The notes under the pieces: model-generated | Told to the model about the DNA's origin: nothing | Seen by the model: only the letters and a program-made list of their open reading frames with translations | Databases searched by the model: none | Translations under genes and position numbers: made by a program | Shown: piece after piece, positions 1 through 64,000 of the stretch | Layout of the letters: each line of letters begins with the position of its first letter | Position numbering within the stretch: the first letter of the stretch is position 1 | From: Gracilimonas mengyeensis | GTDB taxonomy: Bacteria; Bacteroidota; Rhodothermia; Balneolales; Balneolaceae | Length of the DNA stretch: 64,000 nt | Reading direction: 5' to 3' | NCBI RefSeq assembly: GCF_900182705.1 | Contig: NZ_FXTP01000006.1 | Span: 124,001 to 188,000 of the forward strand

Positions 1-69
1 ATAAGGCAAATAGAATTGAAGTGTAGCAATAATTTCAAAAAGTTTTGGGTGTTTTTTGTAATATAAGCA

Positions 70-309
70 ATGCCTACTGTGCTTAGAATACAAGGATATC
101 GCTTCTTTTTCTTTAGCAATGAAGGAAATGAACCAGTACACATCCATATTGAAAGTGGAGATGGGTATTGTAAATTTTGGATTGAATCTATTACACTTGC
201 TTATTCAAGTGGCTATCATTCTGCAGAATTGAATAAGATTCGAAAACTGGTGGAAGAACATAAAGATGAATTAGAAACTGCTTGGCATGAGTTCTTTAGT
301 AATACATAA
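70..309 (+). CDS. DUF4160 family protein
   Basis: The 79-residue protein matches the DUF4160 pattern: an N-terminal MPTVLRIQGYRFFFFSNEG stretch followed by a PVHIHIE motif. The family is commonly found next to DUF2442 proteins and is suspected to form toxin-antitoxin-like pairs, but its biochemical role is not established. The next gene starts in another frame before this one stops (23-nt overlap), so the two are probably translationally coupled. The region is AT-rich compared with most of the window, which would fit a mobile accessory pair. The family call is fairly secure; function is unknown. Confidence 0.8.
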   Translation: MPTVLRIQGYRFFFFSNEGNEPVHIHIESGDGYCKFWIESITLAYSSGYHSAELNKIRKLVEEHKDELETAWHEFFSNT

Positions 310-526
310 ACCTGTAAAGGCAAAAGAAGTTTGGTTTTTGGATAAAAAACTTTGTGTTCTCTTGGAGGATGGGAGAGAGATCGCAGTACCGTTAGAATGG
401 TTCCCAAAATTAAGAGAGGCATCCATAGAAGAACTTAAAGCCTGGAGGTTTATTGGTGGAGGAGTCGGTATTCATTGGGAAGAACTTGATGAAGACCTCT
501 CTGTTGAAGCTTTTTTGAATACCTAG
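287..526 (+). CDS. DUF2442 domain protein
   Basis: This 79-residue protein has the DUF2442 layout: VWFLDKKLCVLLEDGREIAVPLEWFPKL, with the conserved W-F-P-K/R-L core, and an I-H-W-E-E-L-D-E-D-L-S tail near the C terminus, the usual ending of this family. It overlaps the DUF4160 gene. DUF2442 proteins are small and often paired with DUF4160; a role as the partner or antitoxin is an inference from context. The ATG at 287 is used because the conserved region begins soon after it. Confidence 0.8.
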   Translation: MSSLVIHKPVKAKEVWFLDKKLCVLLEDGREIAVPLEWFPKLREASIEELKAWRFIGGGVGIHWEELDEDLSVEAFLNT

Positions 527-609
527 CCTGATTCCAAAGGTTTGATAATCATTATGGTGTAAACATTTTTAACTCAAACGGCTTCTATTCATATTACCAT
601 ATATAAATC

Positions 610-1407
610 TTAAGTAACTTTCTGATTCTTCAAAATTTTATTCAGCAAAGTAGGGGAGATACGCTGTACCCAAATAGCGAGTCCTTCTTTAAACCCTGTC
701 ACATAAATTTCCTCTTTCTGCTTTTTGATGTCAGGCATCACCTTTTTAACCATTTCATCGGCGGTCATGGCATCCTTGTGGGCATCACCCATCTTTCCAA
801 ACTTGGCCCCGTCACCGGTCAATGCATTTTTACTGATGTTGGTTTTGATAAAGCCCGGGCACAACAAAGTAACAGCAACGTTGTGTTCATACATTTCCTG
901 GCGCAGTGAATTGAAAAAGCCCTGAACGGCATGTTTACTGGCAGCATATCCCGAACGCTGTTTGGTTCCAATTTTACCGGCCACACTGCTGGTTACCACA
1001 ATGTGTCCGCTTTGCCTTTCCACCATATGGGGTAACACCTGTTTGGTTAAACCCACTGCCCCAAAATAGTTGATTTCCATCAGGCGGCGGTAGGTGTCCA
1101 TTTCTGTTTCAGCCACGGTAGCACGCTGACTTACCCCGCCGTTGTTCATCAGCATATCAATTTGGCCAAAAGCTTTTAGCGCTTGCTCGGTTTTTTCAGG
1201 AAAAGTTTCAGTTTGGGTGAGATCCAGCGGAAGTATGAATACTCGTGATTTGTCTGCTCCCAAGCTTTCTTTTACTTGCTTTAATGCCCCTTCTCGGCGA
1301 GAAGATAAGATCAGGTTGGCGCCCTCTTTATACAAGGCTCTCGCAAAGGCTTCTCCAATTCCTGAAGAGGCACCGGTAATCCATATGGTTTTTCCTTGGT
1401 AATTCAT
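610..1407 (-). CDS. SDR-family short-chain dehydrogenase
   Basis: A classical SDR of 265 residues. It has the NAD(P)-binding TGASSGIG motif (residues 11-18), NNGG (88-91) and the catalytic set Ser141, Tyr154, Lys158 (YAASK). Related proteins reduce carbonyl groups of lipids, sugars or xenobiotics; the substrate cannot be told from sequence. An upstream in-frame start at 1461 would add 18 residues that do not look like SDR sequence, so the ATG at 1405-1407, just before the Rossmann strand, is preferred. It is divergent from the response regulator gene, with about 175 bp between starts. Confidence 0.9.
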   Translation of the reverse strand: MNYQGKTIWITGASSGIGEAFARALYKEGANLILSSRREGALKQVKESLGADKSRVFILPLDLTQTETFPEKTEQALKAFGQIDMLMNNGGVSQRATVAETEMDTYRRLMEINYFGAVGLTKQVLPHMVERQSGHIVVTSSVAGKIGTKQRSGYAASKHAVQGFFNSLRQEMYEHNVAVTLLCPGFIKTNISKNALTGDGAKFGKMGDAHKDAMTADEMVKKVMPDIKKQKEEIYVTGFKEGLAIWVQRISPTLLNKILKNQKVT

Positions 1408-1583
1408 GCGTAAATTCGGATTTTTAGCCAAAGGTAAACATTTGAACAGAATCGCACACATCTATAGTGCTAAAGTGCGATGGTGTTGCAGTGTTTGTGT
1501 GCTACAATGTCATTTCGGCTTGTCGAGCGCCCCAACACTGTATCACCCAAACACTTTAACATCGTAATACCATCACACCAAAT
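1408..1583. promoter_or_regulatory. Divergent intergenic region with degenerate dyad
   Basis: This gap separates the SDR gene and the response regulator gene, so it should carry both promoters. It contains related word clusters in opposite orientation: 'aaagtgcgatggtgttgcag' near 1472 and, read on the other strand, 'gatggtattacgatgtt' near 1575. These make an imperfect dyad around a 'cgagcgccccaac' centre. No confident -35/-10 pair was identified. The dyad could be a binding site or just a small intergenic repeat. Confidence 0.3.
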
Positions 1584-2285
1584 ATGAGCAATAAACACAC
1601 TATTCTGTTAGTAGAAGACGAGGAAGAATCCGGAGAAATGTTAGCCAACTTTCTGGAGTTGAATAACTACGATGTGCTCTGGGCCAAAGACGGCAAAAAA
1701 GCATTCGAATATATTGATGACAACGCCAATGATATTCATCTGGCGATATTGGACATCATGGTTCCTCATCACGATGGAAAAGAAATTTGTAAACAAATTC
1801 GTCAGCATCCGGTAATTTACGATATCCCTGTGCTTTTCCTTACCGCACGCGATGAAGAAAAAGACGAAATTGAAGGTCTCGAACTGGGCGCCGACGACTA
1901 CATTAAAAAACCTGCCAGCCTGAACCTGGTAAAGGCGCATGTGGAAACTCAACTCCGCCGGCGTTCTCCCGATAAAAGTAACTGGATTCAGTACGGTCAC
2001 GTCTATGTAGATCTTGATTCCAAAGAGATGTATATCAACGACGAGCTCATCGAGCTTACGCACACAGAGTACACGATTGCGGAAATGATTTTCCAAAACC
2101 CGAAGCTGGTTTACAGCCGCCAACAGATTCTGGAGAAAATCTCGGATGAAGATAAATTTGTATTTGACCGCACCGTGGATGTACACGTAAAAAACCTTCG
2201 CCTGAAAATGGGAGACGAAGGGAAACTCATCAAAACATATCGTGGCGTAGGTTATGGATTCAATAAAGAATACCTCCACGCATGA
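1584..2285 (+). CDS. OmpR/PhoB-family response regulator
   Basis: The 233-residue protein has an N-terminal receiver domain (about 1-120), with acidic pocket residues in LVEDEEES, phospho-acceptor Asp57 in LAILDIMVP, and the conserved FLTAR and KKP (Lys109) motifs. A C-terminal winged-helix DNA-binding domain follows, with the VYSRQQILEKI and RTVDVHVKNLRLK motifs and the usual YRGVGYGF end. Its stop overlaps the start of the following histidine kinase gene by 4 nt (ATGA), so they form one two-component operon. Targets cannot be inferred. Confidence 0.93.
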   Translation: MSNKHTILLVEDEEESGEMLANFLELNNYDVLWAKDGKKAFEYIDDNANDIHLAILDIMVPHHDGKEICKQIRQHPVIYDIPVLFLTARDEEKDEIEGLELGADDYIKKPASLNLVKAHVETQLRRRSPDKSNWIQYGHVYVDLDSKEMYINDELIELTHTEYTIAEMIFQNPKLVYSRQQILEKISDEDKFVFDRTVDVHVKNLRLKMGDEGKLIKTYRGVGYGFNKEYLHA

Positions 2286-3682
2286 AAATACGCTCCAAAC
2301 TGGCATGGACATACATCATCCTGCTCATTATCGGCATCATAACCATCAGCGCGTATTCTATACTTACCATACGCAGCTATTTGTTGGAGGAGGGAGCCGA
2401 ACAGTTTGAGCGGGATGCCTTATCATTGGCTTTGGCTGCCGGCAGTTTCAAGGATAACGCCCAATTTGATGACAGGATACAGCGCCAGGCCCAGCTATCG
2501 CGTTACGAGATGGCGGTATATGATAACGATGGTGTTCGTTTTTTAACTTTTCCTCAATATGCCTTTGAAGATGTTTCCCGCTATCTCGAAAGCACTTTGA
2601 TTGACCGGCTTGAGCAACAGGAAGGTCGTCCCATTATCATCAACAATGAAAATACCGAAAAGCTGATTGCGTATGTAGAGCTGACCAATTCTGATAATGC
2701 GGCCCATTACCTGCGCATCAGCCAGGATAAAAGCCAATATTATGCCGCGGTGGCCAGTATTCGGCATATTATTTATGCGGGGATGTTTTTCTCTATTGGA
2801 GCCGTAATTATAGTGAGTTTCCTGTTTGCCCGATATATGGCAACACCCATTCAGCAGCTGAACGAAGCCGCACTGGATATCGCACAGGGTAACCTGGACC
2901 GGCAAATTGATTTGAACCGGAATGATGAGTTCGGCACCCTGGCTGACTCTCTGAACCATATGGCCAGTACGCTTCGCGCCGATAATGAAAAGCTGAAGCG
3001 CCTGAATGAGAAGCAAAGCCAGTTTTTTGCGGATATCACTCATGAGGTGCGCAATCCATTGCACACCATCTCCGGCTCACTGGAAATGCTGGAACTGCCC
3101 AATCTCCCGGCCGAGAAGAAAAAGCAATATATGGTAACTGCCAGAAAGCAAATTAAACGGGTAGCCCGGCTTTTTGAAGATATCAAGACGTTACAGCGCT
3201 ACGATTTTGATGAGAACTTCATCAACCGGGAAATATTTAACCTAAAAGAGTTGGTGAAAGAAGTAGAGGCGGCGCATCAGCCCATGGCAGAGAAGAAAGG
3301 CCTGAAGCTTAAGCTTGCCAAACTGAGCAATTGCAATGTAAATGCCGATCCGAATAAAATTGAACAGGTTTTGGATAACCTGGTTTCTAATGCGATTAAA
3401 TATACCCCGGAAGGTAGCGTAGAAGTTGGTTTCAAAAAAAAGGAAGGGTTGGTAGAAGTGTATGTTGAGGATACTGGGCCGGGTATTGGGGAAGAACATC
3501 TTGACCGCCTGTTTGACCGCTTTTACCGCACCGACAAAGCGCGCTCGCGCGACAAGGGAGGAACCGGTCTCGGACTCTCAGTGGTGAAAGGGATCCTGAA
3601 TGCTCACCAAAGTGAAATCAAAGTAGAAAGCGAAGAGGGTAAAGGCAGTCGGTTCTTTTTTCAGTTGCCGGTGGTTGGGTAG
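2282..3682 (+). CDS. Sensor histidine kinase (HAMP-HisKA-HATPase)
   Basis: This 466-residue kinase partners the upstream response regulator. An N-terminal membrane helix (about residues 8-30) precedes an extracytoplasmic sensor region. A second helix near 160-185 is followed by a HAMP linker (TPIQQLNEAALDIAQGNL) and the HisKA domain with phospho-acceptor His254 in THEVRNPL. The HATPase_c domain carries the N box (DNLVSNAIKYTP), G1 (VEDTGPGIG), F box and G2 (GGTGLGLSVV). All catalytic boxes are present, so it should be active. The signal sensed is unknown. Confidence 0.93.
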   Translation: MKIRSKLAWTYIILLIIGIITISAYSILTIRSYLLEEGAEQFERDALSLALAAGSFKDNAQFDDRIQRQAQLSRYEMAVYDNDGVRFLTFPQYAFEDVSRYLESTLIDRLEQQEGRPIIINNENTEKLIAYVELTNSDNAAHYLRISQDKSQYYAAVASIRHIIYAGMFFSIGAVIIVSFLFARYMATPIQQLNEAALDIAQGNLDRQIDLNRNDEFGTLADSLNHMASTLRADNEKLKRLNEKQSQFFADITHEVRNPLHTISGSLEMLELPNLPAEKKKQYMVTARKQIKRVARLFEDIKTLQRYDFDENFINREIFNLKELVKEVEAAHQPMAEKKGLKLKLAKLSNCNVNADPNKIEQVLDNLVSNAIKYTPEGSVEVGFKKKEGLVEVYVEDTGPGIGEEHLDRLFDRFYRTDKARSRDKGGTGLGLSVVKGILNAHQSEIKVESEEGKGSRFFFQLPVVG

Positions 3683-3692
3683 GGGCGTTTAT

Positions 3693-3745
3693 TAAGGCTC
3701 AGCCTTTATATGCTTTTCCTTTTGAAGTACAACTTCAAAAGATCT
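3693..3745 (+). repeat. Two-hairpin intergenic repeat, copy A
   Basis: Two consecutive hairpins: 'aaggctcagcctt' (3694-3706) and 'ttttgaagtac/aacttcaaaa' (3720-3740), followed by gatc. The same arrangement occurs near 4316, 8608, 40625 and, inverted, 60039. The element lies just after the histidine kinase gene. It may act as a terminator or RNA 3' end, or be a short mobile palindromic repeat. Confidence 0.75.
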
Positions 3746-3817
3746 AGACGGGGCAAAGGGAACTGATTGGAACCGGAAGGTTCGTAACGAGGGTAAACAT
3801 CTTTTTTCTGGTTTTAA

Positions 3818-4213
3818 TTAGTAGGGTGATCCAAATTCAGTTTTTCTTACGTCCAATACCAACTTATTTGAACATACAAAAGAAAGAGTTTTTTCATCGT
3901 TCACAAACATGCTTATCCACGGGAAGTAATCAGATTTTCTAACACTGGAAAACTCAAAACCTTCTAATGACTTAAGAAATTTTGCATGAGTTTCTTTTAT
4001 TCTTTCCCTTTGTTTTAGAACTTTTTCCTCACTTAGATTTTCTTCGTTACTGTACCTAATATCATATGTGATACTAATTGGTAAAGACTTCTTTGATCTT
4101 ATCTCTTCAAAGAATTGCTCATCGCACGTTTTAGATTCATCTTGACCAGTGTTAAATAGTCCACATCCAGTTATAACTACTAAGACTAAAAATATGCTAA
4201 TAAGTTTATTCAT
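3818..4213 (-). CDS. Small hypothetical lipoprotein
   Basis: A 131-residue protein with a lipoprotein signal peptide: MNKLISIFLVLVV, then the lipobox VITGC (Cys17). The mature part is charged, with a central basic/acidic helix (EEKVLKQRERIKETHAKF) and no recognised domain. It is AT-rich compared with its neighbours and stands alone between the two-component operon and the aquaporin gene, flanked by copies of the two-hairpin repeat. This suggests an accessory gene. Function is unknown. Confidence 0.65.
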   Translation of the reverse strand: MNKLISIFLVLVVITGCGLFNTGQDESKTCDEQFFEEIRSKKSLPISITYDIRYSNEENLSEEKVLKQRERIKETHAKFLKSLEGFEFSSVRKSDYFPWISMFVNDEKTLSFVCSNKLVLDVRKTEFGSPY

Positions 4214-4315
4214 TTAAGTTCCTCTCTTTTTCTAATTATGGATGTAGTAAAATAGGTTTTGATATAATCTAATTAAACTACATTTATGGGCTATAGTAAT
4301 TATGGAAGGGGAAAA

Positions 4316-4370
4316 GGGCTAAATGCACAGCCTTTATAAGCAATTTCTTTTGAAGTACAACTTCAAAAGG
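4316..4370 (+). repeat. Two-hairpin intergenic repeat, copy B
   Basis: A degenerate first hairpin (agggct...acagcct near 4314-4334) is followed by a perfect second one, 'cttttgaagta/caacttcaaaag' (4347-4369). It is the same family as copies at 3693, 8608, 40625 and 60039. Together with copy A it brackets the small lipoprotein gene. A separate dyad, 'aatccgtg...cacggatt' (about 4409-4440), lies just downstream. Confidence 0.7.
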
Positions 4371-4472
4371 TCCTTAGAGAAAAGTTCGTGCTCATCCCGA
4401 AATCCAATTAATCCGTGTTTCAAAATAGAATCACGGATTTGGCGGATTGAAGGATTTCGCAGATGTATTTGG

Positions 4473-5114
4473 CTACTTATTGCCGGAGTACAGATAGGAA
4501 TACAAACCCGCTGCAATGGAGCCGCCGGCTACGGGAGCCAGGGTGTAAAGAAGTGCATGGACATATGAGTTTCCGCCCGAGAGTAAATCAAACAAGGCGG
4601 TGCCAATAGAGATAGCGGGGTTAAAGACTCCACCGGAAACGGGTGTTCCTGCCAATAATATCCCTGTAAAGGTTAAACCTGCGGCTAGTCCAACGGTTTG
4701 GAAATTGCGGGGAGATTTGGGAAGGCTAAAGGTGAGCATCACCATCACAAACAAAAAAGTAAAGCCAACTTCAGCAAAAGCTTGTTGATAAAGATCGGTA
4801 GAGGGGGGTGGATCTAAATAAAACACTCCGGACGAAAGGAAAAATAACGCGCCAGCTGACAGGAAGCCGCCTATGAGCTGTGCGGCTACATAACCGGCTA
4901 AATCCGCACCAGAAATTTTACGCTGAAGAAAAAAGGCAATAGACACAGCTGGGTTATAATGGGCTCCGGAAACCTTGAAACCGATATAAATCAGTGCCAT
5001 TAAGGTTAAGCCTACGGCAAGTGCGTCGCTTGTAAAGCCGTATACCAATACCAGGAAGAAGGCGCCAATAGCCTCCATTACGTAGGATTTCATACCCAGT
5101 TTGTTAGTCTTCAA
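4473..5114 (-). CDS. Aquaporin (MIP family), atypical selectivity filter
   Basis: A 213-residue integral membrane protein with both aquaporin half-helix motifs: NPA at residues 54-56 (AHYNPAVS) and NPA at 165-167 (FNPAIS). About six membrane helices are arranged as an inverted repeat, as expected for water or glycerol channels. The arginine that almost always follows the second NPA and forms the ar/R filter is absent; Ile168 stands there. That should change selectivity, so the substrate is uncertain. The gene is divergent from the DUF6787 gene with about 165 bp between starts. Confidence 0.88.
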   Translation of the reverse strand: MKTNKLGMKSYVMEAIGAFFLVLVYGFTSDALAVGLTLMALIYIGFKVSGAHYNPAVSIAFFLQRKISGADLAGYVAAQLIGGFLSAGALFFLSSGVFYLDPPPSTDLYQQAFAEVGFTFLFVMVMLTFSLPKSPRNFQTVGLAAGLTFTGILLAGTPVSGGVFNPAISIGTALFDLLSGGNSYVHALLYTLAPVAGGSIAAGLYSYLYSGNK

Positions 5115-5279
5115 AAAATTCTCCTATGTCCTTCCGTTGAGCTGAAACTACTTTCCCGGTTTAGTAATTGCAAGACGGGATTTTCATTAAATGTAAAAAA
5201 ATAAAAACCTAACGAATACTAATTATCGTCTTTAATTATGATATAAAAAGGATATTTTTAAGGAAATTAATCTTTCTTT

Positions 5280-5588
5280 ATGCAAATTGTTGAAAAATTG
5301 AAATCCCGGTGGGGCATACAGAGTAACTGGCAAGTCCTCATTATCATGGCCGTATTTTCTTTTGCAGGCATGACCGTAGTTTTTGCCCGCAAGTGGGCGT
5401 TTAACTTCCTTGGAGTGGTTGAAAGTGATCCTTTTTGGTTTAAAGCCGTGTTGTGGATTCTTTTAATCTTTCCGCTATACAACATTTTATTGTTGGCCTA
5501 TGGCACCTTGCTGGGACAGTTTGATTTCTTTTGGGCCTTTTTCAAAAGAAGCATAGGCCGGTTTATCCCTACCAAGTCAGGTTCCTAA
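5280..5588 (+). CDS. DUF6787-type small membrane protein
   Basis: A 102-residue protein with two hydrophobic segments (about 20-35 and 55-80) and a strongly conserved-looking start (KLKSRWGI) and end (GQFDFFWAFFKRSIGRF). This pattern is typical of a small family annotated as DUF6787 in Bacteroidota-like genomes. It converges on the rhodanese gene, whose stop overlaps its own by 4 nt. Function is unknown; the inner membrane is the likely location. Confidence 0.7.
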   Translation: MQIVEKLKSRWGIQSNWQVLIIMAVFSFAGMTVVFARKWAFNFLGVVESDPFWFKAVLWILLIFPLYNILLLAYGTLLGQFDFFWAFFKRSIGRFIPTKSGS

Positions 5589-5905
5589 GCTACCGGCAAG
5601 CTGGGATCAATTTCACTGGCCCATTTTTTGATGCCGCCCTTCAAATTGGTAGCTCCATCAAACCCCTGCTTTTGCAGGTAGCCGGTTACTTTGGCACTTC
5701 TGTTGCCACTGCGGCACATCACCACAATTTCTTTGTCCTTATACTCATCAAGTTCTTCGAGCCGATCCTCAAGCTGGTTCATGGGAATGTTGGTGCCGTC
5801 TATATTTGAGACCAGGTACTCAAAATCTTCCCGGACATCCAGCAACAAAAAGTCGTCGCCGTTTTCTTTCTTCTCTTTTAGTTCTTGTACGCTAATTTCT
5901 TTCAT
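5585..5905 (-). CDS. Rhodanese-like single-domain protein
   Basis: A 106-residue single-domain rhodanese. It has the LLDVREDFEY motif (residues 21-30) and the active-site loop VVMCRSGNRS with Cys64. Such proteins carry persulfide sulfur for thiosulfate metabolism, thiolation or redox chemistry; the acceptor is unknown. It is the last gene of the minus-strand run purS-clpS-purQ-lptB-rhodanese, 20 bp after lptB. No signal peptide, so it is probably cytoplasmic. Confidence 0.9.
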   Translation of the reverse strand: MKEISVQELKEKKENGDDFLLLDVREDFEYLVSNIDGTNIPMNQLEDRLEELDEYKDKEIVVMCRSGNRSAKVTGYLQKQGFDGATNLKGGIKKWASEIDPSLPVA

Positions 5906-5925
5906 TTATGGTTTAGTTGAATGGG

Positions 5926-6690
5926 TTATTCCTCTGTGTTGTAACGGTCTAAACGGAACTGCTTGCCGAGGTACAATCGTCGGGCTTCTTCATCTTCAGC
6001 CAGCCGGTCGGCCGAACCTTCCATTAAAATCTTACCCTCAAACATCAGGTACGCGCGGTCGGTGATGGCCAAAGTCTCGTGCACGTTATGGTCGGTGATA
6101 AGAATGCCGATATTCTGGCTTTGGAGGCCGGCCACAATTTGTTGGATGTCTTCCACGGCAATAGGATCAACTCCGGCGAAGGGCTCATCCAGCAAAATAA
6201 ACTTTGGATCAGTGACCAGGGCACGGGCAATTTCGGTCCGCCGGCGCTCGCCACCGGAAAGGCTGTAGCCCTTGCTATTCACCACTTTCTGCAGGCCAAA
6301 TTCTTCAATCAGTTTATCTGCTTTTTCTTTGATTTTTTTGGAGGGAACAGACAGGAATTGCAGTACAGATTCCAGGTTTTCACGTACGGTGAGGTTGCGG
6401 AATACGCTAGCTTCCTGCGCCAGGTAACCGATACCCAGCCGCGCACGTTTATACATGGGTTCCCGGGTCAGATCACGATCGTTTAAATAGATTTTTCCCT
6501 CATTCGGACGCACAATACCCACCATCATATAAAACGTGGTGGTTTTACCGGCGCCGTTGGGACCCAGCAGCCCCACAATCTCTCCCTGTTTTACGTTGAT
6601 GGACACATCATCCACCACGGTACGCTTGCGATAGCGTTTTACCAGTCCCTGGCTGTGCAGCTTTAGTTGTGATGGGGTTTCCGGGACCAT
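5926..6690 (-). CDS. lptB: LPS export ABC transporter ATP-binding protein LptB
   Basis: The 254-residue ABC ATPase has Walker A GPNGAGKT (43-50), Q-loop, signature LSGGERRR, Walker [14 protein letters not shown], and the LptB-typical [19 protein letters not shown] segment. It powers the LptBFGC complex that extracts lipopolysaccharide from the inner membrane. The N terminus has about 10 extra residues, and internal starts are possible. It lies 16 bp downstream of purQ. LptF/G/C are not in this window. Confidence 0.93.
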
Positions 6691-6706
6691 ATATCAGCTT
6701 TGGTTG

Positions 6707-7405
6707 TTATGCAACAGAGAGGGAATTGAGAATAGATTCAAAAATGATTTTACCGTCTTGGGAGCCCAATACTTTTTCCATGGCGCGTTCAGGATGGGGC
6801 ATCATGCCCAACACATTGCGCTGGGTATTGCAAATACCGGCTATATGATCCACAGAACCGTTGAAGTTGGCTTCTTTCACAAGTTTGCCATCGGCATTGG
6901 TGTAGCGGAACAGCACCTGGTCGTTATCCTGCAGGTTTTTCAGCCCGTCTTCTTCAATAAAGTAGTTGCCTTCGCCGTGCGAGACGGGGATATCGAGCAC
7001 TTGCCCCTTTTCAAGGTCACGGGTAAATAAGGAATCGGTGCTTTCACAACGGATAAACACATTCTTGCACACAAACCGGAGCTTTTCGTTGTGCAGCATG
7101 GCGCCGGGCAACAGGCCAGCTTCCAGTAAAATCTGGAATCCATTACAGATGCCGAGAACGGGGCCGCCTTTTTCAGCAAATTTCACCACTTCCTGCATAA
7201 TAGGAGAGAAGCGGGCAATGGCTCCGGAGCGCAGGTAATCACCATAAGAGAAACCGCCGGGTACAATCAGAAAATCGATGCCGCTAAGGTCGGTCTCCTT
7301 GTGCCATAGAAATTTTACTTCTGCATTCATCACATGTTTGATGGCGTGGTATGCGTCGTGATCGCAGTTGGAGCCGGGAAATACTATTACGCCAAATGTG
7401 GCCAT
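6707..7405 (-). CDS. purQ: Phosphoribosylformylglycinamidine synthase subunit PurQ
   Basis: The 232-residue class I glutamine amidotransferase supplies ammonia for the fourth step of purine synthesis. The nucleophile Cys87 sits in LGICNGFQIL, and the His204/Glu206 pair is in MMPHPERA. The GSNCDHDAYHA start is typical of PurQ. It acts with PurS (encoded 360 bp upstream in the same run) and a small-type PurL that must be elsewhere. The gene begins 4 bp after clpS stops. Confidence 0.96.
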   Translation of the reverse strand: MATFGVIVFPGSNCDHDAYHAIKHVMNAEVKFLWHKETDLSGIDFLIVPGGFSYGDYLRSGAIARFSPIMQEVVKFAEKGGPVLGICNGFQILLEAGLLPGAMLHNEKLRFVCKNVFIRCESTDSLFTRDLEKGQVLDIPVSHGEGNYFIEEDGLKNLQDNDQVLFRYTNADGKLVKEANFNGSVDHIAGICNTQRNVLGMMPHPERAMEKVLGSQDGKIIFESILNSLSVA

Positions 7406-7409
7406 TGTT

Positions 7410-7748
7410 TTATCCTTTTATTTCGGTAACCAGTTGAATTTCTTTGAGCACACTGTCTATACGCAGGCATTCTTCAAATTCGCCTTCGTGCACCAGTGCT
7501 TTGCCTTCGTTATGTACTTTCCAGGTGAGATCTTCGGCTTTACCGCGTCCGCAGCCGGTTGCTTTCATTAGCTGGGAGATCACCTCGTCAAAAGTATGAA
7601 TGTCATCATCATACAAAAATAATCGCCAGGGCGTGTTTACCGAATCCTCGGTTTTCTCTTCTTCCTTGGTTTCGGTTTCCGTGACTTCCTTTACCCCGGG
7701 CTTATCTGCATCCATTACAGTAATATGTTGAGATAAGGACCACATCAT
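7410..7748 (-). CDS. clpS: ATP-dependent Clp protease adaptor ClpS
   Basis: The 112-residue protein carries the ClpS core: WRLFLYDDDIHTFDEVI, then a helix with LMKATGCGRGKAEDLTWKVHNEGKALV. ClpS delivers N-end-rule substrates to ClpAP or ClpCP. The first ~35 residues are a charged tail (TETETKEEEKTED) ahead of the fold. A shorter start at Met12 (7715) is possible. It is sandwiched between purS and purQ with gaps of 15 and 4 bp, an unusual place for clpS. Confidence 0.9.
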   Translation of the reverse strand: MMWSLSQHITVMDADKPGVKEVTETETKEEEKTEDSVNTPWRLFLYDDDIHTFDEVISQLMKATGCGRGKAEDLTWKVHNEGKALVHEGEFEECLRIDSVLKEIQLVTEIKG

Positions 7749-7763
7749 GGGTATTGGCTTTTA

Positions 7764-8009
7764 TTAGGATTCTATGACAATCTCAAAATCTTCCATCACT
7801 TCATTGGCAAGCAACTGGGCGCAGGCCGATTCGACCACGGCTTTGGCGGCGGCTTCGTCTTTAGCGTCTACATCCAGTTCAATAAATTTGCCAATGCGCA
7901 CCTGTTGCACTTCGTTCAAACCAAGGTTTTGCAAGGCGTGATGCGCAGCTTTTCCTTTGGGATCCAGGATAGATGGACGGAGAGTTACGGTTACTTTGGC
8001 TTTATACAT
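7764..8009 (-). CDS. purS: Phosphoribosylformylglycinamidine synthase subunit PurS
   Basis: An 81-residue protein of PurS length with the diagnostic VTLRPSILDPKGKA start and the later QQVRIGKFIELDVD segment. PurS bridges PurQ and PurL and helps channel ammonia. It heads the minus-strand run with clpS, purQ, lptB and the rhodanese gene. Confidence 0.95.
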   Translation of the reverse strand: MYKAKVTVTLRPSILDPKGKAAHHALQNLGLNEVQQVRIGKFIELDVDAKDEAAAKAVVESACAQLLANEVMEDFEIVIES

Positions 8010-8179
8010 AATCGGGCTTGGTTTAAAATGAATGCCAAAGTTAACCTTTCTATCGCTTAGCTGCTAACTGCTAATAGGGTTTAATCCCCAAAAATTCAGA
8101 TTTGCGAAATTGGGAACTCCCTTCAATTCAATTATCTTCTCATCAACCAATCAACAAATCTCTAATTCACCAAATAACC

Positions 8180-8518
8180 ATGCCAACGGTAAAACTCCTG
8201 AAGATAGCACATGGCCGCAGCGGCGATAAAGGTAATGGAAGTAATGTGGGAATCATCGCCCGTCATCCGGATATCTATCCCTTCCTTAAAGAGATCCTGA
8301 CGGCTGAGCGGGTGAAAGAACATATGAAATATGTGTGCAAAGGAGAGGTGGAGCGCTACGAACTGCCAAATATCGGTGCCCTTAATTTTATTTTGCATGA
8401 AAGTCTTGGCGGCGGTGGTACGGTTTCCCTGAAGTTGGATGCCCAGGGTAAAACCCATGCTTCTCAGGTTCTTCGGATGGATGTCGATGTTCCGGATGAG
8501 CTACTGGATTTGGTTTAA
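8180..8518 (+). CDS. AtuA C-terminal-like (ferredoxin-fold) protein
   Basis: The 112-residue protein matches the C-terminal part of acyclic terpene utilisation protein AtuA: LLKIAHGRSGDKGNGSNVG at the start, VERYELPNIGALNFILHE, then GGGGTVSLKLDAQGK. Here it is free-standing; in other genomes it is often fused to the larger AtuA/DUF1446 domain. The exact reaction is not known, but AtuA proteins belong to isoprenoid or acyl-CoA catabolism. An upstream in-frame start at 8102 adds 26 residues of low-complexity intergenic sequence, so ATG 8180 is preferred. Confidence 0.82.
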   Translation: MPTVKLLKIAHGRSGDKGNGSNVGIIARHPDIYPFLKEILTAERVKEHMKYVCKGEVERYELPNIGALNFILHESLGGGGTVSLKLDAQGKTHASQVLRMDVDVPDELLDLV

Positions 8519-8543
8519 CCGCTAAGGGCGCGAAAGTGGAACA

Positions 8544-8660
8544 GACCTCTAAGGTTTCAAAAAGCCTGGAGGTCTTGTTGTTAAAAGAAAGGATCGTTTG
8601 GGCCAGGCAAGGTACAACCTTGCAGAGCTTTTACTTTTGAGGTGCAACCTCAAAAGATCT
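8544..8660 (+). repeat. Dyad repeat plus two-hairpin repeat, copy C
   Basis: First, 'gacctctaagg...gcctggaggtc' (about 8545-8575) forms an imperfect hairpin. Then comes copy C of the two-hairpin element: 'caaggta/caaccttg' (8608-8622) and 'cttttgaggtgcaacctcaaaag' (8634-8656), followed by gatc. In the second hairpin both arms differ from copies A and B by matching changes, so base pairing is preserved. The stretch lies between convergent genes and may serve as a terminator region. Confidence 0.7.
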
Positions 8661-8765
8661 TTGATCTTTAGGGGAGGCTTAAGTCAGCTGGAAATTGGGT
8701 AGGGAGAATCTTTAATCTTCTAATTTTCAATCTTAACTTTCTTGAACCTTGCACCTAAAAACTTG

Positions 8766-9335
8766 CTACTCAAAACGAATCGGTACATCTACCTGGACCG
8801 TATCCCATCGCAGCGACATCACCGTCTCATTATCCTGCGGTTCTGAAAACTCAATAGTGAAGGCTTCTACCGGGCTTTCCAGGTTCTGCACGGGAAACTT
8901 CATGCGTTTGTAATCCAGAGTAGAGTCGTATTCGAAAGCACCCCATTGTCCCAGTTCATGGTTGAGTATTACTGTAAAAGAATCGGGTTGGGGAATAGTG
9001 AATAATGCGTAAGTGCTGGGTTCAACAAGTTCATCACCCATCACTACAGAGTCGGTCATAATGATTTCAGTGGCTTCATTGGCGCCGGTTCTCCAAATCT
9101 CGCCCCAGGCTTCCAGTTCTCCAAAGATAACCCGGCCTCGTTTGTAAGGCTGACCGTATACCACTTTTATGTAAGTATCAGCATGGTTGATAGCGGAAAT
9201 GGCTATCGGGCTTTTACGGTGGCCAATATCATTGTTTGAATCATCAGTATTGTCCTCCTGAGACTGACAGGCGGCTGCAAAAAATACAGAGGCAATAAAC
9301 AGGCTGAGTAAAACAGAAGAAAAAGGCGATTTCAT
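8766..9335 (-). CDS. DUF2911 lipoprotein
   Basis: A 189-residue lipoprotein with signal peptide and lipobox AAAC (Cys about residue 23). The mature domain has the DUF2911 pattern: VVYGQPYKRGRVIFGEL, EIWRTGANEATEI, YALFTIP and GQWGAFEYD. These proteins are frequent in Bacteroidota-like periplasm; function is unknown. The start codon overlaps the stop of the upstream protease gene (TGATG), indicating translational coupling. The ATG at 9333-9335 is preferred over the TTG one codon upstream. Confidence 0.88.
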   Translation of the reverse strand: MKSPFSSVLLSLFIASVFFAAACQSQEDNTDDSNNDIGHRKSPIAISAINHADTYIKVVYGQPYKRGRVIFGELEAWGEIWRTGANEATEIIMTDSVVMGDELVEPSTYALFTIPQPDSFTVILNHELGQWGAFEYDSTLDYKRMKFPVQNLESPVEAFTIEFSEPQDNETVMSLRWDTVQVDVPIRFE

Positions 9336-12256
9336 CAAAATTGACCTAAAATAATTTGAGTGTTATTTCGGGTGGGTTCGTATGCAATCCCGAAACCTAA
9401 ATCTAACAATAAGTTAGATACTTTAAACTGCAGATGGAGGCCCGCACCAAACAAACTCCTGCTTGAGGCCACTAAGTTATTGGAGTTCATATCGGTTAGG
9501 GTGTGTGTAAAAGTTGTTAAATAGATACTGTTTACGTATAAAGGAACGGTGAAGTAGCCGGTATCGGGGTAAAACAACGGAATGGTATAGCGGGTGCTGA
9601 AACGTCCCAGGTGCCTGAGCCGGTCGCCGGAAGCGGGACTTGGAAAAGGCATATCGGAAAAACCCATAGGTAAAATAGTGTCGTTGGAATAAATGGGAGA
9701 GGCACTTTGCTGCAAAAACTGCAGATCAAGCCGGAGGGATTGATTCCATTTGCGCAACGGTGATACATAACCCATAGCGCCATAATAGGCCGTCCATTGG
9801 TTATCTAACACAAGATTTGGGGATAGGTTGCCAAGGTCTAATTGGTACTCCGGTTTGTTGAGGGTACGTTCAAAAAAACCAAATAGCCCCAAGCCGGACG
9901 AAGGCTGCACATCTCGCCGAAGGTTCAAAATACCGAGATTGAGTTGAGAAAAGATACCTGCGCGGTATCGGGTAGAAAAATCTGAAATCGGTTCAGGCTG
10001 CAAATCGAAGTAGCGAAGTTGTTCAGCGGAGACTTCGGGTGAGATATACAAAGAGGAAAGCCGCGTATTGGCCCGGAAGGTATAACTAAAGGGCAGGGAT
10101 AAAGATAAGCCGCGCTCTTGCCGCATGATGGAATATCGCCCGTTGTTCACAAGCAAAGAGGTGAAGGAAGGATCGCTGTAGGCCTGAAGTTCAAAACCCG
10201 GGTAGAACATCTTATTGGCATAGGTCACATCATACCAAAGCCGATCCTGAATGCCAGTGATCTCGATATTATAAGCTTGAGAGGAAAGGGCGTCGATGCT
10301 GGATAGTGAAACTCCCAGTTCATTGGTTCCGGCAGTTTGGGTATATACCGGGTAGACGGCACGGGGTTTAAGCCACCCAAGGCCACTACGGTAGGGCTCT
10401 GGCTTCAAATCCTGAAGGCTATCTGACCAAGAAGCTCCCAGCAACGGATGATTCTGTTGTTCTTCAAATGCCTGAGCGGATAAGAAATGTAAAGGGGAAA
10501 GGGGAGCGTTAAGAAAGTCTGACTGATCCAGGATGGCGAGTTTTCGTTCATCATCCTGTTGAATAATATAGGCCAGCCTGGAGCCGTCTGGACTGTAAGC
10601 ACCTTCAAAAGCATTGTATGGTGCATTAGTGATTTGGACCACCTGTCCGCTATTCAAGTTGTACTCATAGATGTTTAGGGTAGAGCCAATGTCGAGGCTA
10701 ACTAGCAGCCGATCTCCGTCGGGGTGCCAGTGTGCATCAAATACAGAAGCTTCAGCAAAAGCCAGGGTTGGCGGGGCATCCAAACTTTGAGGGAGTGATT
10801 CATAAGATGAAAGCCAAAGGGCCTGCACGCCTTTTTTGTTGATGATTACAGCTAACTGCTCCGGCTTAAGGGGATTAGCGGTGATGCTAATTGGCTCGGC
10901 TTCGCTAAATAATTTAATGGTTTCCAGGGAGCCATCTTCGAGTACCTCTACAATTCGTTTTACAGATCCTAAAGATTGAATGGCTAGTAACTTTTCACCT
11001 GACTGAGTAGGAGAATGAACGCGTGCATTTTGGGTGATTCGCTCAGATTTCCCTGAGCGGGGATTCAGTCGGTATAAATCCGAATAATAAGCGCTGTAGG
11101 TGGGGCGTGCCGTATAGGCGGCATAGATCAGGTGTTTATCTTCCAGTAGTTGGTAATGATAGTCGCCTACCATAAAAGTTTCTTTGACCAGTCGGGTAGA
11201 ACCATCTTCTATATCGTATCCGTAAAATCCGAAACGCCCGTTGTGAAAGGAGCCGCTGTATAGGATTTCATTCTCTGTAAGCCAGCGAGGTCCATGTACT
11301 TCTTCGCCATCAAAGGGGAGTTCAATGATACGGGAGTGTTGGCTGGTGTTCTCTTCAAATTCAGAGAGGCGCTTTTCTTCTGATTCCAGGATGTCTGCTT
11401 CATACTCTTTGTATAACTCACCGGGCCATTTGCCGGTTTTTTTATATAGCGCAAAACCATATCCCAGAAAAAAATGATGATAATGGTAGCGGATGGCTTT
11501 CCGTGAAACTTTCTCCCCGTAGTTTTCTTGCAGCCAGTACGTGAATTCATGGCCGGCAATATAGTGGCGATCACCCGGCAGACTATATTCGGAGGGAATG
11601 AAGGTTTGGCCCATATTCCACCGGTCTGGTGAAGCAAAATTGGCATTAAAGCGATTCAGGAAATAGGGATAGTTACCACGCCCTCCGTTTTCGGTGATGG
11701 CTTCACTTTCGTGATAGACGGCAAGTCCTTCATGAACCCCCATTGGTACCAGCGCATGGATGAGTCGGCCAGCATCAGGAGAAAATAAACTGATAAAATT
11801 GGACAGGCTGACTTTTTTCTCATCCAACGGCTGTTGCACGTTCATGTGCGAGGCATGAACCAATTCATGTGGCAATACAGTTTCCAGCCATCCGCCGGTT
11901 TGTGGGTTCATGCCTTTCCCTTTGATGGGAGCCAAATCCACTTCTGATCTAAAATTATAGGGACTCACATATCCATTGGAGCGGTCCGTAAAACTGCTCA
12001 GTATGACAGGAAATTTTTTTAAGGTTCCGCCCGCTAATTCGGCAACGGAAGGATATTGAGCTTCAAGAATAGCGGCAGAGCGATAAGCCAGGGAATCATC
12101 TGCAGAAGGAAAGATGATGCGAAAATGAGGAGTATGAATTTGTTGCCATTCTACGCCTGGTGCGCGGTGTTGCAGCGAGTTCAGGTATCCTTGCCCGTAA
12201 CCCTGAGACGAGCCAAAGAACCACAATCCAATCAATAAAAAGAAGAAACGCATCAT
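9335..12256 (-). CDS. Gluzincin metalloprotease-propeller-barrel protein
   Basis: A 973-residue exported protein. After a signal peptide (about 1-22) comes a peptidase-MA-like domain with HELVH (His130, Glu131, His134) and a downstream HEGLA (Glu176), a complete zinc-binding set. Residues about 310-620 carry TolB/WD40-like propeller repeats (for example SPDGSRLAYI). The last ~330 residues alternate like an outer-membrane beta-barrel and end in Phe. This suggests a cell-surface or periplasmic protease domain anchored in the outer membrane. It is coupled to the PAQR gene upstream (4-nt overlap) and the DUF2911 gene downstream. Substrate unknown. Confidence 0.75.
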   Translation of the reverse strand: MMRFFFLLIGLWFFGSSQGYGQGYLNSLQHRAPGVEWQQIHTPHFRIIFPSADDSLAYRSAAILEAQYPSVAELAGGTLKKFPVILSSFTDRSNGYVSPYNFRSEVDLAPIKGKGMNPQTGGWLETVLPHELVHASHMNVQQPLDEKKVSLSNFISLFSPDAGRLIHALVPMGVHEGLAVYHESEAITENGGRGNYPYFLNRFNANFASPDRWNMGQTFIPSEYSLPGDRHYIAGHEFTYWLQENYGEKVSRKAIRYHYHHFFLGYGFALYKKTGKWPGELYKEYEADILESEEKRLSEFEENTSQHSRIIELPFDGEEVHGPRWLTENEILYSGSFHNGRFGFYGYDIEDGSTRLVKETFMVGDYHYQLLEDKHLIYAAYTARPTYSAYYSDLYRLNPRSGKSERITQNARVHSPTQSGEKLLAIQSLGSVKRIVEVLEDGSLETIKLFSEAEPISITANPLKPEQLAVIINKKGVQALWLSSYESLPQSLDAPPTLAFAEASVFDAHWHPDGDRLLVSLDIGSTLNIYEYNLNSGQVVQITNAPYNAFEGAYSPDGSRLAYIIQQDDERKLAILDQSDFLNAPLSPLHFLSAQAFEEQQNHPLLGASWSDSLQDLKPEPYRSGLGWLKPRAVYPVYTQTAGTNELGVSLSSIDALSSQAYNIEITGIQDRLWYDVTYANKMFYPGFELQAYSDPSFTSLLVNNGRYSIMRQERGLSLSLPFSYTFRANTRLSSLYISPEVSAEQLRYFDLQPEPISDFSTRYRAGIFSQLNLGILNLRRDVQPSSGLGLFGFFERTLNKPEYQLDLGNLSPNLVLDNQWTAYYGAMGYVSPLRKWNQSLRLDLQFLQQSASPIYSNDTILPMGFSDMPFPSPASGDRLRHLGRFSTRYTIPLFYPDTGYFTVPLYVNSIYLTTFTHTLTDMNSNNLVASSRSLFGAGLHLQFKVSNLLLDLGFGIAYEPTRNNTQIILGQF

Positions 12257-12921
12257 AGGCTGGGGATATTGAAGTTAGGCAAGTACGCGTAAATAGCCCA
12301 ATAATGCGAAAAGGCACCGCCTAAAACAAACAAGTGCCAAATTTCATGAAAGCCAAAGCGACCGGGAATGGGATTGGGTTTTTTAATGGCGTAGATCACG
12401 GCGCCTGCCGTATAAAAGAATCCGCCGAGAGCAATCCAGTAGATAAAAGCGTGCGGTAAAATATCCCAGATAACCGGAAGTATGATGACCGATACCCAGC
12501 CCATCAGCAAATAAATAACCGTAGAAAACCAGCGTGGGGCATTCAGCCAAAACGTTTTCTTTAAAATACCGGCTATAGCAAAAAGCCAGATGCCCAATAA
12601 CATGCCCCATTGCCATGCGCCTTGCAGTGCAATAACACACATTGGGGTATAGGTGCCGGCAATCACAATGTAAATGAAGATGTGATCAAACAAACGGAAA
12701 AGCTCTTCGGTGCGATTCTCAACATTTAGGGTGTGATACACACCGCTGGAGAAAAACATCAAAAACACAGACAATCCATATACCAGGAACGCCACTTTGT
12801 AGGTGATGGGATCGTCCCAGCCGGCATGAAGTAAAAAGCCCAGCCAGATGATAGAAATAAAAGCGCCCAGGTAATGGGAGTACGCATTAAAAGGCTCTCT
12901 TGGAGGAAAGAAGTAGTGCAC
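12253..12921 (-). CDS. PAQR / hemolysin III-family membrane protein
   Basis: The 222-residue membrane protein has the hemolysin III/TrhA layout. The REPFNAYSHYLGA start, SSGVYHTL and FRLFDHIFIYIVIAGTYTP are family signatures, and a final HEIWHLFVLGGAFSHY segment supplies conserved histidines of the PAQR metal site. Seven membrane helices are expected. Bacterial members are linked to membrane fluidity homeostasis; hemolysis is not their established role. It heads a coupled operon with the metalloprotease and DUF2911 genes. Confidence 0.9.
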   Translation of the reverse strand: MHYFFPPREPFNAYSHYLGAFISIIWLGFLLHAGWDDPITYKVAFLVYGLSVFLMFFSSGVYHTLNVENRTEELFRLFDHIFIYIVIAGTYTPMCVIALQGAWQWGMLLGIWLFAIAGILKKTFWLNAPRWFSTVIYLLMGWVSVIILPVIWDILPHAFIYWIALGGFFYTAGAVIYAIKKPNPIPGRFGFHEIWHLFVLGGAFSHYWAIYAYLPNFNIPSL

Positions 12922-12979
12922 AACGGTAGTTATTTAATGAGGCAAAAAGATAGAAAAACCGCCGTTAAAAGCACACCGT

Positions 12980-14041
12980 CTATTTTTGTTGTGCGGCGAA
13001 TACCAGGTCAATAATCTGGTATAAACTGTTTTGCTGAAAATTGTGTCCGCCTTCGGTATCCACCCGGTGTACCATTACCAGTTTGGAACCAGGATACACG
13101 CCCAGCATGTGGATGCCAGCGCCGGTATGGAAAAAGGATTTGGTGGCGCGATTTTCATTGGGTATCAGCACGTTCCATAGCATGCCGTATCCGATGTTAA
13201 TGCGGGGATTGGTGATGGAATAGGCCGTGGTGCTGGCTTCAATCCAACTTTCGGGAATGATTTGCTTTCCATCCCACCTCCCTTCCTGAAGATACAAAGT
13301 GCCGAATTTAGCGAGGTCGTGGGCCGACATCCGGAAGTGATAGGCCGGGTAATCCGATTTGCTGGGTTCATTCTGGTAAAAACCATCTGCATCAGGAATG
13401 GGACTATCATCGTTGTCCAGGTCGATGCTGGTATAAGCGCCTTCATAATGGATCATGCCGATAGGGTCAGCGATGTGTTGCTTGAATAAGGTGTAAATAG
13501 ATTCGCCGGTTTTCATTTCCAGAATGTGTCCCAGGGTATTAAAATCCCAGTTGTTGTAATAATAGTGCTCTCCGGGTTGATGCGCTTCGCGTTCCGGCAT
13601 TCCGCGCAGCATCCCCTGAGAAACAGCTGCAGCGGGATGATATATGCCGGACCTTGATTTCAACAAATCTGCGATGCGGGCTTGTTTCTCTTGTTCGGTC
13701 AGTGTTGGTTCAATATCATCGATGCCTAATTCAGCTAAGGTTGCAGAGGTGTCAATCACCCCCTTTTCCACATAAATACCATAAAGGCTATTTAGGAGAG
13801 TTTTGCGAATGGAATGGATGAGATGTTTTTGATGCGAGGCTCCCCAATCAAAAAATACTTTTCCATCATACACCAACATAAGAGAAGAAGAACCGGACTG
13901 TTCCAGAAAATCCTCCAGCTCGTGCAATCTTTCAGCAGAAAAACCGGCTTCTTCCGGAGTGATAGTTGGCAGGGGTTGGCCAACGGTCGGTAAATTGACA
14001 AAAAGTCCAGCTAACAAAATTAGTAGGAAATGAAATCGCAT
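12980..14041 (-). CDS. Beta-lactamase-fold serine hydrolase
   Basis: A 353-residue exported class C beta-lactamase-type hydrolase. It has a signal peptide (about 1-21), catalytic SIRK (Ser77-Lys80, the SxxK motif), YNN (Tyr162-Asn164) and HTG near the C terminus. Members act as esterases, peptidases or amide hydrolases; the substrate cannot be predicted. It starts about 220 bp from the divergent potassium channel gene. Confidence 0.9.
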   Translation of the reverse strand: MRFHFLLILLAGLFVNLPTVGQPLPTITPEEAGFSAERLHELEDFLEQSGSSSLMLVYDGKVFFDWGASHQKHLIHSIRKTLLNSLYGIYVEKGVIDTSATLAELGIDDIEPTLTEQEKQARIADLLKSRSGIYHPAAAVSQGMLRGMPEREAHQPGEHYYYNNWDFNTLGHILEMKTGESIYTLFKQHIADPIGMIHYEGAYTSIDLDNDDSPIPDADGFYQNEPSKSDYPAYHFRMSAHDLAKFGTLYLQEGRWDGKQIIPESWIEASTTAYSITNPRINIGYGMLWNVLIPNENRATKSFFHTGAGIHMLGVYPGSKLVMVHRVDTEGGHNFQQNSLYQIIDLVFAAQQK

Positions 14042-14201
14042 AGAATATTTTATGTGGAACTGTGGGCTGAAGACATCAGACTAAATTTTTGCAAAAAAGT
14101 TACAAATCTTTCAAAATTTGAATAGATACTGTTCCATATTATCCTCATAATAATAAGCAGACTTAACCACTCGCATTAAAATTTAAAAGTATAACAGGCA
14201 G

Positions 14202-14221
14202 CCGGTATTATGTAATACCGG
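14202..14221 (+). promoter_or_regulatory. Perfect 9-bp inverted repeat upstream of channel gene
   Basis: 'ccggtatta' and 'taataccgg' are separated by 2 bp, 39 bp before the start of the potassium channel gene and followed by 'tttctc'. It could be an operator, an RNA hairpin in the leader, or a weak terminator for upstream transcripts. Seen directly; the role is inference. Confidence 0.4.
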
Positions 14222-14259
14222 TTTCTCTAATCAGCAAAAAAGACAGCACGAAAGAAATC

Positions 14260-15894
14260 ATGCTAAAAAGTTGGCGGAATAAAATCATAAATGCGGTTTT
14301 AACTGTCATTATTATCGTTGGGGTGTACTCAAGCATATTCCAGTGGGCCATGCCGGTATTTGAAAACCATTCGGTTACTTTCCCGCAATCGGTGCAGGTG
14401 GTTATTGAATCGTTGACTACTACGGGCTATGGGGGCTTCGCTCCCTGGCAAAGTGATTTTATGAATTATTTTGTACTGCTTATGAATTTAACCGGGGTGG
14501 TGCTGGTGTTTGTTGCCTTTCCGGTGTTTTTTCTGCCTTACCTGCGGGATGCCATCGGAAAAACGGCTCCCCGGGCCGTGGATACGAAAGACCATGTTAT
14601 TATTTGTGAGTATTCATCCTACACCAATGCATTGATTGAAGAACTGAAATCCCGCGATAAGGACTACATCATCATTGAACAGGATGAAACAAATGCGCTG
14701 GAGCTGATATCCAACGGATACAACGTGATGACCGGCGATCCTGAATCGGAAGACACCTTACGGGCGGCTTGTATTTCGGAGGCTACGGCGGTGGTGCACT
14801 CGGAGATTTATAAAAACATCAGCATTGTATTTACGGCCAAAAACATTGAGCCGGGCATAAAAGTGATTGCCATCCTGCGCGATGACAATATGGACATTTA
14901 TTATAAGCTGGCGCGGACTAATGGTGCTGATATCACCATTAGTCCGCGCCAGCTGGTGGGGAAAAGCCTGGCCACCCAGATTCCGGCGGTCTCCATCAAC
15001 GAAAGCGTAGAAATTGACAGCACCATCGAGCTGGTGGAAATTGATATTGAAGAAGGCAGTGAACTGTGCAATAAAACCATTCATGAGGCCAACCTGCTTA
15101 ATGAACACCACATAAATATTATAGGCGCATGGCTGAATGGTGATTTTAAAAGTCCGGTGGATGTGGACCTGGTGCTGGACTCAAAAACGCGGTTATTGGT
15201 TGCAGGAGATGTAAGCGAGCTGGAACAACTAACGAAAAAAGCAGAGGCTCAAACCCGGCATTTTATACGGAATGAGGTTTTCATTTTCGGTTATGGCAGA
15301 TCAGGTAAGGCGGCGGCTGAGTTTTTAAAAGACAAAAGTGTAGACGTGCGCATCATGGATATCAAAGAAAAAGAAGGGGTGGATATGGTGGGCGACGTAA
15401 GCAAACCCGAAACCCTCGACCAAATGAATATCGAGGATGCCTCGGCAATTATCATCACCATTAAAGATGATACAGCGGCTTTGTTTTCCACGCTTATGGC
15501 CCGCAATAAAAACAAAAAAGCCAACATCATTGTGCGCGCCAATGACGTGGAAGATGTGCAGAAGCTCTACCAAGCCGGAGCGGATTATGTGCAATCATTG
15601 GCTACGGTAACCGGGCGTATGTTGGCCTCGTGCATCTTTGAAGACGAGCGCTCGCTGGCCGTAGAAAAACAAATTAACCTGGTGCAGTTGCCGGCCGGGG
15701 ATTTGGTAGGTAGAACGCTGGCCGAGAGCAACGTGAGGGCGGAAACGGGCTGCACTATTTTAGGGGTGATACGCGACGGGAAGAAAATCACCACGCTACA
15801 TCCTGAAAAATTTGAATTTCAGGACGGCGATGACGTAATACTTGCCGGAACCGACGATAGCACTCAACTGTTCGAAAAGAAATACTTAAACTAA
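14260..15894 (+). CDS. Potassium channel with two RCK (TrkA) domains
   Basis: The 544-residue protein has two membrane helices around a pore loop with the filter TTTGYGGF. Two tandem RCK units follow (TrkA-N plus TrkA-C each). The first NAD-binding loop is degenerate (ICEYSSYTNAL). The second is canonical (FGYGRSGKAAAEF). This is the architecture of ligand-gated bacterial K+ channels of the MthK/GsuK type. It is paralogous to the channel at 19546. The coding sequence contains a 21-bp perfect inverted repeat (14906-14954), reported separately. Confidence 0.88.
   Translation: MLKSWRNKIINAVLTVIIIVGVYSSIFQWAMPVFENHSVTFPQSVQVVIESLTTTGYGGFAPWQSDFMNYFVLLMNLTGVVLVFVAFPVFFLPYLRDAIGKTAPRAVDTKDHVIICEYSSYTNALIEELKSRDKDYIIIEQDETNALELISNGYNVMTGDPESEDTLRAACISEATAVVHSEIYKNISIVFTAKNIEPGIKVIAILRDDNMDIYYKLARTNGADITISPRQLVGKSLATQIPAVSINESVEIDSTIELVEIDIEEGSELCNKTIHEANLLNEHHINIIGAWLNGDFKSPVDVDLVLDSKTRLLVAGDVSELEQLTKKAEAQTRHFIRNEVFIFGYGRSGKAAAEFLKDKSVDVRIMDIKEKEGVDMVGDVSKPETLDQMNIEDASAIIITIKDDTAALFSTLMARNKNKKANIIVRANDVEDVQKLYQAGADYVQSLATVTGRMLASCIFEDERSLAVEKQINLVQLPAGDLVGRTLAESNVRAETGCTILGVIRDGKKITTLHPEKFEFQDGDDVILAGTDDSTQLFEKKYLN
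14906..14954 (+). repeat. 21-bp perfect inverted repeat inside channel gene
   Basis: Left arm 14906-14926 and right arm 14934-14954 are perfect reverse complements with a 7-bp loop 'ctgatat'. The arms begin 'agctggcgcgga' and end 'tccgcgccagct'. The coded segment reads LARTNGADITISPRQL; the opposite strand also reads LARTNG and ISPRQL in one frame, a direct result of the palindrome. The transcript would fold into a very stable stem. Confidence 0.95.
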
Positions 15895-16008
15895 GGCGAT
15901 GTAGCCTTTGGAAAAGAAAATACAGGCTGAATCCTTAACCACATACATAAATTTAACTTCTTGAAATTAGACCATTCATTTCCTGCTGACACAGTTTATT
16001 GATCTTGG

Positions 16009-16275
16009 TCATTCTAATTTATTAAGGTCTAAGGCATCAAAATTGAATGTTTCTAAATCGTGTTTATCTAAATAGGCATCAATTTGCTGGACGACCTTTT
16101 TTTCAGCTTCTTTCCAGTTTTCTCCTTCTGCTGAAAAATCAACCTTTAAATTTTCACTATGCGGATGTATGCCTTCCGATCTGACTCGTTTAGTTAAGAC
16201 ATCTTTCTCTGGTGCATTAAGGTCTTCAAGGTCTTTAAAAAGTGCAGCTCCACGGTATGATCCCAAAAATTCCAT
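16009..16275 (-). CDS. Hypothetical protein, 88 residues
   Basis: A small soluble, acidic protein of unknown family, with no signal peptide or membrane segment. The C-terminal half (WKEAEKKVVQQIDAYLDKHD) looks helical. An ATG at 16285-16287 is also available, but the sequence GGGAGG lies 4 nt before the ATG at 16273-16275, an ideal ribosome-binding site, so the shorter start is chosen. It is divergent from the DoxX gene. Confidence 0.55.
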   Translation of the reverse strand: MEFLGSYRGAALFKDLEDLNAPEKDVLTKRVRSEGIHPHSENLKVDFSAEGENWKEAEKKVVQQIDAYLDKHDLETFNFDALDLNKLE

Positions 16276-16357
16276 ATAGCCTCCCATTTAATTTATAATT
16301 GAACGAATATATTATACATTGAAATCAAATAGTAATTTTGTAAAATCAACAGAGCAT

Positions 16358-16846
16358 ATGCGGCAATTATTGCAGACGGATGTTTCAAAAACAACTTTGT
16401 TAATACGAATAATGGTTGGGGGGATTTTTTCCGAAGGTATTCAAAAGTTTTTATATCCAATGGCAAGAGGCACCGGCAGGTTTGAAAGTATGGGCTTTCC
16501 TTATCCTGAATTTTTTGGGAATTTTATTGGTTTTATCGAATTATTGGCAGGAATGATGGTTTTAATGGGGGTTCTAACTCGAGTCGGTGCCTTTTCTACG
16601 ATCACAATCATGAGTGTTGCTATTATTACAACTAAAATACCGATTGCTTTTAGGGAGTCTTTTGGACCTTTTGTTCTCAGGGATCTTGAAGTGTATGGTT
16701 TCTGGAGTATGGCACACGAACTGCGAACCGATTTTGCAATGTGGCTTGGAAGTTTATTTTTAATTATAAAAGGTGGGGGACGGTGGTCTGTTGACCAAAA
16801 ATTATATCGAGCTTGGTATTCTTTTTCTTGGCAGCCCAATGATTAG
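16358..16846 (+). CDS. DoxX-family membrane protein
   Basis: The protein has about four membrane helices and DoxX features: LLIRIMVGGIFSEGIQKFLYP early, then FIGFIELLAGMMVLMGVLTRVGAF. Family members are quinone-linked or redox-stress membrane proteins of varied role. A TTG at 16319 would add 13 residues; the ATG at 16358 lies just before the conserved region and is preferred, but the choice is not secure. It sits 53 bp upstream of trkH in an AT-rich stretch. Confidence 0.8.
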   Translation: MRQLLQTDVSKTTLLIRIMVGGIFSEGIQKFLYPMARGTGRFESMGFPYPEFFGNFIGFIELLAGMMVLMGVLTRVGAFSTITIMSVAIITTKIPIAFRESFGPFVLRDLEVYGFWSMAHELRTDFAMWLGSLFLIIKGGGRWSVDQKLYRAWYSFSWQPND

Positions 16847-16899
16847 TTGGTAGACATGCTTTTCCGAAAATGGTTCGTCAATATTGATATATTTGCTGA

Positions 16900-18759
16900 A
16901 TGAAATTACCAAAGCAATGGAGGCGGACCTACATAAATTTCCTGGTCAGGTTCAAAAAGTCCCGAAAGCAGTTTCGAAACCGATTTCAGGATGTAGAAGT
17001 TGAGCTCTATGACCTAAATAAGGTGGTAGAGCCATTTGTTCATAGCTTTAATTTGTTATTGGTTTTATTGGCTATTGCCAGCTTGGTTGCCGCCGAGGGG
17101 TTTGAATTGCAAGCTCCATACAAAAGGTGGAACAATTATCTGGAATTGACCATTATTCTGGGTTTTTCGCTTTCTTATTTCTTGCGTCTATTTCTCACAT
17201 CAAAAAGAATTCAGCTTGTTAGAAGTAGGATTTTTGAGACCATACTCATTAGTTCATTAGCTCTAATTGGAATAAGTTATTTAATCGGAGGACAGGATTT
17301 TTTGGAGTATGTGGCGACTCTCTTTGGGGGTAAGGAGATTTGGCCAATCCTTATTTTAGCTACAAAAATATATTTAATTCTTCTCATTATTGAACGGAGT
17401 ATTCGGGCGGCTCCAATTCTTCTTTCTCTAAAAAGAAAGCCGACCCAAGTAGTTGCGGGAAGTTTTTTATCTGTAATTGCCGTGGGCGCTTTATTGTTGA
17501 TGACCCCAAGAGCAACCGTTGATGGACAAGGATTAGATTTAATTGACGCGTTATTCACATCTACAAGCGCGGTTTGTGTTACCGGCTTAATTGTAGTTGA
17601 CACTGCTACCCATTTAACAATGTTTGGCCAGGTAATTGTAATGATACTCATTCAAGTTGGTGGTTTAGGCTTACTCACCATCGCCACTTTATTTGCCTTA
17701 TTTGTAAGCTCCGGTTTAGGAGTTGGCCAAATGACATTATTAAAAGGAACTGTTGGAGAAACCCGAACAAGCGAAACTTTTCAAACTATAAAGCGCATTG
17801 TGGGAATTACTCTCCTAATTGAGGCCTGTGGCGCGTTAGGGTATTATCTTAGTTGGCATGATTTGTTTGATGATAATTCAACGCGACTATTTTTTTCTAT
17901 GTTTCATGCAGTTTCTGCTTTCTGTAATGCTGGGTTTTCAGTATTTACCAATAGTTTAGCCGATCAGGTGAATGCCCTTAATTATGGTATAAACATCACA
18001 ACCATGATTTTGATTATCACAGGCGGGTTGGGTTTCACTACTCTTTGGGAGCTTATAAAAGGGAATCCGCATCACCGGCTTCGGAATTGGAAATTTTCCA
18101 TCCATACCCGTTTAGTGCTTTGGGCTACAGGAATTTTAATTACTGTAGGAACGGTTGCATTTTTAGTGCTCGAATGGAATGGTGTGCTTTCAGGTTACCA
18201 GACATCAGATAAAATTCTTTTATCTTTATTCCAAAGTGTAACAACCCGTACAGCTGGTTTTAATACAGTAGACATTGGAGGCCTTGGGACTAGCACGACA
18301 TTAGTATTCTTGACCCTAATGATTATTGGGGCATCGCCAGCTTCAACGGCAGGCGGAATTAAAACTACGACCGTTTCCGTGTTACTGTTATCCGCCTGGA
18401 GCACCATTACTGGTAAGCGAGATGTGGAATTTGCCAAAAAAAAGATAGCCAAAGACACGGTTTTTACGGCAATGACTGTATTTATTCTCGCTGCTGTTTG
18501 TTTGTTCTTTTTTACTTTTTTGTTGACTATCACTGAAGATCAACCCTTTATAGATTTATTATTTGAAGAGTTTTCGGCCTTTGCAACCGTTGGTCTGTCC
18601 AGAGGGATCACCGGGGAACTGACTACGGCAGGAAAATCCATTATCATTGTATCTATGTTTATTGGACGGGTTGGGATTGTAACCCTCGCTTTGGCTTTTG
18701 CAAAAAGAAGGACAGCGACCAAATATCAATATCCATCTGAAAGTGTAATTGTAGCTTAA
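16900..18759 (+). CDS. trkH: TrkH-family potassium uptake protein
   Basis: A 619-residue membrane transporter. The four pore loops of TrkH/KtrB are visible: TSTSAVCVTGL, HAVSAFCNAGFS, TTRTAGFNTVD and SAFATVGLSRG. The first ~150 residues hold an extra charged N terminus and added membrane helices compared with minimal KtrB. It would import K+ with the TrkA regulator encoded 11 bp downstream. Codon choice and base composition are more AT-rich than the channel genes on each side. Confidence 0.93.
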   Translation: MKLPKQWRRTYINFLVRFKKSRKQFRNRFQDVEVELYDLNKVVEPFVHSFNLLLVLLAIASLVAAEGFELQAPYKRWNNYLELTIILGFSLSYFLRLFLTSKRIQLVRSRIFETILISSLALIGISYLIGGQDFLEYVATLFGGKEIWPILILATKIYLILLIIERSIRAAPILLSLKRKPTQVVAGSFLSVIAVGALLLMTPRATVDGQGLDLIDALFTSTSAVCVTGLIVVDTATHLTMFGQVIVMILIQVGGLGLLTIATLFALFVSSGLGVGQMTLLKGTVGETRTSETFQTIKRIVGITLLIEACGALGYYLSWHDLFDDNSTRLFFSMFHAVSAFCNAGFSVFTNSLADQVNALNYGINITTMILIITGGLGFTTLWELIKGNPHHRLRNWKFSIHTRLVLWATGILITVGTVAFLVLEWNGVLSGYQTSDKILLSLFQSVTTRTAGFNTVDIGGLGTSTTLVFLTLMIIGASPASTAGGIKTTTVSVLLLSAWSTITGKRDVEFAKKKIAKDTVFTAMTVFILAAVCLFFFTFLLTITEDQPFIDLLFEEFSAFATVGLSRGITGELTTAGKSIIIVSMFIGRVGIVTLALAFAKRRTATKYQYPSESVIVA

Positions 18760-18770
18760 CAGGAAGTACT

Positions 18771-19481
18771 ATGGCAACTACAAAGGATCAATTTTGTGTA
18801 ATCGGGCTTGGAGAGTATGGTTTTTCTTTAGCAAAGTCCCTTGCAGAGGAAGGGGCATATGTATTAGCTATTGACAATGATTATGATCGTATAGAAGAAA
18901 TAAAAAAGTATGTTGCACAAGCGGTTCAGTTTGATGCAACTGATCCGGTTCTACTACAGGAACATGGGGCTTTTGAGGTTGACGTAGTGATTATAACTAT
19001 CGGGGAGGCTTTTGAGCCAGTTGTACTTATTGCTATGGAATTGTTGAAGGCAAAAGTAAGACGAATTATTGCTCGTGCTTCTAACGATACTCAAGAAGCT
19101 ATTCTAAATAAAATTGGAATAAAGGAAGTTGTTCACCCTGAAAAAGATGAGGGGAAGCGGATGGCTACCTCTTTGCTCAGTACCTCAATAAGTGACTTTT
19201 TTAAACTAAGTAGTAAGATAGGAATATTTGAAATTGATGCTCCTAAAAAGATGGTTGGGTATTCACTCAAAGAGCTGAAAATAAGGCAGCGTTATGATAT
19301 GAGCCTTATTACAATAAAACGACAGAGGAAGGATGAAGGTTCAAATGGCCTGTATCAAGCGGATGATTACTATTATGAGGTGCTGGGAGTTTTAGGTCCC
19401 TTAACTATGATTCGAAAAACGGATCGTCTTGTGATTATGGGGAGTCAAGAGTCGTTGGATAAGCTATTGGAGACTAATTGA
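18771..19481 (+). CDS. trkA: TrkA/KtrA regulatory subunit
   Basis: A 236-residue RCK protein. The Rossmann nucleotide-binding motif GLGEYGFSLAKSLAEEG (GxGxxG) is at the N terminus, the TrkA-N domain runs to about 140, and a TrkA-C domain ends the protein. Length matches KtrA-type single-unit regulators that form rings gating TrkH/KtrB. It starts 11 bp after trkH with AGGA at a good distance (aacaggaagtactATG). Confidence 0.92.
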   Translation: MATTKDQFCVIGLGEYGFSLAKSLAEEGAYVLAIDNDYDRIEEIKKYVAQAVQFDATDPVLLQEHGAFEVDVVIITIGEAFEPVVLIAMELLKAKVRRIIARASNDTQEAILNKIGIKEVVHPEKDEGKRMATSLLSTSISDFFKLSSKIGIFEIDAPKKMVGYSLKELKIRQRYDMSLITIKRQRKDEGSNGLYQADDYYYEVLGVLGPLTMIRKTDRLVIMGSQESLDKLLETN

Positions 19482-19545
19482 ATTTAAAATTGTATATAGG
19501 TTAATAAGTTGTGGTAATCCAAATGTTTTATTTTAAATCTTTGCT

Positions 19546-21246
19546 GTGAAATTCTTTACCTCGCAAATAAGCTATTTCGTTTCCAACCGGAATACCCGAA
19601 CTAACATAAAACGGCTGATCCGGTTTATCCTCATCTTAATTTTGATGATAGTGGTGTATGGGGTGCTGTTTCATGAAATCATGGAATACGAAGGGCAGCG
19701 CCACTCCTGGATTACCGGCTTCTACTGGACTTTAACCACCATGACCACCCTGGGTTTTGGAGATATTACCTTTACATCAGACATTGGCCGGATATTCTCC
19801 ATCGTGGTACTTGGTTCCGGGGTGATTTCTTTGCTGATCATGCTCCCCTTTACCTTCATTGAGTTTTTCTACGCGCCCTGGATGGAGGCCCAACACCGCG
19901 CCCGGGCTCCGCGTGAGCTGCCCTTGGGCACAAAAGATCACATTATCATCACCAGCTTTGATCCGGTTACCCGCGCTTTTATTGAAAAGCTGGAACAATA
20001 CGGCCACGAATATGTGCTGCTGGTCAATGATCTGCAAAAAGCCCTGGATTTATATGATCAGGGATATCGGGTGATGTTGGGTGAATCCGATGATCCCGAA
20101 ACCTACCGGAAAATGTACGTACAGGATGCCGCCATGGTAGTAACCGGTGGTACCGATATGTTTAATACAAATGTGGCGCATACAGTGCGTGAGCTTAGTA
20201 GTGAGGTGAAAATTATCTCCACCGCCAATTCTTATGATTCCATCGATATTCTAAGGTTGGCAGGCTCTGATCATGTGCTGCATATGGGGAATATTTTAGG
20301 ACGAGCCTTATCTCGCCGTACGCTGGGGCAGGATGCGCGCGTGCACACCGTGGGCCGTTTTGGTGAGCTGGTGGTTGCTGAAGCCACGACCTACAACACA
20401 CCGTTGGTTGGAAAAACCCTGCGCGAAAGCCGTCTGCGCGAGGACCTGGGTATTAATGTGGTGGGCATTTGGGAGCGGGGCACCTTCCTCGGTTCGCACC
20501 CGGATGTAGAAATAAAGAATTACAGCGTTCTGGTGCTGGCTGGCTCGGTAGAACAGCTGCGAAAATACGACGAGCTATTTGGGATTTACGGGGTAAGTGA
20601 CGAGCCCATTGTCATCATTGGAGCAGGACGCGTGGGGCGTGCTACTGCACGTCATTTGGCCAAGCGAAATATCCAATATAGAATTGTAGATAAAAACCCC
20701 GATCGCATCCGGGAAGATGACGAGCATTATGTGTATGGAGACGCGGCTGATCTGGAAACCCTGAAGAAAGCCGGTATCGATGAAGCGCCGAGCATTATCA
20801 TTACGACACATGCGGATGATGTAAATATTTACCTGACCATTTATGCACGAAGCCTGCGGCCCAATATTCATATCATAGCGCGCTCCACCTTAGAGCGTAA
20901 CGTAAACACCCTGCATCGCGCCGGCGCCGATTTTGTGATGTCGTATGCCTCGATGGGCGCAAATGCCATTTTCAATATTTTTGAAGAAAACGATATTGTA
21001 ATGATCGCGGAGGGTCTGAATGTATTTAGCCTGAAAACACCGTCTAAGCTGACGGGCCAAACGTTGGCAGAATGTGATATCCGCAGTAAAACCGGTTGTA
21101 ACGTGATTGCCTGGCAGGTAGATGGCAAGCAGCACATCAATCCAGAACCGGGTAAACCCATCCCCGAAAACAGTGAAATCATTTTAATCGGGCAGTCGGA
21201 AGACGAGCAGAAGTTTATAGAATATTATAAGAGTGGGGAAAGCTAA
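19546..21246 (+). CDS. Potassium channel with two RCK domains, paralogue
   Basis: A 566-residue protein starting with GTG. Two membrane helices flank the filter TTLGFGDI. Two RCK units follow, the first with a degenerate loop (ITSFDPVTRAF) and the second with GAGRVGRATARHL. The organisation mirrors the channel at 14260, including the degenerate first nucleotide site, so the two are paralogues. They lie on either side of DoxX-trkH-trkA. A role in K+ efflux or homeostasis is likely; the ligand is unknown. Confidence 0.88.
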   Translation: MKFFTSQISYFVSNRNTRTNIKRLIRFILILILMIVVYGVLFHEIMEYEGQRHSWITGFYWTLTTMTTLGFGDITFTSDIGRIFSIVVLGSGVISLLIMLPFTFIEFFYAPWMEAQHRARAPRELPLGTKDHIIITSFDPVTRAFIEKLEQYGHEYVLLVNDLQKALDLYDQGYRVMLGESDDPETYRKMYVQDAAMVVTGGTDMFNTNVAHTVRELSSEVKIISTANSYDSIDILRLAGSDHVLHMGNILGRALSRRTLGQDARVHTVGRFGELVVAEATTYNTPLVGKTLRESRLREDLGINVVGIWERGTFLGSHPDVEIKNYSVLVLAGSVEQLRKYDELFGIYGVSDEPIVIIGAGRVGRATARHLAKRNIQYRIVDKNPDRIREDDEHYVYGDAADLETLKKAGIDEAPSIIITTHADDVNIYLTIYARSLRPNIHIIARSTLERNVNTLHRAGADFVMSYASMGANAIFNIFEENDIVMIAEGLNVFSLKTPSKLTGQTLAECDIRSKTGCNVIAWQVDGKQHINPEPGKPIPENSEIILIGQSEDEQKFIEYYKSGES

Positions 21247-21579
21247 AGGCCTAATGGGAATTCTCCTCGTTCCACAGGCAATTATATCGGGTAGAGAAGC
21301 TATTAGGCAGTAATAGAAACCCCATCATTTGGCTCAGTTGAATTATGAGTGGATTGCCAACTTCTACCAGAGCCGGGTGATGGAGATGCCAAAGGCAACA
21401 CTGTCTTTAACATCATTCGTAAGGTGAGTAGAAATAATTGCACGAAATTTCGGACTTGTTCAACCGCCTTGGAAAAATGAAGTGGAGGCTGAGTTATTTT
21501 AGCGGTCTGAAGATTGAAAATGTTTACATCAATCTAACAGGCCATGAACTTCATAAGCCAAAACAGGGGCAGTGAATTT
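21247..21579. other. Intergenic stretch without recognised gene
   Basis: This 333-bp gap follows the channel gene and precedes the broken toxin gene. Only short open stretches exist and none shows a recognisable protein. It may hold decayed coding sequence or the transcription end of the channel gene. No clear terminator or repeat was found. Confidence 0.4.
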
Positions 21580-21878
21580 TCAGCTTCTGTCTTTCCAATT
21601 TTTAGGATTGATATAGGTATTAATTACACCATGAACGGTAATGATTTCTGTTTCTTCATCAATGGTGTAATGGAGCATGTAAGAAAATTTGCTAATGGGT
21701 AAACAGCGAAATTATCGTATCTCGTTTGAAAGAAAGGAATTTGTTCGAGTTTTAGAATATGCTGATGAACAATTTCTTCAAAAACTTCACCAAGACCTGT
21801 TTGCTGTTCATCATAGTAATCTATGGCTTTTTGGATATCCTGCATTGCCCTTGGGTCAAGTACAGCTTTAAAAGCCAT
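21580..21878 (-). pseudogene. ParE/RelE-type toxin, frameshifted
   Basis: The N-terminal part (LDPRAMQDIQKAIDYYDEQ, then GEVFEEIVHQHILKLEQIPFFQTRYDNF) matches RelE/ParE toxins. After RYDN the frame fails and the open frame stops at 21624. Moving one base at 21709-21711 (an aaa run) restores a normal ending: RCLPISKFSYMLHYTIDEET, then IITVHGVINTYINPKNWKDRS and stop at 21580. Total length (299 nt) is one short of a whole number of codons. It overlaps the antitoxin gene by 11 nt. Either the toxin is inactivated or the base is a sequencing error. Confidence 0.85.
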
Positions 21879-22086
21879 TATCCTTTGTTTTAAATTTGAA
21901 TTGTTCTCGGGCTTCTGCCCAAGGGATTAGATCTTCAGGATTCGAAGTCTTAATCCGATTCCGGATAATTTCTTTATGTTCTTCCGGAATTTTCAGATCA
22001 TCAGCTTTTTCAAGGCCAAGCTCTTCAATGAGTTCTAATACAAAATCTACCTTTTCATCGGGAATTCTCAGGATAATCTCTTTCAT
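21868..22086 (-). CDS. Putative antitoxin of the ParE-type pair
   Basis: A 72-residue acidic protein placed directly before the toxin gene with an 11-nt overlap, the usual antitoxin-first order. The N-terminal MKEIILRIPDEKVDFVLELIEEL segment looks like the strand-helix start of small ribbon-helix-helix-like antitoxins. The C-terminal tail (WAEAREQFKFK) probably wraps the toxin. The family is inferred from position and size rather than from a firm motif. Confidence 0.7.
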   Translation of the reverse strand: MKEIILRIPDEKVDFVLELIEELGLEKADDLKIPEEHKEIIRNRIKTSNPEDLIPWAEAREQFKFKTKDNGF

Positions 22087-22452
22087 AATATTGGTCTCTT
22101 TAGGACGGTTTCATCTATTATAATGAAATAACCGATAATTGACATGGTTTGTTGAGAATGAGATTTAGTTATTGAGACAAAACTTCTGAAGGGCTTCTAC
22201 TAAACGGGAATGGAACAACAGATAGGTATAGATAGGCAGGGGACTGACGGCTACATAGTCCGTCAAGTTACAAAAACCAAAAGTAATCATGGAAGAAATC
22301 CTTATAAAGCCCCGAAATCACCATATTACCCATCACTAAATCACTATCACCCCAAACAAAAAAATAATTATCCACATTAATGTTGATAACGCCGGAAAGA
22401 ACCCGTATTTTTACAGGCTCTGTAATTGGCGGAGAAAAAATCAGTAACTATT
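22087..22452 (+). promoter_or_regulatory. ffh upstream region with candidate promoter
   Basis: This 366-bp region lies between the antitoxin gene and ffh. It contains a small hairpin 'tgacgg...ccgtca' (22245-22265). A candidate Bacteroidota-type promoter has TTG at 22383-22385 and TATTTTTA at 22406, with 20 bp between, about 40 bp ahead of the ATG. No convincing gene was found in the rest; a 56-codon frame from 22209 has no recognisable features. Confidence 0.3.
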
Positions 22453-23793
22453 ATGTTTGAAGATTTATCCTCAAAATTAGATAAGGCATTTCAATCCCTG
22501 AAGGGAGAAGCACGCATCACGGAAGTGAATATCGCGGAGACTGTCCGTGAAATTCGCCGTGCATTGCTGGATGCTGACGTTAACTATGAGGTGGCCCGCC
22601 AGTTTACAAATGATGTTAAAGAGCAAGTGCTCGGGTCTGATGTACTCACCAGCGTAAATCCCGGCCAGCAGTTCACAAAAATTGTGCACGACAATCTGGT
22701 TGAGACTTTTGGTGGCGAAAAGGCCGATATCGCACAAGCTCAAACTCCCCCTACTGTAATTCTTATAGCCGGACTTCAGGGTTCGGGTAAAACTACCTTC
22801 ACCGGTAAGTTAGCCCGACACTTAAAGCAGGAGCATAAAAGGAATCCTCTTCTTGCTGCCGCCGATGTTTATCGCCCTGCCGCTGTTGACCAGCTTAAGA
22901 CACTCGCTTCATCCATTGATGTTCCGGTGTATTCCATCGAACAGAAAGATGCCGTTCGCGTAGCTAAAGAAGCCGTTTCCATGGCTAAAAGCTTGGCGCT
23001 TGATACGGTTATTATTGATACCGCGGGTCGTTTGCACGTAGATGAGGAGATGATGAATGAGGTTGCGGAAATTAAGGAAGCCGTCAATCCTCATGAGATC
23101 CTGTTTGTGGTTGATTCTATGACCGGGCAGGATGCTGTAAATACAGCCAAAGAATTTAACGAACGTATTGATTACGACGGTGTGGTTTTAACCAAGCTGG
23201 ACGGTGACACCCGCGGTGGTGCTGCCCTGTCTATCAAAACCGTTGTAAACAAGCCCATCAAGTTTGTGAGTACCGGCGAAAAGCTGGATGCTCTCTCTCC
23301 CTTTTATCCCGACCGAATGGCCCAGCGTATTTTGGGCATGGGGGATGTGGTATCGTTTGTTGAAAAAGCTCAAAAAGAATTTGACGAGAAAGAAGCTGAA
23401 AAACTTCAAAAGAAAATTAAGTCGGACAAGTTCGACCTGAATGACTTTCTCGAACAAATTCAGAAGATCAAGAAGATGGGAGACTTCGGTGATCTTGTTA
23501 ATATGATTCCCGGCGCCAGCAAAGCATTGGATACTGCAGATATCGACGATGATGCGTTCAAACCGATTGAAGCTATAATCTTATCAATGACGCCGGAGGA
23601 GCGTCAGAACCCCGAGCTCTTAAATGGAAGCCGCAGAAGGCGGATAGCAAAAGGTTCTGGCACCACAGTTCGTGAGATAAACCAGCTCATGAAACAGTTC
23701 GATCAAATGAAAAAAATGATGAAGACCATGTCTAAAATGAGTAAAGCAGGACGTGCTCTTCAGGGACTGAAAAATCTGCCTATCGGCCGATAA
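22453..23793 (+). CDS. ffh: Signal recognition particle protein Ffh
   Basis: The SRP GTPase of about 446 residues has an N domain (MFEDLSSKLDKAFQSLKG start), G domain with P-loop GLQGSGKT (107-114), DTAGR and TKLDGD motifs, and a methionine-rich M domain (MKQFDQMKKMMKTMSKMSK) that binds signal peptides and 4.5S RNA. A TTG nine codons upstream is possible, but the ATG at 22453 gives the canonical MFEDLS start. It heads the run ffh-rpsP-rimM-trmD-rplS. Confidence 0.97.
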   Translation: MFEDLSSKLDKAFQSLKGEARITEVNIAETVREIRRALLDADVNYEVARQFTNDVKEQVLGSDVLTSVNPGQQFTKIVHDNLVETFGGEKADIAQAQTPPTVILIAGLQGSGKTTFTGKLARHLKQEHKRNPLLAAADVYRPAAVDQLKTLASSIDVPVYSIEQKDAVRVAKEAVSMAKSLALDTVIIDTAGRLHVDEEMMNEVAEIKEAVNPHEILFVVDSMTGQDAVNTAKEFNERIDYDGVVLTKLDGDTRGGAALSIKTVVNKPIKFVSTGEKLDALSPFYPDRMAQRILGMGDVVSFVEKAQKEFDEKEAEKLQKKIKSDKFDLNDFLEQIQKIKKMGDFGDLVNMIPGASKALDTADIDDDAFKPIEAIILSMTPEERQNPELLNGSRRRRIAKGSGTTVREINQLMKQFDQMKKMMKTMSKMSKAGRALQGLKNLPIGR

Positions 23794-23830
23794 GAACTTA
23801 TAATTCAAACACACATATTGGAGAACAGCA

Positions 23831-24808
23831 TTGTTAAGAATCAGATTACAACGAAAAGGACGTAAGAAACGCCCAATCTGGCATATCGTAGTTGCCGAAA
23901 AACACGAAGCCCGCGATGGTCGCATTGTGGAGCGTGTTGGATATTATGATAACGCCACCGAAAAGAAAGAAGTCCGTATTGAGGAAGATCGTATCTTCTA
24001 TTGGATGGACAACGGTGCACAGCCTACCGACACCGTTCGCAAAATTTTACGTCGCGAAGGTTTGCTATACAAGCGCCACCTGATGAACTGGGGCAAAAGC
24101 GAAGAAGAAATTGAAGAAGCCCTGGCGGAGTGGAAAGAATACCGCGACTCTAAGAAAGAAGATGCCAAGAGCCGTAAGGAAGACTACAAAGCCGTACTTG
24201 CTGCTGAGGAAAAAGAATACAAGGCACAACTACAAGAGCAGGCTAAAAAAGCAGCTGCTGAAGTAGAAGCTGAAAAAGCGGCCAAAGAAGCTGAAGAAGC
24301 CGAAGCCCAGAAAGAAGAAGGGCAAAAGTCAGACGCGGATAAAATCGAAGAAGCTTTAGAAAAAGCCGAGTCAGCGGAAGAGTCTGCCGAAGAAACAGCT
24401 GAAGCTGTGGAAGAAGCAGAGGATAAAGAAGCTGAAACTCCGGTTGCTGAGGCTGAAACCAACGAAGAAGCCGCAGAAGAAGAAACTGCCGCTGATGACG
24501 AAGCGGAAGAAGAAAAAGCTAAAGAAGCTGCTGAAGCCGTTGAAGAAAACGTAGCTGAAGCTGACGAAGAGCCTGACACGGAAGATGTGGCTGAAGAAAG
24601 CGAGGCCGCTGATGCTTCTGAAGAAGAGGAAGAAGAAGGCGATGCTGAAGAAAAAGCATCCGGACAGACCTCTACTGATATGACAGCCAAAGAGGCTATC
24701 GATCATATTGAAGAAAATGACCTTGGTGAGCTGGAAGGCTTTGTAACAGAAGACGAAGACCGTGTAACGGTTCAGCGTGCCTGGGAAAGCAAACAAGAAG
24801 AAGGATAA
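23831..24808 (+). CDS. rpsP: 30S ribosomal protein S16 with long acidic tail
   Basis: The first ~85 residues are S16 (LRIRLQRKGRKKRPIWHIVV, RIVERVGYYD, PTDTVRKILRREGLL). The protein continues to 325 residues. Residues ~108-280 are almost only Ala, Glu, Asp and Lys, and the last ~45 form a compact module (MTAKEAIDHIEEND, EDRVTVQRAWESK). Ordinary S16 is about 80-90 residues; extended forms occur in Bacteroidota-like groups, but this one is very long. It starts with TTG, with GGAG 8 nt upstream. It is followed 16 bp later by rimM, the usual neighbour. Confidence 0.95.
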   Translation: MLRIRLQRKGRKKRPIWHIVVAEKHEARDGRIVERVGYYDNATEKKEVRIEEDRIFYWMDNGAQPTDTVRKILRREGLLYKRHLMNWGKSEEEIEEALAEWKEYRDSKKEDAKSRKEDYKAVLAAEEKEYKAQLQEQAKKAAAEVEAEKAAKEAEEAEAQKEEGQKSDADKIEEALEKAESAEESAEETAEAVEEAEDKEAETPVAEAETNEEAAEEETAADDEAEEEKAKEAAEAVEENVAEADEEPDTEDVAEESEAADASEEEEEEGDAEEKASGQTSTDMTAKEAIDHIEENDLGELEGFVTEDEDRVTVQRAWESKQEEG

Positions 24809-24824
24809 TTAACCTCCGGCGCCT

Positions 24825-25364
24825 ATGAATCGGGACGCCAATACCCCGGGTTTTGTACAAGTGGGCCACGTTGTGGGGACTCACGGTATGGATGGCGAAC
24901 TTGCAGTTTTTTTTGAGGCAGGCGAGCTTTCCGATATTGAACAATTAAACCTGGTGTATCTTCGAAACGAAAGAGGTGACTTTTATCCGGCACGTATTAC
25001 AAATCTGCGTGTGGAAGACAAAAACCACAACATTTCGTTCTTTGTACAACTTGATCAAATTGCTGACCGCACTGCAGCAGAAGCAGTTAAAAACAAAGGG
25101 CTATTTCTGGAAACAGGAAATGCCACTGCTTTTTTAGATCCGGAAGAGTCTGCAGAAGACTCTTTGATGGATTGCGAAGTGTTTGACGAACAGAATGAAG
25201 CTATCGGCTTGGTTGTGGACGTACTGGAAAATCCGGCTCACCCAATATTGGTGGTTGCAACTACCTCGGGCAGTCGGTTGATTCCTTTTGTAGAACACTT
25301 TGTGCAGGAACATCGCAACGGCAACATCTATTGCCAAAACCTTGACGACCTGGAGGGCATCTGA
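24825..25364 (+). CDS. rimM: 16S rRNA processing protein RimM
   Basis: A 179-residue protein with the RimM signature (VQVGHVVGTHGMDGELAV) at the N-terminal end, a barrel domain and a C-terminal PRC-type domain (DCEVFDEQNEAIGLVVDVLE, then HPILVV and LIPFVEHFV). RimM helps mature the 30S head region with S19 and S16-linked assembly. It lies between rpsP and trmD as in most bacteria. Confidence 0.96.
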   Translation: MNRDANTPGFVQVGHVVGTHGMDGELAVFFEAGELSDIEQLNLVYLRNERGDFYPARITNLRVEDKNHNISFFVQLDQIADRTAAEAVKNKGLFLETGNATAFLDPEESAEDSLMDCEVFDEQNEAIGLVVDVLENPAHPILVVATTSGSRLIPFVEHFVQEHRNGNIYCQNLDDLEGI

Positions 25365-25368
25365 TTAT

Positions 25369-26061
25369 ATGAGGATTGATATCATATCAGCCGTTCCAGC
25401 CTTGTTGGAAAGCCCCCTGAATCACAGTATTGTGAAAAGGGCATTAGATAAAGGTTTGGTAGAGATACACGTGCATGACCTTCGGGACTATACCGAAGAC
25501 AAGCACAATAAAATAGATGACTATCCTTACGGAGGAGAGCCGGGCATGGTGTTAACCCCACAGCCAATATTTAGCTGTGTGGAACATTTGCAGAGTGAAC
25601 GCGATTATGATGAGGTCATATTTACGGCCCCTGATGGTGAAACGTTTGAGCAGGAACATGCCAACAAGCTTTCACTGAAAGGAAACATCATGATTTTATG
25701 CGGGCACTATAAAGGTGTGGATCAGCGAGTGCGCGATGAACTGATTACCAGCGAATTTTCGGTTGGTGATTATGTATTGTCGGGCGGTGAACTTCCGGCC
25801 CTGGTGATAACCGATGCAATTGTGCGGTTACTCCCTGGTGTGTTGGGAGATGCCGGAAGCGCGTTAAACGATTCCTTTCAGGATGGACTGCTTGAAGGTC
25901 CGGTTTATACGCGACCGTCGGACTTTCGCGGACTTCAGGTTCCGGAAGTACTGTTATCAGGTAATCACAAAAAGATAGCCGAATGGAAACAACAGCAAGC
26001 AGAAAAGCGCACCAAAGAGCGAAGAACAGATTTGTACAAAAAATTTAAGAAAGAACATTAA
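25369..26061 (+). CDS. trmD: tRNA (guanine-37-N1)-methyltransferase TrmD
   Basis: The 230-residue SPOUT methyltransferase modifies G37 of tRNAs. Visible motifs are the [10 protein letters not shown] start, [16 protein letters not shown], the trefoil-knot AdoMet site [12 protein letters not shown], and [21 protein letters not shown] longer open frame begins at 25300 inside rimM, but the ATG at 25369, 4 bp after rimM stops, matches the family start. A final basic tail ([18 protein letters not shown]) is present. Confidence 0.97.
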
Positions 26062-26105
26062 TAATCGTCGCTCCCGGATTTTCGGGGGCATCAAAAACTG
26101 AAACA

Positions 26106-26462
26106 ATGGATAAGTTAAAACTTGTAGAGCAAAGCCTAATAAATGAGGACATTCCTCAATTTACTGCAGGCGATACCGTGAATGTGCACTACCGTGTACG
26201 TGAGGGTGAGAAAGAGCGTATTCAGCAATACGAAGGCATTGTGCTTTCTGAGCGTGGAAGCGGCCCGAACAAGACCTTTACCGTACGTAAAGTAACTGGT
26301 GGTATAGGTATTGAGCGTGTTTTTCCGCTGAACTCTCCGTTCATTGCAAAGATTGAAGTTAAGAAAAAAGGAAAGGTACGTCGCTCCAAACTGTTTTACC
26401 TGCGTGCACTGCGTGGTAAAGCTGCTCGTATTAAAGAAAAAGGCGTAGACGCAAGTAAATAA
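26106..26462 (+). CDS. rplS: 50S ribosomal protein L19
   Basis: The 118-residue protein has the L19 pattern: [58 protein letters not shown] and [18 protein letters not shown]. It sits at the 30S-50S interface. It closes the ffh-rpsP-rimM-trmD-rplS run and is followed by a hairpin terminator. Confidence 0.97.
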
Positions 26463-26506
26463 GCTTGCACTCTTTGTGCTTTTAAAGCCTGTCACAACTA
26501 TTTAAA

Positions 26507-26548
26507 CACTGAAACAGCAACCATCAGGTTCTGTTTCAGTTGTTTTTA
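26507..26548 (+). terminator. Intrinsic terminator after rplS
   Basis: 'ctgaaacag' (26509-26517) pairs with 'ctgtttcag' (26531-26539), and the stem is followed by 'ttgttttt'. It closes the ribosomal/tRNA modification run before adk. Confidence 0.75.
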
Positions 26549-26669
26549 TGTTGTATAACTTTGCTTAAGAGCCAACGGGCCGCATCATATCTACCAGTGG
26601 TCCTGTTATTCTACGATCCATACAGTTTTCGCTGTTCCAACCTTAATTACTCCAATAAAAATCATCCAG

Positions 26670-27224
26670 ATGAATATCATTCTATTTGGGCCTCCTGGCG
26701 CTGGTAAAGGTACACAAGCTAAACTTCTTCAAGACGAATACAGTATCCCGCATCTTTCTACCGGTGATATTTTTCGCTCAGCCATCAAAAATAAAACGCC
26801 CCTGGGTGTAAAAGTTAAATCTATCCTGGATGCCGGCGAATTGGTTCCGGATCAAACGGTGGTAGATTTGGTTGCCGACGAACTGAACAAAGAAAAATAT
26901 CAGGAAGGATACATCCTGGACGGCTTTCCCAGAACTGTGGTGCAGGCGGAGGCTTTCGATGATTTTCTGGAAAAAAACGATGATAATCTTGATGCATTCA
27001 TCTCATTGACCGTTCCTGAAGAAGAGCTTATTAAACGCATTTTATCCAGGGGTGAAGGCCGGAGTGATGACACAGAAGAAAAAATAAAAACCCGTTTAGA
27101 AGTGTATCGCGAAGAAACCAAGCCCGTACTCGACCATTATGAAGAACAAGACAAAGTGCGCGAGATAAACGGACAGGGCAGCATAGATGAAATTTTTAAC
27201 CGAATTAAAGCGGTACTTGATTAG
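26670..27224 (+). CDS. adk: Adenylate kinase
   Basis: A 184-residue AMP kinase with P-loop FGPPGAGKGTQAK (residues 6-18), the HLSTGDIFR AMP-site motif, GYILDGFPRT and a DDTEEKIKTRLEVY arginine segment. It is the short type without the large zinc LID insertion. It interconverts ATP+AMP and 2 ADP. It has its own upstream region after the rplS terminator and its own terminator. Confidence 0.96.
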   Translation: MNIILFGPPGAGKGTQAKLLQDEYSIPHLSTGDIFRSAIKNKTPLGVKVKSILDAGELVPDQTVVDLVADELNKEKYQEGYILDGFPRTVVQAEAFDDFLEKNDDNLDAFISLTVPEEELIKRILSRGEGRSDDTEEKIKTRLEVYREETKPVLDHYEEQDKVREINGQGSIDEIFNRIKAVLD

Positions 27225-27249
27225 CCGCTGTTTATGGTAAAGAAAATGT

Positions 27250-27287
27250 AAAACCCCGGTGATATAAAACTTACCGGGGTTTTTTTA
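27250..27287 (+). terminator. Intrinsic terminator after adk
   Basis: 'aaaccccggt' and 'accggggttt' form a GC-rich stem around an AT loop and are followed by a T run (27280-27286). It is placed 26 bp after the adk stop. Confidence 0.88.
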
Positions 27288-27377
27288 TGGCTTAAACTGC
27301 CTGCATAGCAGAAAAGGAACGATAATTCCTTTTTGTGATGTATATTGGGTAAACCATCACAAAAGAATGGAGCAGCT

Positions 27378-28118
27378 ATGAATGACGTGGCAAGTAAGGG
27401 ATCAGGTTTTGTAAAATGGGGATTTGGATTATCGGTTGCAGGTGCGCTGGCTGTGATACTTTCCGGCTATGGATATCAGTGGGGCTGGTGGCATTTTGGA
27501 ACCGGCTTTAGCATCATACCGTGGGGGACAGGAGCAGCTGTATTGGGAGGTATAGCAACCGGCATTGGTTTTTTCAGGATGGATGATATCTCCACCAACT
27601 TTAAGATTATGGGCACGGTCAGTACCGTTTTGGGGTTGGCCGCACTCATCAACATCGGCTATTGGTACAACGAGGTGCAGCAAGGGTATCCTCCCATTCA
27701 CGACATCACAACCGATCTGCAAAATCCGCCTGAGTTTGTAGCTATTGAACCGCTGAGAGCCGACGCTCCCAACCCAGCTAACTATGCCGGACAAGAAACG
27801 GCCGAGGCCCAACGAAACTTTTATACGAATCTGGAACCTCTTTACACCGATCTGAACTACGACCAAGCCTACAACAAAGCGCTTGAAACAGCCCGGCAGA
27901 TGGACTGGACCATTGTTGCAGAAAATCAGCGAGAAGGCCGCATTGAAGCCTATGAAAAGCTGGCTTGGTTCGGTTTTATTGACGATGTAGTGATACGCGT
28001 CACGGAAACTGAAGAAGGAAGTCGCATCGATGTGCGTTCAAAATCCCGTATCGGACGAGGGGATTTGGGAGTGAATGCCCAACGCATTAAGAATTACCTG
28101 AATGCCTATCAAAAATAA
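27378..28118 (+). CDS. DUF1499 membrane protein
   Basis: The 246-residue protein has three N-terminal membrane helices (to about residue 115) and a soluble DUF1499 domain. Motifs are DLQNPPEFV, a central region with repeated AYNKALETARQMDWTIV, then AYEKLAWFGFIDDVVIRV and IDVRSKSRIGRGDLGVNAQRI. The function of DUF1499 is unknown. The ATG at 27378 has GGAG 8-9 nt upstream and is preferred over a TTG at 27345. Its end overlaps the convergent ATP-grasp gene by 10 bp. Confidence 0.85.
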   Translation: MNDVASKGSGFVKWGFGLSVAGALAVILSGYGYQWGWWHFGTGFSIIPWGTGAAVLGGIATGIGFFRMDDISTNFKIMGTVSTVLGLAALINIGYWYNEVQQGYPPIHDITTDLQNPPEFVAIEPLRADAPNPANYAGQETAEAQRNFYTNLEPLYTDLNYDQAYNKALETARQMDWTIVAENQREGRIEAYEKLAWFGFIDDVVIRVTETEEGSRIDVRSKSRIGRGDLGVNAQRIKNYLNAYQK

Positions 28119-29008
28119 CGGCCGACAATCTCATCAGCCAGAAGCTCAGCCGCTTGCGGTTCAAGACGAAACCAGAGTTCCGGCTCCACCAGCTCAAGCT
28201 CTGAAACGGCGGGCCTTCCGTTATTATCCATAACAATGTCCACGCGCGAATATACCGGTGTTTCGGGGCATGCTTTCACGGCAGCCAGCGCAAAATCTAT
28301 TTCAGTTTGGTTGGGTTGATGAGGATGCACCGTTCCACCAAAATCATCTTGAACCCTGAAATCACCGGGACGAGCTTTTTTTAACACCGCGTGGCTAAAT
28401 CTTTCTCCAAAAAACATATACGACCATTCACCTTGTCCCGGTACATTACGCTGAAAAGGCTGCAGCATGAAATCTTCCTGTTTCATCAGCTGATCCATTT
28501 TTTCGGATATAGCCTCAAGGTTCTTGGGCGTGATATGATAGGTGTACCGTCCGCCGCCACCAATAGTTGGTTTTACTACGGTTTCTTTCCAGCCGGTTAT
28601 TTCATGGAGTTCATTTATGGTAAGTCCAGACCCTCTAGAAATAAAGCGAGTAGGAACAATAGGGATCCCATTTCGAGCCAGGTCATTAAGGTAATGTTTG
28701 TCGGTATTCCAGCGTGTAAGAGAGGCAGAGTTAATAAACTTTGTGGCGGTTGAAGTTTGATCTAACCAGGTAGAAAATTCCTGAAAACGGTCAAAGTAAT
28801 TCCAAGTGGTTCTGAACAAGGCGGTTGAGGTATTATTCCAGTCAAAACCATCATCCGCCCAATCCTTGCGGGTGACGTTTAACCCTTTTTCTTCGAGCGC
28901 ATCCTTAACAAGCATGTCTTCTTTGAGTACATTTTTCTGATACTCAGTGGGTGATTTTGGGGCCAGGTAGCGGGATTCTGTAAGGATGACAATATCGAAT
29001 TGCGGCAT
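28109..29008 (-). CDS. ATP-grasp domain protein (RimK/DcsG-like)
   Basis: A 299-residue protein with the ATP-grasp layout: an N-terminal half with LFRTTWNYF, a central Lys-containing VVKPTIGGGGRYTY ATP-clamp motif, and the C-terminal SRVDIVMDNNGRPAVSELELVEPELWF metal-binding segment. Such enzymes ligate a carboxylate to an amine or thiol. Closest in style are annotated cycloserine-synthetase-like or glutathione-synthetase-like ATP-grasp proteins, but the substrates cannot be assigned. Only 33 bp separate its start from the divergent GNAT gene. Confidence 0.82.
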   Translation of the reverse strand: MPQFDIVILTESRYLAPKSPTEYQKNVLKEDMLVKDALEEKGLNVTRKDWADDGFDWNNTSTALFRTTWNYFDRFQEFSTWLDQTSTATKFINSASLTRWNTDKHYLNDLARNGIPIVPTRFISRGSGLTINELHEITGWKETVVKPTIGGGGRYTYHITPKNLEAISEKMDQLMKQEDFMLQPFQRNVPGQGEWSYMFFGERFSHAVLKKARPGDFRVQDDFGGTVHPHQPNQTEIDFALAAVKACPETPVYSRVDIVMDNNGRPAVSELELVEPELWFRLEPQAAELLADEIVGRYF

Positions 29009-29041
29009 GCGCTGGAGATCAGTTTTTGCATATCTTAAGGG

Positions 29042-29590
29042 ATGCTTTCAAATGAAGATAAATATACGCTAAAAACCAAGCGGCTGATCCTGCAAATTAT
29101 CAAACCGGATGACTTGCCCTTTATCCATGAAGCCCTGTCGAACCACAAGGTAACCCGGCACTACGACGTGCATTTTGATACCTTAGAGGAAACCCAGGAG
29201 CAGATGGACTGGTATGCAAAACTCATGAAAGAAAATACAGGCATTTGGTGGAAGCTAATCGAGAAGGAGTCCAAACAAAAAATAGGAGCTTGCGGCTTTA
29301 ATGACTGGAACCACCAGGAACATTCAGCTGAGATAGGCTTCTGGTTGTTGCCCGAATACCAAGGCCATGGATGGATGAGCGAAGCATTGCCGGGGATTCT
29401 TCAATATGGTTTTGGAAATATGAAGCTCAAAAAAATAATGGCTGAAGTTGAGCGCAATAATGTAAAAAGCAGCAAGCTCCTTCAGGAAAATGGGTTCAAA
29501 GTCATTCCAGAAAGATCATTCAAAGAAGCAAAGAACGGGGCAATTATTTGGGTAGATAGATACGTGCAAAAGTTAGGTAGTAACAAGTGA
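29042..29590 (+). CDS. GNAT N-acetyltransferase (RimJ/RimL type)
   Basis: A 182-residue acetyltransferase with the LKTKRLILQIIKPDDLPFI start and the acetyl-CoA binding region IGFWLLPEYQGHGWMSEAL (Q/R-x-x-G-x-G/A type), then VERNNVKSSKLLQENGF. These proteins acetylate N-terminal amines of proteins or small amines. Substrate is not predictable. It is divergent from the ATP-grasp gene. Confidence 0.88.
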   Translation: MLSNEDKYTLKTKRLILQIIKPDDLPFIHEALSNHKVTRHYDVHFDTLEETQEQMDWYAKLMKENTGIWWKLIEKESKQKIGACGFNDWNHQEHSAEIGFWLLPEYQGHGWMSEALPGILQYGFGNMKLKKIMAEVERNNVKSSKLLQENGFKVIPERSFKEAKNGAIIWVDRYVQKLGSNK

Positions 29591-29653
29591 TTGCCTTTAT
29601 GAACTCTTATTGAATCGCGGTATTTTTGCCCGCACTCTTGATTAAAATCACTC

Positions 29654-30826
29654 ATGCAGTATTCGTTTTTTAAACTCCGGAAAGGAGAAGAAATACCACC
29701 AAGGCTACAGCTGATAGCTACCTGTGCCGCATTTTTTATTCTGGGTGCATCCTTCGCCACCTGGGCTTCCCGTATACCGGCCATTCGCGATCTTTCCTTG
29801 CTTACCCCCGCCACCTTAGGGTATGTACTATTAGGTAAGGGGATCGGAATGGTGATTACCATGCCGGCGGTAACGGCTTCTATTCACCGTTTTGGAGCTA
29901 AAGTTTCATCGTTACTTTTTGGGCTGATGGTAATTTTAACCCTCATACCCATGACCATGGCGCCAAATTGGGAGATTCTTACCGTGGTTTTGTTTTTGGC
30001 AGGAGTAGGTGCAAGCGGCTACAATATTTCCATTAATGCGTTGGGCTCCAAAATTGAGGTGGCCACGGGCAAATCACATATGTCGATGATTCATTCCTGG
30101 TTTGGTGTGGGTAACTTCGCAGGCGCATTATTAGGCACGGCTTTGGCTTCCTCACAGATTTCAGCTTCTATTCATTTCTGGAGCACAGCCGGTGTATTGC
30201 TTGTGCTAATGCTAGCCATCTACCGTTTTTTGCCCGAAGATCAACCGGATCGTTCCGTAAAGAAACCAGCTTTTGTATTACCGCATGGCGGGCTCATCTG
30301 GCTGGGGTTAATTTGCTTCCTGAGTGCTTCCATTGAAGATTCTGTAACCAACTGGGTGGCTTTGTTTTTCACTGATCACATCGGAACGTCTGATGGTTTA
30401 GCTCCCATCGGTTATGCAGCCTATGCCGGATCGCTTTTGGCCATGCGCTTGGTAGGTGATAGACTTAAGCCAAGATTTGGCTCTCAAAAGTTGATTACGG
30501 CAGGGACCATAACAGCCGCTGTGGGAATTCTAATTGCCATCTTTGCACCAAATGCTATTGTCGGGGTGATGGGGTTTATCGCTGCAGGTGGGGGCGTTGC
30601 ACTAACGTTTCCTTTGGTTTTTAGTGCCGCGGGCAGAGAGGGCGCTGTTGCCTTAGCATCGGTCGCAACTATGGGTTATTTGGGTGGGATGATTTCTCAA
30701 CCGGTTATGGGTGCTTTGGTTGAATACTTCCAGCTATCAGGAGGGTTTATGTTTATTGTGATATGCATGCTGCTGGTAGCTGCCCTGAGTTGGAAAGCAC
30801 GGCTGTTATCCCCGGAAAAGGCCTGA
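29654..30826 (+). CDS. Major facilitator superfamily transporter
   Basis: A 390-residue transporter with about 12 hydrophobic segments and an MFS-type pattern: LGASFATWASRIPAIRD in the first loop region, GVGNFAGALLG in the middle and a final cluster of glycine-rich helices. It resembles YbjJ-like MFS proteins. Substrate unknown. It stands alone, followed by the DksA-type gene. Confidence 0.88.
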   Translation: MQYSFFKLRKGEEIPPRLQLIATCAAFFILGASFATWASRIPAIRDLSLLTPATLGYVLLGKGIGMVITMPAVTASIHRFGAKVSSLLFGLMVILTLIPMTMAPNWEILTVVLFLAGVGASGYNISINALGSKIEVATGKSHMSMIHSWFGVGNFAGALLGTALASSQISASIHFWSTAGVLLVLMLAIYRFLPEDQPDRSVKKPAFVLPHGGLIWLGLICFLSASIEDSVTNWVALFFTDHIGTSDGLAPIGYAAYAGSLLAMRLVGDRLKPRFGSQKLITAGTITAAVGILIAIFAPNAIVGVMGFIAAGGGVALTFPLVFSAAGREGAVALASVATMGYLGGMISQPVMGALVEYFQLSGGFMFIVICMLLVAALSWKARLLSPEKA

Positions 30827-30954
30827 AAGCATAAGCCTTTTGTATTACCATTTGGAGTCATATCCACATGCTTAGAGTCCGATAGGTCTAAATGAAATGC
30901 TGCCAAGTTTACTCGCGTTATGAGAATGAAGTTGAAAAAAAAAGAGAAAGTATT

Positions 30955-31386
30955 ATGAGTAAGCAAGAAACACCGGTTAATAACACGCCATTTTCAGAAG
31001 AAGAACTGGATCATTTTAAAGAACTTCTAAACGAGGAAAAGGAAGAGGCTCAAAATAAAATTGAAACCTTCCAGGAGCGAGTGGAAGAATTAGAAGAGAA
31101 ACTTAACGACACCACATCTTCTGCAGCTCATCATCAAGGTAATATTGCCTCATCGGAAGAGGAAAGAGAGAAGTATTACACGATGATTGAAAGGGAAAAA
31201 GAAAAGATTGAAGATATCAAGGTTGCCCTGGATAAAATTGAGGCCGGCAATTATGGCATTTGCAATGTGACCGGTAAGCCCATTGCAAAAGAACGACTGG
31301 AAGTGGTGCCCCATGCTAAATACAGTAAGGAAGCGAAAGAGTCACAAACAGGTACGGTGCAACGCGACCGGATGCAAGTTCATTAG
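30955..31386 (+). CDS. TraR/DksA-family protein without zinc cysteines
   Basis: A 144-residue protein with a long coiled-coil (about residues 14-85, rich in Glu/Lys) and a C-terminal DksA-like end, NYGICNVTGKPIAKERLEVVPHAKYS. Canonical DksA uses four cysteines; here only one remains (ICN), as is common in Bacteroidota-type homologues. It may bind the RNA polymerase secondary channel and act in the stringent response. An in-frame ATG 21 codons upstream is unlikely; ATG 30955 starts the MSKQETP protein. Confidence 0.85.
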   Translation: MSKQETPVNNTPFSEEELDHFKELLNEEKEEAQNKIETFQERVEELEEKLNDTTSSAAHHQGNIASSEEEREKYYTMIEREKEKIEDIKVALDKIEAGNYGICNVTGKPIAKERLEVVPHAKYSKEAKESQTGTVQRDRMQVH

Positions 31387-31406
31387 AAAAAAGCTCTACC
31401 CAGTTA

Positions 31407-32276
31407 TTAGAAAAGTCCGAGTTGCTTATTCTGTTTTTCAGAAGGCCAGGCAGGCAACTCGGGCACATCTATCAAATTAGACAGCAACTTGTGAAAGTGC
31501 CGGCATAATTTGGGTTGATCCGCTTTATTGGGCGCATGTATAAAAATATATGGATGCAGCCCGTCATCAATCCATTCTGCCACAATAATGGCCCATTCTT
31601 TCAGGTACGGCTCATTGTTGATAATATCATTGGTACCTACATATCGCAAAATCGGACGCGATGCCGTATTGTCAAACCGTACAGGCACTTTGGGTTTTTT
31701 CTTCTGCGCTTCCAGAATACTGGACTCCTGCGACTTAACGGAATGTAGCTTTCGGGTATCAAAAATAACACGATCCACATCATAGCTTTTTAAAAGGGAA
31801 ACCAGATTCCGTTCGTGTTTACCGTGATCAAAGAAATCGCGGTGTCGCACTTCTACTGAATATCTGAAACTTTTGGGTAACACAGAGAGCACCTCTTCCA
31901 AGCGGTACAACTCATTAGGAGAAAAACTGTCTGGCAACTGAATCATAAATGGCCCCACTTTTTCCCGTATGGGTTCAAACAGCCGTACAAAATCAAGCAC
32001 ATCACCCTTTGCATTATGCATGCGCTTTTCATGGGTGATATACCGCGGAAACTTAAAGCAAAACTTAAAACCTTTTGGTGTTTGCTCTCCCCATTTTTGA
32101 ATGGTTTCCGGATCCGGTACGCTGTAAAAAGTAGTATTGCCTTCTACGGAATTAAATACAGATGCATATTGGGAGAGGAATTGTCCGGGCTTGGCATCAT
32201 CCCTGAAAAAAGAACCCTTCCATTCCTGCAAGCTCCAACCGGTACAGCCAAGGTGATATTTCGTTAATTTGTAAAT
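31407..32276 (-). CDS. DUF72 protein, start codon unclear
   Basis: A TIM-barrel DUF72 protein (VFNSVEGNTTFYSVP, FKFCFKFPRYITH, YSVEVRHRDFF, ILRYVGTN). The family begins with a G-C-x-G-W-S motif. That motif (HLGCTGWSLQEW) is encoded upstream of the first ATG/GTG/TTG, which is a TTG at 32231 inside it. Between an in-frame stop at 32295-32297 and this motif there is no standard start; ATT at 32274-32276 is the best-placed codon. So either ATT initiates, or the start was lost. The C-terminal part is intact. Confidence 0.75.
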   Translation of the reverse strand: MYKLTKYHLGCTGWSLQEWKGSFFRDDAKPGQFLSQYASVFNSVEGNTTFYSVPDPETIQKWGEQTPKGFKFCFKFPRYITHEKRMHNAKGDVLDFVRLFEPIREKVGPFMIQLPDSFSPNELYRLEEVLSVLPKSFRYSVEVRHRDFFDHGKHERNLVSLLKSYDVDRVIFDTRKLHSVKSQESSILEAQKKKPKVPVRFDNTASRPILRYVGTNDIINNEPYLKEWAIIVAEWIDDGLHPYIFIHAPNKADQPKLCRHFHKLLSNLIDVPELPAWPSEKQNKQLGLF

Positions 32277-32416
32277 AGAAAAATAGTTAGAGGGTTAGGG
32301 GTGTAGGAGTAAGTAGTAAAGTGTTTTTTTATATACAGACAATTAACTAAAAATTTTGATTATACTCTCCCGTAAGCCATCTTTAATTTTAAATTCTTCA
32401 ATCTTCAATTTCTAAG

Positions 32417-34117
32417 ATGCCCTTTGAGACTTTAGATTATCTTGTTGTTGCCGGATATGTTGTATTGATGATCGCCGTCGCCTGGGCGGCTAAAGTGCGA
32501 GGACAGGAATCCCTGGATGATTTTTTTGCCGGTGGCAAAAACCTGCCCTGGTGGCTGGTAGGCGTCTCCATGGTGGCTACCACTTTTGCTGCGGATACGC
32601 CATTGGCCATTACGGGACTGGTAGCTGAGCAAGGCATTGCCGGCAATTGGTTTTGGTGGAACTGGATGATTTCGGGGATCGTCACCGTATTTATCTATGC
32701 CAAACTCTGGAAACGTGCGGATGTGCTCACCGATGTAGAATTCATAGAACTCCGTTATGGAGGCAAACCGGCCAGCTTCCTGAGAGGCTTCCGGGCGTTG
32801 TATTTTGCCTTTCCGTTCAACTGTATTATAATGGGCTGGGTAACGGTTGGCATGGCCAAAATCCTCACAGTAGTAACCGGTGCCGACCAATGGATTGTTA
32901 TTTTGATTCTATACGGCTTGATTGCTCTCTACATTGCGATTTCCGGGTTATGGGGCGTCATTGTTACCGATTTCGTACAATTCATTTTAGCGATGATTGG
33001 AACCATTGCACTCGCTTATTTTGCAGTCGATCATATCGGCGGTTTAGCCGAACTCAAAACACAGCTAACCCAGGCGGTAGATTACGATGTGCTCAGTTTC
33101 AACCCTTTCACCAATCCCAAGATTGCCATTACCACGGCGCTTATCTGGTTGGGAATGAACTGGTGGGCGGCCTGGTATCCCGGGGCAGAGCCGGGCGGGG
33201 GTGGCTATATTGCCCAGCGTATGTTTTCTGCCAAAGACGAGAAAAATGCGGTGGGAGGTACCCTGCTTTTCAATATTTTGATGTATGCCGTACGTCCCTG
33301 GCCCTGGATCTTAGTTGCACTGGTTGCCATGGTGGTTTTTCCCAACCTCGAAGATCCAGAAACAGGCTACCCGCTGATGATGCTGGAGGTGCTCCCCGTC
33401 GGCTGGATGGGCTTGCTGATGGTGGCCTTTCTTTCGGCTTTCGTCTCGACCATTTCCACCCAGCTGAACTGGGGAACATCCTACGTAGTCAACGATTTCT
33501 ACAAGCGGTTTATGAAAACCCCGGAGGAGTTTGCATCCAAAGAGAAAGCCCAAAAGCATTACGTGTTTGTCTCCCGCATTGCCACCTTGCTGATGGCCGC
33601 ATTAGGCGTGGGTGTTTCCTATTTCTTTGACTCGGTTTCGGGGGGATGGGAATTTATTCTTTCCCTGAGCGCAGGTATTGGCGGCGTACTGTTGCTGCGC
33701 TGGTTCTGGTGGCGTATAAACGCGTGGAGTGAAATCACCGCCATGATTGCCGCCATGATTGGAGCTATTTTCTCCAACCAAATGGGCTACGATTTTGCTG
33801 CCAGCATGATCTTCACCACAACTTTTTCTACCATAGCCTGGTTGATAGCTACTTTCATCACCAAACCCGAATCCGAAGAGACCCTTCGGAAGTTCTACGC
33901 TAAAGTGCACCCAATGGGAAACTGGAAAAAATATTCGGATGGTATTCCGTCACCTGACGCGCTCTGGCCCTCACTCATCAACATCGCCATGTCGCTGCTG
34001 GCCATCTTCTTCTATCTCTACGGACTCGGGCAGATTTTCTTCTTCAACATCGGTACCGGTATTGGCTTTTTGGTGGGCGGCTCGATCTTTGTTTGGGCTG
34101 TGGTAAGGCGTATATGA
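32417..34117 (+). CDS. Sodium:solute symporter family protein
   Basis: The 566-residue protein has about 13-14 membrane helices and SSS-family traits: a SLDDFFAGGKNLPWWLVGVSMVATTFAADTP region near the N terminus, the ISGLWGVIVTDFVQF segment and STISTQLNWGTSYVVNDFYKRF. The family couples Na+ entry to uptake of sugars, amino acids or organic acids; the substrate is not predictable. It converges on the TPP-controlled operon with a 528-bp gap. Confidence 0.9.
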   Translation: MPFETLDYLVVAGYVVLMIAVAWAAKVRGQESLDDFFAGGKNLPWWLVGVSMVATTFAADTPLAITGLVAEQGIAGNWFWWNWMISGIVTVFIYAKLWKRADVLTDVEFIELRYGGKPASFLRGFRALYFAFPFNCIIMGWVTVGMAKILTVVTGADQWIVILILYGLIALYIAISGLWGVIVTDFVQFILAMIGTIALAYFAVDHIGGLAELKTQLTQAVDYDVLSFNPFTNPKIAITTALIWLGMNWWAAWYPGAEPGGGGYIAQRMFSAKDEKNAVGGTLLFNILMYAVRPWPWILVALVAMVVFPNLEDPETGYPLMMLEVLPVGWMGLLMVAFLSAFVSTISTQLNWGTSYVVNDFYKRFMKTPEEFASKEKAQKHYVFVSRIATLLMAALGVGVSYFFDSVSGGWEFILSLSAGIGGVLLLRWFWWRINAWSEITAMIAAMIGAIFSNQMGYDFAASMIFTTTFSTIAWLIATFITKPESEETLRKFYAKVHPMGNWKKYSDGIPSPDALWPSLINIAMSLLAIFFYLYGLGQIFFFNIGTGIGFLVGGSIFVWAVVRRI

Positions 34118-34645
34118 TTAAACTACGCTGAACTGAAATTCCCTGTATAATCTCTAGTCAGTCATCCAGAGGATTCTTCCGATGGACCTTTCATTTTGCA
34201 GAGCATCTGCACATAATTCTTGAACTGTTATTTCCAACAATTCTGAACGCGCTAACTTTAGCTTATTAGTAATCATTTTCTGACTAAGGTTCTTCGGCAG
34301 TAGCCTCAGAATGACGGCTTTAATAAATTTTTTGTTCCTCCATGAGGGACATAGGTTCTTACCATTGGGAATACTCGTGTGCTATCAATCGAAATTTATT
34401 CGCAGACCTGTCAGGTTTGACTCTATTTGATAAGTTCAATGATGTTTATATAAAACCTGACAGGTCTTTACCCAACAGTTTACAATTGACTTAACACTCG
34501 TACTATTTAACGACCAACTGTGTAAACCTTCAGAAAAAGTTCTAAAGGCGTCTCCTTCCTTGCGGAGCGCCAGCGTAACGGAGGGAAGCTCCGATTTTCG
34601 GATTAGAGTCAGGATGGGTTATGTGGCCAGGGGCTATTAGTACAA
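34118..34645. other. Repeat-bearing intergenic region, 528 bp
   Basis: No gene was recognised. It contains a long inverted repeat 'agacctgtcaggttt' (34404-34418) and 'aaacctgacaggtct' (34453-34467) with a 34-bp spacer, a palindrome type known to be dispersed in Bacteroidota-like genomes. A second cluster near 34545-34600 pairs 'ctccttcc...ggagggaag'. The region lies between converging transcripts and probably contains terminators for both. Confidence 0.6.
34404..34467. repeat. 15-bp inverted repeat (acctgacaggt type)
   Basis: Perfect 15-bp arms at 34404-34418 and 34453-34467 enclose a 34-bp AT-rich spacer. Each arm is itself nearly palindromic (acctgtcaggt). Likely a small dispersed repeat or bidirectional terminator. 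Confidence 0.8.
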
Positions 34646-34981
34646 CTAACCCTCATCACCAGGCAACTCAGGCGCATCCAAAGCCTTCGGTCCGCTTGCT
34701 GCAAGCAGCTCTTCCTCTTTCAGCTCAAAGTTATTTTCACCCTCAAGGGCAGCAGGGGTAACGCCCCAGCGTTGCAAGGTGGGAGCTTCTATGGACTTAT
34801 CCCGGTACTCATCCAGCGTCATAATGGGTACACCTGAAATGACCGGGAAATACCGCCGGCACTCGGGACAAGTGAGCAGGGCTTCAATGATATCGCCGTC
34901 TTCATGTTTCACAAAAACCCGCATGTTCAGGTCGTGTTTGTCCATGGGGCAGCACAGTTTGTCGATAAGTGATGCTTTCAT
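34646..34981 (-). CDS. Trm112-like zinc-ribbon protein
   Basis: The 111-residue protein has the Trm112/UPF0434 pattern. It starts LIDKLCCPMDKHDL, then LLTCPECRRYFPVISGVPIM. One knuckle is intact (CPEC); in the first the second cysteine is replaced (CCPMD). A 40-residue acidic tail follows. Trm112 proteins activate SAM methyltransferases, which fits the methyltransferase encoded in the same operon. It is the last gene of the TPP-riboswitch operon, 8 bp after the ThiE-like gene. Confidence 0.8.
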   Translation of the reverse strand: MKASLIDKLCCPMDKHDLNMRVFVKHEDGDIIEALLTCPECRRYFPVISGVPIMTLDEYRDKSIEAPTLQRWGVTPAALEGENNFELKEEELLAASGPKALDAPELPGDEG

Positions 34982-34989
34982 AATTCAGT

Positions 34990-35655
34990 TCAGTTTAAAT
35001 TTTTTAAAGCTTGATGATAGTCGAGGCTGGCCTGGCGGGGATCGTCAGCGCTCAGGATGCCGGAGATTACAGCCACGCCTTCAATGTCGAGGTTCTCTAA
35101 TTTTGGCAGGTTTTCCGGGGTGATACCGCCTGAGACGAATAGCGGCTTCTCTGTAATTTCGCGTGCTTTCTGTACGGTATCAGGGCGGACAATCTCGCAG
35201 TCATCCACCGAACTGGAAGGAAACATTGCGCAAAACGAAAAGTAGTCGGCCCCCAAAGCTTCTCCGCGGCGAATAACCTGCAGATCATTTCCACAGGTAA
35301 TCCCAATTAAAAAATCCCGGTCAAGTTTTTGTCGAATTTCTTTCAGGTTGTCCGGGATTTTATCAAAATGAACTCCGTCCAGCTGGGTTTCAGCCAACAG
35401 CTCCCATTCATCGTTAATCAAAACGGGTACGTCGTAGGGTTTTGCAACCTCCAGTAACTGCTGCACCATTTTTTGTTTTTCTTTTGGGGTGATGTCATCC
35501 GGCCAGTTGTTCCAGATTTGCAGCACATCTACTGAGCCATCCAGGGCTTGCTTCAGTTTATGGAGTAACTCAGATGTATCCATAGCCGGGTTCAAAACTA
35601 AATACACGCCGCCGGTAATGGTTTTTTGTTGGGTTGATGACATAGCTACTTCCAT
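34990..35655 (-). CDS. ThiE/TenI-like protein, divergent active site
   Basis: A 221-residue TIM-barrel protein of the thiamin-phosphate synthase superfamily. Recognisable parts are VPVLINDEWELLAETQLDGVHF, GADYFSFCAMFPSSS and the phosphate-binding LFVSGGITPENLPKL. However the usual V-Q-L-R-x-K motif reads LQIWNNW, and the T-x-T-K phosphate motif reads SSSVD. Thus residues that bind pyrophosphate in ThiE are missing, and a different reaction is likely. Its start overlaps the PurM-like gene end by 10 nt. Thiamin context comes from the TPP riboswitch upstream. Confidence 0.8.
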   Translation of the reverse strand: MEVAMSSTQQKTITGGVYLVLNPAMDTSELLHKLKQALDGSVDVLQIWNNWPDDITPKEKQKMVQQLLEVAKPYDVPVLINDEWELLAETQLDGVHFDKIPDNLKEIRQKLDRDFLIGITCGNDLQVIRRGEALGADYFSFCAMFPSSSVDDCEIVRPDTVQKAREITEKPLFVSGGITPENLPKLENLDIEGVAVISGILSADDPRQASLDYHQALKNLN

Positions 35656-36710
35656 CCCGCATTTAACGCATTGAAAAAAGCATTCCAGTACGGATCATCC
35701 CCTTCAAATGAGATGGGATTTGAAGCTCCATCTTCGATGAGATTAAAGCCGTCCTCAGCGTCGCCCATAGTTCCTACCACAGCGGCAGGGATGGATTGCG
35801 CTTCTAAATGGCCAACAAGTTTATCTTCACAGCCGGCTTTAACCGCCATAATCATGGCACCTGCGCCTACACAAAAGCGATGATCAATTTCAAACAACTC
35901 GGCGATGCGTTTTGGAGCTTCGCCAACAGGCAGGGCATCGTTATTCACTGTAAAACCACAACCGGAGGCTTTCGCCATCTCAATGATGGCACCCAGCACG
36001 CCACCTTCGGTTACATCGTGCATAGCTTTAAGCTCGGTGTTTGGCTTTAGGATTTCGGAAGCAGAGAGAGCATCTTCCAGCACGGAAGTTCGGTAAAAGT
36101 TCTCGCAAGCCGTGTCATAGATTTCCTTACCCAGCTTGTTTTGTACCGTCTCGGGAAAACTCATGGCTAAGATGGCGGTCGAGTTCAGCGCCGTTTCTTT
36201 AGTTACAATGATCTTGTCGCCAGGCTCAGCTCCGTCACTGCTGATGATATCATCCAGCGGAGCGGTCAGAAACATGGTGCCGCCTCCGGGAATGGTGGAA
36301 TTCTGTCCGGGCACTTTGCCGGTGTGTCCGCCGGTAATGGCAATGCCGCGCTGTTCACAAAAGTGATGGATGTGATTCCAGTACTCCTCAAAGGTTTCCT
36401 GGCTCAGATCTGGCGAAAGATTTAACACAAACTGCACGAATTGTGGGGCAAAACCGGTAGTGGCCATATCATTCACCAGCAGCTGTACCGACAGCCAGGC
36501 CGATTCTTTCAATCCAAGATTGGGAATCAGCGAAAGCGGGTCGCTGGAAATAGCCAAACCCTGACCATTTCCGATGTCAATCACAGAAACATCAACCCCA
36601 AAAGCGGCGCCCTTTTTAACTTCGGGGCGTTTTTTGCCTGTTTTTGGGAGCAGGATATCCTTGAAAACCGAGTCCGTTATCTTGCCAAAATTGTTGTCAA
36701 AAGCACTCAT
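35646..36710 (-). CDS. AIR synthase-related (PurM/HypE/ThiL-fold) protein
   Basis: A 354-residue PurM-fold protein. Visible features are an N-terminal VDVSVIDIG strand, LAISSDPLSL, SVQLLVNDMATTGFAPQ (the ND-A-x-x-G motif) and ITGGHTG, followed by a C-terminal domain with AMHDVTEGGVLGAIIEMAKASGCG (ATP-binding glycine-rich). The superfamily includes ThiL, HypE and PurM, all ATP-using. Position after a TPP riboswitch and next to a ThiE-like gene suggests a thiamin-phosphate kinase or related step, but this is inference. It overlaps the methyltransferase gene by 4 nt. Confidence 0.85.
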   Translation of the reverse strand: MSAFDNNFGKITDSVFKDILLPKTGKKRPEVKKGAAFGVDVSVIDIGNGQGLAISSDPLSLIPNLGLKESAWLSVQLLVNDMATTGFAPQFVQFVLNLSPDLSQETFEEYWNHIHHFCEQRGIAITGGHTGKVPGQNSTIPGGGTMFLTAPLDDIISSDGAEPGDKIIVTKETALNSTAILAMSFPETVQNKLGKEIYDTACENFYRTSVLEDALSASEILKPNTELKAMHDVTEGGVLGAIIEMAKASGCGFTVNNDALPVGEAPKRIAELFEIDHRFCVGAGAMIMAVKAGCEDKLVGHLEAQSIPAAVVGTMGDAEDGFNLIEDGASNPISFEGDDPYWNAFFNALNAGWK

Positions 36711-37432
36711 TCTACATCCGTGAATTTAACATGTAAGGCAAAAAAGTCGCCGATGGGCAGTCCCCACTGTTGCACCGGAAACCATTTTGGCAAGCCGGTT
36801 GAAGTCCATTCAATTTTATACAGTCGGTCACCCAAAGCTTCGTGCAGCGTTTCAATCAGCTTGTTGGGCGTGTAAAAGTTGGCGGTCCGGTAATATTCAT
36901 TTTTACCAAATACCTGCTGTACCCGCCGGCGTATCAGCTTGGGAGAGTTCCGGTTCATAATGCCAAACAGTAACCCGTACCTGCTAACCCGGGCTGCCTC
37001 GCGGATTACTTTAATAGGATCTTTGTAGTACGCAAAAGTGGCAATGAAAGCGAGGGCATCAAAGGTGTTCTCCTTAAAAGGCATATGATGAGAATCGGCC
37101 AGCACCAGGTCGCCGTCAAACAAATGTACACCTTGCCCCAGCATGAACGGGGAGATGTCAGCGCCCATGGCTTCGATGCCAATTTCTTCCCACCAGCGGG
37201 TAAAGCGGGTGGTGCCACAGCCATATTCAAGCAAGGTTTCTACGCGGGGATCTTTTTTAATGAGCTTGGCCAGTATTTTTTTCTGCCAAACTTCTGCCCG
37301 CTTGTACGGACCTTCGTAATAGTCTTCATAAACGTCGGTATGTTCGCGATTAAAAAACCATTCCTCACGGTCTTGCCACTGATCCAGTTGTTTGGTTACA
37401 AGACTAAATTCCTTCTTTTCAATATTGCTCAT
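36707..37432 (-). CDS. Class I SAM-dependent methyltransferase
   Basis: A 241-residue methyltransferase with AdoMet motif I LLEYGCGTTRFTRWW, an acidic end of strand 2 (MGADISPF), LADSHHMPFKENTFDALAFI and a C-terminal substrate domain. It is the first gene of the TPP-riboswitch operon and is followed by the PurM-like, ThiE-like and Trm112-like genes. Trm112 is a known activator of methyltransferases, so a heterodimer is plausible. Substrate unknown; a thiamin-related or tRNA substrate are both open. Confidence 0.85.
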   Translation of the reverse strand: MSNIEKKEFSLVTKQLDQWQDREEWFFNREHTDVYEDYYEGPYKRAEVWQKKILAKLIKKDPRVETLLEYGCGTTRFTRWWEEIGIEAMGADISPFMLGQGVHLFDGDLVLADSHHMPFKENTFDALAFIATFAYYKDPIKVIREAARVSRYGLLFGIMNRNSPKLIRRRVQQVFGKNEYYRTANFYTPNKLIETLHEALGDRLYKIEWTSTGLPKWFPVQQWGLPIGDFFALHVKFTDVE

Positions 37433-37509
37433 GGAGTGCTGTTTTGGCGTTTTTTAAAAGGAGGGGAGATAAGCAGCGCAGAAAAACAGCTTCCTAAATA
37501 AATAGCAGC

Positions 37510-37590
37510 GGTGTAATCCCTACGCCGGTATTATCCGGATCAGGTCTGTGGGTATGATCTCAGCCACTCTAAAGGCGGCACCCCTTTCAC
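37510..37590 (-). ncRNA. TPP riboswitch (THI element)
   Basis: On the minus strand the conserved core is present in order: GGGGTGCC, then GGCTGAGAT, ACCC, GACCTGATCCGGATAATACC and GGCGTAGGGA. This is the thiamin pyrophosphate aptamer, with P2/P3 and P4/P5 helices. It ends about 80 nt before the methyltransferase start, so it should repress the whole operon (37432 to 34646) when TPP is plentiful. No clear terminator hairpin was seen in the leader; a CCCCTCC stretch lies between aptamer and start. The expression platform is unresolved. Confidence 0.97.
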
Positions 37591-37755
37591 GCAACTAAAA
37601 TAAGGTATTTTTAGCGGAGGATTAAATGGTAAGCGGTAAAACTTTTATATAATGCCTGCTGCTTAGTCTGTTACTAATCCGGGTACATTTATGGTGCAAG
37701 CTGATGAGTAATTCTTTATGCCTTTTATCACTGAAAACAAATGCCAATAATTTAA

Positions 37756-37788
37756 TTGAATTATATTAAAAAGAATTAATACTTTTTG
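37756..37788 (+). promoter_or_regulatory. Candidate Bacteroidota-type promoter
   Basis: TTG at 37756-37758 and TACTTTTTG at 37780-37788, spaced 21 bp, resemble the -33/-7 elements (TTG, TAnnTTTG) of Bacteroidota-type promoters. It lies about 70 bp before the histidine kinase start. Confidence 0.35.
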
Positions 37789-37858
37789 GAGATGAATTAT
37801 CTATCTGATTTGGTTGGAGTAAAAATGAATTGCTTAGGCCAGCACATTGCTAATCTGG

Positions 37859-39331
37859 ATGAGGAAAAGGGTGTATAAGAAGTATATAGGCCTTTGTTTA
37901 GCTGTAATTACGGTTAATGTTTCCTGCACTAGTTCGGTTCTCTCGCAGGTTGAACAGGACTCAATTTGGACTTTTTCAGAAGTTCGGATGGATGCGGACG
38001 GCGATAATGATCTGGATTATTACGGGCGGGAAGTAACCGTAACGGGAATTGCTAATACAGCTACCGGTCTTTTACACGAATATTATCTTCAGGTATTCAT
38101 ACAAAACGATTCGGCAGGAATGTCCATTTTTGCTTACCAGATTAATACTCCCTTTGAAGTGGGAGACAGTTTGGTGGTTAAAGGAAAGATAGAGCGTTAT
38201 AATGGTCTTACCGAGGTTCACGCCAACAGCTATAAGGTGTACAAAGATGTTGGAAGAGAGCCTGAACCCAAAAGCCTCAAAGATGCAGCAAAAAATCCTG
38301 CCAGCCATCTTGGGATGCTGATTGAAGGAGAGGGATGCATCATTGAAAAAGGAAATACATTTAACGGAAAATACTTGCGAATTAAACCTGCTGATGCCGA
38401 AGAGAGCATTATGGTATACGTGTCCAATTTTCACCGATTATATGAAGACTTTAACTTTAGCGTACTTAGCGTTGGGGATGAAATCGATATAAAAGGTGTG
38501 GTAAGTGAAAGTAATCCGGACTTCCCCGAGGAACGTATCTTCAAAGTGTTTTTGCGAACTCCCGAAGACCTTCAATATGCAGGGCTTCCTCAATTCTATC
38601 TTTATTTGGTTGTCGGAGGAGCAGTACTCTTGGGACTTATCATCGCTGGCTGGGTTATAATGCTGCGACGAAGGGTTACAACCGAAACTACTGAGATCAG
38701 AACATCCCTAAAAGAGAAAGAGGTGTTATTGCGGGAGATACATCATAGGGTAAAAAACAGTCTTTCTACAGTCTCGGGGCTCATAGAACTGCAGCTTCAT
38801 GAAACCGATAGCGAAGAAGCTAAAGGCGTGCTGCAAAATAGTAAAAGCAGAATTCAGTCGGTGGCGCTGATACATGATAAGTTGTATAAAACGGAATCTT
38901 TGGCCAGGGTTGAATTGGATGTATACCTTCGGGATTTGGTAGAAACCATTCACGAAACTTTTACGGAATATCATGAAGCGGTTGAATTAACCTTTGATCT
39001 TGATCCCATTGAACTGGATACCGACCGGGCTATACCTTGCGGGTTGCTTGTAAATGAGTTAGTGGTAAACGCTTACAAGCATGCCTTCAAAAGAGATAAG
39101 CAAGGGGTACTTAGCATCCGATTGAAAGTTCGTCGTAACAAGATTCTTCTGGAAGTGTCGGATAATGGTCCGGGACTGCCCGATACTTATTATAAAAGAG
39201 ACGGAGGTAGTTTGGGTACTTTGCTGGTCGATTCTTTTACCGAGAAGTTAGAGGCCAAGATGGATATCAACAAAGAAGGCGAAGGAACCACCCTTTCCTT
39301 TACCTTCCCATTAAAGCCGCGCAGATTCTAG
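37859..39331 (+). CDS. Histidine kinase (HisKA_2) with OB-fold-like sensor
   Basis: A protein of about 490 residues. An N-terminal signal/anchor is followed by an extracytoplasmic region (about 30-240) that begins with an Asp-rich DADGDNDLDYYG motif. It shows two OB-fold-like stretches (VTVTGIANT, FEVGDSLVVKGKIERY; then SVGDEIDIKGVVSES). A membrane helix (VVGGAVLLGLIIAGWVIM) leads to a HisKA_2 domain with REIHHRVKNSL (His295/296) and a HATPase with LVNELVVNAYKHAF and VSDNGPGLP. No partner regulator is adjacent. The TTG at 37847 is an alternative start. Confidence 0.88.
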   Translation: MRKRVYKKYIGLCLAVITVNVSCTSSVLSQVEQDSIWTFSEVRMDADGDNDLDYYGREVTVTGIANTATGLLHEYYLQVFIQNDSAGMSIFAYQINTPFEVGDSLVVKGKIERYNGLTEVHANSYKVYKDVGREPEPKSLKDAAKNPASHLGMLIEGEGCIIEKGNTFNGKYLRIKPADAEESIMVYVSNFHRLYEDFNFSVLSVGDEIDIKGVVSESNPDFPEERIFKVFLRTPEDLQYAGLPQFYLYLVVGGAVLLGLIIAGWVIMLRRRVTTETTEIRTSLKEKEVLLREIHHRVKNSLSTVSGLIELQLHETDSEEAKGVLQNSKSRIQSVALIHDKLYKTESLARVELDVYLRDLVETIHETFTEYHEAVELTFDLDPIELDTDRAIPCGLLVNELVVNAYKHAFKRDKQGVLSIRLKVRRNKILLEVSDNGPGLPDTYYKRDGGSLGTLLVDSFTEKLEAKMDINKEGEGTTLSFTFPLKPRRF

Positions 39332-39405
39332 ATTGGCTAAAAAAATTTGCCTGCAATCTGTCAATCTTATATTCTCAAACAAATTGAATAAACCTGTTGG
39401 AGAAT

Positions 39406-40581
39406 ATGGATAAGCTTCTTTCCTTTTTGGTAACACTGATATTGATAACTGGCTGTTCTGGCCCGCAATCACAAAACTCCGGAGAAGCAGAAGTTAGTCT
39501 CATCGACAAAAATGCGAATGCACAAACGGTGGCTTTATATAAAAACCTGCACGAGCTTGCCCCGGAGCAAACAATGTTTGGTCACCAGGCCACGCTGGAC
39601 TATGGCTACACCTGGGCAGGGGAAGAAAACCGCTCGGACGTGAAAGATGTGACCGGCTCGTTTCCGGCAGTATATGGCTGGGATTTTGGTGGCTTTGAAC
39701 GCTTTGCACGGAATGAGGAAAGCTATCTCGAGAACAAGAAACAACATATGGAATGGGTGAAGCAAGCTTACGAAAGGGGAGGCGTAAATACCTATGCGTG
39801 GCATCAGGCAAATCCGGCTACCGGTCGTTCTTTTTATGATACCACAAGTGCTGTGTATACCATCATTCCCGGAGGCGAAAATCATGCATACTACAAAACC
39901 GTGCTGGATACATTGGCCTCTTTTTTCCATGATGTCTCACCCATTCCCATAATCTTTCGTCCGTATCACGAGCACAATGGAGACTGGTTTTGGTGGGGTA
40001 AGGGCTTGGCTTCTGAAGAAGATTACATTACTCTGTGGCAGTTTACTGTGGACTACCTGATGAATGAAAAAAAAGTGCACAATGTGATTTACGCCTTCTC
40101 GCCAGACCGCAGCCGCATGGATTTGGACGGGGGCGAGGAGGCTTATTATTACGGCTATCCCGGCGATGAGTATGTGGACATCATTGGCCTGGATAATTAT
40201 TGGGACGTTGGTCACCCGGCTAATGATGCTTCTGCGGAAGAAGATTCCATCAACTTTATTCGCAGTCTTGAGCTGGCCACCTCCATTGCAGATAAGAAGA
40301 ACAAGGTAGCAGCCCTCACCGAAACCGGCATGGAGGCTATACCTGACTCAACCTGGTGGACGGATGTGATGATGGAAGGAATAAACGCGACAGAGCAATC
40401 ACGCAAAATTGTTTACCTCCAGGTGTGGCGTAATGCCAATTTCGAACGGGAGCAACGCGATCATTACTACGCACCTTATCCAGGGCAAGTCAGTGCGGAT
40501 GATTTTGTAGAGTTTTATCAAGATGAATCCATTCTTTTTGAGGATGAGCTGCCTGATCTGTACAGCTGGGAAGAAGAGTAA
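39406..40581 (+). CDS. GH26 beta-mannanase-like lipoprotein
   Basis: A 391-residue lipoprotein (lipobox LITGC). The glycoside hydrolase 26 signatures are complete: acid/base Glu189 in RPYHEHNGDWFWWG and nucleophile Glu306 in LTETGMEA, with the substrate-binding WHQANP and IGLDNYWD segments. It should cleave beta-1,4-mannan or a related beta-glycan at the cell surface or periplasm. It is isolated, with no SusC/D genes nearby. The ATG at 39406 is preferred over a TTG three codons upstream. Confidence 0.92.
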   Translation: MDKLLSFLVTLILITGCSGPQSQNSGEAEVSLIDKNANAQTVALYKNLHELAPEQTMFGHQATLDYGYTWAGEENRSDVKDVTGSFPAVYGWDFGGFERFARNEESYLENKKQHMEWVKQAYERGGVNTYAWHQANPATGRSFYDTTSAVYTIIPGGENHAYYKTVLDTLASFFHDVSPIPIIFRPYHEHNGDWFWWGKGLASEEDYITLWQFTVDYLMNEKKVHNVIYAFSPDRSRMDLDGGEEAYYYGYPGDEYVDIIGLDNYWDVGHPANDASAEEDSINFIRSLELATSIADKKNKVAALTETGMEAIPDSTWWTDVMMEGINATEQSRKIVYLQVWRNANFEREQRDHYYAPYPGQVSADDFVEFYQDESILFEDELPDLYSWEEE

Positions 40582-40624
40582 ATGGGTATATTATATCTAT
40601 AAGAGAACTTATAACAGTATCACA

Positions 40625-40676
40625 CAAGGCTAAGCCTTGCATTGCTTTTACTTTTGAAGTACAACCTCAAAAGATC
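40625..40676 (+). repeat. Two-hairpin intergenic repeat, copy D
   Basis: 'caaggc/taa/gccttg' (40625-40639) and 'cttttgaagtacaacctcaaaag' (40651-40673), followed by atc. It is the best-preserved copy of the family that also occurs near 3693, 4316, 8608 and 60039 (inverted). It sits between the mannanase stop and a bidirectional terminator. Confidence 0.85.
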
Positions 40677-40702
40677 GTTAAGATCACACGCAGGTGAGAA
40701 AC

Positions 40703-40735
40703 AAAAAAGCCCCGGAATAAACCGGGGCAAAAAAA
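40703..40735. terminator. Bidirectional intrinsic terminator
   Basis: 'gccccgg' (40709-40715) and 'ccggggc' (40722-40728) form a stem with an AT loop. It is preceded by an A run and followed by an A run, so on the minus strand it ends with U residues and on the plus strand it is flanked less strongly. It lies between the converging mannanase and nucleotidyltransferase genes and probably serves mainly the minus-strand gene. Confidence 0.85.
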
Positions 40736-40761
40736 CTTCAACATTCAAAATTGAATATTCT

Positions 40762-41766
40762 CTATTCAATATTCAAACTGCTATGATCGCCCACATCCAC
40801 TTTGCCTTTCACGTTTTTAAGCGTGGTATGGGCGCCGATGGTTGATCCCTCTGTTTCCACTTCATCCAAATCAGCATGATCACGAATAATAGTGTTCTCA
40901 ATCTTAGAGTTTTTAATCACCGTATCGTTCTCGATGCTTACTTTTGGTCCAACGGTGCTGTTTTCGATTTTCACATTATCCCCGATATACACCGGCGGGA
41001 TGATTTTTGAGTCGGGATATTTACTTTCATCCACACCATCAAATTCTTTCTCGGTGATGATGCCGGTGGTATCAAGCCAGGCGGGCAGGGTGCCGCAATC
41101 CAGCCATTCGTCGACAGTGGCCGTTTTAAATACTTTGCCTTCTTTAATCATTTTATCCAGGGCATCGGTGAGGAAATACTCGCCGCCCGGACCTTTGATG
41201 TCGTTATCCAAAACCCACTGGATCTGCTCTTTGAAATAATTGCCATCTTTAAAATAGTACACCCCGATGATGGCCAGATCAGAAATAAATTCTTTAGGCT
41301 TCTCAACAAAACCAGTAATGGTATCACCTTCGTGCGTAGCAACCCCGAAACGAGACGGATCTTCAACCTTCTTCAACCAGATTACACTGTCGGCATCGCC
41401 CAGTTCAAAAGGCTCCTCGCTGTCAAAAATAGTATCAGCAAAAGCGATGATTACCTCTCCGTCCAGATGTTCTTTAGCGCAGGAAACAGCATGTGCGGTA
41501 CCTAAAGCTTCGGCCTGCACTTCAAAAAGTGCATTCACGTCTTGCCGTTTACTCATCTCGCGCAGCATGTCTTTGATGTCATCCCCAAAATCTGGTCCCA
41601 GAATGTATACTACGTCGGTGATATCACGGTTCAGCGTACGTTTGAACGTTTCTACGAGTCGCTCCACAATCATGGTGCCGGCTACAGGTAAAAGCGGCTT
41701 GGGAACAGTATGCGAGTGCGGGCGAACGCGAGTACCCCGTCCGGCCATAGGAATTATTAATTTCAT
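40762..41766 (-). CDS. Sugar-phosphate nucleotidyltransferase with hexapeptide tail
   Basis: A 334-residue enzyme with the pyrophosphorylase signature MKLIIPMAGRGTRVRPHS and VPKPLLPVAG, the ALGTAHAV motif and FVEKP. From about residue 260 it continues with left-handed beta-helix repeats (for example IENSTVGPKVSIENDTVIKN). It would couple a sugar-1-phosphate to a nucleoside triphosphate, giving UDP-, dTDP- or GDP-sugar. The exact sugar cannot be told. It lies alone. Confidence 0.88.
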   Translation of the reverse strand: MKLIIPMAGRGTRVRPHSHTVPKPLLPVAGTMIVERLVETFKRTLNRDITDVVYILGPDFGDDIKDMLREMSKRQDVNALFEVQAEALGTAHAVSCAKEHLDGEVIIAFADTIFDSEEPFELGDADSVIWLKKVEDPSRFGVATHEGDTITGFVEKPKEFISDLAIIGVYYFKDGNYFKEQIQWVLDNDIKGPGGEYFLTDALDKMIKEGKVFKTATVDEWLDCGTLPAWLDTTGIITEKEFDGVDESKYPDSKIIPPVYIGDNVKIENSTVGPKVSIENDTVIKNSKIENTIIRDHADLDEVETEGSTIGAHTTLKNVKGKVDVGDHSSLNIE

Positions 41767-42043
41767 GAGCTTAATCTGTCTTGATTAGTATTTAGGTATT
41801 TGTTGGCGATGAATATAGTAAGCCTGCTTTCCGATTTCGACTATTCAAAAAATAGAATTATTTAATAACAGTTCTTAAAGCAGGTCTGGACTTGTTATAA
41901 TCCTCAGGTAAATGAATAGTTCCGATAGCTTCTTCAGCATTATTTCTATTATGGAACATGAGACTAAAAGAACACTAAAAATCTGCCCCTGTTTATGTAT
42001 TTTCAGGCCACAATTTTGAAATTTCAAAAACCATCATCTTCGT

Positions 42044-43732
42044 TTGAACTGGTATTACCTTTTTATTGATATCGGGGCTATCCTGTTCAGCCTCGTTTTT
42101 GCCCGCTATACGTGGTATCGTATGCGCTTTTTTCTGCACAACTATCAACAGGTGGGCTATAAGAACAACGAATTTTGGCAGTGGATGAAAAGCCACTGGG
42201 ATGCTTATATCATTCCTCCGGATATCGCCATTCTCAATATTCTCATTTTTGTTTTTCTTTGGTTTGATGGATGGCTGATGGCCACCTTTACCTACTCGTC
42301 ACTTAGCGTGTTTTTCCTGGGATTGAGTATCGCGTGGTTTGCTTCGGTGAAACGCTACCGGCCAGAGAAAGTGAAAAAGCCACTGGTGTACACCGCCCGG
42401 GTTAAGCGATTCCTGGTACCTTATGTGTTGCTGTCGGTCTTTTTCCCGGCGCTTTTCCTCTACATGAGCTACACTGGCTTCATCCCGTATTACCAGTTGC
42501 CTCTGCCCAATTATTTTGTTGGATTTCAGTCGTTTGATTTAGTGATGCTGGTTTTCGGTTGGGCTTTTGGTACCATGATTATCCCGTTCTACGTACTTCT
42601 TTCGGGCTTGATTACGAAGCCGGTGGAGAAATACATCCAGAACGGATTCAAGAAACAGGCGCGAAAGAAACTGGCCTCTATGCCTGATTTAAAAGTGGTG
42701 GCTATCACCGGCAGTTACGGTAAAACCAGCACCAAATTCATGATTCGTGATTTGTTGAAGGAGCGCTACAACGTGTGTTCCACGCCGGGGAGTTACAACA
42801 CGCCGATGGGCATTTGTAAAGTCATCAACAACGACCTGCAGTCCAACCACCAGATCCTGATCCTGGAGATGGGCGCTCGTTACGAAGGCAACATCCAGGA
42901 GCTTTGCGATATCGCCAAACCGGATATTTCGGTAGTAACTAATGTGGGCGTGGCGCACCTGGAGACTTTTGGCTCACAGGATGTGATTGCCCGGGAAAAA
43001 GGGACACTCGTTCGTAACCTGGAAGCCGGCGATGTTGCCGTACTCAATGCCGATGATCCCCGCGTTTCGCAAATGGGCGCCAAGCGAAAAGAGATTACCC
43101 GCATCATGGCCGGTTTGAAGTCGGGCGAGATTCAAGGCAGCAATATCACCTATGATACTTCTGGAATGGAATTTGAAGTGAGTATAGGGGATGAAAAAGA
43201 ACAGTTTAAAACCAGGTTATTAGGCGCACACAATGTCCAGAATTTGCTGCTGGCCGTTGGCGTGGCGCATCATTTTGGCATTCGCCTGAAGACCATGGCG
43301 CTGGCGGCTTCCAGGATTGAACCTGTGGAACACCGCCTGGAATTAAAACAGCAAGGCGATTTAGTGGTGATTGATGACGCATTCAACTCCAATCCCGTAG
43401 GAGCTAAAAATGCAGTAGAGATTCTGGCGCAGTTTAATTCCGGACAGCGCATCATCATCACCCCGGGAATGATTGAGCTAGGTGAGATTGAAGCCGAAGA
43501 GAACAAGAAATTCGGAGCCGCTATCGGACGCGCCAATCTGGATTTGGTGATTTTAGTAGGAGAGGAGCGTGCACAGCCCATCCTGGAAGGCATCCGCGAA
43601 GAAGACGGGGCGGCCATGAATGTGCGGGTGGTCAATTCCCTGTATGAAGCCAACGATCTGGTAAAAAAACATGCCCGGGCCGGCGACGTGGTACTTTATG
43701 AGAACGACCTGCCCGATGTGTATAATGAGTAG
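42044..43732 (+). CDS. Membrane-anchored MurF-like Mur ligase
   Basis: A 562-residue protein. The first ~200 residues contain about 5-6 hydrophobic helices (for example LNILIFVFLWFDGW and FLVPYVLLSVFFPALFLY). A Mur ligase follows, with ATP site ITGSYGKTSTK (Gly226-Lys227-Thr228), VTNVGVAHLETFGS, and the C-terminal IDDAFNSNPVGAKNA motif of MurF-type enzymes. MurF adds D-Ala-D-Ala to the muropeptide; here the membrane fusion implies a membrane-associated or lipid-linked substrate. The gene starts with TTG. Confidence 0.85.
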   Translation: MNWYYLFIDIGAILFSLVFARYTWYRMRFFLHNYQQVGYKNNEFWQWMKSHWDAYIIPPDIAILNILIFVFLWFDGWLMATFTYSSLSVFFLGLSIAWFASVKRYRPEKVKKPLVYTARVKRFLVPYVLLSVFFPALFLYMSYTGFIPYYQLPLPNYFVGFQSFDLVMLVFGWAFGTMIIPFYVLLSGLITKPVEKYIQNGFKKQARKKLASMPDLKVVAITGSYGKTSTKFMIRDLLKERYNVCSTPGSYNTPMGICKVINNDLQSNHQILILEMGARYEGNIQELCDIAKPDISVVTNVGVAHLETFGSQDVIAREKGTLVRNLEAGDVAVLNADDPRVSQMGAKRKEITRIMAGLKSGEIQGSNITYDTSGMEFEVSIGDEKEQFKTRLLGAHNVQNLLLAVGVAHHFGIRLKTMALAASRIEPVEHRLELKQQGDLVVIDDAFNSNPVGAKNAVEILAQFNSGQRIIITPGMIELGEIEAEENKKFGAAIGRANLDLVILVGEERAQPILEGIREEDGAAMNVRVVNSLYEANDLVKKHARAGDVVLYENDLPDVYNE

Positions 43733-44378
43733 TTGGAATTAGAAATTTTGAATGATGAGTTTTGAATGTTGAATTATTATTCTCCTAATTAACCAAAGAG
43801 CTTCCCCGCTTAGCTTGCTCCGAGCATTCGGAGGGCGGGGATTAAGGAGTGGGTAAATGCTGCCAGGGGGATAATTTCATGGTACAGCAGTAATAGAATA
43901 AGGAATCATTACGCCTGCCAAATAACTGTGATAGTCATGATGTGTTTGATAAACTGAGATGAGGTGCTTTATCACAGTGAATCAACTTCATCTCACCCAT
44001 CACAGTTAACACCGTTCTTGCTCGTTATGAACGTCCTCCCGAAGTTATCGCGATAATATCTGTCTGAACCTCTGGTTCAAAACTGTGTATTTGAGGCCTG
44101 ATTATTCCAACGCAGAGCGTGTGGAACAAGGTGTGTATAATCAGTTCATTGTTTGAACCAGGATTAAAAAGGATGAGTAAGATTTGCAGGATGATCTTCG
44201 CACTAAGTCAAAGTGTTTGGGAATAGAACTAAAACCTAACACCTCAAAACTAAAACCTCATACAAATGTAAACGGATAATTTTTGAATTCGGTGAATCAG
44301 CCAGTCATCATGCCGAGTTTTCCTTAGATTAAAGACAGAAACAACAAGAGAAGTCAATAATGCCCCAACCGAAAGTCG
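43733..44378. other. Intergenic repeat region, 646 bp
   Basis: No gene was recognised. It contains, in order: an AT-rich stretch of 'ttttgaatg' words near 43745; a hairpin ccccgc...gcgggg with inner 'ctccga/tcggag' (43803-43841); nested inverted repeats (43924-44008: outer 'aactgtgat/atcacagtt', inner 'tgagatga/tcatctca'); a direct repeat unit (about 44021-44192) that recurs downstream; and the tail words 'ctaaaacct'. Such stacked repeats suggest past insertion of small non-coding elements. Confidence 0.55.
44021..44192 (+). repeat. Long direct repeat, left copy
   Basis: The last 40 bp (44153-44192) are identical to 45861-45900, containing the words 'gaaccaggattaaaaagg' and 'gatgagtaagatttgcagg'. 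Further left, 'cagagcgtgtggaac' and 'ctcgtta-gaacgt' also match. The two copies flank the propeller lipoprotein gene. Confidence 0.85.
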
Positions 44379-45680
44379 ATGGTAAATAAGAAAAGAGAGT
44401 ATTGGATATTAGGTGGTTTTATTATGCTGCTTACCCTTGTTTCTGCCTGCGGAATTTTAAGTAGTGATGAAGATAACACCCTGCTAAAGGTAAAAACTAT
44501 CTCAGCCGTTGAGGTGGCTTTGGAAGTACAGGGAAATCCCGGCGACCAGATTATCATTGCCCGGGGCGGAGAGGAGCGCTACGCCTTCCGTCTCAACCAG
44601 CCCGACACCTTGATTTACGAGACCGGCCTGGAGCCCGCAACCTCCTACACGTGGAGCATAACCAACCAAAGCACTATTAACGGTAGGTGGCAAAACCACA
44701 AACAGCAAGCCACTACTTTAGATACCACCTCCAGCAACTTCACCTGGCAAACCTTCTCCTTTGGCGAGCATTCCTCCAGCGTGCTCTATGGCGTTTCCAT
44801 TATTGATGAAAACAACATCTGGGCCGTAGGGGAAATTTATATGAATGACTCGACCGGGCAGGCGGATAGTGATGCTTATAATGTAGCGCATTGGAATGGA
44901 ACTGAATGGGATTTTAAAAAACTACAATTTTATACGTTTTGTAATCAACCAAATACAGGCTCATATCCAGCTACTTCTGTAATTGCTTTTTCTGAAAATG
45001 ATCTTAGGATCTCTTCCGCTTCGCAAGTAACACGTTACAATGGCACAGAACAAATAGTGACAGAATGCATTCCGACATCTGTGAACAAACTATGGGGAAC
45101 AGATAGCTCAAACGTTTATGCCGTTGGAAATAATAGCACAATTTCCCATTACAACGGCCAAAGCTGGCAAAAGATTGAAACGGGCACGGAGCTGGATTTT
45201 TATGATATCCACGGGAATGAGCAGCAGGGCGTGGTGGCCATTGCGGCTCGGCAATCGGTAAGCTCGGATAAAGCTATTGTAAGGATAAAAGAAGATCTAA
45301 CCACCAAACCCCTATCCACTACACCCATTCCGTTCAGTATTAGTGGCATCTGGTTTGATGCTTCTGGAGTAACCTATGTAGTGGGAAGCAGAATTTCTGT
45401 AAAGTCTGACATAGACTATACAGGACCTTGGAGAGTTCTTGACAAAAGTGTTATTGATCATCCCTACCTATTTGCTATGGATGCCAATGGGCTAAATGAC
45501 TTGGTAGCTGTAGACGGATATGGTGAAATAATTCATTTCAACGGGGGCGTATGGACTTTGTACGAGCAGGGAATTGAAGGCAATTTATATGATATAGCTA
45601 TGAAAGAAAATGCGGTTATGGCTGTGGGTTATGACGGAAGAAAAGCATTTATAACAATTGGCAAGAGAGTAACCAATTAG
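44379..45680 (+). CDS. Propeller-like lipoprotein, repeat-flanked
   Basis: A 433-residue lipoprotein with lipobox LVSAC. A fibronectin-like stretch (VKTISAVEVALEVQ, LEPATSYTWSI) is followed by repeated W-x-V/A-G-x and HWNGTEW / HYNGQSWQKIE segments, typical of a beta-propeller. Proteins like this are widely but loosely annotated; function is unknown and it is probably surface-located. Codon composition in the middle (about 44930-45120) is AT-richer than at the ends. Two copies of a ~170-bp direct repeat bracket the gene. Confidence 0.75.
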   Translation: MVNKKREYWILGGFIMLLTLVSACGILSSDEDNTLLKVKTISAVEVALEVQGNPGDQIIIARGGEERYAFRLNQPDTLIYETGLEPATSYTWSITNQSTINGRWQNHKQQATTLDTTSSNFTWQTFSFGEHSSSVLYGVSIIDENNIWAVGEIYMNDSTGQADSDAYNVAHWNGTEWDFKKLQFYTFCNQPNTGSYPATSVIAFSENDLRISSASQVTRYNGTEQIVTECIPTSVNKLWGTDSSNVYAVGNNSTISHYNGQSWQKIETGTELDFYDIHGNEQQGVVAIAARQSVSSDKAIVRIKEDLTTKPLSTTPIPFSISGIWFDASGVTYVVGSRISVKSDIDYTGPWRVLDKSVIDHPYLFAMDANGLNDLVAVDGYGEIIHFNGGVWTLYEQGIEGNLYDIAMKENAVMAVGYDGRKAFITIGKRVTN

Positions 45681-45738
45681 GGAAGGACACAAGCAATGAT
45701 TGCAACAAAACCTAAATATTAATTGAAGAGCCATTGCC

Positions 45739-45900
45739 CTCGTTACGAACGTCTCGTTCGTAATACCTGCCGGAACCTCCGATTCCAAAAATGGTTGTTT
45801 GAGCTCTTTCCGTTCCAAAGCAGAGCGTGTGGAACGAGGTGTGTTGGCTATCCAATAGTTTTGAACCAGGATTAAAAAGGATGAGTAAGATTTGCAGGAT
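45739..45900 (+). repeat. Long direct repeat, right copy
   Basis: It matches the left copy at 44021-44192: a 40-bp identical block (45861-45900) and the similar 'aagcagagcgtgtggaac' and 'ctcgttacgaacgt' words. The stretch also holds an inverted 'cgttacgaacg...cgttcgtaa' dyad (45741-45763). The remaining intergenic DNA to 45999 contains low-complexity 'ctaaaacct' and 'caatctgcaattttcaatctt' words. Confidence 0.8.
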
Positions 45901-45999
45901 TATTTATTCCTAATTGGAAAAAGAAATTAGGCCCAAAACTAAAACCTATCACCTTATCCCTCAAAATCTGCAATCTGCAATTTTCAATCTTCAATCACC

Positions 46000-47226
46000 T
46001 TATTCATACCGCACCGCATCCGCAGGCTGCACTTTGGAGGCGCGATGGGCTGGGTACCAACTCGCAAGCACGCACAACAGCAGGCTGGCGGCCAGGATGA
46101 TGATTACATCGAGCGGACGGATTTGTACGGGGTAGGCATCAATGATAAAGGCGGAAGAGAGCTTAACAAGTCCAAATTTCATTTGGGCCCAGCTTAGCAA
46201 CAAACCCAGCGAACCGCCGATGCCACAGCCAATCAAACCGATGTAAAACCCTTGCTTGCGGAAAATGTTTTTGATACCGCTCCGGCTGTATCCCATCGAC
46301 ATAAGGATGCCGATATCCCGCTGCTTCTGAATCACAATCATAGTGAGTGAACCGATGATATTGAGCACGGCAACAATCACAATGAGAATGAGAATCACGA
46401 AAGAACCCCATTTTTCCAATAGCATCACATCGTAGAGCGGTTTCTGGAGATCGTACCAGGTGGAAATCTCAAAATCGGAGCCCAACATGGTTGCTAATTC
46501 TTCTTTTACCTGTTCGGCCTCGTCGTTGTCATGTAGTTTTATATCCAGACCGGATAATTGATTAGGAGAGCGAAAGAGGCGTTGGGCCGCTTCAATATCA
46601 ACAAAAACTTTGGGTCCGCCCACAATTTGCTGCAGAAAGTAGGAGCCGCGCAAATCAAAGCGGTAGGTGCGGGGCACGGTAATTTGGGTAAGGGCATTTT
46701 TCATGCCGGCGGCACTGAGCAGGGCAATGTCTTCTCCGATGCGCAGGTTCAGCCGGTTTTTGAGCTCATCGTGGACGATAATGCCAGGCGTTTGATCGCG
46801 CACGGAAATATCAAACACACCGGAACTGATGCTTTGCTGAATATCTACCAGTTGAAAAAAAAGGTCACGCTCAATGCCCTTTACATCCACCACTTCGTTG
46901 CGGGCACCGTCCATGGCCAGCAGTGCTTTCCCGTCCATATAAGGAGAGATTACACGCACTTCCGGCAAGGATTCTATTTTTTCCATCACCTCACGGTTTT
47001 GAGCAAAAGTAGAGGTGCCGGTGGCTTCAACCCGTACATCGGGGTCGTAGGAGAGCAGGAAGCTTTTTATCACATCAAAAAAACCATTGAAAACAGACAG
47101 TACTACAATCAGCAAAGCCGTACCAATGGTGATACCTGTGATGCTGATGAATGTCAGCGTAGAAATGAGTGAAATGTGCTTACGCGAAAATAAATAACGC
47201 CGCGCGATGAATCCGGAATTCTTCAT
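46000..47226 (-). CDS. LolE/LolC-like ABC transporter permease
   Basis: A 408-residue FtsX-type permease. An N-terminal membrane helix in ISTLTFISITGITIGTALLIVVLSVFNGF is followed by a large periplasmic domain and three C-terminal helices (VILILIVIVAVLNIIGSLTMIVIQKQRDIGIL ... SMGYSRSGIKNIF). This is the lipoprotein-releasing LolCE pattern. The matching ATPase is not adjacent. A longer frame to 47274 exists, but ATG 47226 (MKNSGFIARRYLFSRK) is the family start. It diverges from glgB with about 100 bp between starts. Confidence 0.9.
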   Translation of the reverse strand: MKNSGFIARRYLFSRKHISLISTLTFISITGITIGTALLIVVLSVFNGFFDVIKSFLLSYDPDVRVEATGTSTFAQNREVMEKIESLPEVRVISPYMDGKALLAMDGARNEVVDVKGIERDLFFQLVDIQQSISSGVFDISVRDQTPGIIVHDELKNRLNLRIGEDIALLSAAGMKNALTQITVPRTYRFDLRGSYFLQQIVGGPKVFVDIEAAQRLFRSPNQLSGLDIKLHDNDEAEQVKEELATMLGSDFEISTWYDLQKPLYDVMLLEKWGSFVILILIVIVAVLNIIGSLTMIVIQKQRDIGILMSMGYSRSGIKNIFRKQGFYIGLIGCGIGGSLGLLLSWAQMKFGLVKLSSAFIIDAYPVQIRPLDVIIILAASLLLCVLASWYPAHRASKVQPADAVRYE

Positions 47227-47329
47227 ATCACCAAAATATAGAATAAGTGCGTGGAAAGCACTTGAATTGGACACTGAGTTTTATGAAAGTTTTAGTATCT
47301 TAAGCGCCCCTTCGAATTCAAAAATAGTG

Positions 47330-49531
47330 ATGAGTTCAACGCTTTCTAAAGACATAATAGCTTCAATTTCTGACGGCTCACACGGCGATCCTTTTTCGGT
47401 TCTTGGCCTTCATAAAGTGAAGGTGGATGGAAAAACAAAATTAGTGCTTCGGGCTTTTAGGCCAGAGGCTAACGCATTAACGGCTATTGTCGGAAAGAAA
47501 AAATATGAGTTAGAGCGACTCTCTGACGAGGGTTTGTTCGAATATGTTTTTGCCCGCCGTAAAAACAAGGTGAGCTACCAGTTAGAGGTAGAACCTTATG
47601 ATGGCGAGAGCTTTACCATCAGTGATGCCTATCAATACGACTCGCTGATTGATGATTTTAACCTGCAGTTGTGGGGAGAAGGTACCCATAAGAAAGCATA
47701 TGAATTTATGGGGGCTCATCCGCGCACGGTGGATGGTGTGGAGGGAACCCATTTTGTGGTGACAGCCCCCAGCGCCTCGCGCGTAAGTGTGGTAGGTGGC
47801 TTTAACAACTGGGATGGTCGTGTGCACCGCATGCGTAAGTTTCATGATCAGGGGCTTTGGGAGATTTTCATTCCGCATGTAATTGAAGGCGACTATTATA
47901 AGTACGAGATCAAGACGCCGGTACAAGATCCGCCTTTGCTCAAATCCGATCCTTTTGCTTTTTATTCGGAGTTGCGCCCCGGCACGGCCTCCATTGTAAA
48001 AGATATTGAAGGATATGAATGGGGAGATAAAAATTGGATGGAAAACCGGACCGAGACCCAGGCTAAAGATCAGCCTATTTCGGTTTATGAGATGCACCTG
48101 GGATCATGGCGCCGCAAAGTAGGCGAGGAGCCGGGCTTCTTGAATTACCGGGAAACGGCTGACCAGCTGGTGCCTTATCTTAAGAATTTGGGATATACTC
48201 ATGTGGAGTTGTTGCCGGTTGCCGAGCATCCGTATGACCCTTCCTGGGGGTATCAAATTACCGGCTATTATGCCCCAACCAGTCGTTTTGGCGAGCCGGA
48301 AGATTTTATGTACTTCGTGGATCAGTGTCACCAGGCGGGCATTGGTGTGCTTGTTGACTGGGTCCCGGCCCACTTTGCCAAAGATGAACACGGGTTGCGC
48401 CGTTTTGATGGTACCGGACTTTTTGAGCATGACGATCCCCGCAAAGGCGAACATAAAGATTGGGGCACCAGCATTTTCAACTTTGGCCGTAACGAAGTAA
48501 AGAATTTCCTTATCTCAAACGCCGTGTATTGGTGTGATAAGTTCCATATTGATGGACTGCGTGTAGATGCGGTAGCCTCTATGTTGTATCTGGATTATTC
48601 CCGTGATGAAGGTGAGTGGGTGCCCAATGAATATGGTGGCCGGGAAAATATTGAAGCCATCGAATTTTTGAGAAATTTCAATGACTCGGTCCATGAGCAG
48701 TATCCCGGTGTGATTACTTTTGCAGAAGAATCTACTTCCTGGGGTGGCGTTTCTAAACCGACTGATACGGGAGGCTTAGGCTTTGACTTTAAATGGAATA
48801 TGGGATGGATGAACGATACGCTGTCTTATATTGAAAAAGATCCCATCTACCGAAAATACCACCAGGATCAACTGACTTTTTCGTTGATTTATGCTTTTTC
48901 CGAGAATTTCATTTTGCCGTTTTCGCATGATGAAGTAGTACATATGAAGGAATCCATGCTGTCAAAAATGCCTGGTGACGACTGGCAAAAGTTTGCCAAT
49001 GTTCGACTTTTATATACCTACATGTACACGCATCCCGGGAAAAACCTGTTATTTATGGGGGGCGAGTTCGGACAATGGTCTGAGTGGAGTGAAGATCGCT
49101 CACTGGATTGGCACCTGTTAGAGTGGGAAAAGCATAAAGGGCTGCAGCAGCTGGTTAAAGACCTGAATGGCATCAACCAAAAAGAAAAAGCCCTGCATGA
49201 AGTTGATTTTGACTGGCGAGGCTTTGAATGGGTTGACATCAGTGATGCAGACAACAGTATTATATCGTACATTCGCAAAGCCAAAGACCCTGACGATTTT
49301 GTACTAGTGATTTTAAACTTTACCCCTACCGTGCAATATGGATACAAAATTGGGGTGCCCCATGCCGGCGAATACGAAGTGCTGATGAACAGTGATTCGG
49401 AATTTTACGGGGGCAGTAATGCCGGAGACAGCCACATCCATGCCGAGTGGGGAGAGTGGCACAATCAAAAAGCACATATATCTATAACCATACCGCCTTT
49501 GGCTGGTGTAATATTAAAACCAAAGAGTTAG
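47330..49531 (+). CDS. glgB: 1,4-alpha-glucan branching enzyme GlgB
   Basis: A 733-residue GH13 branching enzyme. The N1 domain starts at HGDPFSVLGLHK, a CBM48 domain follows (FVVTAPSASRVSVVGGFNNWDGR), and the catalytic barrel has nucleophile Asp413 (DGLRVDAV), acid/base Glu466 (FAEEST) and FSHDEVVH. These map onto known catalytic residues of E. coli GlgB (Asp405, Glu458). The upstream in-frame extension to 47207 lacks similarity. It heads the glycogen cluster with malQ. Confidence 0.96.
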   Translation: MSSTLSKDIIASISDGSHGDPFSVLGLHKVKVDGKTKLVLRAFRPEANALTAIVGKKKYELERLSDEGLFEYVFARRKNKVSYQLEVEPYDGESFTISDAYQYDSLIDDFNLQLWGEGTHKKAYEFMGAHPRTVDGVEGTHFVVTAPSASRVSVVGGFNNWDGRVHRMRKFHDQGLWEIFIPHVIEGDYYKYEIKTPVQDPPLLKSDPFAFYSELRPGTASIVKDIEGYEWGDKNWMENRTETQAKDQPISVYEMHLGSWRRKVGEEPGFLNYRETADQLVPYLKNLGYTHVELLPVAEHPYDPSWGYQITGYYAPTSRFGEPEDFMYFVDQCHQAGIGVLVDWVPAHFAKDEHGLRRFDGTGLFEHDDPRKGEHKDWGTSIFNFGRNEVKNFLISNAVYWCDKFHIDGLRVDAVASMLYLDYSRDEGEWVPNEYGGRENIEAIEFLRNFNDSVHEQYPGVITFAEESTSWGGVSKPTDTGGLGFDFKWNMGWMNDTLSYIEKDPIYRKYHQDQLTFSLIYAFSENFILPFSHDEVVHMKESMLSKMPGDDWQKFANVRLLYTYMYTHPGKNLLFMGGEFGQWSEWSEDRSLDWHLLEWEKHKGLQQLVKDLNGINQKEKALHEVDFDWRGFEWVDISDADNSIISYIRKAKDPDDFVLVILNFTPTVQYGYKIGVPHAGEYEVLMNSDSEFYGGSNAGDSHIHAEWGEWHNQKAHISITIPPLAGVILKPKS

Positions 49532-49539
49532 ATTTTTAG

Positions 49540-51036
49540 ATGAGATTTCCACGTTCGTGCGGTTGTTTAGTTCATCCCACTTCTTTTCCTGGAAAATACG
49601 GAATGGGAGATTTCGGATTTGAAGCCCGCACTTTTATTGATTTTTTAGAACGCACCCATCAAACTATATGGCAGGTACTTCCGTTAACGCCAACGGGCTA
49701 CGGCAACTCTCCTTATGCCAGCTATTCTGCTTTTGCCGGTAATGTATATCTGATCAGCCCTGATATTTTACAAAAAAAGGGGCTGCTTAAGGAAAAGGAA
49801 CTAAAAGAAATTGAGTTACCTGAAGGCACCGAAGCGGCCTACGACGAAGCCTTTGCTAATAAAGACCGCGTATTTAAAAAAGCCTGCGACCGGTTTTATG
49901 ATAATATGACGGCCAAGGACAAAAAGGCTTTTAATGCATTCAAGAAGCAGAATAAGCACTGGTTGGATGACTTTGTGCTGTTTATGGCCTGTTCGCTGCA
50001 TTACGATAAACAACCCTGGAATACCTGGGACAAGGACGTCGCACAGCGCAAACCGGCGGCACTGAAGGCTTATCGCAAAAAATTCAGTAAAGAAATTGAG
50101 TTTCAGTACTGGTTGCAATTTGAGTTCCACAACCAGTGGATTGCCCTGAAGGAATATGCCAATGAGAAAGGCATTCGTGTAGTAGGTGATATCCCCATTT
50201 TTGTGGATCACAATAGTGCCGATGTATGGGCCAACCCAAAATATTTTGAAGTTGACAAGCAAGGCAATCGTGAATTGGTAGCCGGCGTACCGCCCGATTA
50301 TTTCAGTAAAACCGGTCAGCTTTGGGGAAATCCACTTTACAAGTGGGATGAACTGGAGAAAGACGGGTTTAGCTGGTGGGTTGACCGCTTCCGGCATATG
50401 TTTACCATTTGTGATGCCATCCGTGTAGATCACTTCCGTGGCTTTGATGCTTATTGGGAAGTGGAAGCATCCGCAAAAACGGCGGAGAAAGGCGAATGGG
50501 TGGATGGCCCCGGTGAGAAGCTGTTTGATACCATTTTGGACAAATGCGGAGAGCTTCCCATCATTGCGGAAGATCTCGGCTTTATGACCGAAGGCGTGCA
50601 GAAATTGCGCGATAAGTATAATTTCCCCGGGATGAAAATCATTCAGTTTGCCTTCGATTCGGACTCTGCAAATAGTTTTTTGCCGCACAACTATTCGCAA
50701 AACAGTGTAGCTTATTCCGGTACGCACGATAATGACACTGCACTGGGATGGTACCATACAACCAATGAGCAAGAGCGGCACCGTGCGCGCATTTACACCC
50801 GTTCATCCGGACAAACCATTAACTGGGAGTTTATTCGTTTGGGAATGCTTTCCGTTTCCGATCAGGCTATATTCCCCCTGCAGGACTATATGGGCCTTGG
50901 CAGCGCAGATCGCATGAATATTCCCGGAACTTCGTCGGGCAACTGGTTGTGGCGATACACCAGCAACATGCTTGATAAGGTAGATGAAGAACAAATCAAG
51001 CATTTAGCCGAACTGAGTAACCGGCGCAGGAAATAA
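49540..51036 (+). CDS. malQ: 4-alpha-glucanotransferase MalQ
   Basis: A 498-residue GH77 amylomaltase of the compact type. It starts with SCGCLVHPTSFPGKYGMGDFG, and has the catalytic nucleophile Asp297 (AIRVDHFRGFDAYWEV), acid/base Glu344 (IIAEDLGFM) and a final YSGTHDNDTALGW motif. It moves maltodextrin chains between acceptors. It begins 8 bp after glgB. Confidence 0.95.
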   Translation: MRFPRSCGCLVHPTSFPGKYGMGDFGFEARTFIDFLERTHQTIWQVLPLTPTGYGNSPYASYSAFAGNVYLISPDILQKKGLLKEKELKEIELPEGTEAAYDEAFANKDRVFKKACDRFYDNMTAKDKKAFNAFKKQNKHWLDDFVLFMACSLHYDKQPWNTWDKDVAQRKPAALKAYRKKFSKEIEFQYWLQFEFHNQWIALKEYANEKGIRVVGDIPIFVDHNSADVWANPKYFEVDKQGNRELVAGVPPDYFSKTGQLWGNPLYKWDELEKDGFSWWVDRFRHMFTICDAIRVDHFRGFDAYWEVEASAKTAEKGEWVDGPGEKLFDTILDKCGELPIIAEDLGFMTEGVQKLRDKYNFPGMKIIQFAFDSDSANSFLPHNYSQNSVAYSGTHDNDTALGWYHTTNEQERHRARIYTRSSGQTINWEFIRLGMLSVSDQAIFPLQDYMGLGSADRMNIPGTSSGNWLWRYTSNMLDKVDEEQIKHLAELSNRRRK

Positions 51037-51117
51037 AATTTTAACTAAAAATTGCCCGATTTCATATACAGGCCGTGTTTTTGTATATTCAGGGCTTAGA
51101 AATTTCAAAAGAAATAT

Positions 51118-51936
51118 ATGTCGTTTTCATTAAATCATTTACCGAAGCGGACCGAAAAACCAAGGAATGATGGTTTAACGTTGGTTTTGGATAAAGGGTA
51201 TAGCGTACGTCAGGCCAAAGATTTTGTAGAAGCCTGCTCCAATTATGTAGATATTATCAAATTGGGATGGGGTACGGCCTACGTTACGCAGAATCTGGAA
51301 GAAAAAGTGGCGGTCTATCATGATGCCGGCATTCCTGTTTATTTTGGTGGTACTTTGTTTGAAGCTTATGTACTTCGTGACCAACTGGACGGTTATGTGG
51401 AACTCATGAAGCGCTATGGAATTGGTCATGTGGAGGTTTCGAATGGCACCATTTGGTTGTCGGACGAGCGAAAGCTGGCTATCATCCGTGAACTGAGCAA
51501 AGAGTTTAACGTTCTTTCAGAAGTGGGTAGCAAAAACCCGAACGACATTATCCCGCCTTACAAATGGGTGCGCATCATCGAAAAAGAGCTGGAAGCAGGC
51601 GCTGAAAAAGTTATTTGTGAAGCACGTGAAAGCGGAACGGTTGGGGTGTTCAGGCCCAATGGAGAAGTACGTTCCGGTTTAATTGAAGAAATTACCGACC
51701 AAATACCCCAGGAAAAACTGATTTTTGAAGCACCTCAGAAAGAGCAGCAGGTATGGTTTATCCGCAAATTCGGCAGTAATGTGAATTTGGGAAATATTCA
51801 GCCCGCTGAAGTGATTCCGGTAGAAACCCTGCGTCTCGGCTTACGTGGAGACACTCTTTTGGATTTCTACTCTCTGGATGACGATGAGGACTTAAACAAC
51901 GTAATGAAAGACAATAAAATCTCTAACGAAGAGTAA
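51118..51936 (+). CDS. Phosphosulfolactate synthase (ComA family)
   Basis: A 272-residue TIM-barrel with the ComA pattern: TLVLDKGYSVRQAKDFVEA, VDIIKLGWGTAYVT, YFGGTLFEAYV, HVEVSNGTIWLSD, SEVGSKNP, VICEAREGT-type (CEARESGTVGVF) and IFEAPQKEQQVWFI. The family adds sulfite to phosphoenolpyruvate, giving phosphosulfolactate, the entry to sulfolactate, coenzyme M or cysteate-type sulfonates. Its place between malQ and a glycogen-synthase-like gene is unexpected; a partner phosphatase is not seen nearby. Confidence 0.9.
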   Translation: MSFSLNHLPKRTEKPRNDGLTLVLDKGYSVRQAKDFVEACSNYVDIIKLGWGTAYVTQNLEEKVAVYHDAGIPVYFGGTLFEAYVLRDQLDGYVELMKRYGIGHVEVSNGTIWLSDERKLAIIRELSKEFNVLSEVGSKNPNDIIPPYKWVRIIEKELEAGAEKVICEARESGTVGVFRPNGEVRSGLIEEITDQIPQEKLIFEAPQKEQQVWFIRKFGSNVNLGNIQPAEVIPVETLRLGLRGDTLLDFYSLDDDEDLNNVMKDNKISNEE

Positions 51937-51955
51937 TCACTGAGAGTACTTATTT

Positions 51956-52759
51956 ATGAAAATACTGTATGTTGCCGCTGAAATCTCCCCTTTTGCACGC
52001 ATGACTTATACGGCCGATTTACTTCGGTTCTTGCCTGCCTCATTACAAGACAAAGGATTTGAAATACGAATTTTACTTCCGAAATACGGTACGATTAATG
52101 ACCGTCGTAACCGTCTTCACGAGGTAATCCGTTTGTCTGGTATTGAGGTTGAAGTGGGCGATACCAAAGAAAGTATGAAAATTAAAGTAGCCAGCATTCC
52201 CAATGCCAAGCTACAGGTTTATTTCTTAGACAACGACACTTATTTCAAGAGAAAAGGCCTTTTCAGAAAGCCTGACACGGAAGAGTTCTACGAGGACAAT
52301 GACGAGCGTTTGGCCTTCTACAATAAAGGCGTATTGGAAACAGTTATTAAGCTCGGCTGGGAACCTGACATTATTCACTGTCATGACTGGCCTGCCGGAC
52401 TGGTGCCCCTTTTGGTACGTACCAAGTACAAAGACCAAGACATCTTCAAGAACACAAAAATTGTGTATAACCTGCATCACCCCATCAACGAAGGGGATTC
52501 AGATTCGCAACGTGTACTTGAGTTGCTCGGCCTGCCGGCGGATACCGATATCGACAACCTGACAGAAAAAGGGAAGGTGGATTTGTTGAAACTCGGTCTC
52601 AAGTACAGCGATCATGTTGTTACGGGTAATTACCTGAAAGACGAATTTGACGATGTATTCGAAGAGCTGGGAATAACACCTGAGAAAATTCAGGGTTCCC
52701 CCGAAGACGTTTCTGATAAGTTTGCAGAATATTACCGGACTATTTCTGACGCTGAATAA
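51956..52759 (+). CDS. Half-length glycogen/starch synthase-like protein
   Basis: The 267-residue protein covers only the N-terminal GT5 catalytic half (MKILYVAAEISPFAR start, EPDIIHCHDWPAGLVPLL, VYNLHHP). The C-terminal GT1 half is absent and the stop codon is clear. The ADP-glucose-binding loop K-T-G-G-L, normally after position 14, reads RMTYTADL here. It therefore cannot be a normal glycogen synthase. Similar short proteins are common in Bacteroidota-like genomes. A scaffold or regulatory role in glycogen metabolism is inference. Confidence 0.85.
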   Translation: MKILYVAAEISPFARMTYTADLLRFLPASLQDKGFEIRILLPKYGTINDRRNRLHEVIRLSGIEVEVGDTKESMKIKVASIPNAKLQVYFLDNDTYFKRKGLFRKPDTEEFYEDNDERLAFYNKGVLETVIKLGWEPDIIHCHDWPAGLVPLLVRTKYKDQDIFKNTKIVYNLHHPINEGDSDSQRVLELLGLPADTDIDNLTEKGKVDLLKLGLKYSDHVVTGNYLKDEFDDVFEELGITPEKIQGSPEDVSDKFAEYYRTISDAE

Positions 52760-52791
52760 TCACAGAAAGAGATAAATTAAATAATCATTTG

Positions 52792-54003
52792 ATGAGCAAA
52801 ACCAATAAGGGGCTGTATTCCTTATGCATCCCCCTGTTTGCCCTGCTTTTACTAGTTGCGGGGTGTAAAGAAAATCCCGGAAGTGTGGGTAACGACTACA
52901 TTGATAACCCTGAACTCACTTTCGACACCCTTGCCGTTTCACAAATCGAAACCCGTAGCTTTTCCGGGTACTCCGGAAGGCTGGCCTTCATACCTTTAGG
53001 TTATTACGACGACGCCGTTTTTGGCGAAGTTGAAGCCATTGGTATGGTAAAGCCGATACGCCGGCCTGCCCGTATTAGTTCGGACAGCATCGAACTGGGT
53101 AATTTTTCCATGTATCTGGAGATAGGCATAGACAGCCTGAACACTTATGGCGATACGCTATCTCAAACCAGCTTTACGGCGTATCCTGTTACCTCCAACT
53201 GGAGAGGGGCTGCTTTCCGTCACGATCAGGCATTAAATTTTGATGAGAGTCGGCCTGTGGCATCATTTACGATTGGTGCAGAGGATACGATGGTAGTTGA
53301 GCAACTGAGCCAGGACTGGGTAGATGAATACGAAGTATATCTGACCGATAACAGTCTGGATTCAACCTATAATTATGATTTTAAAGGTTTGGCTATTGTT
53401 CCCGATAACAATTCCAGCAAGATTTCATTTGCAGTGGCAAGTGAATCACGTTTTAAGATCATCAACGAGGCGCAAACAGATACTGTGAGTGCCGGCTTGA
53501 TGGATTGGGCATATTCGTTGAATCGCAGCAACACTAATATTCCGCCAGAAGCAAATGCACTTCATTCTACTTTAGAGGGAATGACTAAAGTGCAATTCCC
53601 GGAAGAAGAGATCAAGACTCTGATGGGCGATAAAAACCTGGTGCGAGCAGAATTTTTGTTATATGAAAATCAAGAGTTTTCAACAGAAATGCTGCCAGAC
53701 AATCATAATCGGTTGGTGATAAATTCATTAAGTCTGGATTTTCTACAAGAAAATGATGCTGCTTATGAATACCAATTTGGAGCGGTTGATTTTGTTGCCT
53801 CTCGCGAAGAGACTGGTTCAAAAAAGTTTGTACTAAACCTTACCAACTACATCAATAATGTGGTGTATGGTAGCGAGGATCGATATGAGATGTTAATTGG
53901 TGTGGGCTCAAGTTCGGGTGCACTGCGTTCAATGTTGCTTTATAATGAATCGGCGCCGGACTCGTTGACTCCTAAAATAATTTTTACATCCTTAGCTGAA
54001 TAA
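52792..54003 (+). CDS. DUF4270-like lipoprotein
   Basis: A 403-residue lipoprotein (lipobox VAGC) whose mature start has the NPGSVGNDYIDNPELTFDTL pattern seen in DUF4270-type proteins. The rest is beta-rich with motifs such as FTIGAEDTMVVEQLSQDWV and KFVLNLTNYINNVV. In Bacteroidota-like genomes a DUF4270 gene often follows the short glycogen-synthase gene, and the same order holds here. Outer-membrane attachment is likely; function unknown. A TTG at 52789 is the alternative start. The stop overlaps the next gene start by 1 nt. Confidence 0.7.
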   Translation: MSKTNKGLYSLCIPLFALLLLVAGCKENPGSVGNDYIDNPELTFDTLAVSQIETRSFSGYSGRLAFIPLGYYDDAVFGEVEAIGMVKPIRRPARISSDSIELGNFSMYLEIGIDSLNTYGDTLSQTSFTAYPVTSNWRGAAFRHDQALNFDESRPVASFTIGAEDTMVVEQLSQDWVDEYEVYLTDNSLDSTYNYDFKGLAIVPDNNSSKISFAVASESRFKIINEAQTDTVSAGLMDWAYSLNRSNTNIPPEANALHSTLEGMTKVQFPEEEIKTLMGDKNLVRAEFLLYENQEFSTEMLPDNHNRLVINSLSLDFLQENDAAYEYQFGAVDFVASREETGSKKFVLNLTNYINNVVYGSEDRYEMLIGVGSSSGALRSMLLYNESAPDSLTPKIIFTSLAE

Positions 54004-55322
54004 TGGAAATGAAGAGATTGAGAGCACTTCTTTTTTTAACGGTGTTTACTGTCGCAAGCCTTTTGGGCACAACCATGCTGCATGCACAAACAGAGGAAGC
54101 CAGTAAAAGTAACAGTGGGTCGTTTTATTCCCTTTTTGGGGTGGGTTATCCTTCCCAAAGCAATAATGCCCGCGAGCTGGGGTTGAGTATCATCGGTGTT
54201 TCACTTGATAATACACAGTCTAACACTCTGCAGAACCCGGCACTATGGGGCAATAACAGCTTCACAACAGCTTCTTCCGGTTTTCATCTTTCACGATATG
54301 AATCCGAAGATCCTTTTACGTCCAGTACCAATGCGAATCTTGGAGCCAATTACTTTCAGTTTACCTTCCCGGTGCTGAGGCAGAAGCTGGGTATTTCCGC
54401 TTCTATGTATTCGGTAACCCGCTCCAACTACCGCTATTTTCAGAGTGATTCTTTAGCGTCACCCAATAGCGATTACATTAACTATGTATCTGATTTAAGA
54501 GGCGACGGCGGAATCAATAAATTGGAAATTGGCTTTGGCTGGAAGATTAACAGAAACTTCTCTATAGGTTATGCACCTTCCTTTGCTTTTATTTCTCAGA
54601 ACAACTCGGAAGATGTATACTTCGATCGTTCAGCTTACGGAACCAGTAGTTTGAACAGTTCAATTACCGGTGGCACTTTTTCTCAGCGATTTGGAGCTTT
54701 AGCGTCATTCAGTAAGATAGCATCTGAAAGAGACCGGATGAGTATCGGCGCCAGCGTGAATTTACCTTTTACTATAGATGCACAGAGAGAAGTTACCAGC
54801 TCTAAAATTGTGAACCAGGTTGAGCAAGATGTGGCGGTTTCAGAAAAAGAATCCGGAGATATTAAATTTCCCGTAGAAATAAATGCTGGATTAACTTATT
54901 ATCCAAGTAGCTTGGTAAATATTTCATTAGAAGGTCAGTTTCAGCAATGGAGCGAATATGAGTCGGATTTTGATACCGACAATGCTTCCATTATGATGAC
55001 AGACAGACAAAAGTTAGGTCTGGGAGTAGAGTATCATCCATATAGATCAAGCTCCTCATCTTTTTTCTCGAACTTTAGGTATAGTCTGGGTTCATCATTC
55101 GATTCCGGCCATCTAACCATTGAAAACGAAGATATAAGTACCCTTTGGCTTTCAGCCGGTCTTGGATTAGTCTCCGGCCGCTCACGTTCCACCGTGGACA
55201 TTAGCGCACGCTATGGCATCAGAGGCACTACAACAAATAACTTAATAAGTGAAAGAATTTGGTCCTTAAATTTGTCTGTTAATCTATCAGAACTTATGTT
55301 TTTCCGGCCAAAATTTAACTAA
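54003..55322 (+). CDS. Putative outer-membrane beta-barrel protein
   Basis: A 439-residue protein with a signal peptide (about 1-28, ending MLHAQ). The mature part is dominated by alternating strands with aromatic girdles (for example NLGANYFQFTFPVL, NFSIGYAPSFAFIS, ISLEGQFQQW, VDISARYGIRGT), suggesting a 14-16-strand barrel in the FadL/PorV style. It overlaps the upstream lipoprotein gene by 1 nt, so the two may act together at the outer membrane. No enzyme motif was found. Confidence 0.75.
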   Translation: MEMKRLRALLFLTVFTVASLLGTTMLHAQTEEASKSNSGSFYSLFGVGYPSQSNNARELGLSIIGVSLDNTQSNTLQNPALWGNNSFTTASSGFHLSRYESEDPFTSSTNANLGANYFQFTFPVLRQKLGISASMYSVTRSNYRYFQSDSLASPNSDYINYVSDLRGDGGINKLEIGFGWKINRNFSIGYAPSFAFISQNNSEDVYFDRSAYGTSSLNSSITGGTFSQRFGALASFSKIASERDRMSIGASVNLPFTIDAQREVTSSKIVNQVEQDVAVSEKESGDIKFPVEINAGLTYYPSSLVNISLEGQFQQWSEYESDFDTDNASIMMTDRQKLGLGVEYHPYRSSSSSFFSNFRYSLGSSFDSGHLTIENEDISTLWLSAGLGLVSGRSRSTVDISARYGIRGTTTNNLISERIWSLNLSVNLSELMFFRPKFN

Positions 55323-55394
55323 TACATAAATCCAATAATATTTAAGGTATCTAATCAGTTTTAGATACGAACAGGTTCAACAAGTATCAATCCA

Positions 55395-56726
55395 ATGAAA
55401 AAGTTAATACTCATTTTAGGGATCCTTTTAGTTAGCTCTTCCCTTACACGCGCGCAAGCAGATTGTAACGAAACACCGCCCGACGGTCTTTCACCAATTG
55501 CTGCTTATTCATTATTCTATGAAAATTACAGAAATGGCGATTATCAGTTTGCTCTCAAGTATGGCAAATGGATGGCATGCGCCAAACCAGACCAGATTGA
55601 GGGCAATCCGCAATTTAAGTTAGATACCCAGTACAATCGCCTGGTAAATATCTACACTGAAATTGGACGGGCCAAAGAAGATCCTGAAGAGAGATCAGCA
55701 TACATTGATACCGCTTTGACACTGATCAATGAAAGCCTTGAACTCTTTGGAGATACTCCTGAAGAAGAATTTGATATCATTTTCCGAAGGGGACGTTTCT
55801 ATCAGGAAAATTACGATGCCATCGAAAATGGTCTTCAAAAAGCCTACGATGACTATCAGAAAATGATTGAGCTTAATCCTGAAAAAGGAGTGAGCGCAGG
55901 AGATGGTTATTACCTGCGAGTACTGCTGGAATATCTGGTTGATAACGATATGAAAGAGCGGGCTCAAACAGTAATTGATGTTGCTGAGCCGGTTGCTCAG
56001 GGACAAACCCTCGATATGATTAAGGAGAAACAGCAGGAGCTGTTGGGTTCTCCTGAAGAGCAAATTGCATACTACGAGCCTTTGATAAAAGATGAACCTG
56101 AAAATGTAGAAGCCTGGAAAGCTTTGGCAGGAGCATATGGTTCAGTTGGTGAGCGCCAAAAGCAGAGAAATGCTCTTATCAAAGTGAATGAATTAGAAAG
56201 CAGTTATGAAAGTGCATATGCTGTTGCCGAACAGGCTGCCAGTGATGCCCGTTATGCTGATGCCGCAAAATATTTTAAGCAAGCCTTAGACCGGGCAGAA
56301 ACTGACGATCAGCGCGAAGAGTTATACATGCGCCTCGCAGATGCTTATATTAGTTTGGAGCAATTGCCAGCAGCAAAACAGTATGTACAACGAGCTCGTG
56401 AAATTGCCCCTAATGACGGGAATGTATACCTGAAAATGGCCACCGTATATGGTGCTGCGGTTACGCAATGTACAGAAAACCGCAAGCTTGAAGCTGCCGA
56501 TAAAGTAGTATACTGGGTGGTTATTGATTACCTGAACAGAGCGAAACAGGTAGATTCATCCGTGGCCAACACAGTGAATCGTCAGCTTTCTACCTATAAA
56601 GATGTAACTCCAAATGCCGAGGACAAGTTCTTTACACTGAGCCTTGAGGATGGAGATTCTATAACCATAGATGGCTCACGAATGGATTGCTACAGCTGGA
56701 TTAATGAAACCACGACGGTTCGTTAA
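55395..56726 (+). CDS. Exported TPR-repeat protein
   Basis: A 443-residue protein with a cleavable signal peptide (about 1-21) and several tetratricopeptide repeats (for example AYSLFYENYRNGDYQFALKYG, AADAAKYFKQAL, YMRLADAYISLEQLPAAKQYV). Such repeats form helical solenoids that hold protein partners. It follows the lipoprotein and barrel genes by 72 bp and may belong to the same envelope complex. Function unknown. Confidence 0.8.
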   Translation: MKKLILILGILLVSSSLTRAQADCNETPPDGLSPIAAYSLFYENYRNGDYQFALKYGKWMACAKPDQIEGNPQFKLDTQYNRLVNIYTEIGRAKEDPEERSAYIDTALTLINESLELFGDTPEEEFDIIFRRGRFYQENYDAIENGLQKAYDDYQKMIELNPEKGVSAGDGYYLRVLLEYLVDNDMKERAQTVIDVAEPVAQGQTLDMIKEKQQELLGSPEEQIAYYEPLIKDEPENVEAWKALAGAYGSVGERQKQRNALIKVNELESSYESAYAVAEQAASDARYADAAKYFKQALDRAETDDQREELYMRLADAYISLEQLPAAKQYVQRAREIAPNDGNVYLKMATVYGAAVTQCTENRKLEAADKVVYWVVIDYLNRAKQVDSSVANTVNRQLSTYKDVTPNAEDKFFTLSLEDGDSITIDGSRMDCYSWINETTTVR

Positions 56727-56890
56727 TTGGCAAACAACAAAAACATTTGTATCTTTTCCTGTCTTCAAGATTTAATGGTGCGGAGATAACATCCGCACCT
56801 CTTTTTTCCCTTCCCTTCTTTTCACGTACAGCTTAGTTATTTCACTACTTTTCGATATCGGGAGAAGGATTAAACAATACGTAGATAATA

Positions 56891-58102
56891 ATGGCACGTA
56901 AAAAAAACTATAAGAAGCGCAATAAAAACAACCGTAACCGTAACAAAAACGGTAACGTGTTTATCCCAAAATTCCACTGGAAAAATAACCAGGGAGTGGC
57001 CGGCAGGTATGCAGGGGTATTAGAAATTAACTCTAAAGGATGGGGCTTTATCCGCAAGCTGGATTATGAATTTTCTTACCAGCCCCAGGATCCGTTTTTG
57101 AAACCTGATGAAGTAAAAGACTTGGATTTGCGTCCCGGTTTAGTGTTGGAAGGTGAGTTTGAAGAAGACAATAAAGGCCACAAACATGTAGTATCGGTCG
57201 ATATCATCAACGGACAGCCGGTGGATGCATGGAAGAAATCAAGCCGCTTTGAACGCCAAATTCCAATCATGCCGGTAGAGTGGATTAAGCTTGGTTATCA
57301 GCCCGATGATGTTGAAATGCGTGTTATGGATTTGATTTCTCCTATTGGGAAGGGGCAGCGATCTTTGATTGTAGCTCCTCCAAGAACCGGTAAAACCGTA
57401 TTGCTTAAAAAGATTGCCAAGTCGCTTAATGACAATTACGACGATATTCACGTAAGCGTACTACTTGTGGATGAGCGTCCTGAGGAAGTAACCGATTTTA
57501 TCAGAACGACCCAGGCTGAAGTATTTGCTTCGTCTAATGATAAAAATACCCAAAGCCATATCCGTATTACCGAAATGGCGCTGGGATATGCGAAACGAAA
57601 AGCCGAAATGGGCGGAGACTCGGTACTGCTCATCGACTCTCTTACTCGTTTAGGCCGTGCTTATAATGCTATACAGTCTAACAGTGGACGTACACTTTCC
57701 GGTGGTTTGGATATTCGGGCGCTGGAAATCCCGAAAAAAATCTTTGGATCTGCCCGCAAAATTGAAGGCGGCGGCTCGCTTACCATCATTGCTACCTGCC
57801 TGATTGAAACCAACTCCCGGATGGATGACCTCATTTTTGAGGAATTCAAAGGAACGGGTAACATGGAACTGGTACTGGACCGTGAGCTGGCCAACGATCG
57901 TATTTATCCTGCGATCAACATTGGTGCATCCGGCACGCGGAATGAAGCTAAATTTATTACCGATTCGCTGGAAGAGCGCAATATGGTTCGACGGTATTTA
58001 CTGAAAAAGTCACCTAAAGAATCCATGCTTGGCTTGCTGAAGGTGCTCAAAAACACCGATAGCAACCAAGAGCTGCTGAACCAAATTGCAACCCTGGCTT
58101 AG
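56891..58102 (+). CDS. rho: Transcription termination factor Rho
   Basis: A 403-residue Rho with an RNA-binding cold-shock-like domain (YAGVLEINSKGWGFIRKL) and the RecA-like motor: Walker A APPRTGKT (162-169), VDERPEEVTDF, Walker B VLLIDSLTRLGRAYN and the R-loop FKGTGNMELVLDR. The usual N-terminal helical Rho_N domain is missing; it is replaced by a short Lys/Asn/Arg-rich stretch (about 1-22). The rest is complete, so an active helicase is expected. Confidence 0.95.
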   Translation: MARKKNYKKRNKNNRNRNKNGNVFIPKFHWKNNQGVAGRYAGVLEINSKGWGFIRKLDYEFSYQPQDPFLKPDEVKDLDLRPGLVLEGEFEEDNKGHKHVVSVDIINGQPVDAWKKSSRFERQIPIMPVEWIKLGYQPDDVEMRVMDLISPIGKGQRSLIVAPPRTGKTVLLKKIAKSLNDNYDDIHVSVLLVDERPEEVTDFIRTTQAEVFASSNDKNTQSHIRITEMALGYAKRKAEMGGDSVLLIDSLTRLGRAYNAIQSNSGRTLSGGLDIRALEIPKKIFGSARKIEGGGSLTIIATCLIETNSRMDDLIFEEFKGTGNMELVLDRELANDRIYPAINIGASGTRNEAKFITDSLEERNMVRRYLLKKSPKESMLGLLKVLKNTDSNQELLNQIATLA

Positions 58103-58137
58103 TAGGCATTAAGACTTGCTATGCCCAAACCAAGGGT

Positions 58138-58159
58138 CATCCCTGCAAAGGCAGGGATC
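58138..58159 (+). repeat. Palindromic 'atccctgc' hairpin
   Basis: 'atccctgc' (58139-58146) and 'gcagggat' (58151-58158) form a stem with loop 'aaag' in the gap after rho. A further 'cgacaag/tttgtcg' dyad lies near 58220. These belong to the class of small dispersed palindromes; a termination role is possible. No gene lies in 58103-58333. Confidence 0.6.
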
Positions 58160-58333
58160 TCAATGTTGCGTTGAACCCAACTATTGATATCTGGCAACCA
58201 ATACGATTCCGGGCCTCACCGACAAGTTTGTCGGGACAGATACGCCGCGGAATAACTACTCTAATAGTGAGGGGTACTTATAGGCTGGTGGTGCCAAGAG
58301 AAACTAAAACCTCACACCTAATAACTAAAACTT

Positions 58334-58681
58334 CTAGCACAATTTCTCCCGTTCTTTTTTGGGCAGCTTGGCTACAACCAATTCATAGGAATGCTTGATG
58401 AGTTCCTTGATCAAATCATCGGGTAAGTTGCCTTGCATACTGACCGTGTTCCAATGTTTCTTATTCATATGATAACCGGGCTGTACCTCTTCATAAGCAG
58501 CTCGGAGTTCGAGGGCACGAACAGGGTCACATTTTAGGTTGATGCTTTCAAACTCATCTACATCAGCCAGGGCAAACATCTTGCCCATCACCTTAAAAAC
58601 CAGGGTATTTTCATCGAAAGGAAAGTCCTCTTTCGCTCCGGGAAAATCCATACAAAAGTGGTAAAAGGCTTCGATATGCAT
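58334..58681 (-). CDS. MmcQ/YjbR-family protein
   Basis: A 115-residue protein with the YjbR signature: GAKEDFPFDENTLVFKVMGKMFAL, then INLKCDPVRALELR and a HMNKKHWNTVSM motif. This double-wing fold protein family is called DNA-binding by analogy, but function is unproven. It is on the minus strand, next to two hypothetical envelope genes. Confidence 0.9.
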   Translation of the reverse strand: MHIEAFYHFCMDFPGAKEDFPFDENTLVFKVMGKMFALADVDEFESINLKCDPVRALELRAAYEEVQPGYHMNKKHWNTVSMQGNLPDDLIKELIKHSYELVVAKLPKKEREKLC

Positions 58682-58692
58682 CTCTGAGAAAA

Positions 58693-59199
58693 TTAATTAA
58701 CGGCCCAATAGGCATCTCGAAAGTTGCCAGTCAGGTTGACTGATTGTTGCGCAATGTAATTGATCAGGTCAGGCGATACAACCCCGATAAAGCTATCGTG
58801 CCAGGTAGCGCCCATTGTACGGTTATCCTTGTTGAGGGGCAGCTTTACAGGCTGGTAGAATTTAAGTTCGGCCGTGAAGGGGTATACTCCAATTTCCGTG
58901 TACATTACATTGATATGAAGGTGCAAAATGGGAAATTGATCAGATTCCCTAAGGGTCTGATCCTCAAGGATGGTGACCGGAAGGTCATCAATTTCTTTCA
59001 GCAACAAGGAACGAACACTGTCAACTTTAAGACTGATTTCATCATCCAGTCGGTTGGGTTTTTCAATATTCACCACCACCCCAAATTCCTGGATGCCGTA
59101 GAGGGAATCTTGCTCGCGCATCACTTCGTTTTGGGCGTAGCTTATTGCAGTGAAGCAAAATCCTAAAATTAAGACCAGCAGTATAGTTCTGTAACACAT
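58693..59199 (-). CDS. Exported hypothetical protein, 168 residues
   Basis: The N terminus is a signal peptide (MCYRTILLVLILGFCFTAISYA). The mature protein is mixed alpha/beta (YGIQEFGVVVNIEKPN, LHLHINVMYTEIGVYPFTAELKF) with no recognised family motif. It lies 3 bp after the adjacent small lipoprotein gene, so the two are probably cotranscribed. Confidence 0.65.
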   Translation of the reverse strand: MCYRTILLVLILGFCFTAISYAQNEVMREQDSLYGIQEFGVVVNIEKPNRLDDEISLKVDSVRSLLLKEIDDLPVTILEDQTLRESDQFPILHLHINVMYTEIGVYPFTAELKFYQPVKLPLNKDNRTMGATWHDSFIGVVSPDLINYIAQQSVNLTGNFRDAYWAVN

Positions 59200-59202
59200 A
59201 AA

Positions 59203-59538
59203 TCAAAAAAGTTCTATGGTCTCACTACCTGAATTTCCCTGACAGTCTGTCCAAGAAAACCAGGCGGAACGTGCCTCTTCATTGAAACCATAAATCTCGT
59301 CATAGGGAAGGGTCAACTCGCTGTTTGCAGGCAAATTTGGTCGAAAATTATAACAGGGATCTGCAAGATCAATAAGATGACTAGTCCCGGTTTCAATTAA
59401 AAAGTAGTGGACCGGTTTATTAGTTTCATTGTGAAGTGTGATTTCAGGCGGATGTACATTAGCAGTAACCGTACCATCCGTTCCATCGTCACAACTAATC
59501 ATTACCATAAACAGCAAAAGCAGAATAAAGGTTCTCAT
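59203..59538 (-). CDS. Small lipoprotein, 111 residues
   Basis: Signal peptide MRTFILLLLFMVMI and lipobox MISC (Cys17 region). The mature part is about 95 residues with three cysteines (PCYNF, DCQGN and the lipidated one) and a beta-rich look. It is directly before the 168-residue exported protein. No family recognised. Confidence 0.65.
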   Translation of the reverse strand: MRTFILLLLFMVMISCDDGTDGTVTANVHPPEITLHNETNKPVHYFLIETGTSHLIDLADPCYNFRPNLPANSELTLPYDEIYGFNEEARSAWFSWTDCQGNSGSETIELF

Positions 59539-59601
59539 GGCGGAAGCAATTTATAGGATAAGCTTTGATCGATTCACTTCCGGGAACCTCGAAAAAAAGA
59601 T

Positions 59602-59979
59602 TTAAAACTCAGCCCGGAAGAACTGTATTGCCAATACGATCCAACCTGCAATAAACGCTACACCGCCAATAGGAGTAATTGCTCCCAGCCAGCCAATTCC
59701 GCTTAAACACAAGGTGTATAAACTGCCCGAAAAAATGAGAATACCAGCCAAAAGCAGAGATGCCGGCCACATGATATTCACCTGAAAGTACGCACCAATT
59801 AAAGCCACTAAAATAAGTCCCAAAGCGTGCCATGCATGGTATTGAACAGCAGTCTCCCAGGTATCCAGTCGTTCCGGGGTTAGTGTGTTTTTGAGCGCAT
59901 GCGCACCAAAAGCTCCGGCAGCCACAGCAATGGCTAATAATAAAGTGGCGATGGAAATGATGAGTTTGGGGTTGTTCAT
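59602..59979 (-). CDS. DUF423 membrane protein
   Basis: A 125-residue membrane protein with the DUF423 pattern: AAGAFGAHALKNTLTPERLDTWETAVQYHAWHALGLI, then LLAGILIFSGSLYTLCL and ITPIGGVAFIAGW. About four membrane helices. Widespread small inner-membrane family of unknown function. Confidence 0.9.
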   Translation of the reverse strand: MNNPKLIISIATLLLAIAVAAGAFGAHALKNTLTPERLDTWETAVQYHAWHALGLILVALIGAYFQVNIMWPASLLLAGILIFSGSLYTLCLSGIGWLGAITPIGGVAFIAGWIVLAIQFFRAEF

Positions 59980-60038
59980 AAAAAGACGGCTGGAAAATTT
60001 TGTAATATTTTTTTGTACCTGAATATAATCAATACTAA

Positions 60039-60095
60039 GATCTTTTGAGGTTCTACCTCAAAAGTAACCGATGCGCAAGGCTTTGCCTTTTATCA
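60039..60095 (-). repeat. Two-hairpin intergenic repeat, copy E (inverted)
   Basis: Read on the minus strand it gives 'aaaggcaaagccttgcgcat' then 'acttttgaggtagaacctcaaaagatc' in short form, the same two hairpins as copies A-D. It sits upstream of the 709-residue protein gene, in a gap of 195 bp. Confidence 0.85.
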
Positions 60096-60174
60096 ACAAG
60101 GCCAACAAAATACAAGCAGGATTTTACGTCACCTTTATTACCTTAACCAGAGAATCTCAAAGACAAAAAACCGA

Positions 60175-62304
60175 TTGAAATCAATCTACAAATACATGCT
60201 TGCACTATTGGCTGGTCTGGTTTTACTGGCCATCCCACTGCTGAGGGATCTACACCTCGAATCAGCGATGCTGGCGGGAATTTTAGGATGTTTTTGGGGA
60301 GGCATAAGGGCGGCTAAATCCGGTAAACATCAGGATATTTTGGCGTCGCTCCACATTTTGGGGTATTTGTATATTGCTGCGATTCCTCTTTTCATATACA
60401 CTCTATTTAGTGGCTGCCTGACTATCGACGGAGTTGGTTTTTGGTTGATGATTCCCATTCCCTCCGTATTTTTTGGTTCCGCTGTGGGGCGCTTAATCAG
60501 GCGATTTGACGTGCCTATCCCAAAAACTATAACTGTAGCTGTATTGCTTTTTTGTGCCATTGGGATTTGGCTGATTGAGTTTTTCACCCTGCCGCAGGTC
60601 TATTTCTACAATCATGTTTGGGGCGTATGGCCGGGCCCTATTTACGATGAAGCTATCCAGCTAACGGGTTCGTTGTTCTTTTTCCGGTGGATTACCTTTC
60701 TCTGGATCGTGTTGTTCTGGCTGATCCCGGACTGGAGCAAAACATTGCAAACCAAGCTCATTACAGGATTGGCTCTGCTCAGCCTGATGTTCAGTTATCT
60801 TAGCCTGAATGAAATGGGTATCATCAGTCCGCGACAGAGTATACAGCAGCAACTGGGCGGTCATCATACATCAGGGCATTTTGAGATTTATTACGATAAA
60901 GAGCATTACGACGAACAGGAAATCCGGTATTGGGCTGCCCGGCACGAATTTCACCTGGAAGAGATAGAGCAAGCCCTGAATGTCAGCCATCCTTCATCCC
61001 GAAAAATAGAAAGCTACCTCTACGCCCACGCCTGGCAAAAGAAAAAAATCACCGGAGCAAAATTCACCAGTTATGTACCCATTTGGTTGCAGCAAGACCA
61101 ATTGCACATTGCCAAGCAGCAGTTGGATGCCGTGTTGAAGCATGAGCTGGTGCATGTGGTTTCCAAGCAGTTTGGCAACAGGTTATTTAACGGCAGCTAT
61201 AGTTTTGGGTTGATCGAAGGGCTGGCCGAGGCCATTGCCAAAGATGCATCGGGGCAATCTACCTTGCACCAGCTTGTAGCCGCCGAAACGCCCTGGCCCG
61301 ATGCCAGGCAAATGCAGCACGCCATGTCAATCCGTGGTTTCTATGGAAGTGCAGGCGCCATCAGCTATACCACTACCGGTTCGTTTACCGAATTCCTATT
61401 AGATAATTATCCGCCTGAATTCCTGAAAGAGGCTTATGCCTGTGGAGATATCGAAGAGGCATATCCCCAAACTACGCAGCAGCTGGTCGAAGGATGGCAT
61501 GAAGTTCTGGAAGCTACGCCGCTGGATTCTACCGACCGGCAGCTATCTGAGTTCATTTTTGCCCGGCGATCTTTGTTTCAGAAAACCTGTCCACATGCGG
61601 TGAATCCGGAGTGGCGATTATGGGATCAGTATCAAAAAGAGGTGGCAGAGGATGATACCTCCGCCATTTGGAAAGTGTTGGAGGATTTATATGCCATGAA
61701 TTCGGGTAATGCCTTGGTTAAAGAAGCCTGGGAGCGGGCTCAGCTTCAGCAACAAAAGCCGGAAGCCGTGACAAATGCCATCACCCCAAACGACAGCTTG
61801 CTGAGTTTGCAAGCAATGCATGCAGACGCTCTATTTCTTGGAAAGGGCTATGCCGCTGCCGATTCTTTATTGCAAATTTATACCCCCAAAATTCGATCTT
61901 CGGAAGCACGAAATCTTCGGTATACCCTGGACCTTCGGGCAGACAGCCTGCAATGGAGCTATCACCTTAAACGAAGGTATGATAATTGGTTACCGGACAG
62001 CGCCACTTTTGAACAGCTTAATCACCCCAACAAAATGCTGAGTGTGGATCAGGCTTTACGCAGGGGAGAGAATAAATCACTGACTAAATATGCAGCAGGG
62101 TTATTAAAAGAGGAAGCTCACGAAGACTGGTTTGATATCTACGAACGCACGATTGACCGGCTTGTATTTTTGGGACACTATGATCTGGCAAAAAAATGGA
62201 TAGAGAAAACAGAAAATCTAGACTTGCGCCTACGACACCAGGAACGTTTGCAACAGCAAAAAGAGTGGCTGAAATTCATGCTACAAAACTCCGGAAACAG
62301 TTAA
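60175..62304 (+). CDS. Polytopic membrane gluzincin metalloprotease
   Basis: A 709-residue protein with seven or so N-terminal membrane helices (to about residue 210) and a large soluble domain. The soluble part has the zinc motif HELVHVV (His323, Glu324, His327) and a downstream LIEGLAEAI (Glu348), as in peptidase-MA proteins. The last 250 residues are helical and TPR-like. The catalytic domain probably faces the periplasm. It starts with TTG. Substrate unknown; it is the second MA-type peptidase in the window. Confidence 0.75.
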   Translation: MKSIYKYMLALLAGLVLLAIPLLRDLHLESAMLAGILGCFWGGIRAAKSGKHQDILASLHILGYLYIAAIPLFIYTLFSGCLTIDGVGFWLMIPIPSVFFGSAVGRLIRRFDVPIPKTITVAVLLFCAIGIWLIEFFTLPQVYFYNHVWGVWPGPIYDEAIQLTGSLFFFRWITFLWIVLFWLIPDWSKTLQTKLITGLALLSLMFSYLSLNEMGIISPRQSIQQQLGGHHTSGHFEIYYDKEHYDEQEIRYWAARHEFHLEEIEQALNVSHPSSRKIESYLYAHAWQKKKITGAKFTSYVPIWLQQDQLHIAKQQLDAVLKHELVHVVSKQFGNRLFNGSYSFGLIEGLAEAIAKDASGQSTLHQLVAAETPWPDARQMQHAMSIRGFYGSAGAISYTTTGSFTEFLLDNYPPEFLKEAYACGDIEEAYPQTTQQLVEGWHEVLEATPLDSTDRQLSEFIFARRSLFQKTCPHAVNPEWRLWDQYQKEVAEDDTSAIWKVLEDLYAMNSGNALVKEAWERAQLQQQKPEAVTNAITPNDSLLSLQAMHADALFLGKGYAAADSLLQIYTPKIRSSEARNLRYTLDLRADSLQWSYHLKRRYDNWLPDSATFEQLNHPNKMLSVDQALRRGENKSLTKYAAGLLKEEAHEDWFDIYERTIDRLVFLGHYDLAKKWIEKTENLDLRLRHQERLQQQKEWLKFMLQNSGNS

Positions 62305-62441
62305 AGCCGTCATCACCAATTATACACATTCACTAATTACCTTATTCCCTTATCTACTTATACCCCTAAATCCTGACGTTGCAGGTTAAGCAGATTATAC
62401 CCAAGTTTCTGCCTCGTTAATCCCAGTGCTACCATTCATCT

Positions 62442-63545
62442 ATGGCAACTACATTCTTCGCATCTCTAAGCAAAACAGGCCTGCTGGCGATGGTAGCGTT
62501 GATGGGGTTTTATTCTCTTGCAACAGGTCAGCATTTCAGGGCTTCGGCAGGTTATAACATCAAAAGTGTAAGCCTGAGTTACGTACCGGATAAGAATTAC
62601 AGTGGCAGTATCGATCGGGTGGTTAAAAGTACGGTTGAGGCGGAATTCGAGCGATATCTTTTTTACCGGTTTTACCTGGCAGGTAAAGGAGAATATCTGC
62701 TTCAGAATCAGGAGGACGCATTGTTTGGCGGTCCCGTAAATTTTCAGGAAGCCTATGCCAGTGGCTTACTGGGCTTGCAATGGCCAAAATGGGGCGTATA
62801 TGGTGGGGTGAAGATTGGCAGAATCTGGGATGTGAAAATTCATGGCACCACCCGGGATGGCGGTGAATTTTGGACGCAACCAGTAGAACCTGTTGATAGC
62901 TACACCACGGCTCTCACGGCAGGTGTAAAATATTACCTGTTGAATTTTGTACGGTTACAGGCCGAAATCACTCAATTGGAAAATCCTCCTACAGAAATCA
63001 TCCCAAAAAGTAGTTTTACCCGCAATCCTGCTTTTCGGTCTTTTGATTTCAATCCCGTTTCGTTTACGGTAGGTATTTCCATAAGTGTTCCATGGACCAG
63101 CCGCGCAAAGGCCCGGGCCGAAGTGAAAGAAATGAAACTACCGCCATTGATGCGTGTTTCCGGGGTGAGTTTTGGTCAGCCGCTAAAGAGAGATACCTAT
63201 GTGACCTCTCCCTTTGGAAAGCGCTGGAATCGGCCACACCAGGGAATCGATTTAAAAGCCGGATTGCGGGATGATGTGGTAGCTGCAGAAAGCGGCGTGG
63301 TTGTGAAAGCGGGAGAGGGGCGCGGTTATGGCAAGATGGTTCGCATCAAACATGCCCGTGGCTATGAAACCGTGTATGCCCACATGATGCGCATCAAAGT
63401 GAAAGAGGGGGAACGGGTGCGCAAAGGGCAGGTTGTGGGACGCGCGGGAAATACCGGGACTTCAACGGGCGTACATCTTCATTTTGAGATTATAAAAGAT
63501 GGGGTTCATGTGAACCCGCTTTCGTATGTAAGGTTTAACCAGTGA
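62442..63545 (+). CDS. Beta-barrel-like domain fused to M23 peptidase
   Basis: A 367-residue exported protein (signal about 1-28). Residues ~30-225 form alternating strands with aromatic residues (for example SVSLSYVPDKNY, GGVKIGRIWDVKI, FDFNPVSFTVGISISVPW) in the style of an 8-strand outer-membrane barrel. The C-terminal part is a complete LytM/M23 domain, with His266 and Asp270 (RPHQGID) and His347 in VHLHFE, plus GNTGTSTG. The zinc site is intact, so peptidoglycan hydrolysis is plausible. A barrel-tethered M23 peptidase is unusual. Confidence 0.8.
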   Translation: MATTFFASLSKTGLLAMVALMGFYSLATGQHFRASAGYNIKSVSLSYVPDKNYSGSIDRVVKSTVEAEFERYLFYRFYLAGKGEYLLQNQEDALFGGPVNFQEAYASGLLGLQWPKWGVYGGVKIGRIWDVKIHGTTRDGGEFWTQPVEPVDSYTTALTAGVKYYLLNFVRLQAEITQLENPPTEIIPKSSFTRNPAFRSFDFNPVSFTVGISISVPWTSRAKARAEVKEMKLPPLMRVSGVSFGQPLKRDTYVTSPFGKRWNRPHQGIDLKAGLRDDVVAAESGVVVKAGEGRGYGKMVRIKHARGYETVYAHMMRIKVKEGERVRKGQVVGRAGNTGTSTGVHLHFEIIKDGVHVNPLSYVRFNQ

Positions 63546-64000
63546 TTTAAAAGATGGAGTATAAAACCACTTTTAATCCCATAAACGCCACCGTCATTGC
63601 GAGCCACTAATTTTGCCCGCAGCTGGGCAACACCATTGGGGTGATGACAGTTCTGTGATCGGCAAACCGAACATTGGTGATTTCTTTAAAACCACTCTTA
63701 TCTCTTAATAACACTGTCATTGCGAGGAGCCCATAATGCCTAAAGTAGGATTGAAATGTCTACCGACGCGGCAATCTCTCTAAAACCGCTTGGGATGTTT
63801 ATCAATGAACCGTTGGGAAAGTAGTTGCTATGATTCAACAGATCGCCACGTCGAAAGCCGTAAAGCTCGAGTGCGTGCAATTTGCCTCCTCGCGAGGACA
63901 GGCGTTGGGTAGATTTTTGAATAAACCACTTTTGTCTTTAAATCTGTCATCGGTAGGAGTCTGTTATGCCTAAGGTAAGTTTAGAGTGCAAACCGACGTG
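63546..64000. repeat. Cluster of 'gtcattgcgag'-type intergenic repeats
   Basis: Three related units in direct orientation begin near 63563, 63688 and 63923 (each starting aaaccac), with words such as 'tgtcattgcgaggag', 'catta/cataatgcctaa' and 'accgacgcggcaatctc'. An oppositely oriented unit lies about 63835-63900 (gatcgccacgtcg ... tcctcgcgagga). The window ends inside the third. This is a BIME-like array of small palindromic repeats; no gene was seen. Confidence 0.75.

Follow-up and report, generated by a model that had tools for sequence, protein, structure and literature searches.

A four-gene cassette behind a TPP riboswitch in Gracilimonas mengyeensis and other Bacteroidota, and its possible part in the recovery of vitamin B1

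In the window, i.e. the whole stretch of 64,000 nucleotides of Gracilimonas mengyeensis DNA that was analysed, four adjoining genes for a class I SAM methyltransferase (MT), a PurM-fold protein, a ThiE-like protein and a Trm112-like protein are preceded by a TPP riboswitch aptamer (Table 1). The aptamer matched RF00059 over its full length and, at 64.6 bits, exceeded the gathering score of 54.3 (E = 2.2e-10); it was the sole Rfam match above the gathering score within the 64-kb window. Its core, CUGAGA...ACCUGAUC..GGAUAAUACCGGCGUAGGGA, is usual for the TPP class. As this score and the common strand of all the open reading frames confirm, the first-pass annotation was right to place a TPP aptamer on the minus strand ahead of the four genes, although the end it gave fell 5 bases short of the true extent. 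The aptamer lies 66 nt upstream of the MT start on the same strand. A simple scan detected no terminator between the aptamer and the gene, the total number of sites being no more than in shuffled sequences, and the predicted fold of the leader did not reach significance (z = -1.2).

Table 1. Features of the TPP-riboswitch cassette in the window
Feature	Position	Strand	Match
TPP riboswitch aptamer RF00059	37499..37595	-	covariance match 64.6 bits, model 1-105
Gene 1: class I SAM methyltransferase (MT), 241 aa	36707..37432	-	Methyltransf_11 1.7e-14
Gene 2: PurM/HypE/SelD/ThiL-superfamily ATP-dependent enzyme, 354 aa	35646..36710	-	AIRS_C 2.8e-19, AIRS 2.1e-10
Gene 3: ThiE/TenI-fold protein, 221 aa	34990..35655	-	TMP-TENI 2.2e-37
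Gene 4: Trm112-like zinc-knuckle protein, 111 aa	34646..34981	-	Trm112p (PF03966) 2.6e-07

When the junctions were re-measured, the tight packing was as previously claimed: the MT and PurM-like genes overlap by 4 nt, the ThiE-like and Trm112-like genes are 8 nt apart, and the PurM-like and ThiE-like genes overlap by 10 nt, provided that the ThiE-like frame starts at its first ATG. The earlier view of a single TPP-controlled gene unit is supported, with a TPP riboswitch leading the unit at every locus compared. A functional link to the convergent SSF transporter gene at 32417-34117 was also considered and was dropped, as this gene is absent near the other cassettes.

The comparison covered 14 loci, from G. 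mengyeensis and 13 other genomes of several Bacteroidota families. The four genes stood in identical order in 14/14 loci, and a TPP riboswitch lay directly 5' of the MT gene at all 14 cassettes, a count that includes one element of 47.8 bits, below the gathering score (carrier G102), and one that lies on the contig with the 5' end of the MT gene (carrier G011). The co-occurrence behind TPP riboswitches thus extends to relatives (14/14 loci), and recurrence of the whole unit with its riboswitch in 13 other genomes is more than chance. Because the neighbours outside the cassette mostly differ among loci, the gene order is kept by selection and not by shared synteny alone. Purifying selection was also indicated by dN/dS values of 0.01-0.16 for the cassette genes wherever computable, and the distances of the four protein families correlate with one another (r = 0.77-0.88). 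The spread is patchy, with the cassette found in 12/394 genomes of the phylum. Plasmid or viral carriage gained no support, as the cassette was not seen in PLSDB plasmid searches or in an IMG/VR scan for close relatives. No description of this methyltransferase/PurM-fold/ThiE-like/Trm112-like gene set was found in the open-access papers searched.

Known TPP-riboswitch operons of the Bacteroidetes are thiSEGCHF-tenI, OMthi and pnuT-tnr3 (PMC5613172). The present cassette shares the riboswitch class and the phylum with these thiamin operons; however, it lacks the usual biosynthetic genes and carries instead genes of a methyltransferase, a HypE/ThiL-fold protein, an altered ThiE-fold protein and a Trm112-like one. 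In the G. mengyeensis genome, a TonB receptor that resembles OMthi (PMC5613172) is encoded behind a second TPP riboswitch. ThiE was found in none of the same-family genomes without the cassette, most of which have one TPP riboswitch, preceding a TonB receptor wherever the adjoining DNA was checked. Thus the cassette represents an added TPP-controlled function.

ThiC, ThiD, ThiM, ThiE, ThiL and thiamin pyrophosphokinase (TPK) were then surveyed in the 14 carriers, and ThiL and TPK in 37 genomes in total. Most carriers lack ThiC, ThiD, ThiM and canonical ThiE and retain ThiL. ThiC and canonical ThiE were each present in one carrier only, Mucilaginibacter, which is also among the two carriers with full-length ThiD, and ThiM was found in 0/14. 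Canonical ThiL, by contrast, was found in 14/14 carriers and 37/37 genomes; in G. mengyeensis it is encoded at G000:C2:145992-146942 (243 bits). Of the two canonical enzymes whose absence was to be checked, this genome thus lacks ThiE but has ThiL, which 36 other genomes also possess. Hence, what could have spoken against the original proposal was found for thiL alone: canonical thiE is absent from G. mengyeensis and the operon is conserved. TPK is present in 12/14 carriers, G. mengyeensis included, and in 35/37 genomes overall, which excludes the cassette as the sole means of using imported thiamin. As the cassette of Mucilaginibacter co-exists with a full thiamin operon, it is not merely a replacement for ThiE.

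The presence of canonical ThiL in all 37 genomes likewise excludes the PurM-fold protein as the missing ThiL. Its proposed role as an alternative thiamin-phosphate kinase in place of ThiL had to be abandoned, since it scored 64.5 bits with TIGR01379 against a cut-off of 184 and ThiL is encoded elsewhere. Nor did it qualify as HypE, with 67.2 bits against the TIGR02124 cut-off of 251.6 and a C-terminus (...NALNAGWK) that has no terminal Cys and thus no HypE tail. The protein resembles ThiL, HypE, SelD and PurM in both AIRS domains and in the conserved D57, N80-D81, GGH and D-x-T-x-GG motifs, but it lies far under every equivalog cut-off and differs from ThiL in that a separate canonical ThiL exists alongside it. 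By its sequence, the gene 2 product is a member of the PurM/HypE/SelD/ThiL superfamily orthologous to none of the named members.

The ThiE-like protein scored 115.2 bits with TIGR00693, below the cut-off of 145.1. Its 14 cassette sequences were compared residue by residue under the numbering of Bacillus subtilis ThiE, in which we take R59, K61, D93, D112 and K159 to be the Mg-pyrophosphate residues, and Q57, N92, H107, S130, the GG loop and S206 to be the pyrimidine and thiazole-phosphate contacts. The R59 position is occupied by W48, the K61 and D93 positions (50 and 82) are variable, the D112 position is mostly P101, and no conserved Lys was found at the K159 position. In contrast to this loss, Q46, N81 and H96 (ThiE Q57, N92 and H107) are invariant, as are T120, a Ser-to-Thr change at S130, and G176-G177 and S198, with which the GGI/Ser phosphate site is retained. 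W48, W84, C142 and C153 are invariant across the cassette group, and by sequence the two Trp take the place of the pyrophosphate site. The protein is thus homologous to ThiE (PDB 2TPS/1G67; TIGR00693) over its full length and keeps the residues of both the pyrimidine and the thiazole-phosphate sides; it differs in the lost Mg-pyrophosphate residues, in the four invariant Trp and Cys residues and in falling under the family cut-off. An AlphaFold single-sequence model (mean pLDDT ~45) was too poor to use.

These data bear on the possibility that the ThiE-like protein is a working thiamin-phosphate synthase that uses HMP-PP, with the PurM-fold protein phosphorylating HMP, HMP-P or HET in the stead of ThiD or ThiM and the MT pair being accessory or regulatory. 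This would be consistent with the TMP-TENI match of 2.2e-37, with the protein being the sole ThiE-family member in 13/14 carriers, with the lack of ThiD and ThiM in most carriers, and with ThiL as a known phosphate kinase of the PurM fold. We nevertheless consider it unlikely, as the Mg-pyrophosphate residues are lost in 14/14 sequences, the TIGR00693 score is 115 bits against 145, Mucilaginibacter has the cassette together with canonical ThiE and ThiD, and the best conserved protein, the MT, would be left unexplained. The notion of a plain diverged synthase of the usual kind likewise fails on the loss of these residues.

The MT is the best conserved of the four proteins (identities of 67-82% between families, with 115 residues invariant; dN/dS ~0.01 in close pairs). 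Its profile matches 7wtw_q (Bud23) at 4.5e-6 and 6f5z_A at 0.0012, and the Trm112-like profile matches 6F5Z_C, the Trm112 chain crystallised with the methyltransferase 6F5Z_A. Because the MT profile finds known Trm112-partner enzymes, the MT and the Trm112-like protein are likely to form a pair. An AlphaFold model of the MT built from 13 sequences (mean pLDDT ~45) could not be used. The product of gene 4 scored 30.9 bits with PF03966 against 22, and 56.6 bits with the archaeal Trm112 family NF038101, under its cut-off of 77. Its zinc signature, C11-P-M-D14 x23 C38-x2-C41, in which C11, P12, D14, C38 and C41 are invariant among 14 sequences, agrees with the archaeal [C/D]Px[C/D]x19-36Cx2C (PMC5372719). 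The function of bacterial Trm112 has been reported as unknown (PMC5372719). A zinc knuckle of archaeal type encoded in an adjoining unit with a class I MT that finds Bud23 and 6F5Z_A recalls the Trm112 holoenzymes (Bud23-Trm112; 6F5Z), but the cassette pair is tied to a small-molecule vitamin regulon. As was claimed earlier, the standard thiamin pathway does not include a methyltransferase paired with a Trm112-like protein. This claim stands, and it concerns the most interesting part of the cassette.

Those partners of Trm112 that have been well characterised target the translation machinery (PMC5372719), and the MT profile matches an rRNA methyltransferase, Bud23. The pair could hence modify a macromolecule (tRNA, rRNA or protein), only the other two genes being related to thiamin. 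We regard this as highly improbable, since the four genes are invariably linked behind a TPP riboswitch and there is no reason for RNA modification to be under TPP control.

The protein types point to an undescribed recovery of vitamin B1 or its parts, and the first description of the locus as an uncharacterised thiamin salvage or modification system is a fair one. Tentatively, and with slightly less than even confidence, we favour a TPP-repressed salvage module that feeds TMP (or thiamin) by a route without HMP-PP. Such a dedicated thiamin-recovery module would be one transcript, inherited or exchanged as a unit, whose expression the riboswitch would permit at low TPP. The MT and the Trm112-like protein would act as a two-subunit methyltransferase, and the PurM/HypE-fold protein may use ATP for an activating step, either a phosphorylation or a dehydration. 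The ThiE-fold protein, with its pyrimidine and thiazole-phosphate pockets retained, would join (or exchange) a pyrimidylmethyl group onto thiazole phosphate; because an aromatic site replaces the Mg-pyrophosphate site, a leaving group other than pyrophosphate is proposed. The product, presumably TMP or thiamin, would reach TPP via the retained ThiL or TPK. Conceivably, a modified pyrimidine, e.g. a thioether adduct, might by methylation become a good leaving group in the reaction of the ThiE-like enzyme. In favour of a link to thiamin, relatives of the PurM-fold protein in Haloarcula adjoin thiamine-binding and thiamine-ABC genes. Several observations run against this salvage reading: judged by its genes, Mucilaginibacter is a full prototroph that does not strictly depend on salvage; TPK in most carriers makes imported thiamin already usable; and we know of no salvage step that accounts for a methyltransferase.

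The full route, in which a Trm112-activated MT readies a salvaged pyrimidine, the PurM-fold protein gives the ATP step and the re-tooled ThiE-fold protein couples the pyrimidine to thiazole phosphate without HMP-PP, seems quite unlikely. If true, it would be, to our knowledge, the first small-molecule pathway of a Trm112 holoenzyme, and it would make a B1 route outside the ThiC/ThiD/ThiM/ThiE scheme. Genomes without ThiC and ThiE are currently scored as simple thiamin auxotrophs, and a working salvage cassette in them would alter the predicted use of B1 precursors in microbial communities. A bacterial pair of Trm112 and methyltransferase would thereby gain a function, and one outside translation. 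Were the ThiE-fold enzyme to use a different leaving group, a thoroughly studied pathway would yield new enzymology. As the cassette is small, self-contained and present in many genomes, the question is testable.

Damaged thiamin, antivitamins or their pyrimidines might instead be modified or recycled by the cassette, the need for such repair or detoxification rising as TPP falls. Carriers that include both an apparent prototroph and auxotrophs, the patchy spread (12/394 genomes) and the new Trp and Cys in the ThiE-like pocket, which fit an altered ligand, would agree with this. It appears rather unlikely all the same: repression at high TPP suits supply better, and none of the genes flanking the cassette was recognised as part of such a system.

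Bacimethrin clusters contain methyltransferases adjoining thiamin-type genes (PMC12345177), and the patchy spread would also suit a cassette that makes a methylated thiamin analogue, secreted or intracellular, that serves in competition or replaces the cofactor when thiamin is limiting. Unlike those clusters, however, the cassette has neither within it nor recurring beside it a thymidylate synthase, glycosyltransferase, thiaminase or ABC exporter (PMC12345177). It also lacks their ThiD2 and has a TPP riboswitch and a ThiE-fold protein. The gene content thus did not match a bacimethrin-type cluster, and as most carriers are without any route to HMP, production of an analogue is very unlikely.

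The only Rfam match above the gathering score in the window was a TPP riboswitch (64.6 bits), and four genes follow it on the same strand. In gene order, the first two junctions are overlaps of 4 and 10 nt, and the third is an 8-nt gap. Pfam bore out the four protein labels of the first-pass annotation (methyltransferase, PurM/ThiL-fold, ThiE-like and Trm112-like). None of the four proteins fell within a named NCBIfam equivalog. Tests for ThiE, ThiL and HypE all came out negative: the ThiE-like protein scored 115 bits against TIGR00693 (cut-off 145), and the PurM-fold protein 64.5 bits against TIGR01379 for ThiL (cut-off 184) and 67 bits against the HypE model (cut-off 252). The Trm112-like protein scored 56.6 bits against the archaeal Trm112 NCBIfam model (cut-off 77). 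The riboswitch and the Trm112-like protein qualify as a TPP riboswitch and as Trm112-like, respectively.

Features of the cassette and of the second TPP riboswitch in the same genome (G000; L010, DNA stretch extracted from it)
Feature	Position	Strand	Remark
TPP riboswitch	window 37499-37595	-	
Methyltransferase (MT) ORF	window 36707-37432	-	downstream of riboswitch
AIRS/PurM-like ORF	window 35646-36710	-	cassette gene 2
ThiE-like ORF	window 34990-35655	-	cassette gene 3
Trm112-like ORF	window 34646-34981	-	cassette gene 4
Second TPP riboswitch	G000:C3:35413-35506 (L010 11414-11507)	-	directly 5' of TonB-dependent receptor
TonB-dependent receptor	L010 9083-11377	-	behind second riboswitch

When 394 Bacteroidota genomes from 170 genera were searched with a profile of the ThiE-like protein, cassette-type relatives turned up in 12 of them, spread over 8 genera. 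This survey sampled GTDB Bacteroidota, and other phyla were covered by one close-relative scan and plasmid searches. Together with G011, from the relatives search, and Mucilaginibacter sp. FT3.2, it gave 14 loci. The order MT, AIRS, ThiE-like, Trm112-like was the same at all 14, each with a TPP riboswitch 5' of the MT gene, so the expected conservation of the four genes together behind a riboswitch held throughout. The riboswitch exceeded the gathering score at 13 loci; that of genome G102 reached 47.8 bits. In G011 the cassette is broken across contigs, and the riboswitch is on the one with the MT gene's 5' portion. Presence is patchy (one of 10 same-genus genomes in the relatives search, the window's own), and flanking genes are mostly unrelated between loci, except for some synteny common to genera g6 and g3. 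A sodium:solute symporter gene (window 32417-34117, plus strand) converges with the cassette here and is absent beside the others. The four families show correlated distances (0.77-0.88), and dN/dS is 0.01-0.16 where dS was estimable, with MT lowest at about 0.01.

The ThiE-like protein was aligned to B. subtilis ThiE, by profile search, and to Mucilaginibacter canonical ThiE. In B. subtilis ThiE, Mg-pyrophosphate is bound by R59, K61, D93, D112 and K159, as reported in structural papers of 1999-2001. These are gone in the ThiE-like protein: R59 is replaced by W48 and D112 mostly by P101, K61 and D93 are variable, and no Lys stands in place of K159. On the pyrimidine side, Q57, N92, H107 and S130 (as Thr) are retained, as are the GG of the thiazole-phosphate loop and S206; W48, W84, C142 and C153 are invariant among the 14 sequences. 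These alignments are most simply read as a re-tooling of the active site, with both ring pockets preserved and the pyrophosphate site replaced.

The MT profile matched Bud23 (4.5e-6) and 6F5Z_A (0.0012), and the best PDB matches of the Trm112-like profile were 6ZXW_H and 6F5Z_C. Both 6F5Z chains belong to one crystal, that of a Haloferax volcanii Trm112-methyltransferase complex. The Trm112-like zinc signature also agrees with the archaeal consensus given in PMC5372719, where bacterial Trm112 function is stated as unknown. On the strength of these matches and the signature, the two proteins likely form a two-subunit methyltransferase.

The PurM-fold protein has both domains and the conserved acidic, GGH and D-x-T-x-GG motifs. 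HypE is its closest PDB match (2e-17), but the HypE C-terminal Cys is missing. Distant relatives (31-32% identity) occur on three Haloarcula plasmids (L020, L164, L165), where these HypE-like 'AIR synthase family' genes adjoin, divergently, genes annotated as a thiamine-binding protein of the MTH1187 type and as the substrate-binding component of a thiamine ABC transporter. This neighbourhood, found in one genus only, is a thiamin link not dependent on the riboswitch, and suggests that the archaeal family also has a thiamin role.

Gene content was compared between 14 carriers and 23 non-carrier relatives. Among these 37 genomes, Mucilaginibacter alone has ThiC and canonical ThiE; its thiC operon is led by a riboswitch and includes TenI-like, ThiE and ThiG-like genes. 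ThiM was found in none. Full-length ThiD occurs in the carriers Mucilaginibacter and G273 and the non-carrier G008. In the latter two (G273:C1:1315418-1316152, L153; G008:C14:13897-14631) it stands without ThiC or canonical ThiE and possibly serves HMP or pyridoxal salvage. ThiL exceeded its cut-off in 37/37 genomes, and thiamin pyrophosphokinase (TPK) was present in 35, G000 included. As to the first-pass question whether this genome lacks canonical ThiE or ThiL, canonical ThiE is absent and a canonical ThiL is present. Predicted auxotrophs of the family keep canonical ThiL and mostly TPK, though nothing known makes TMP in non-carriers.

Most non-carriers have one TPP riboswitch, which precedes a TonB receptor wherever adjoining DNA was inspected. 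Carriers have both this and the cassette riboswitch, and the G000 receptor is likely a thiamin receptor of the OMthi kind. Since the cassette comes on top of the receptor riboswitch, it is an added TPP-controlled function in cells that retain ThiL but mostly have none of the known genes tested for biosynthesis and precursor salvage (ThiC, ThiD, ThiM, canonical ThiE). It is unlikely to be nothing more than a replacement ThiE, because Mucilaginibacter has it alongside a complete pathway. The Bacteroidetes TPP regulons of PMC5613172 comprise thi biosynthesis, OMthi and pnuT-tnr3, and in PMC3766115 the genes under TPP control fall into biosynthesis and transport. Neither the portions consulted of these papers nor the open-access literature searched describes the present set of genes.

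Riboswitch position, operon, conservation, selection, pyrophosphate-residue loss and gene content were computed; from here we infer how the cassette may work. Expression would be permitted at low TPP. A moiety, pyrimidine or thiazole, would be made ready by the PurM-fold protein and the MT/Trm112 pair; the bond between pyrimidine and thiazole would be formed or exchanged by the ThiE-fold protein without HMP-PP, and ThiL or TPK would complete TPP. Rivals to this account are that the cassette encodes an ordinary synthase plus a replacement kinase, that it repairs antivitamins or damaged thiamin, that it makes a thiamin analogue, or that the MT is directed at RNA or protein.

Extra riboswitch matches were seen in the non-carriers G006 and G014. 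In G006, two TPP-riboswitch-like matches lie close together (G006:C4:1534146-1534238 and 1534576-1534670, L144; 54.4 and 42.5 bits), and no gene recognisable as thiamin-related follows them. Weak matches also lie directly 5' of a PnuC/PnuT-like small transporter gene (G339:C4:241796, L146; 41 bits) and 5' of a TonB receptor followed by a PnuC/PnuT-like gene (G411:C3:275037, L145; 34.5 bits); both are probably real riboswitches under the gathering score.
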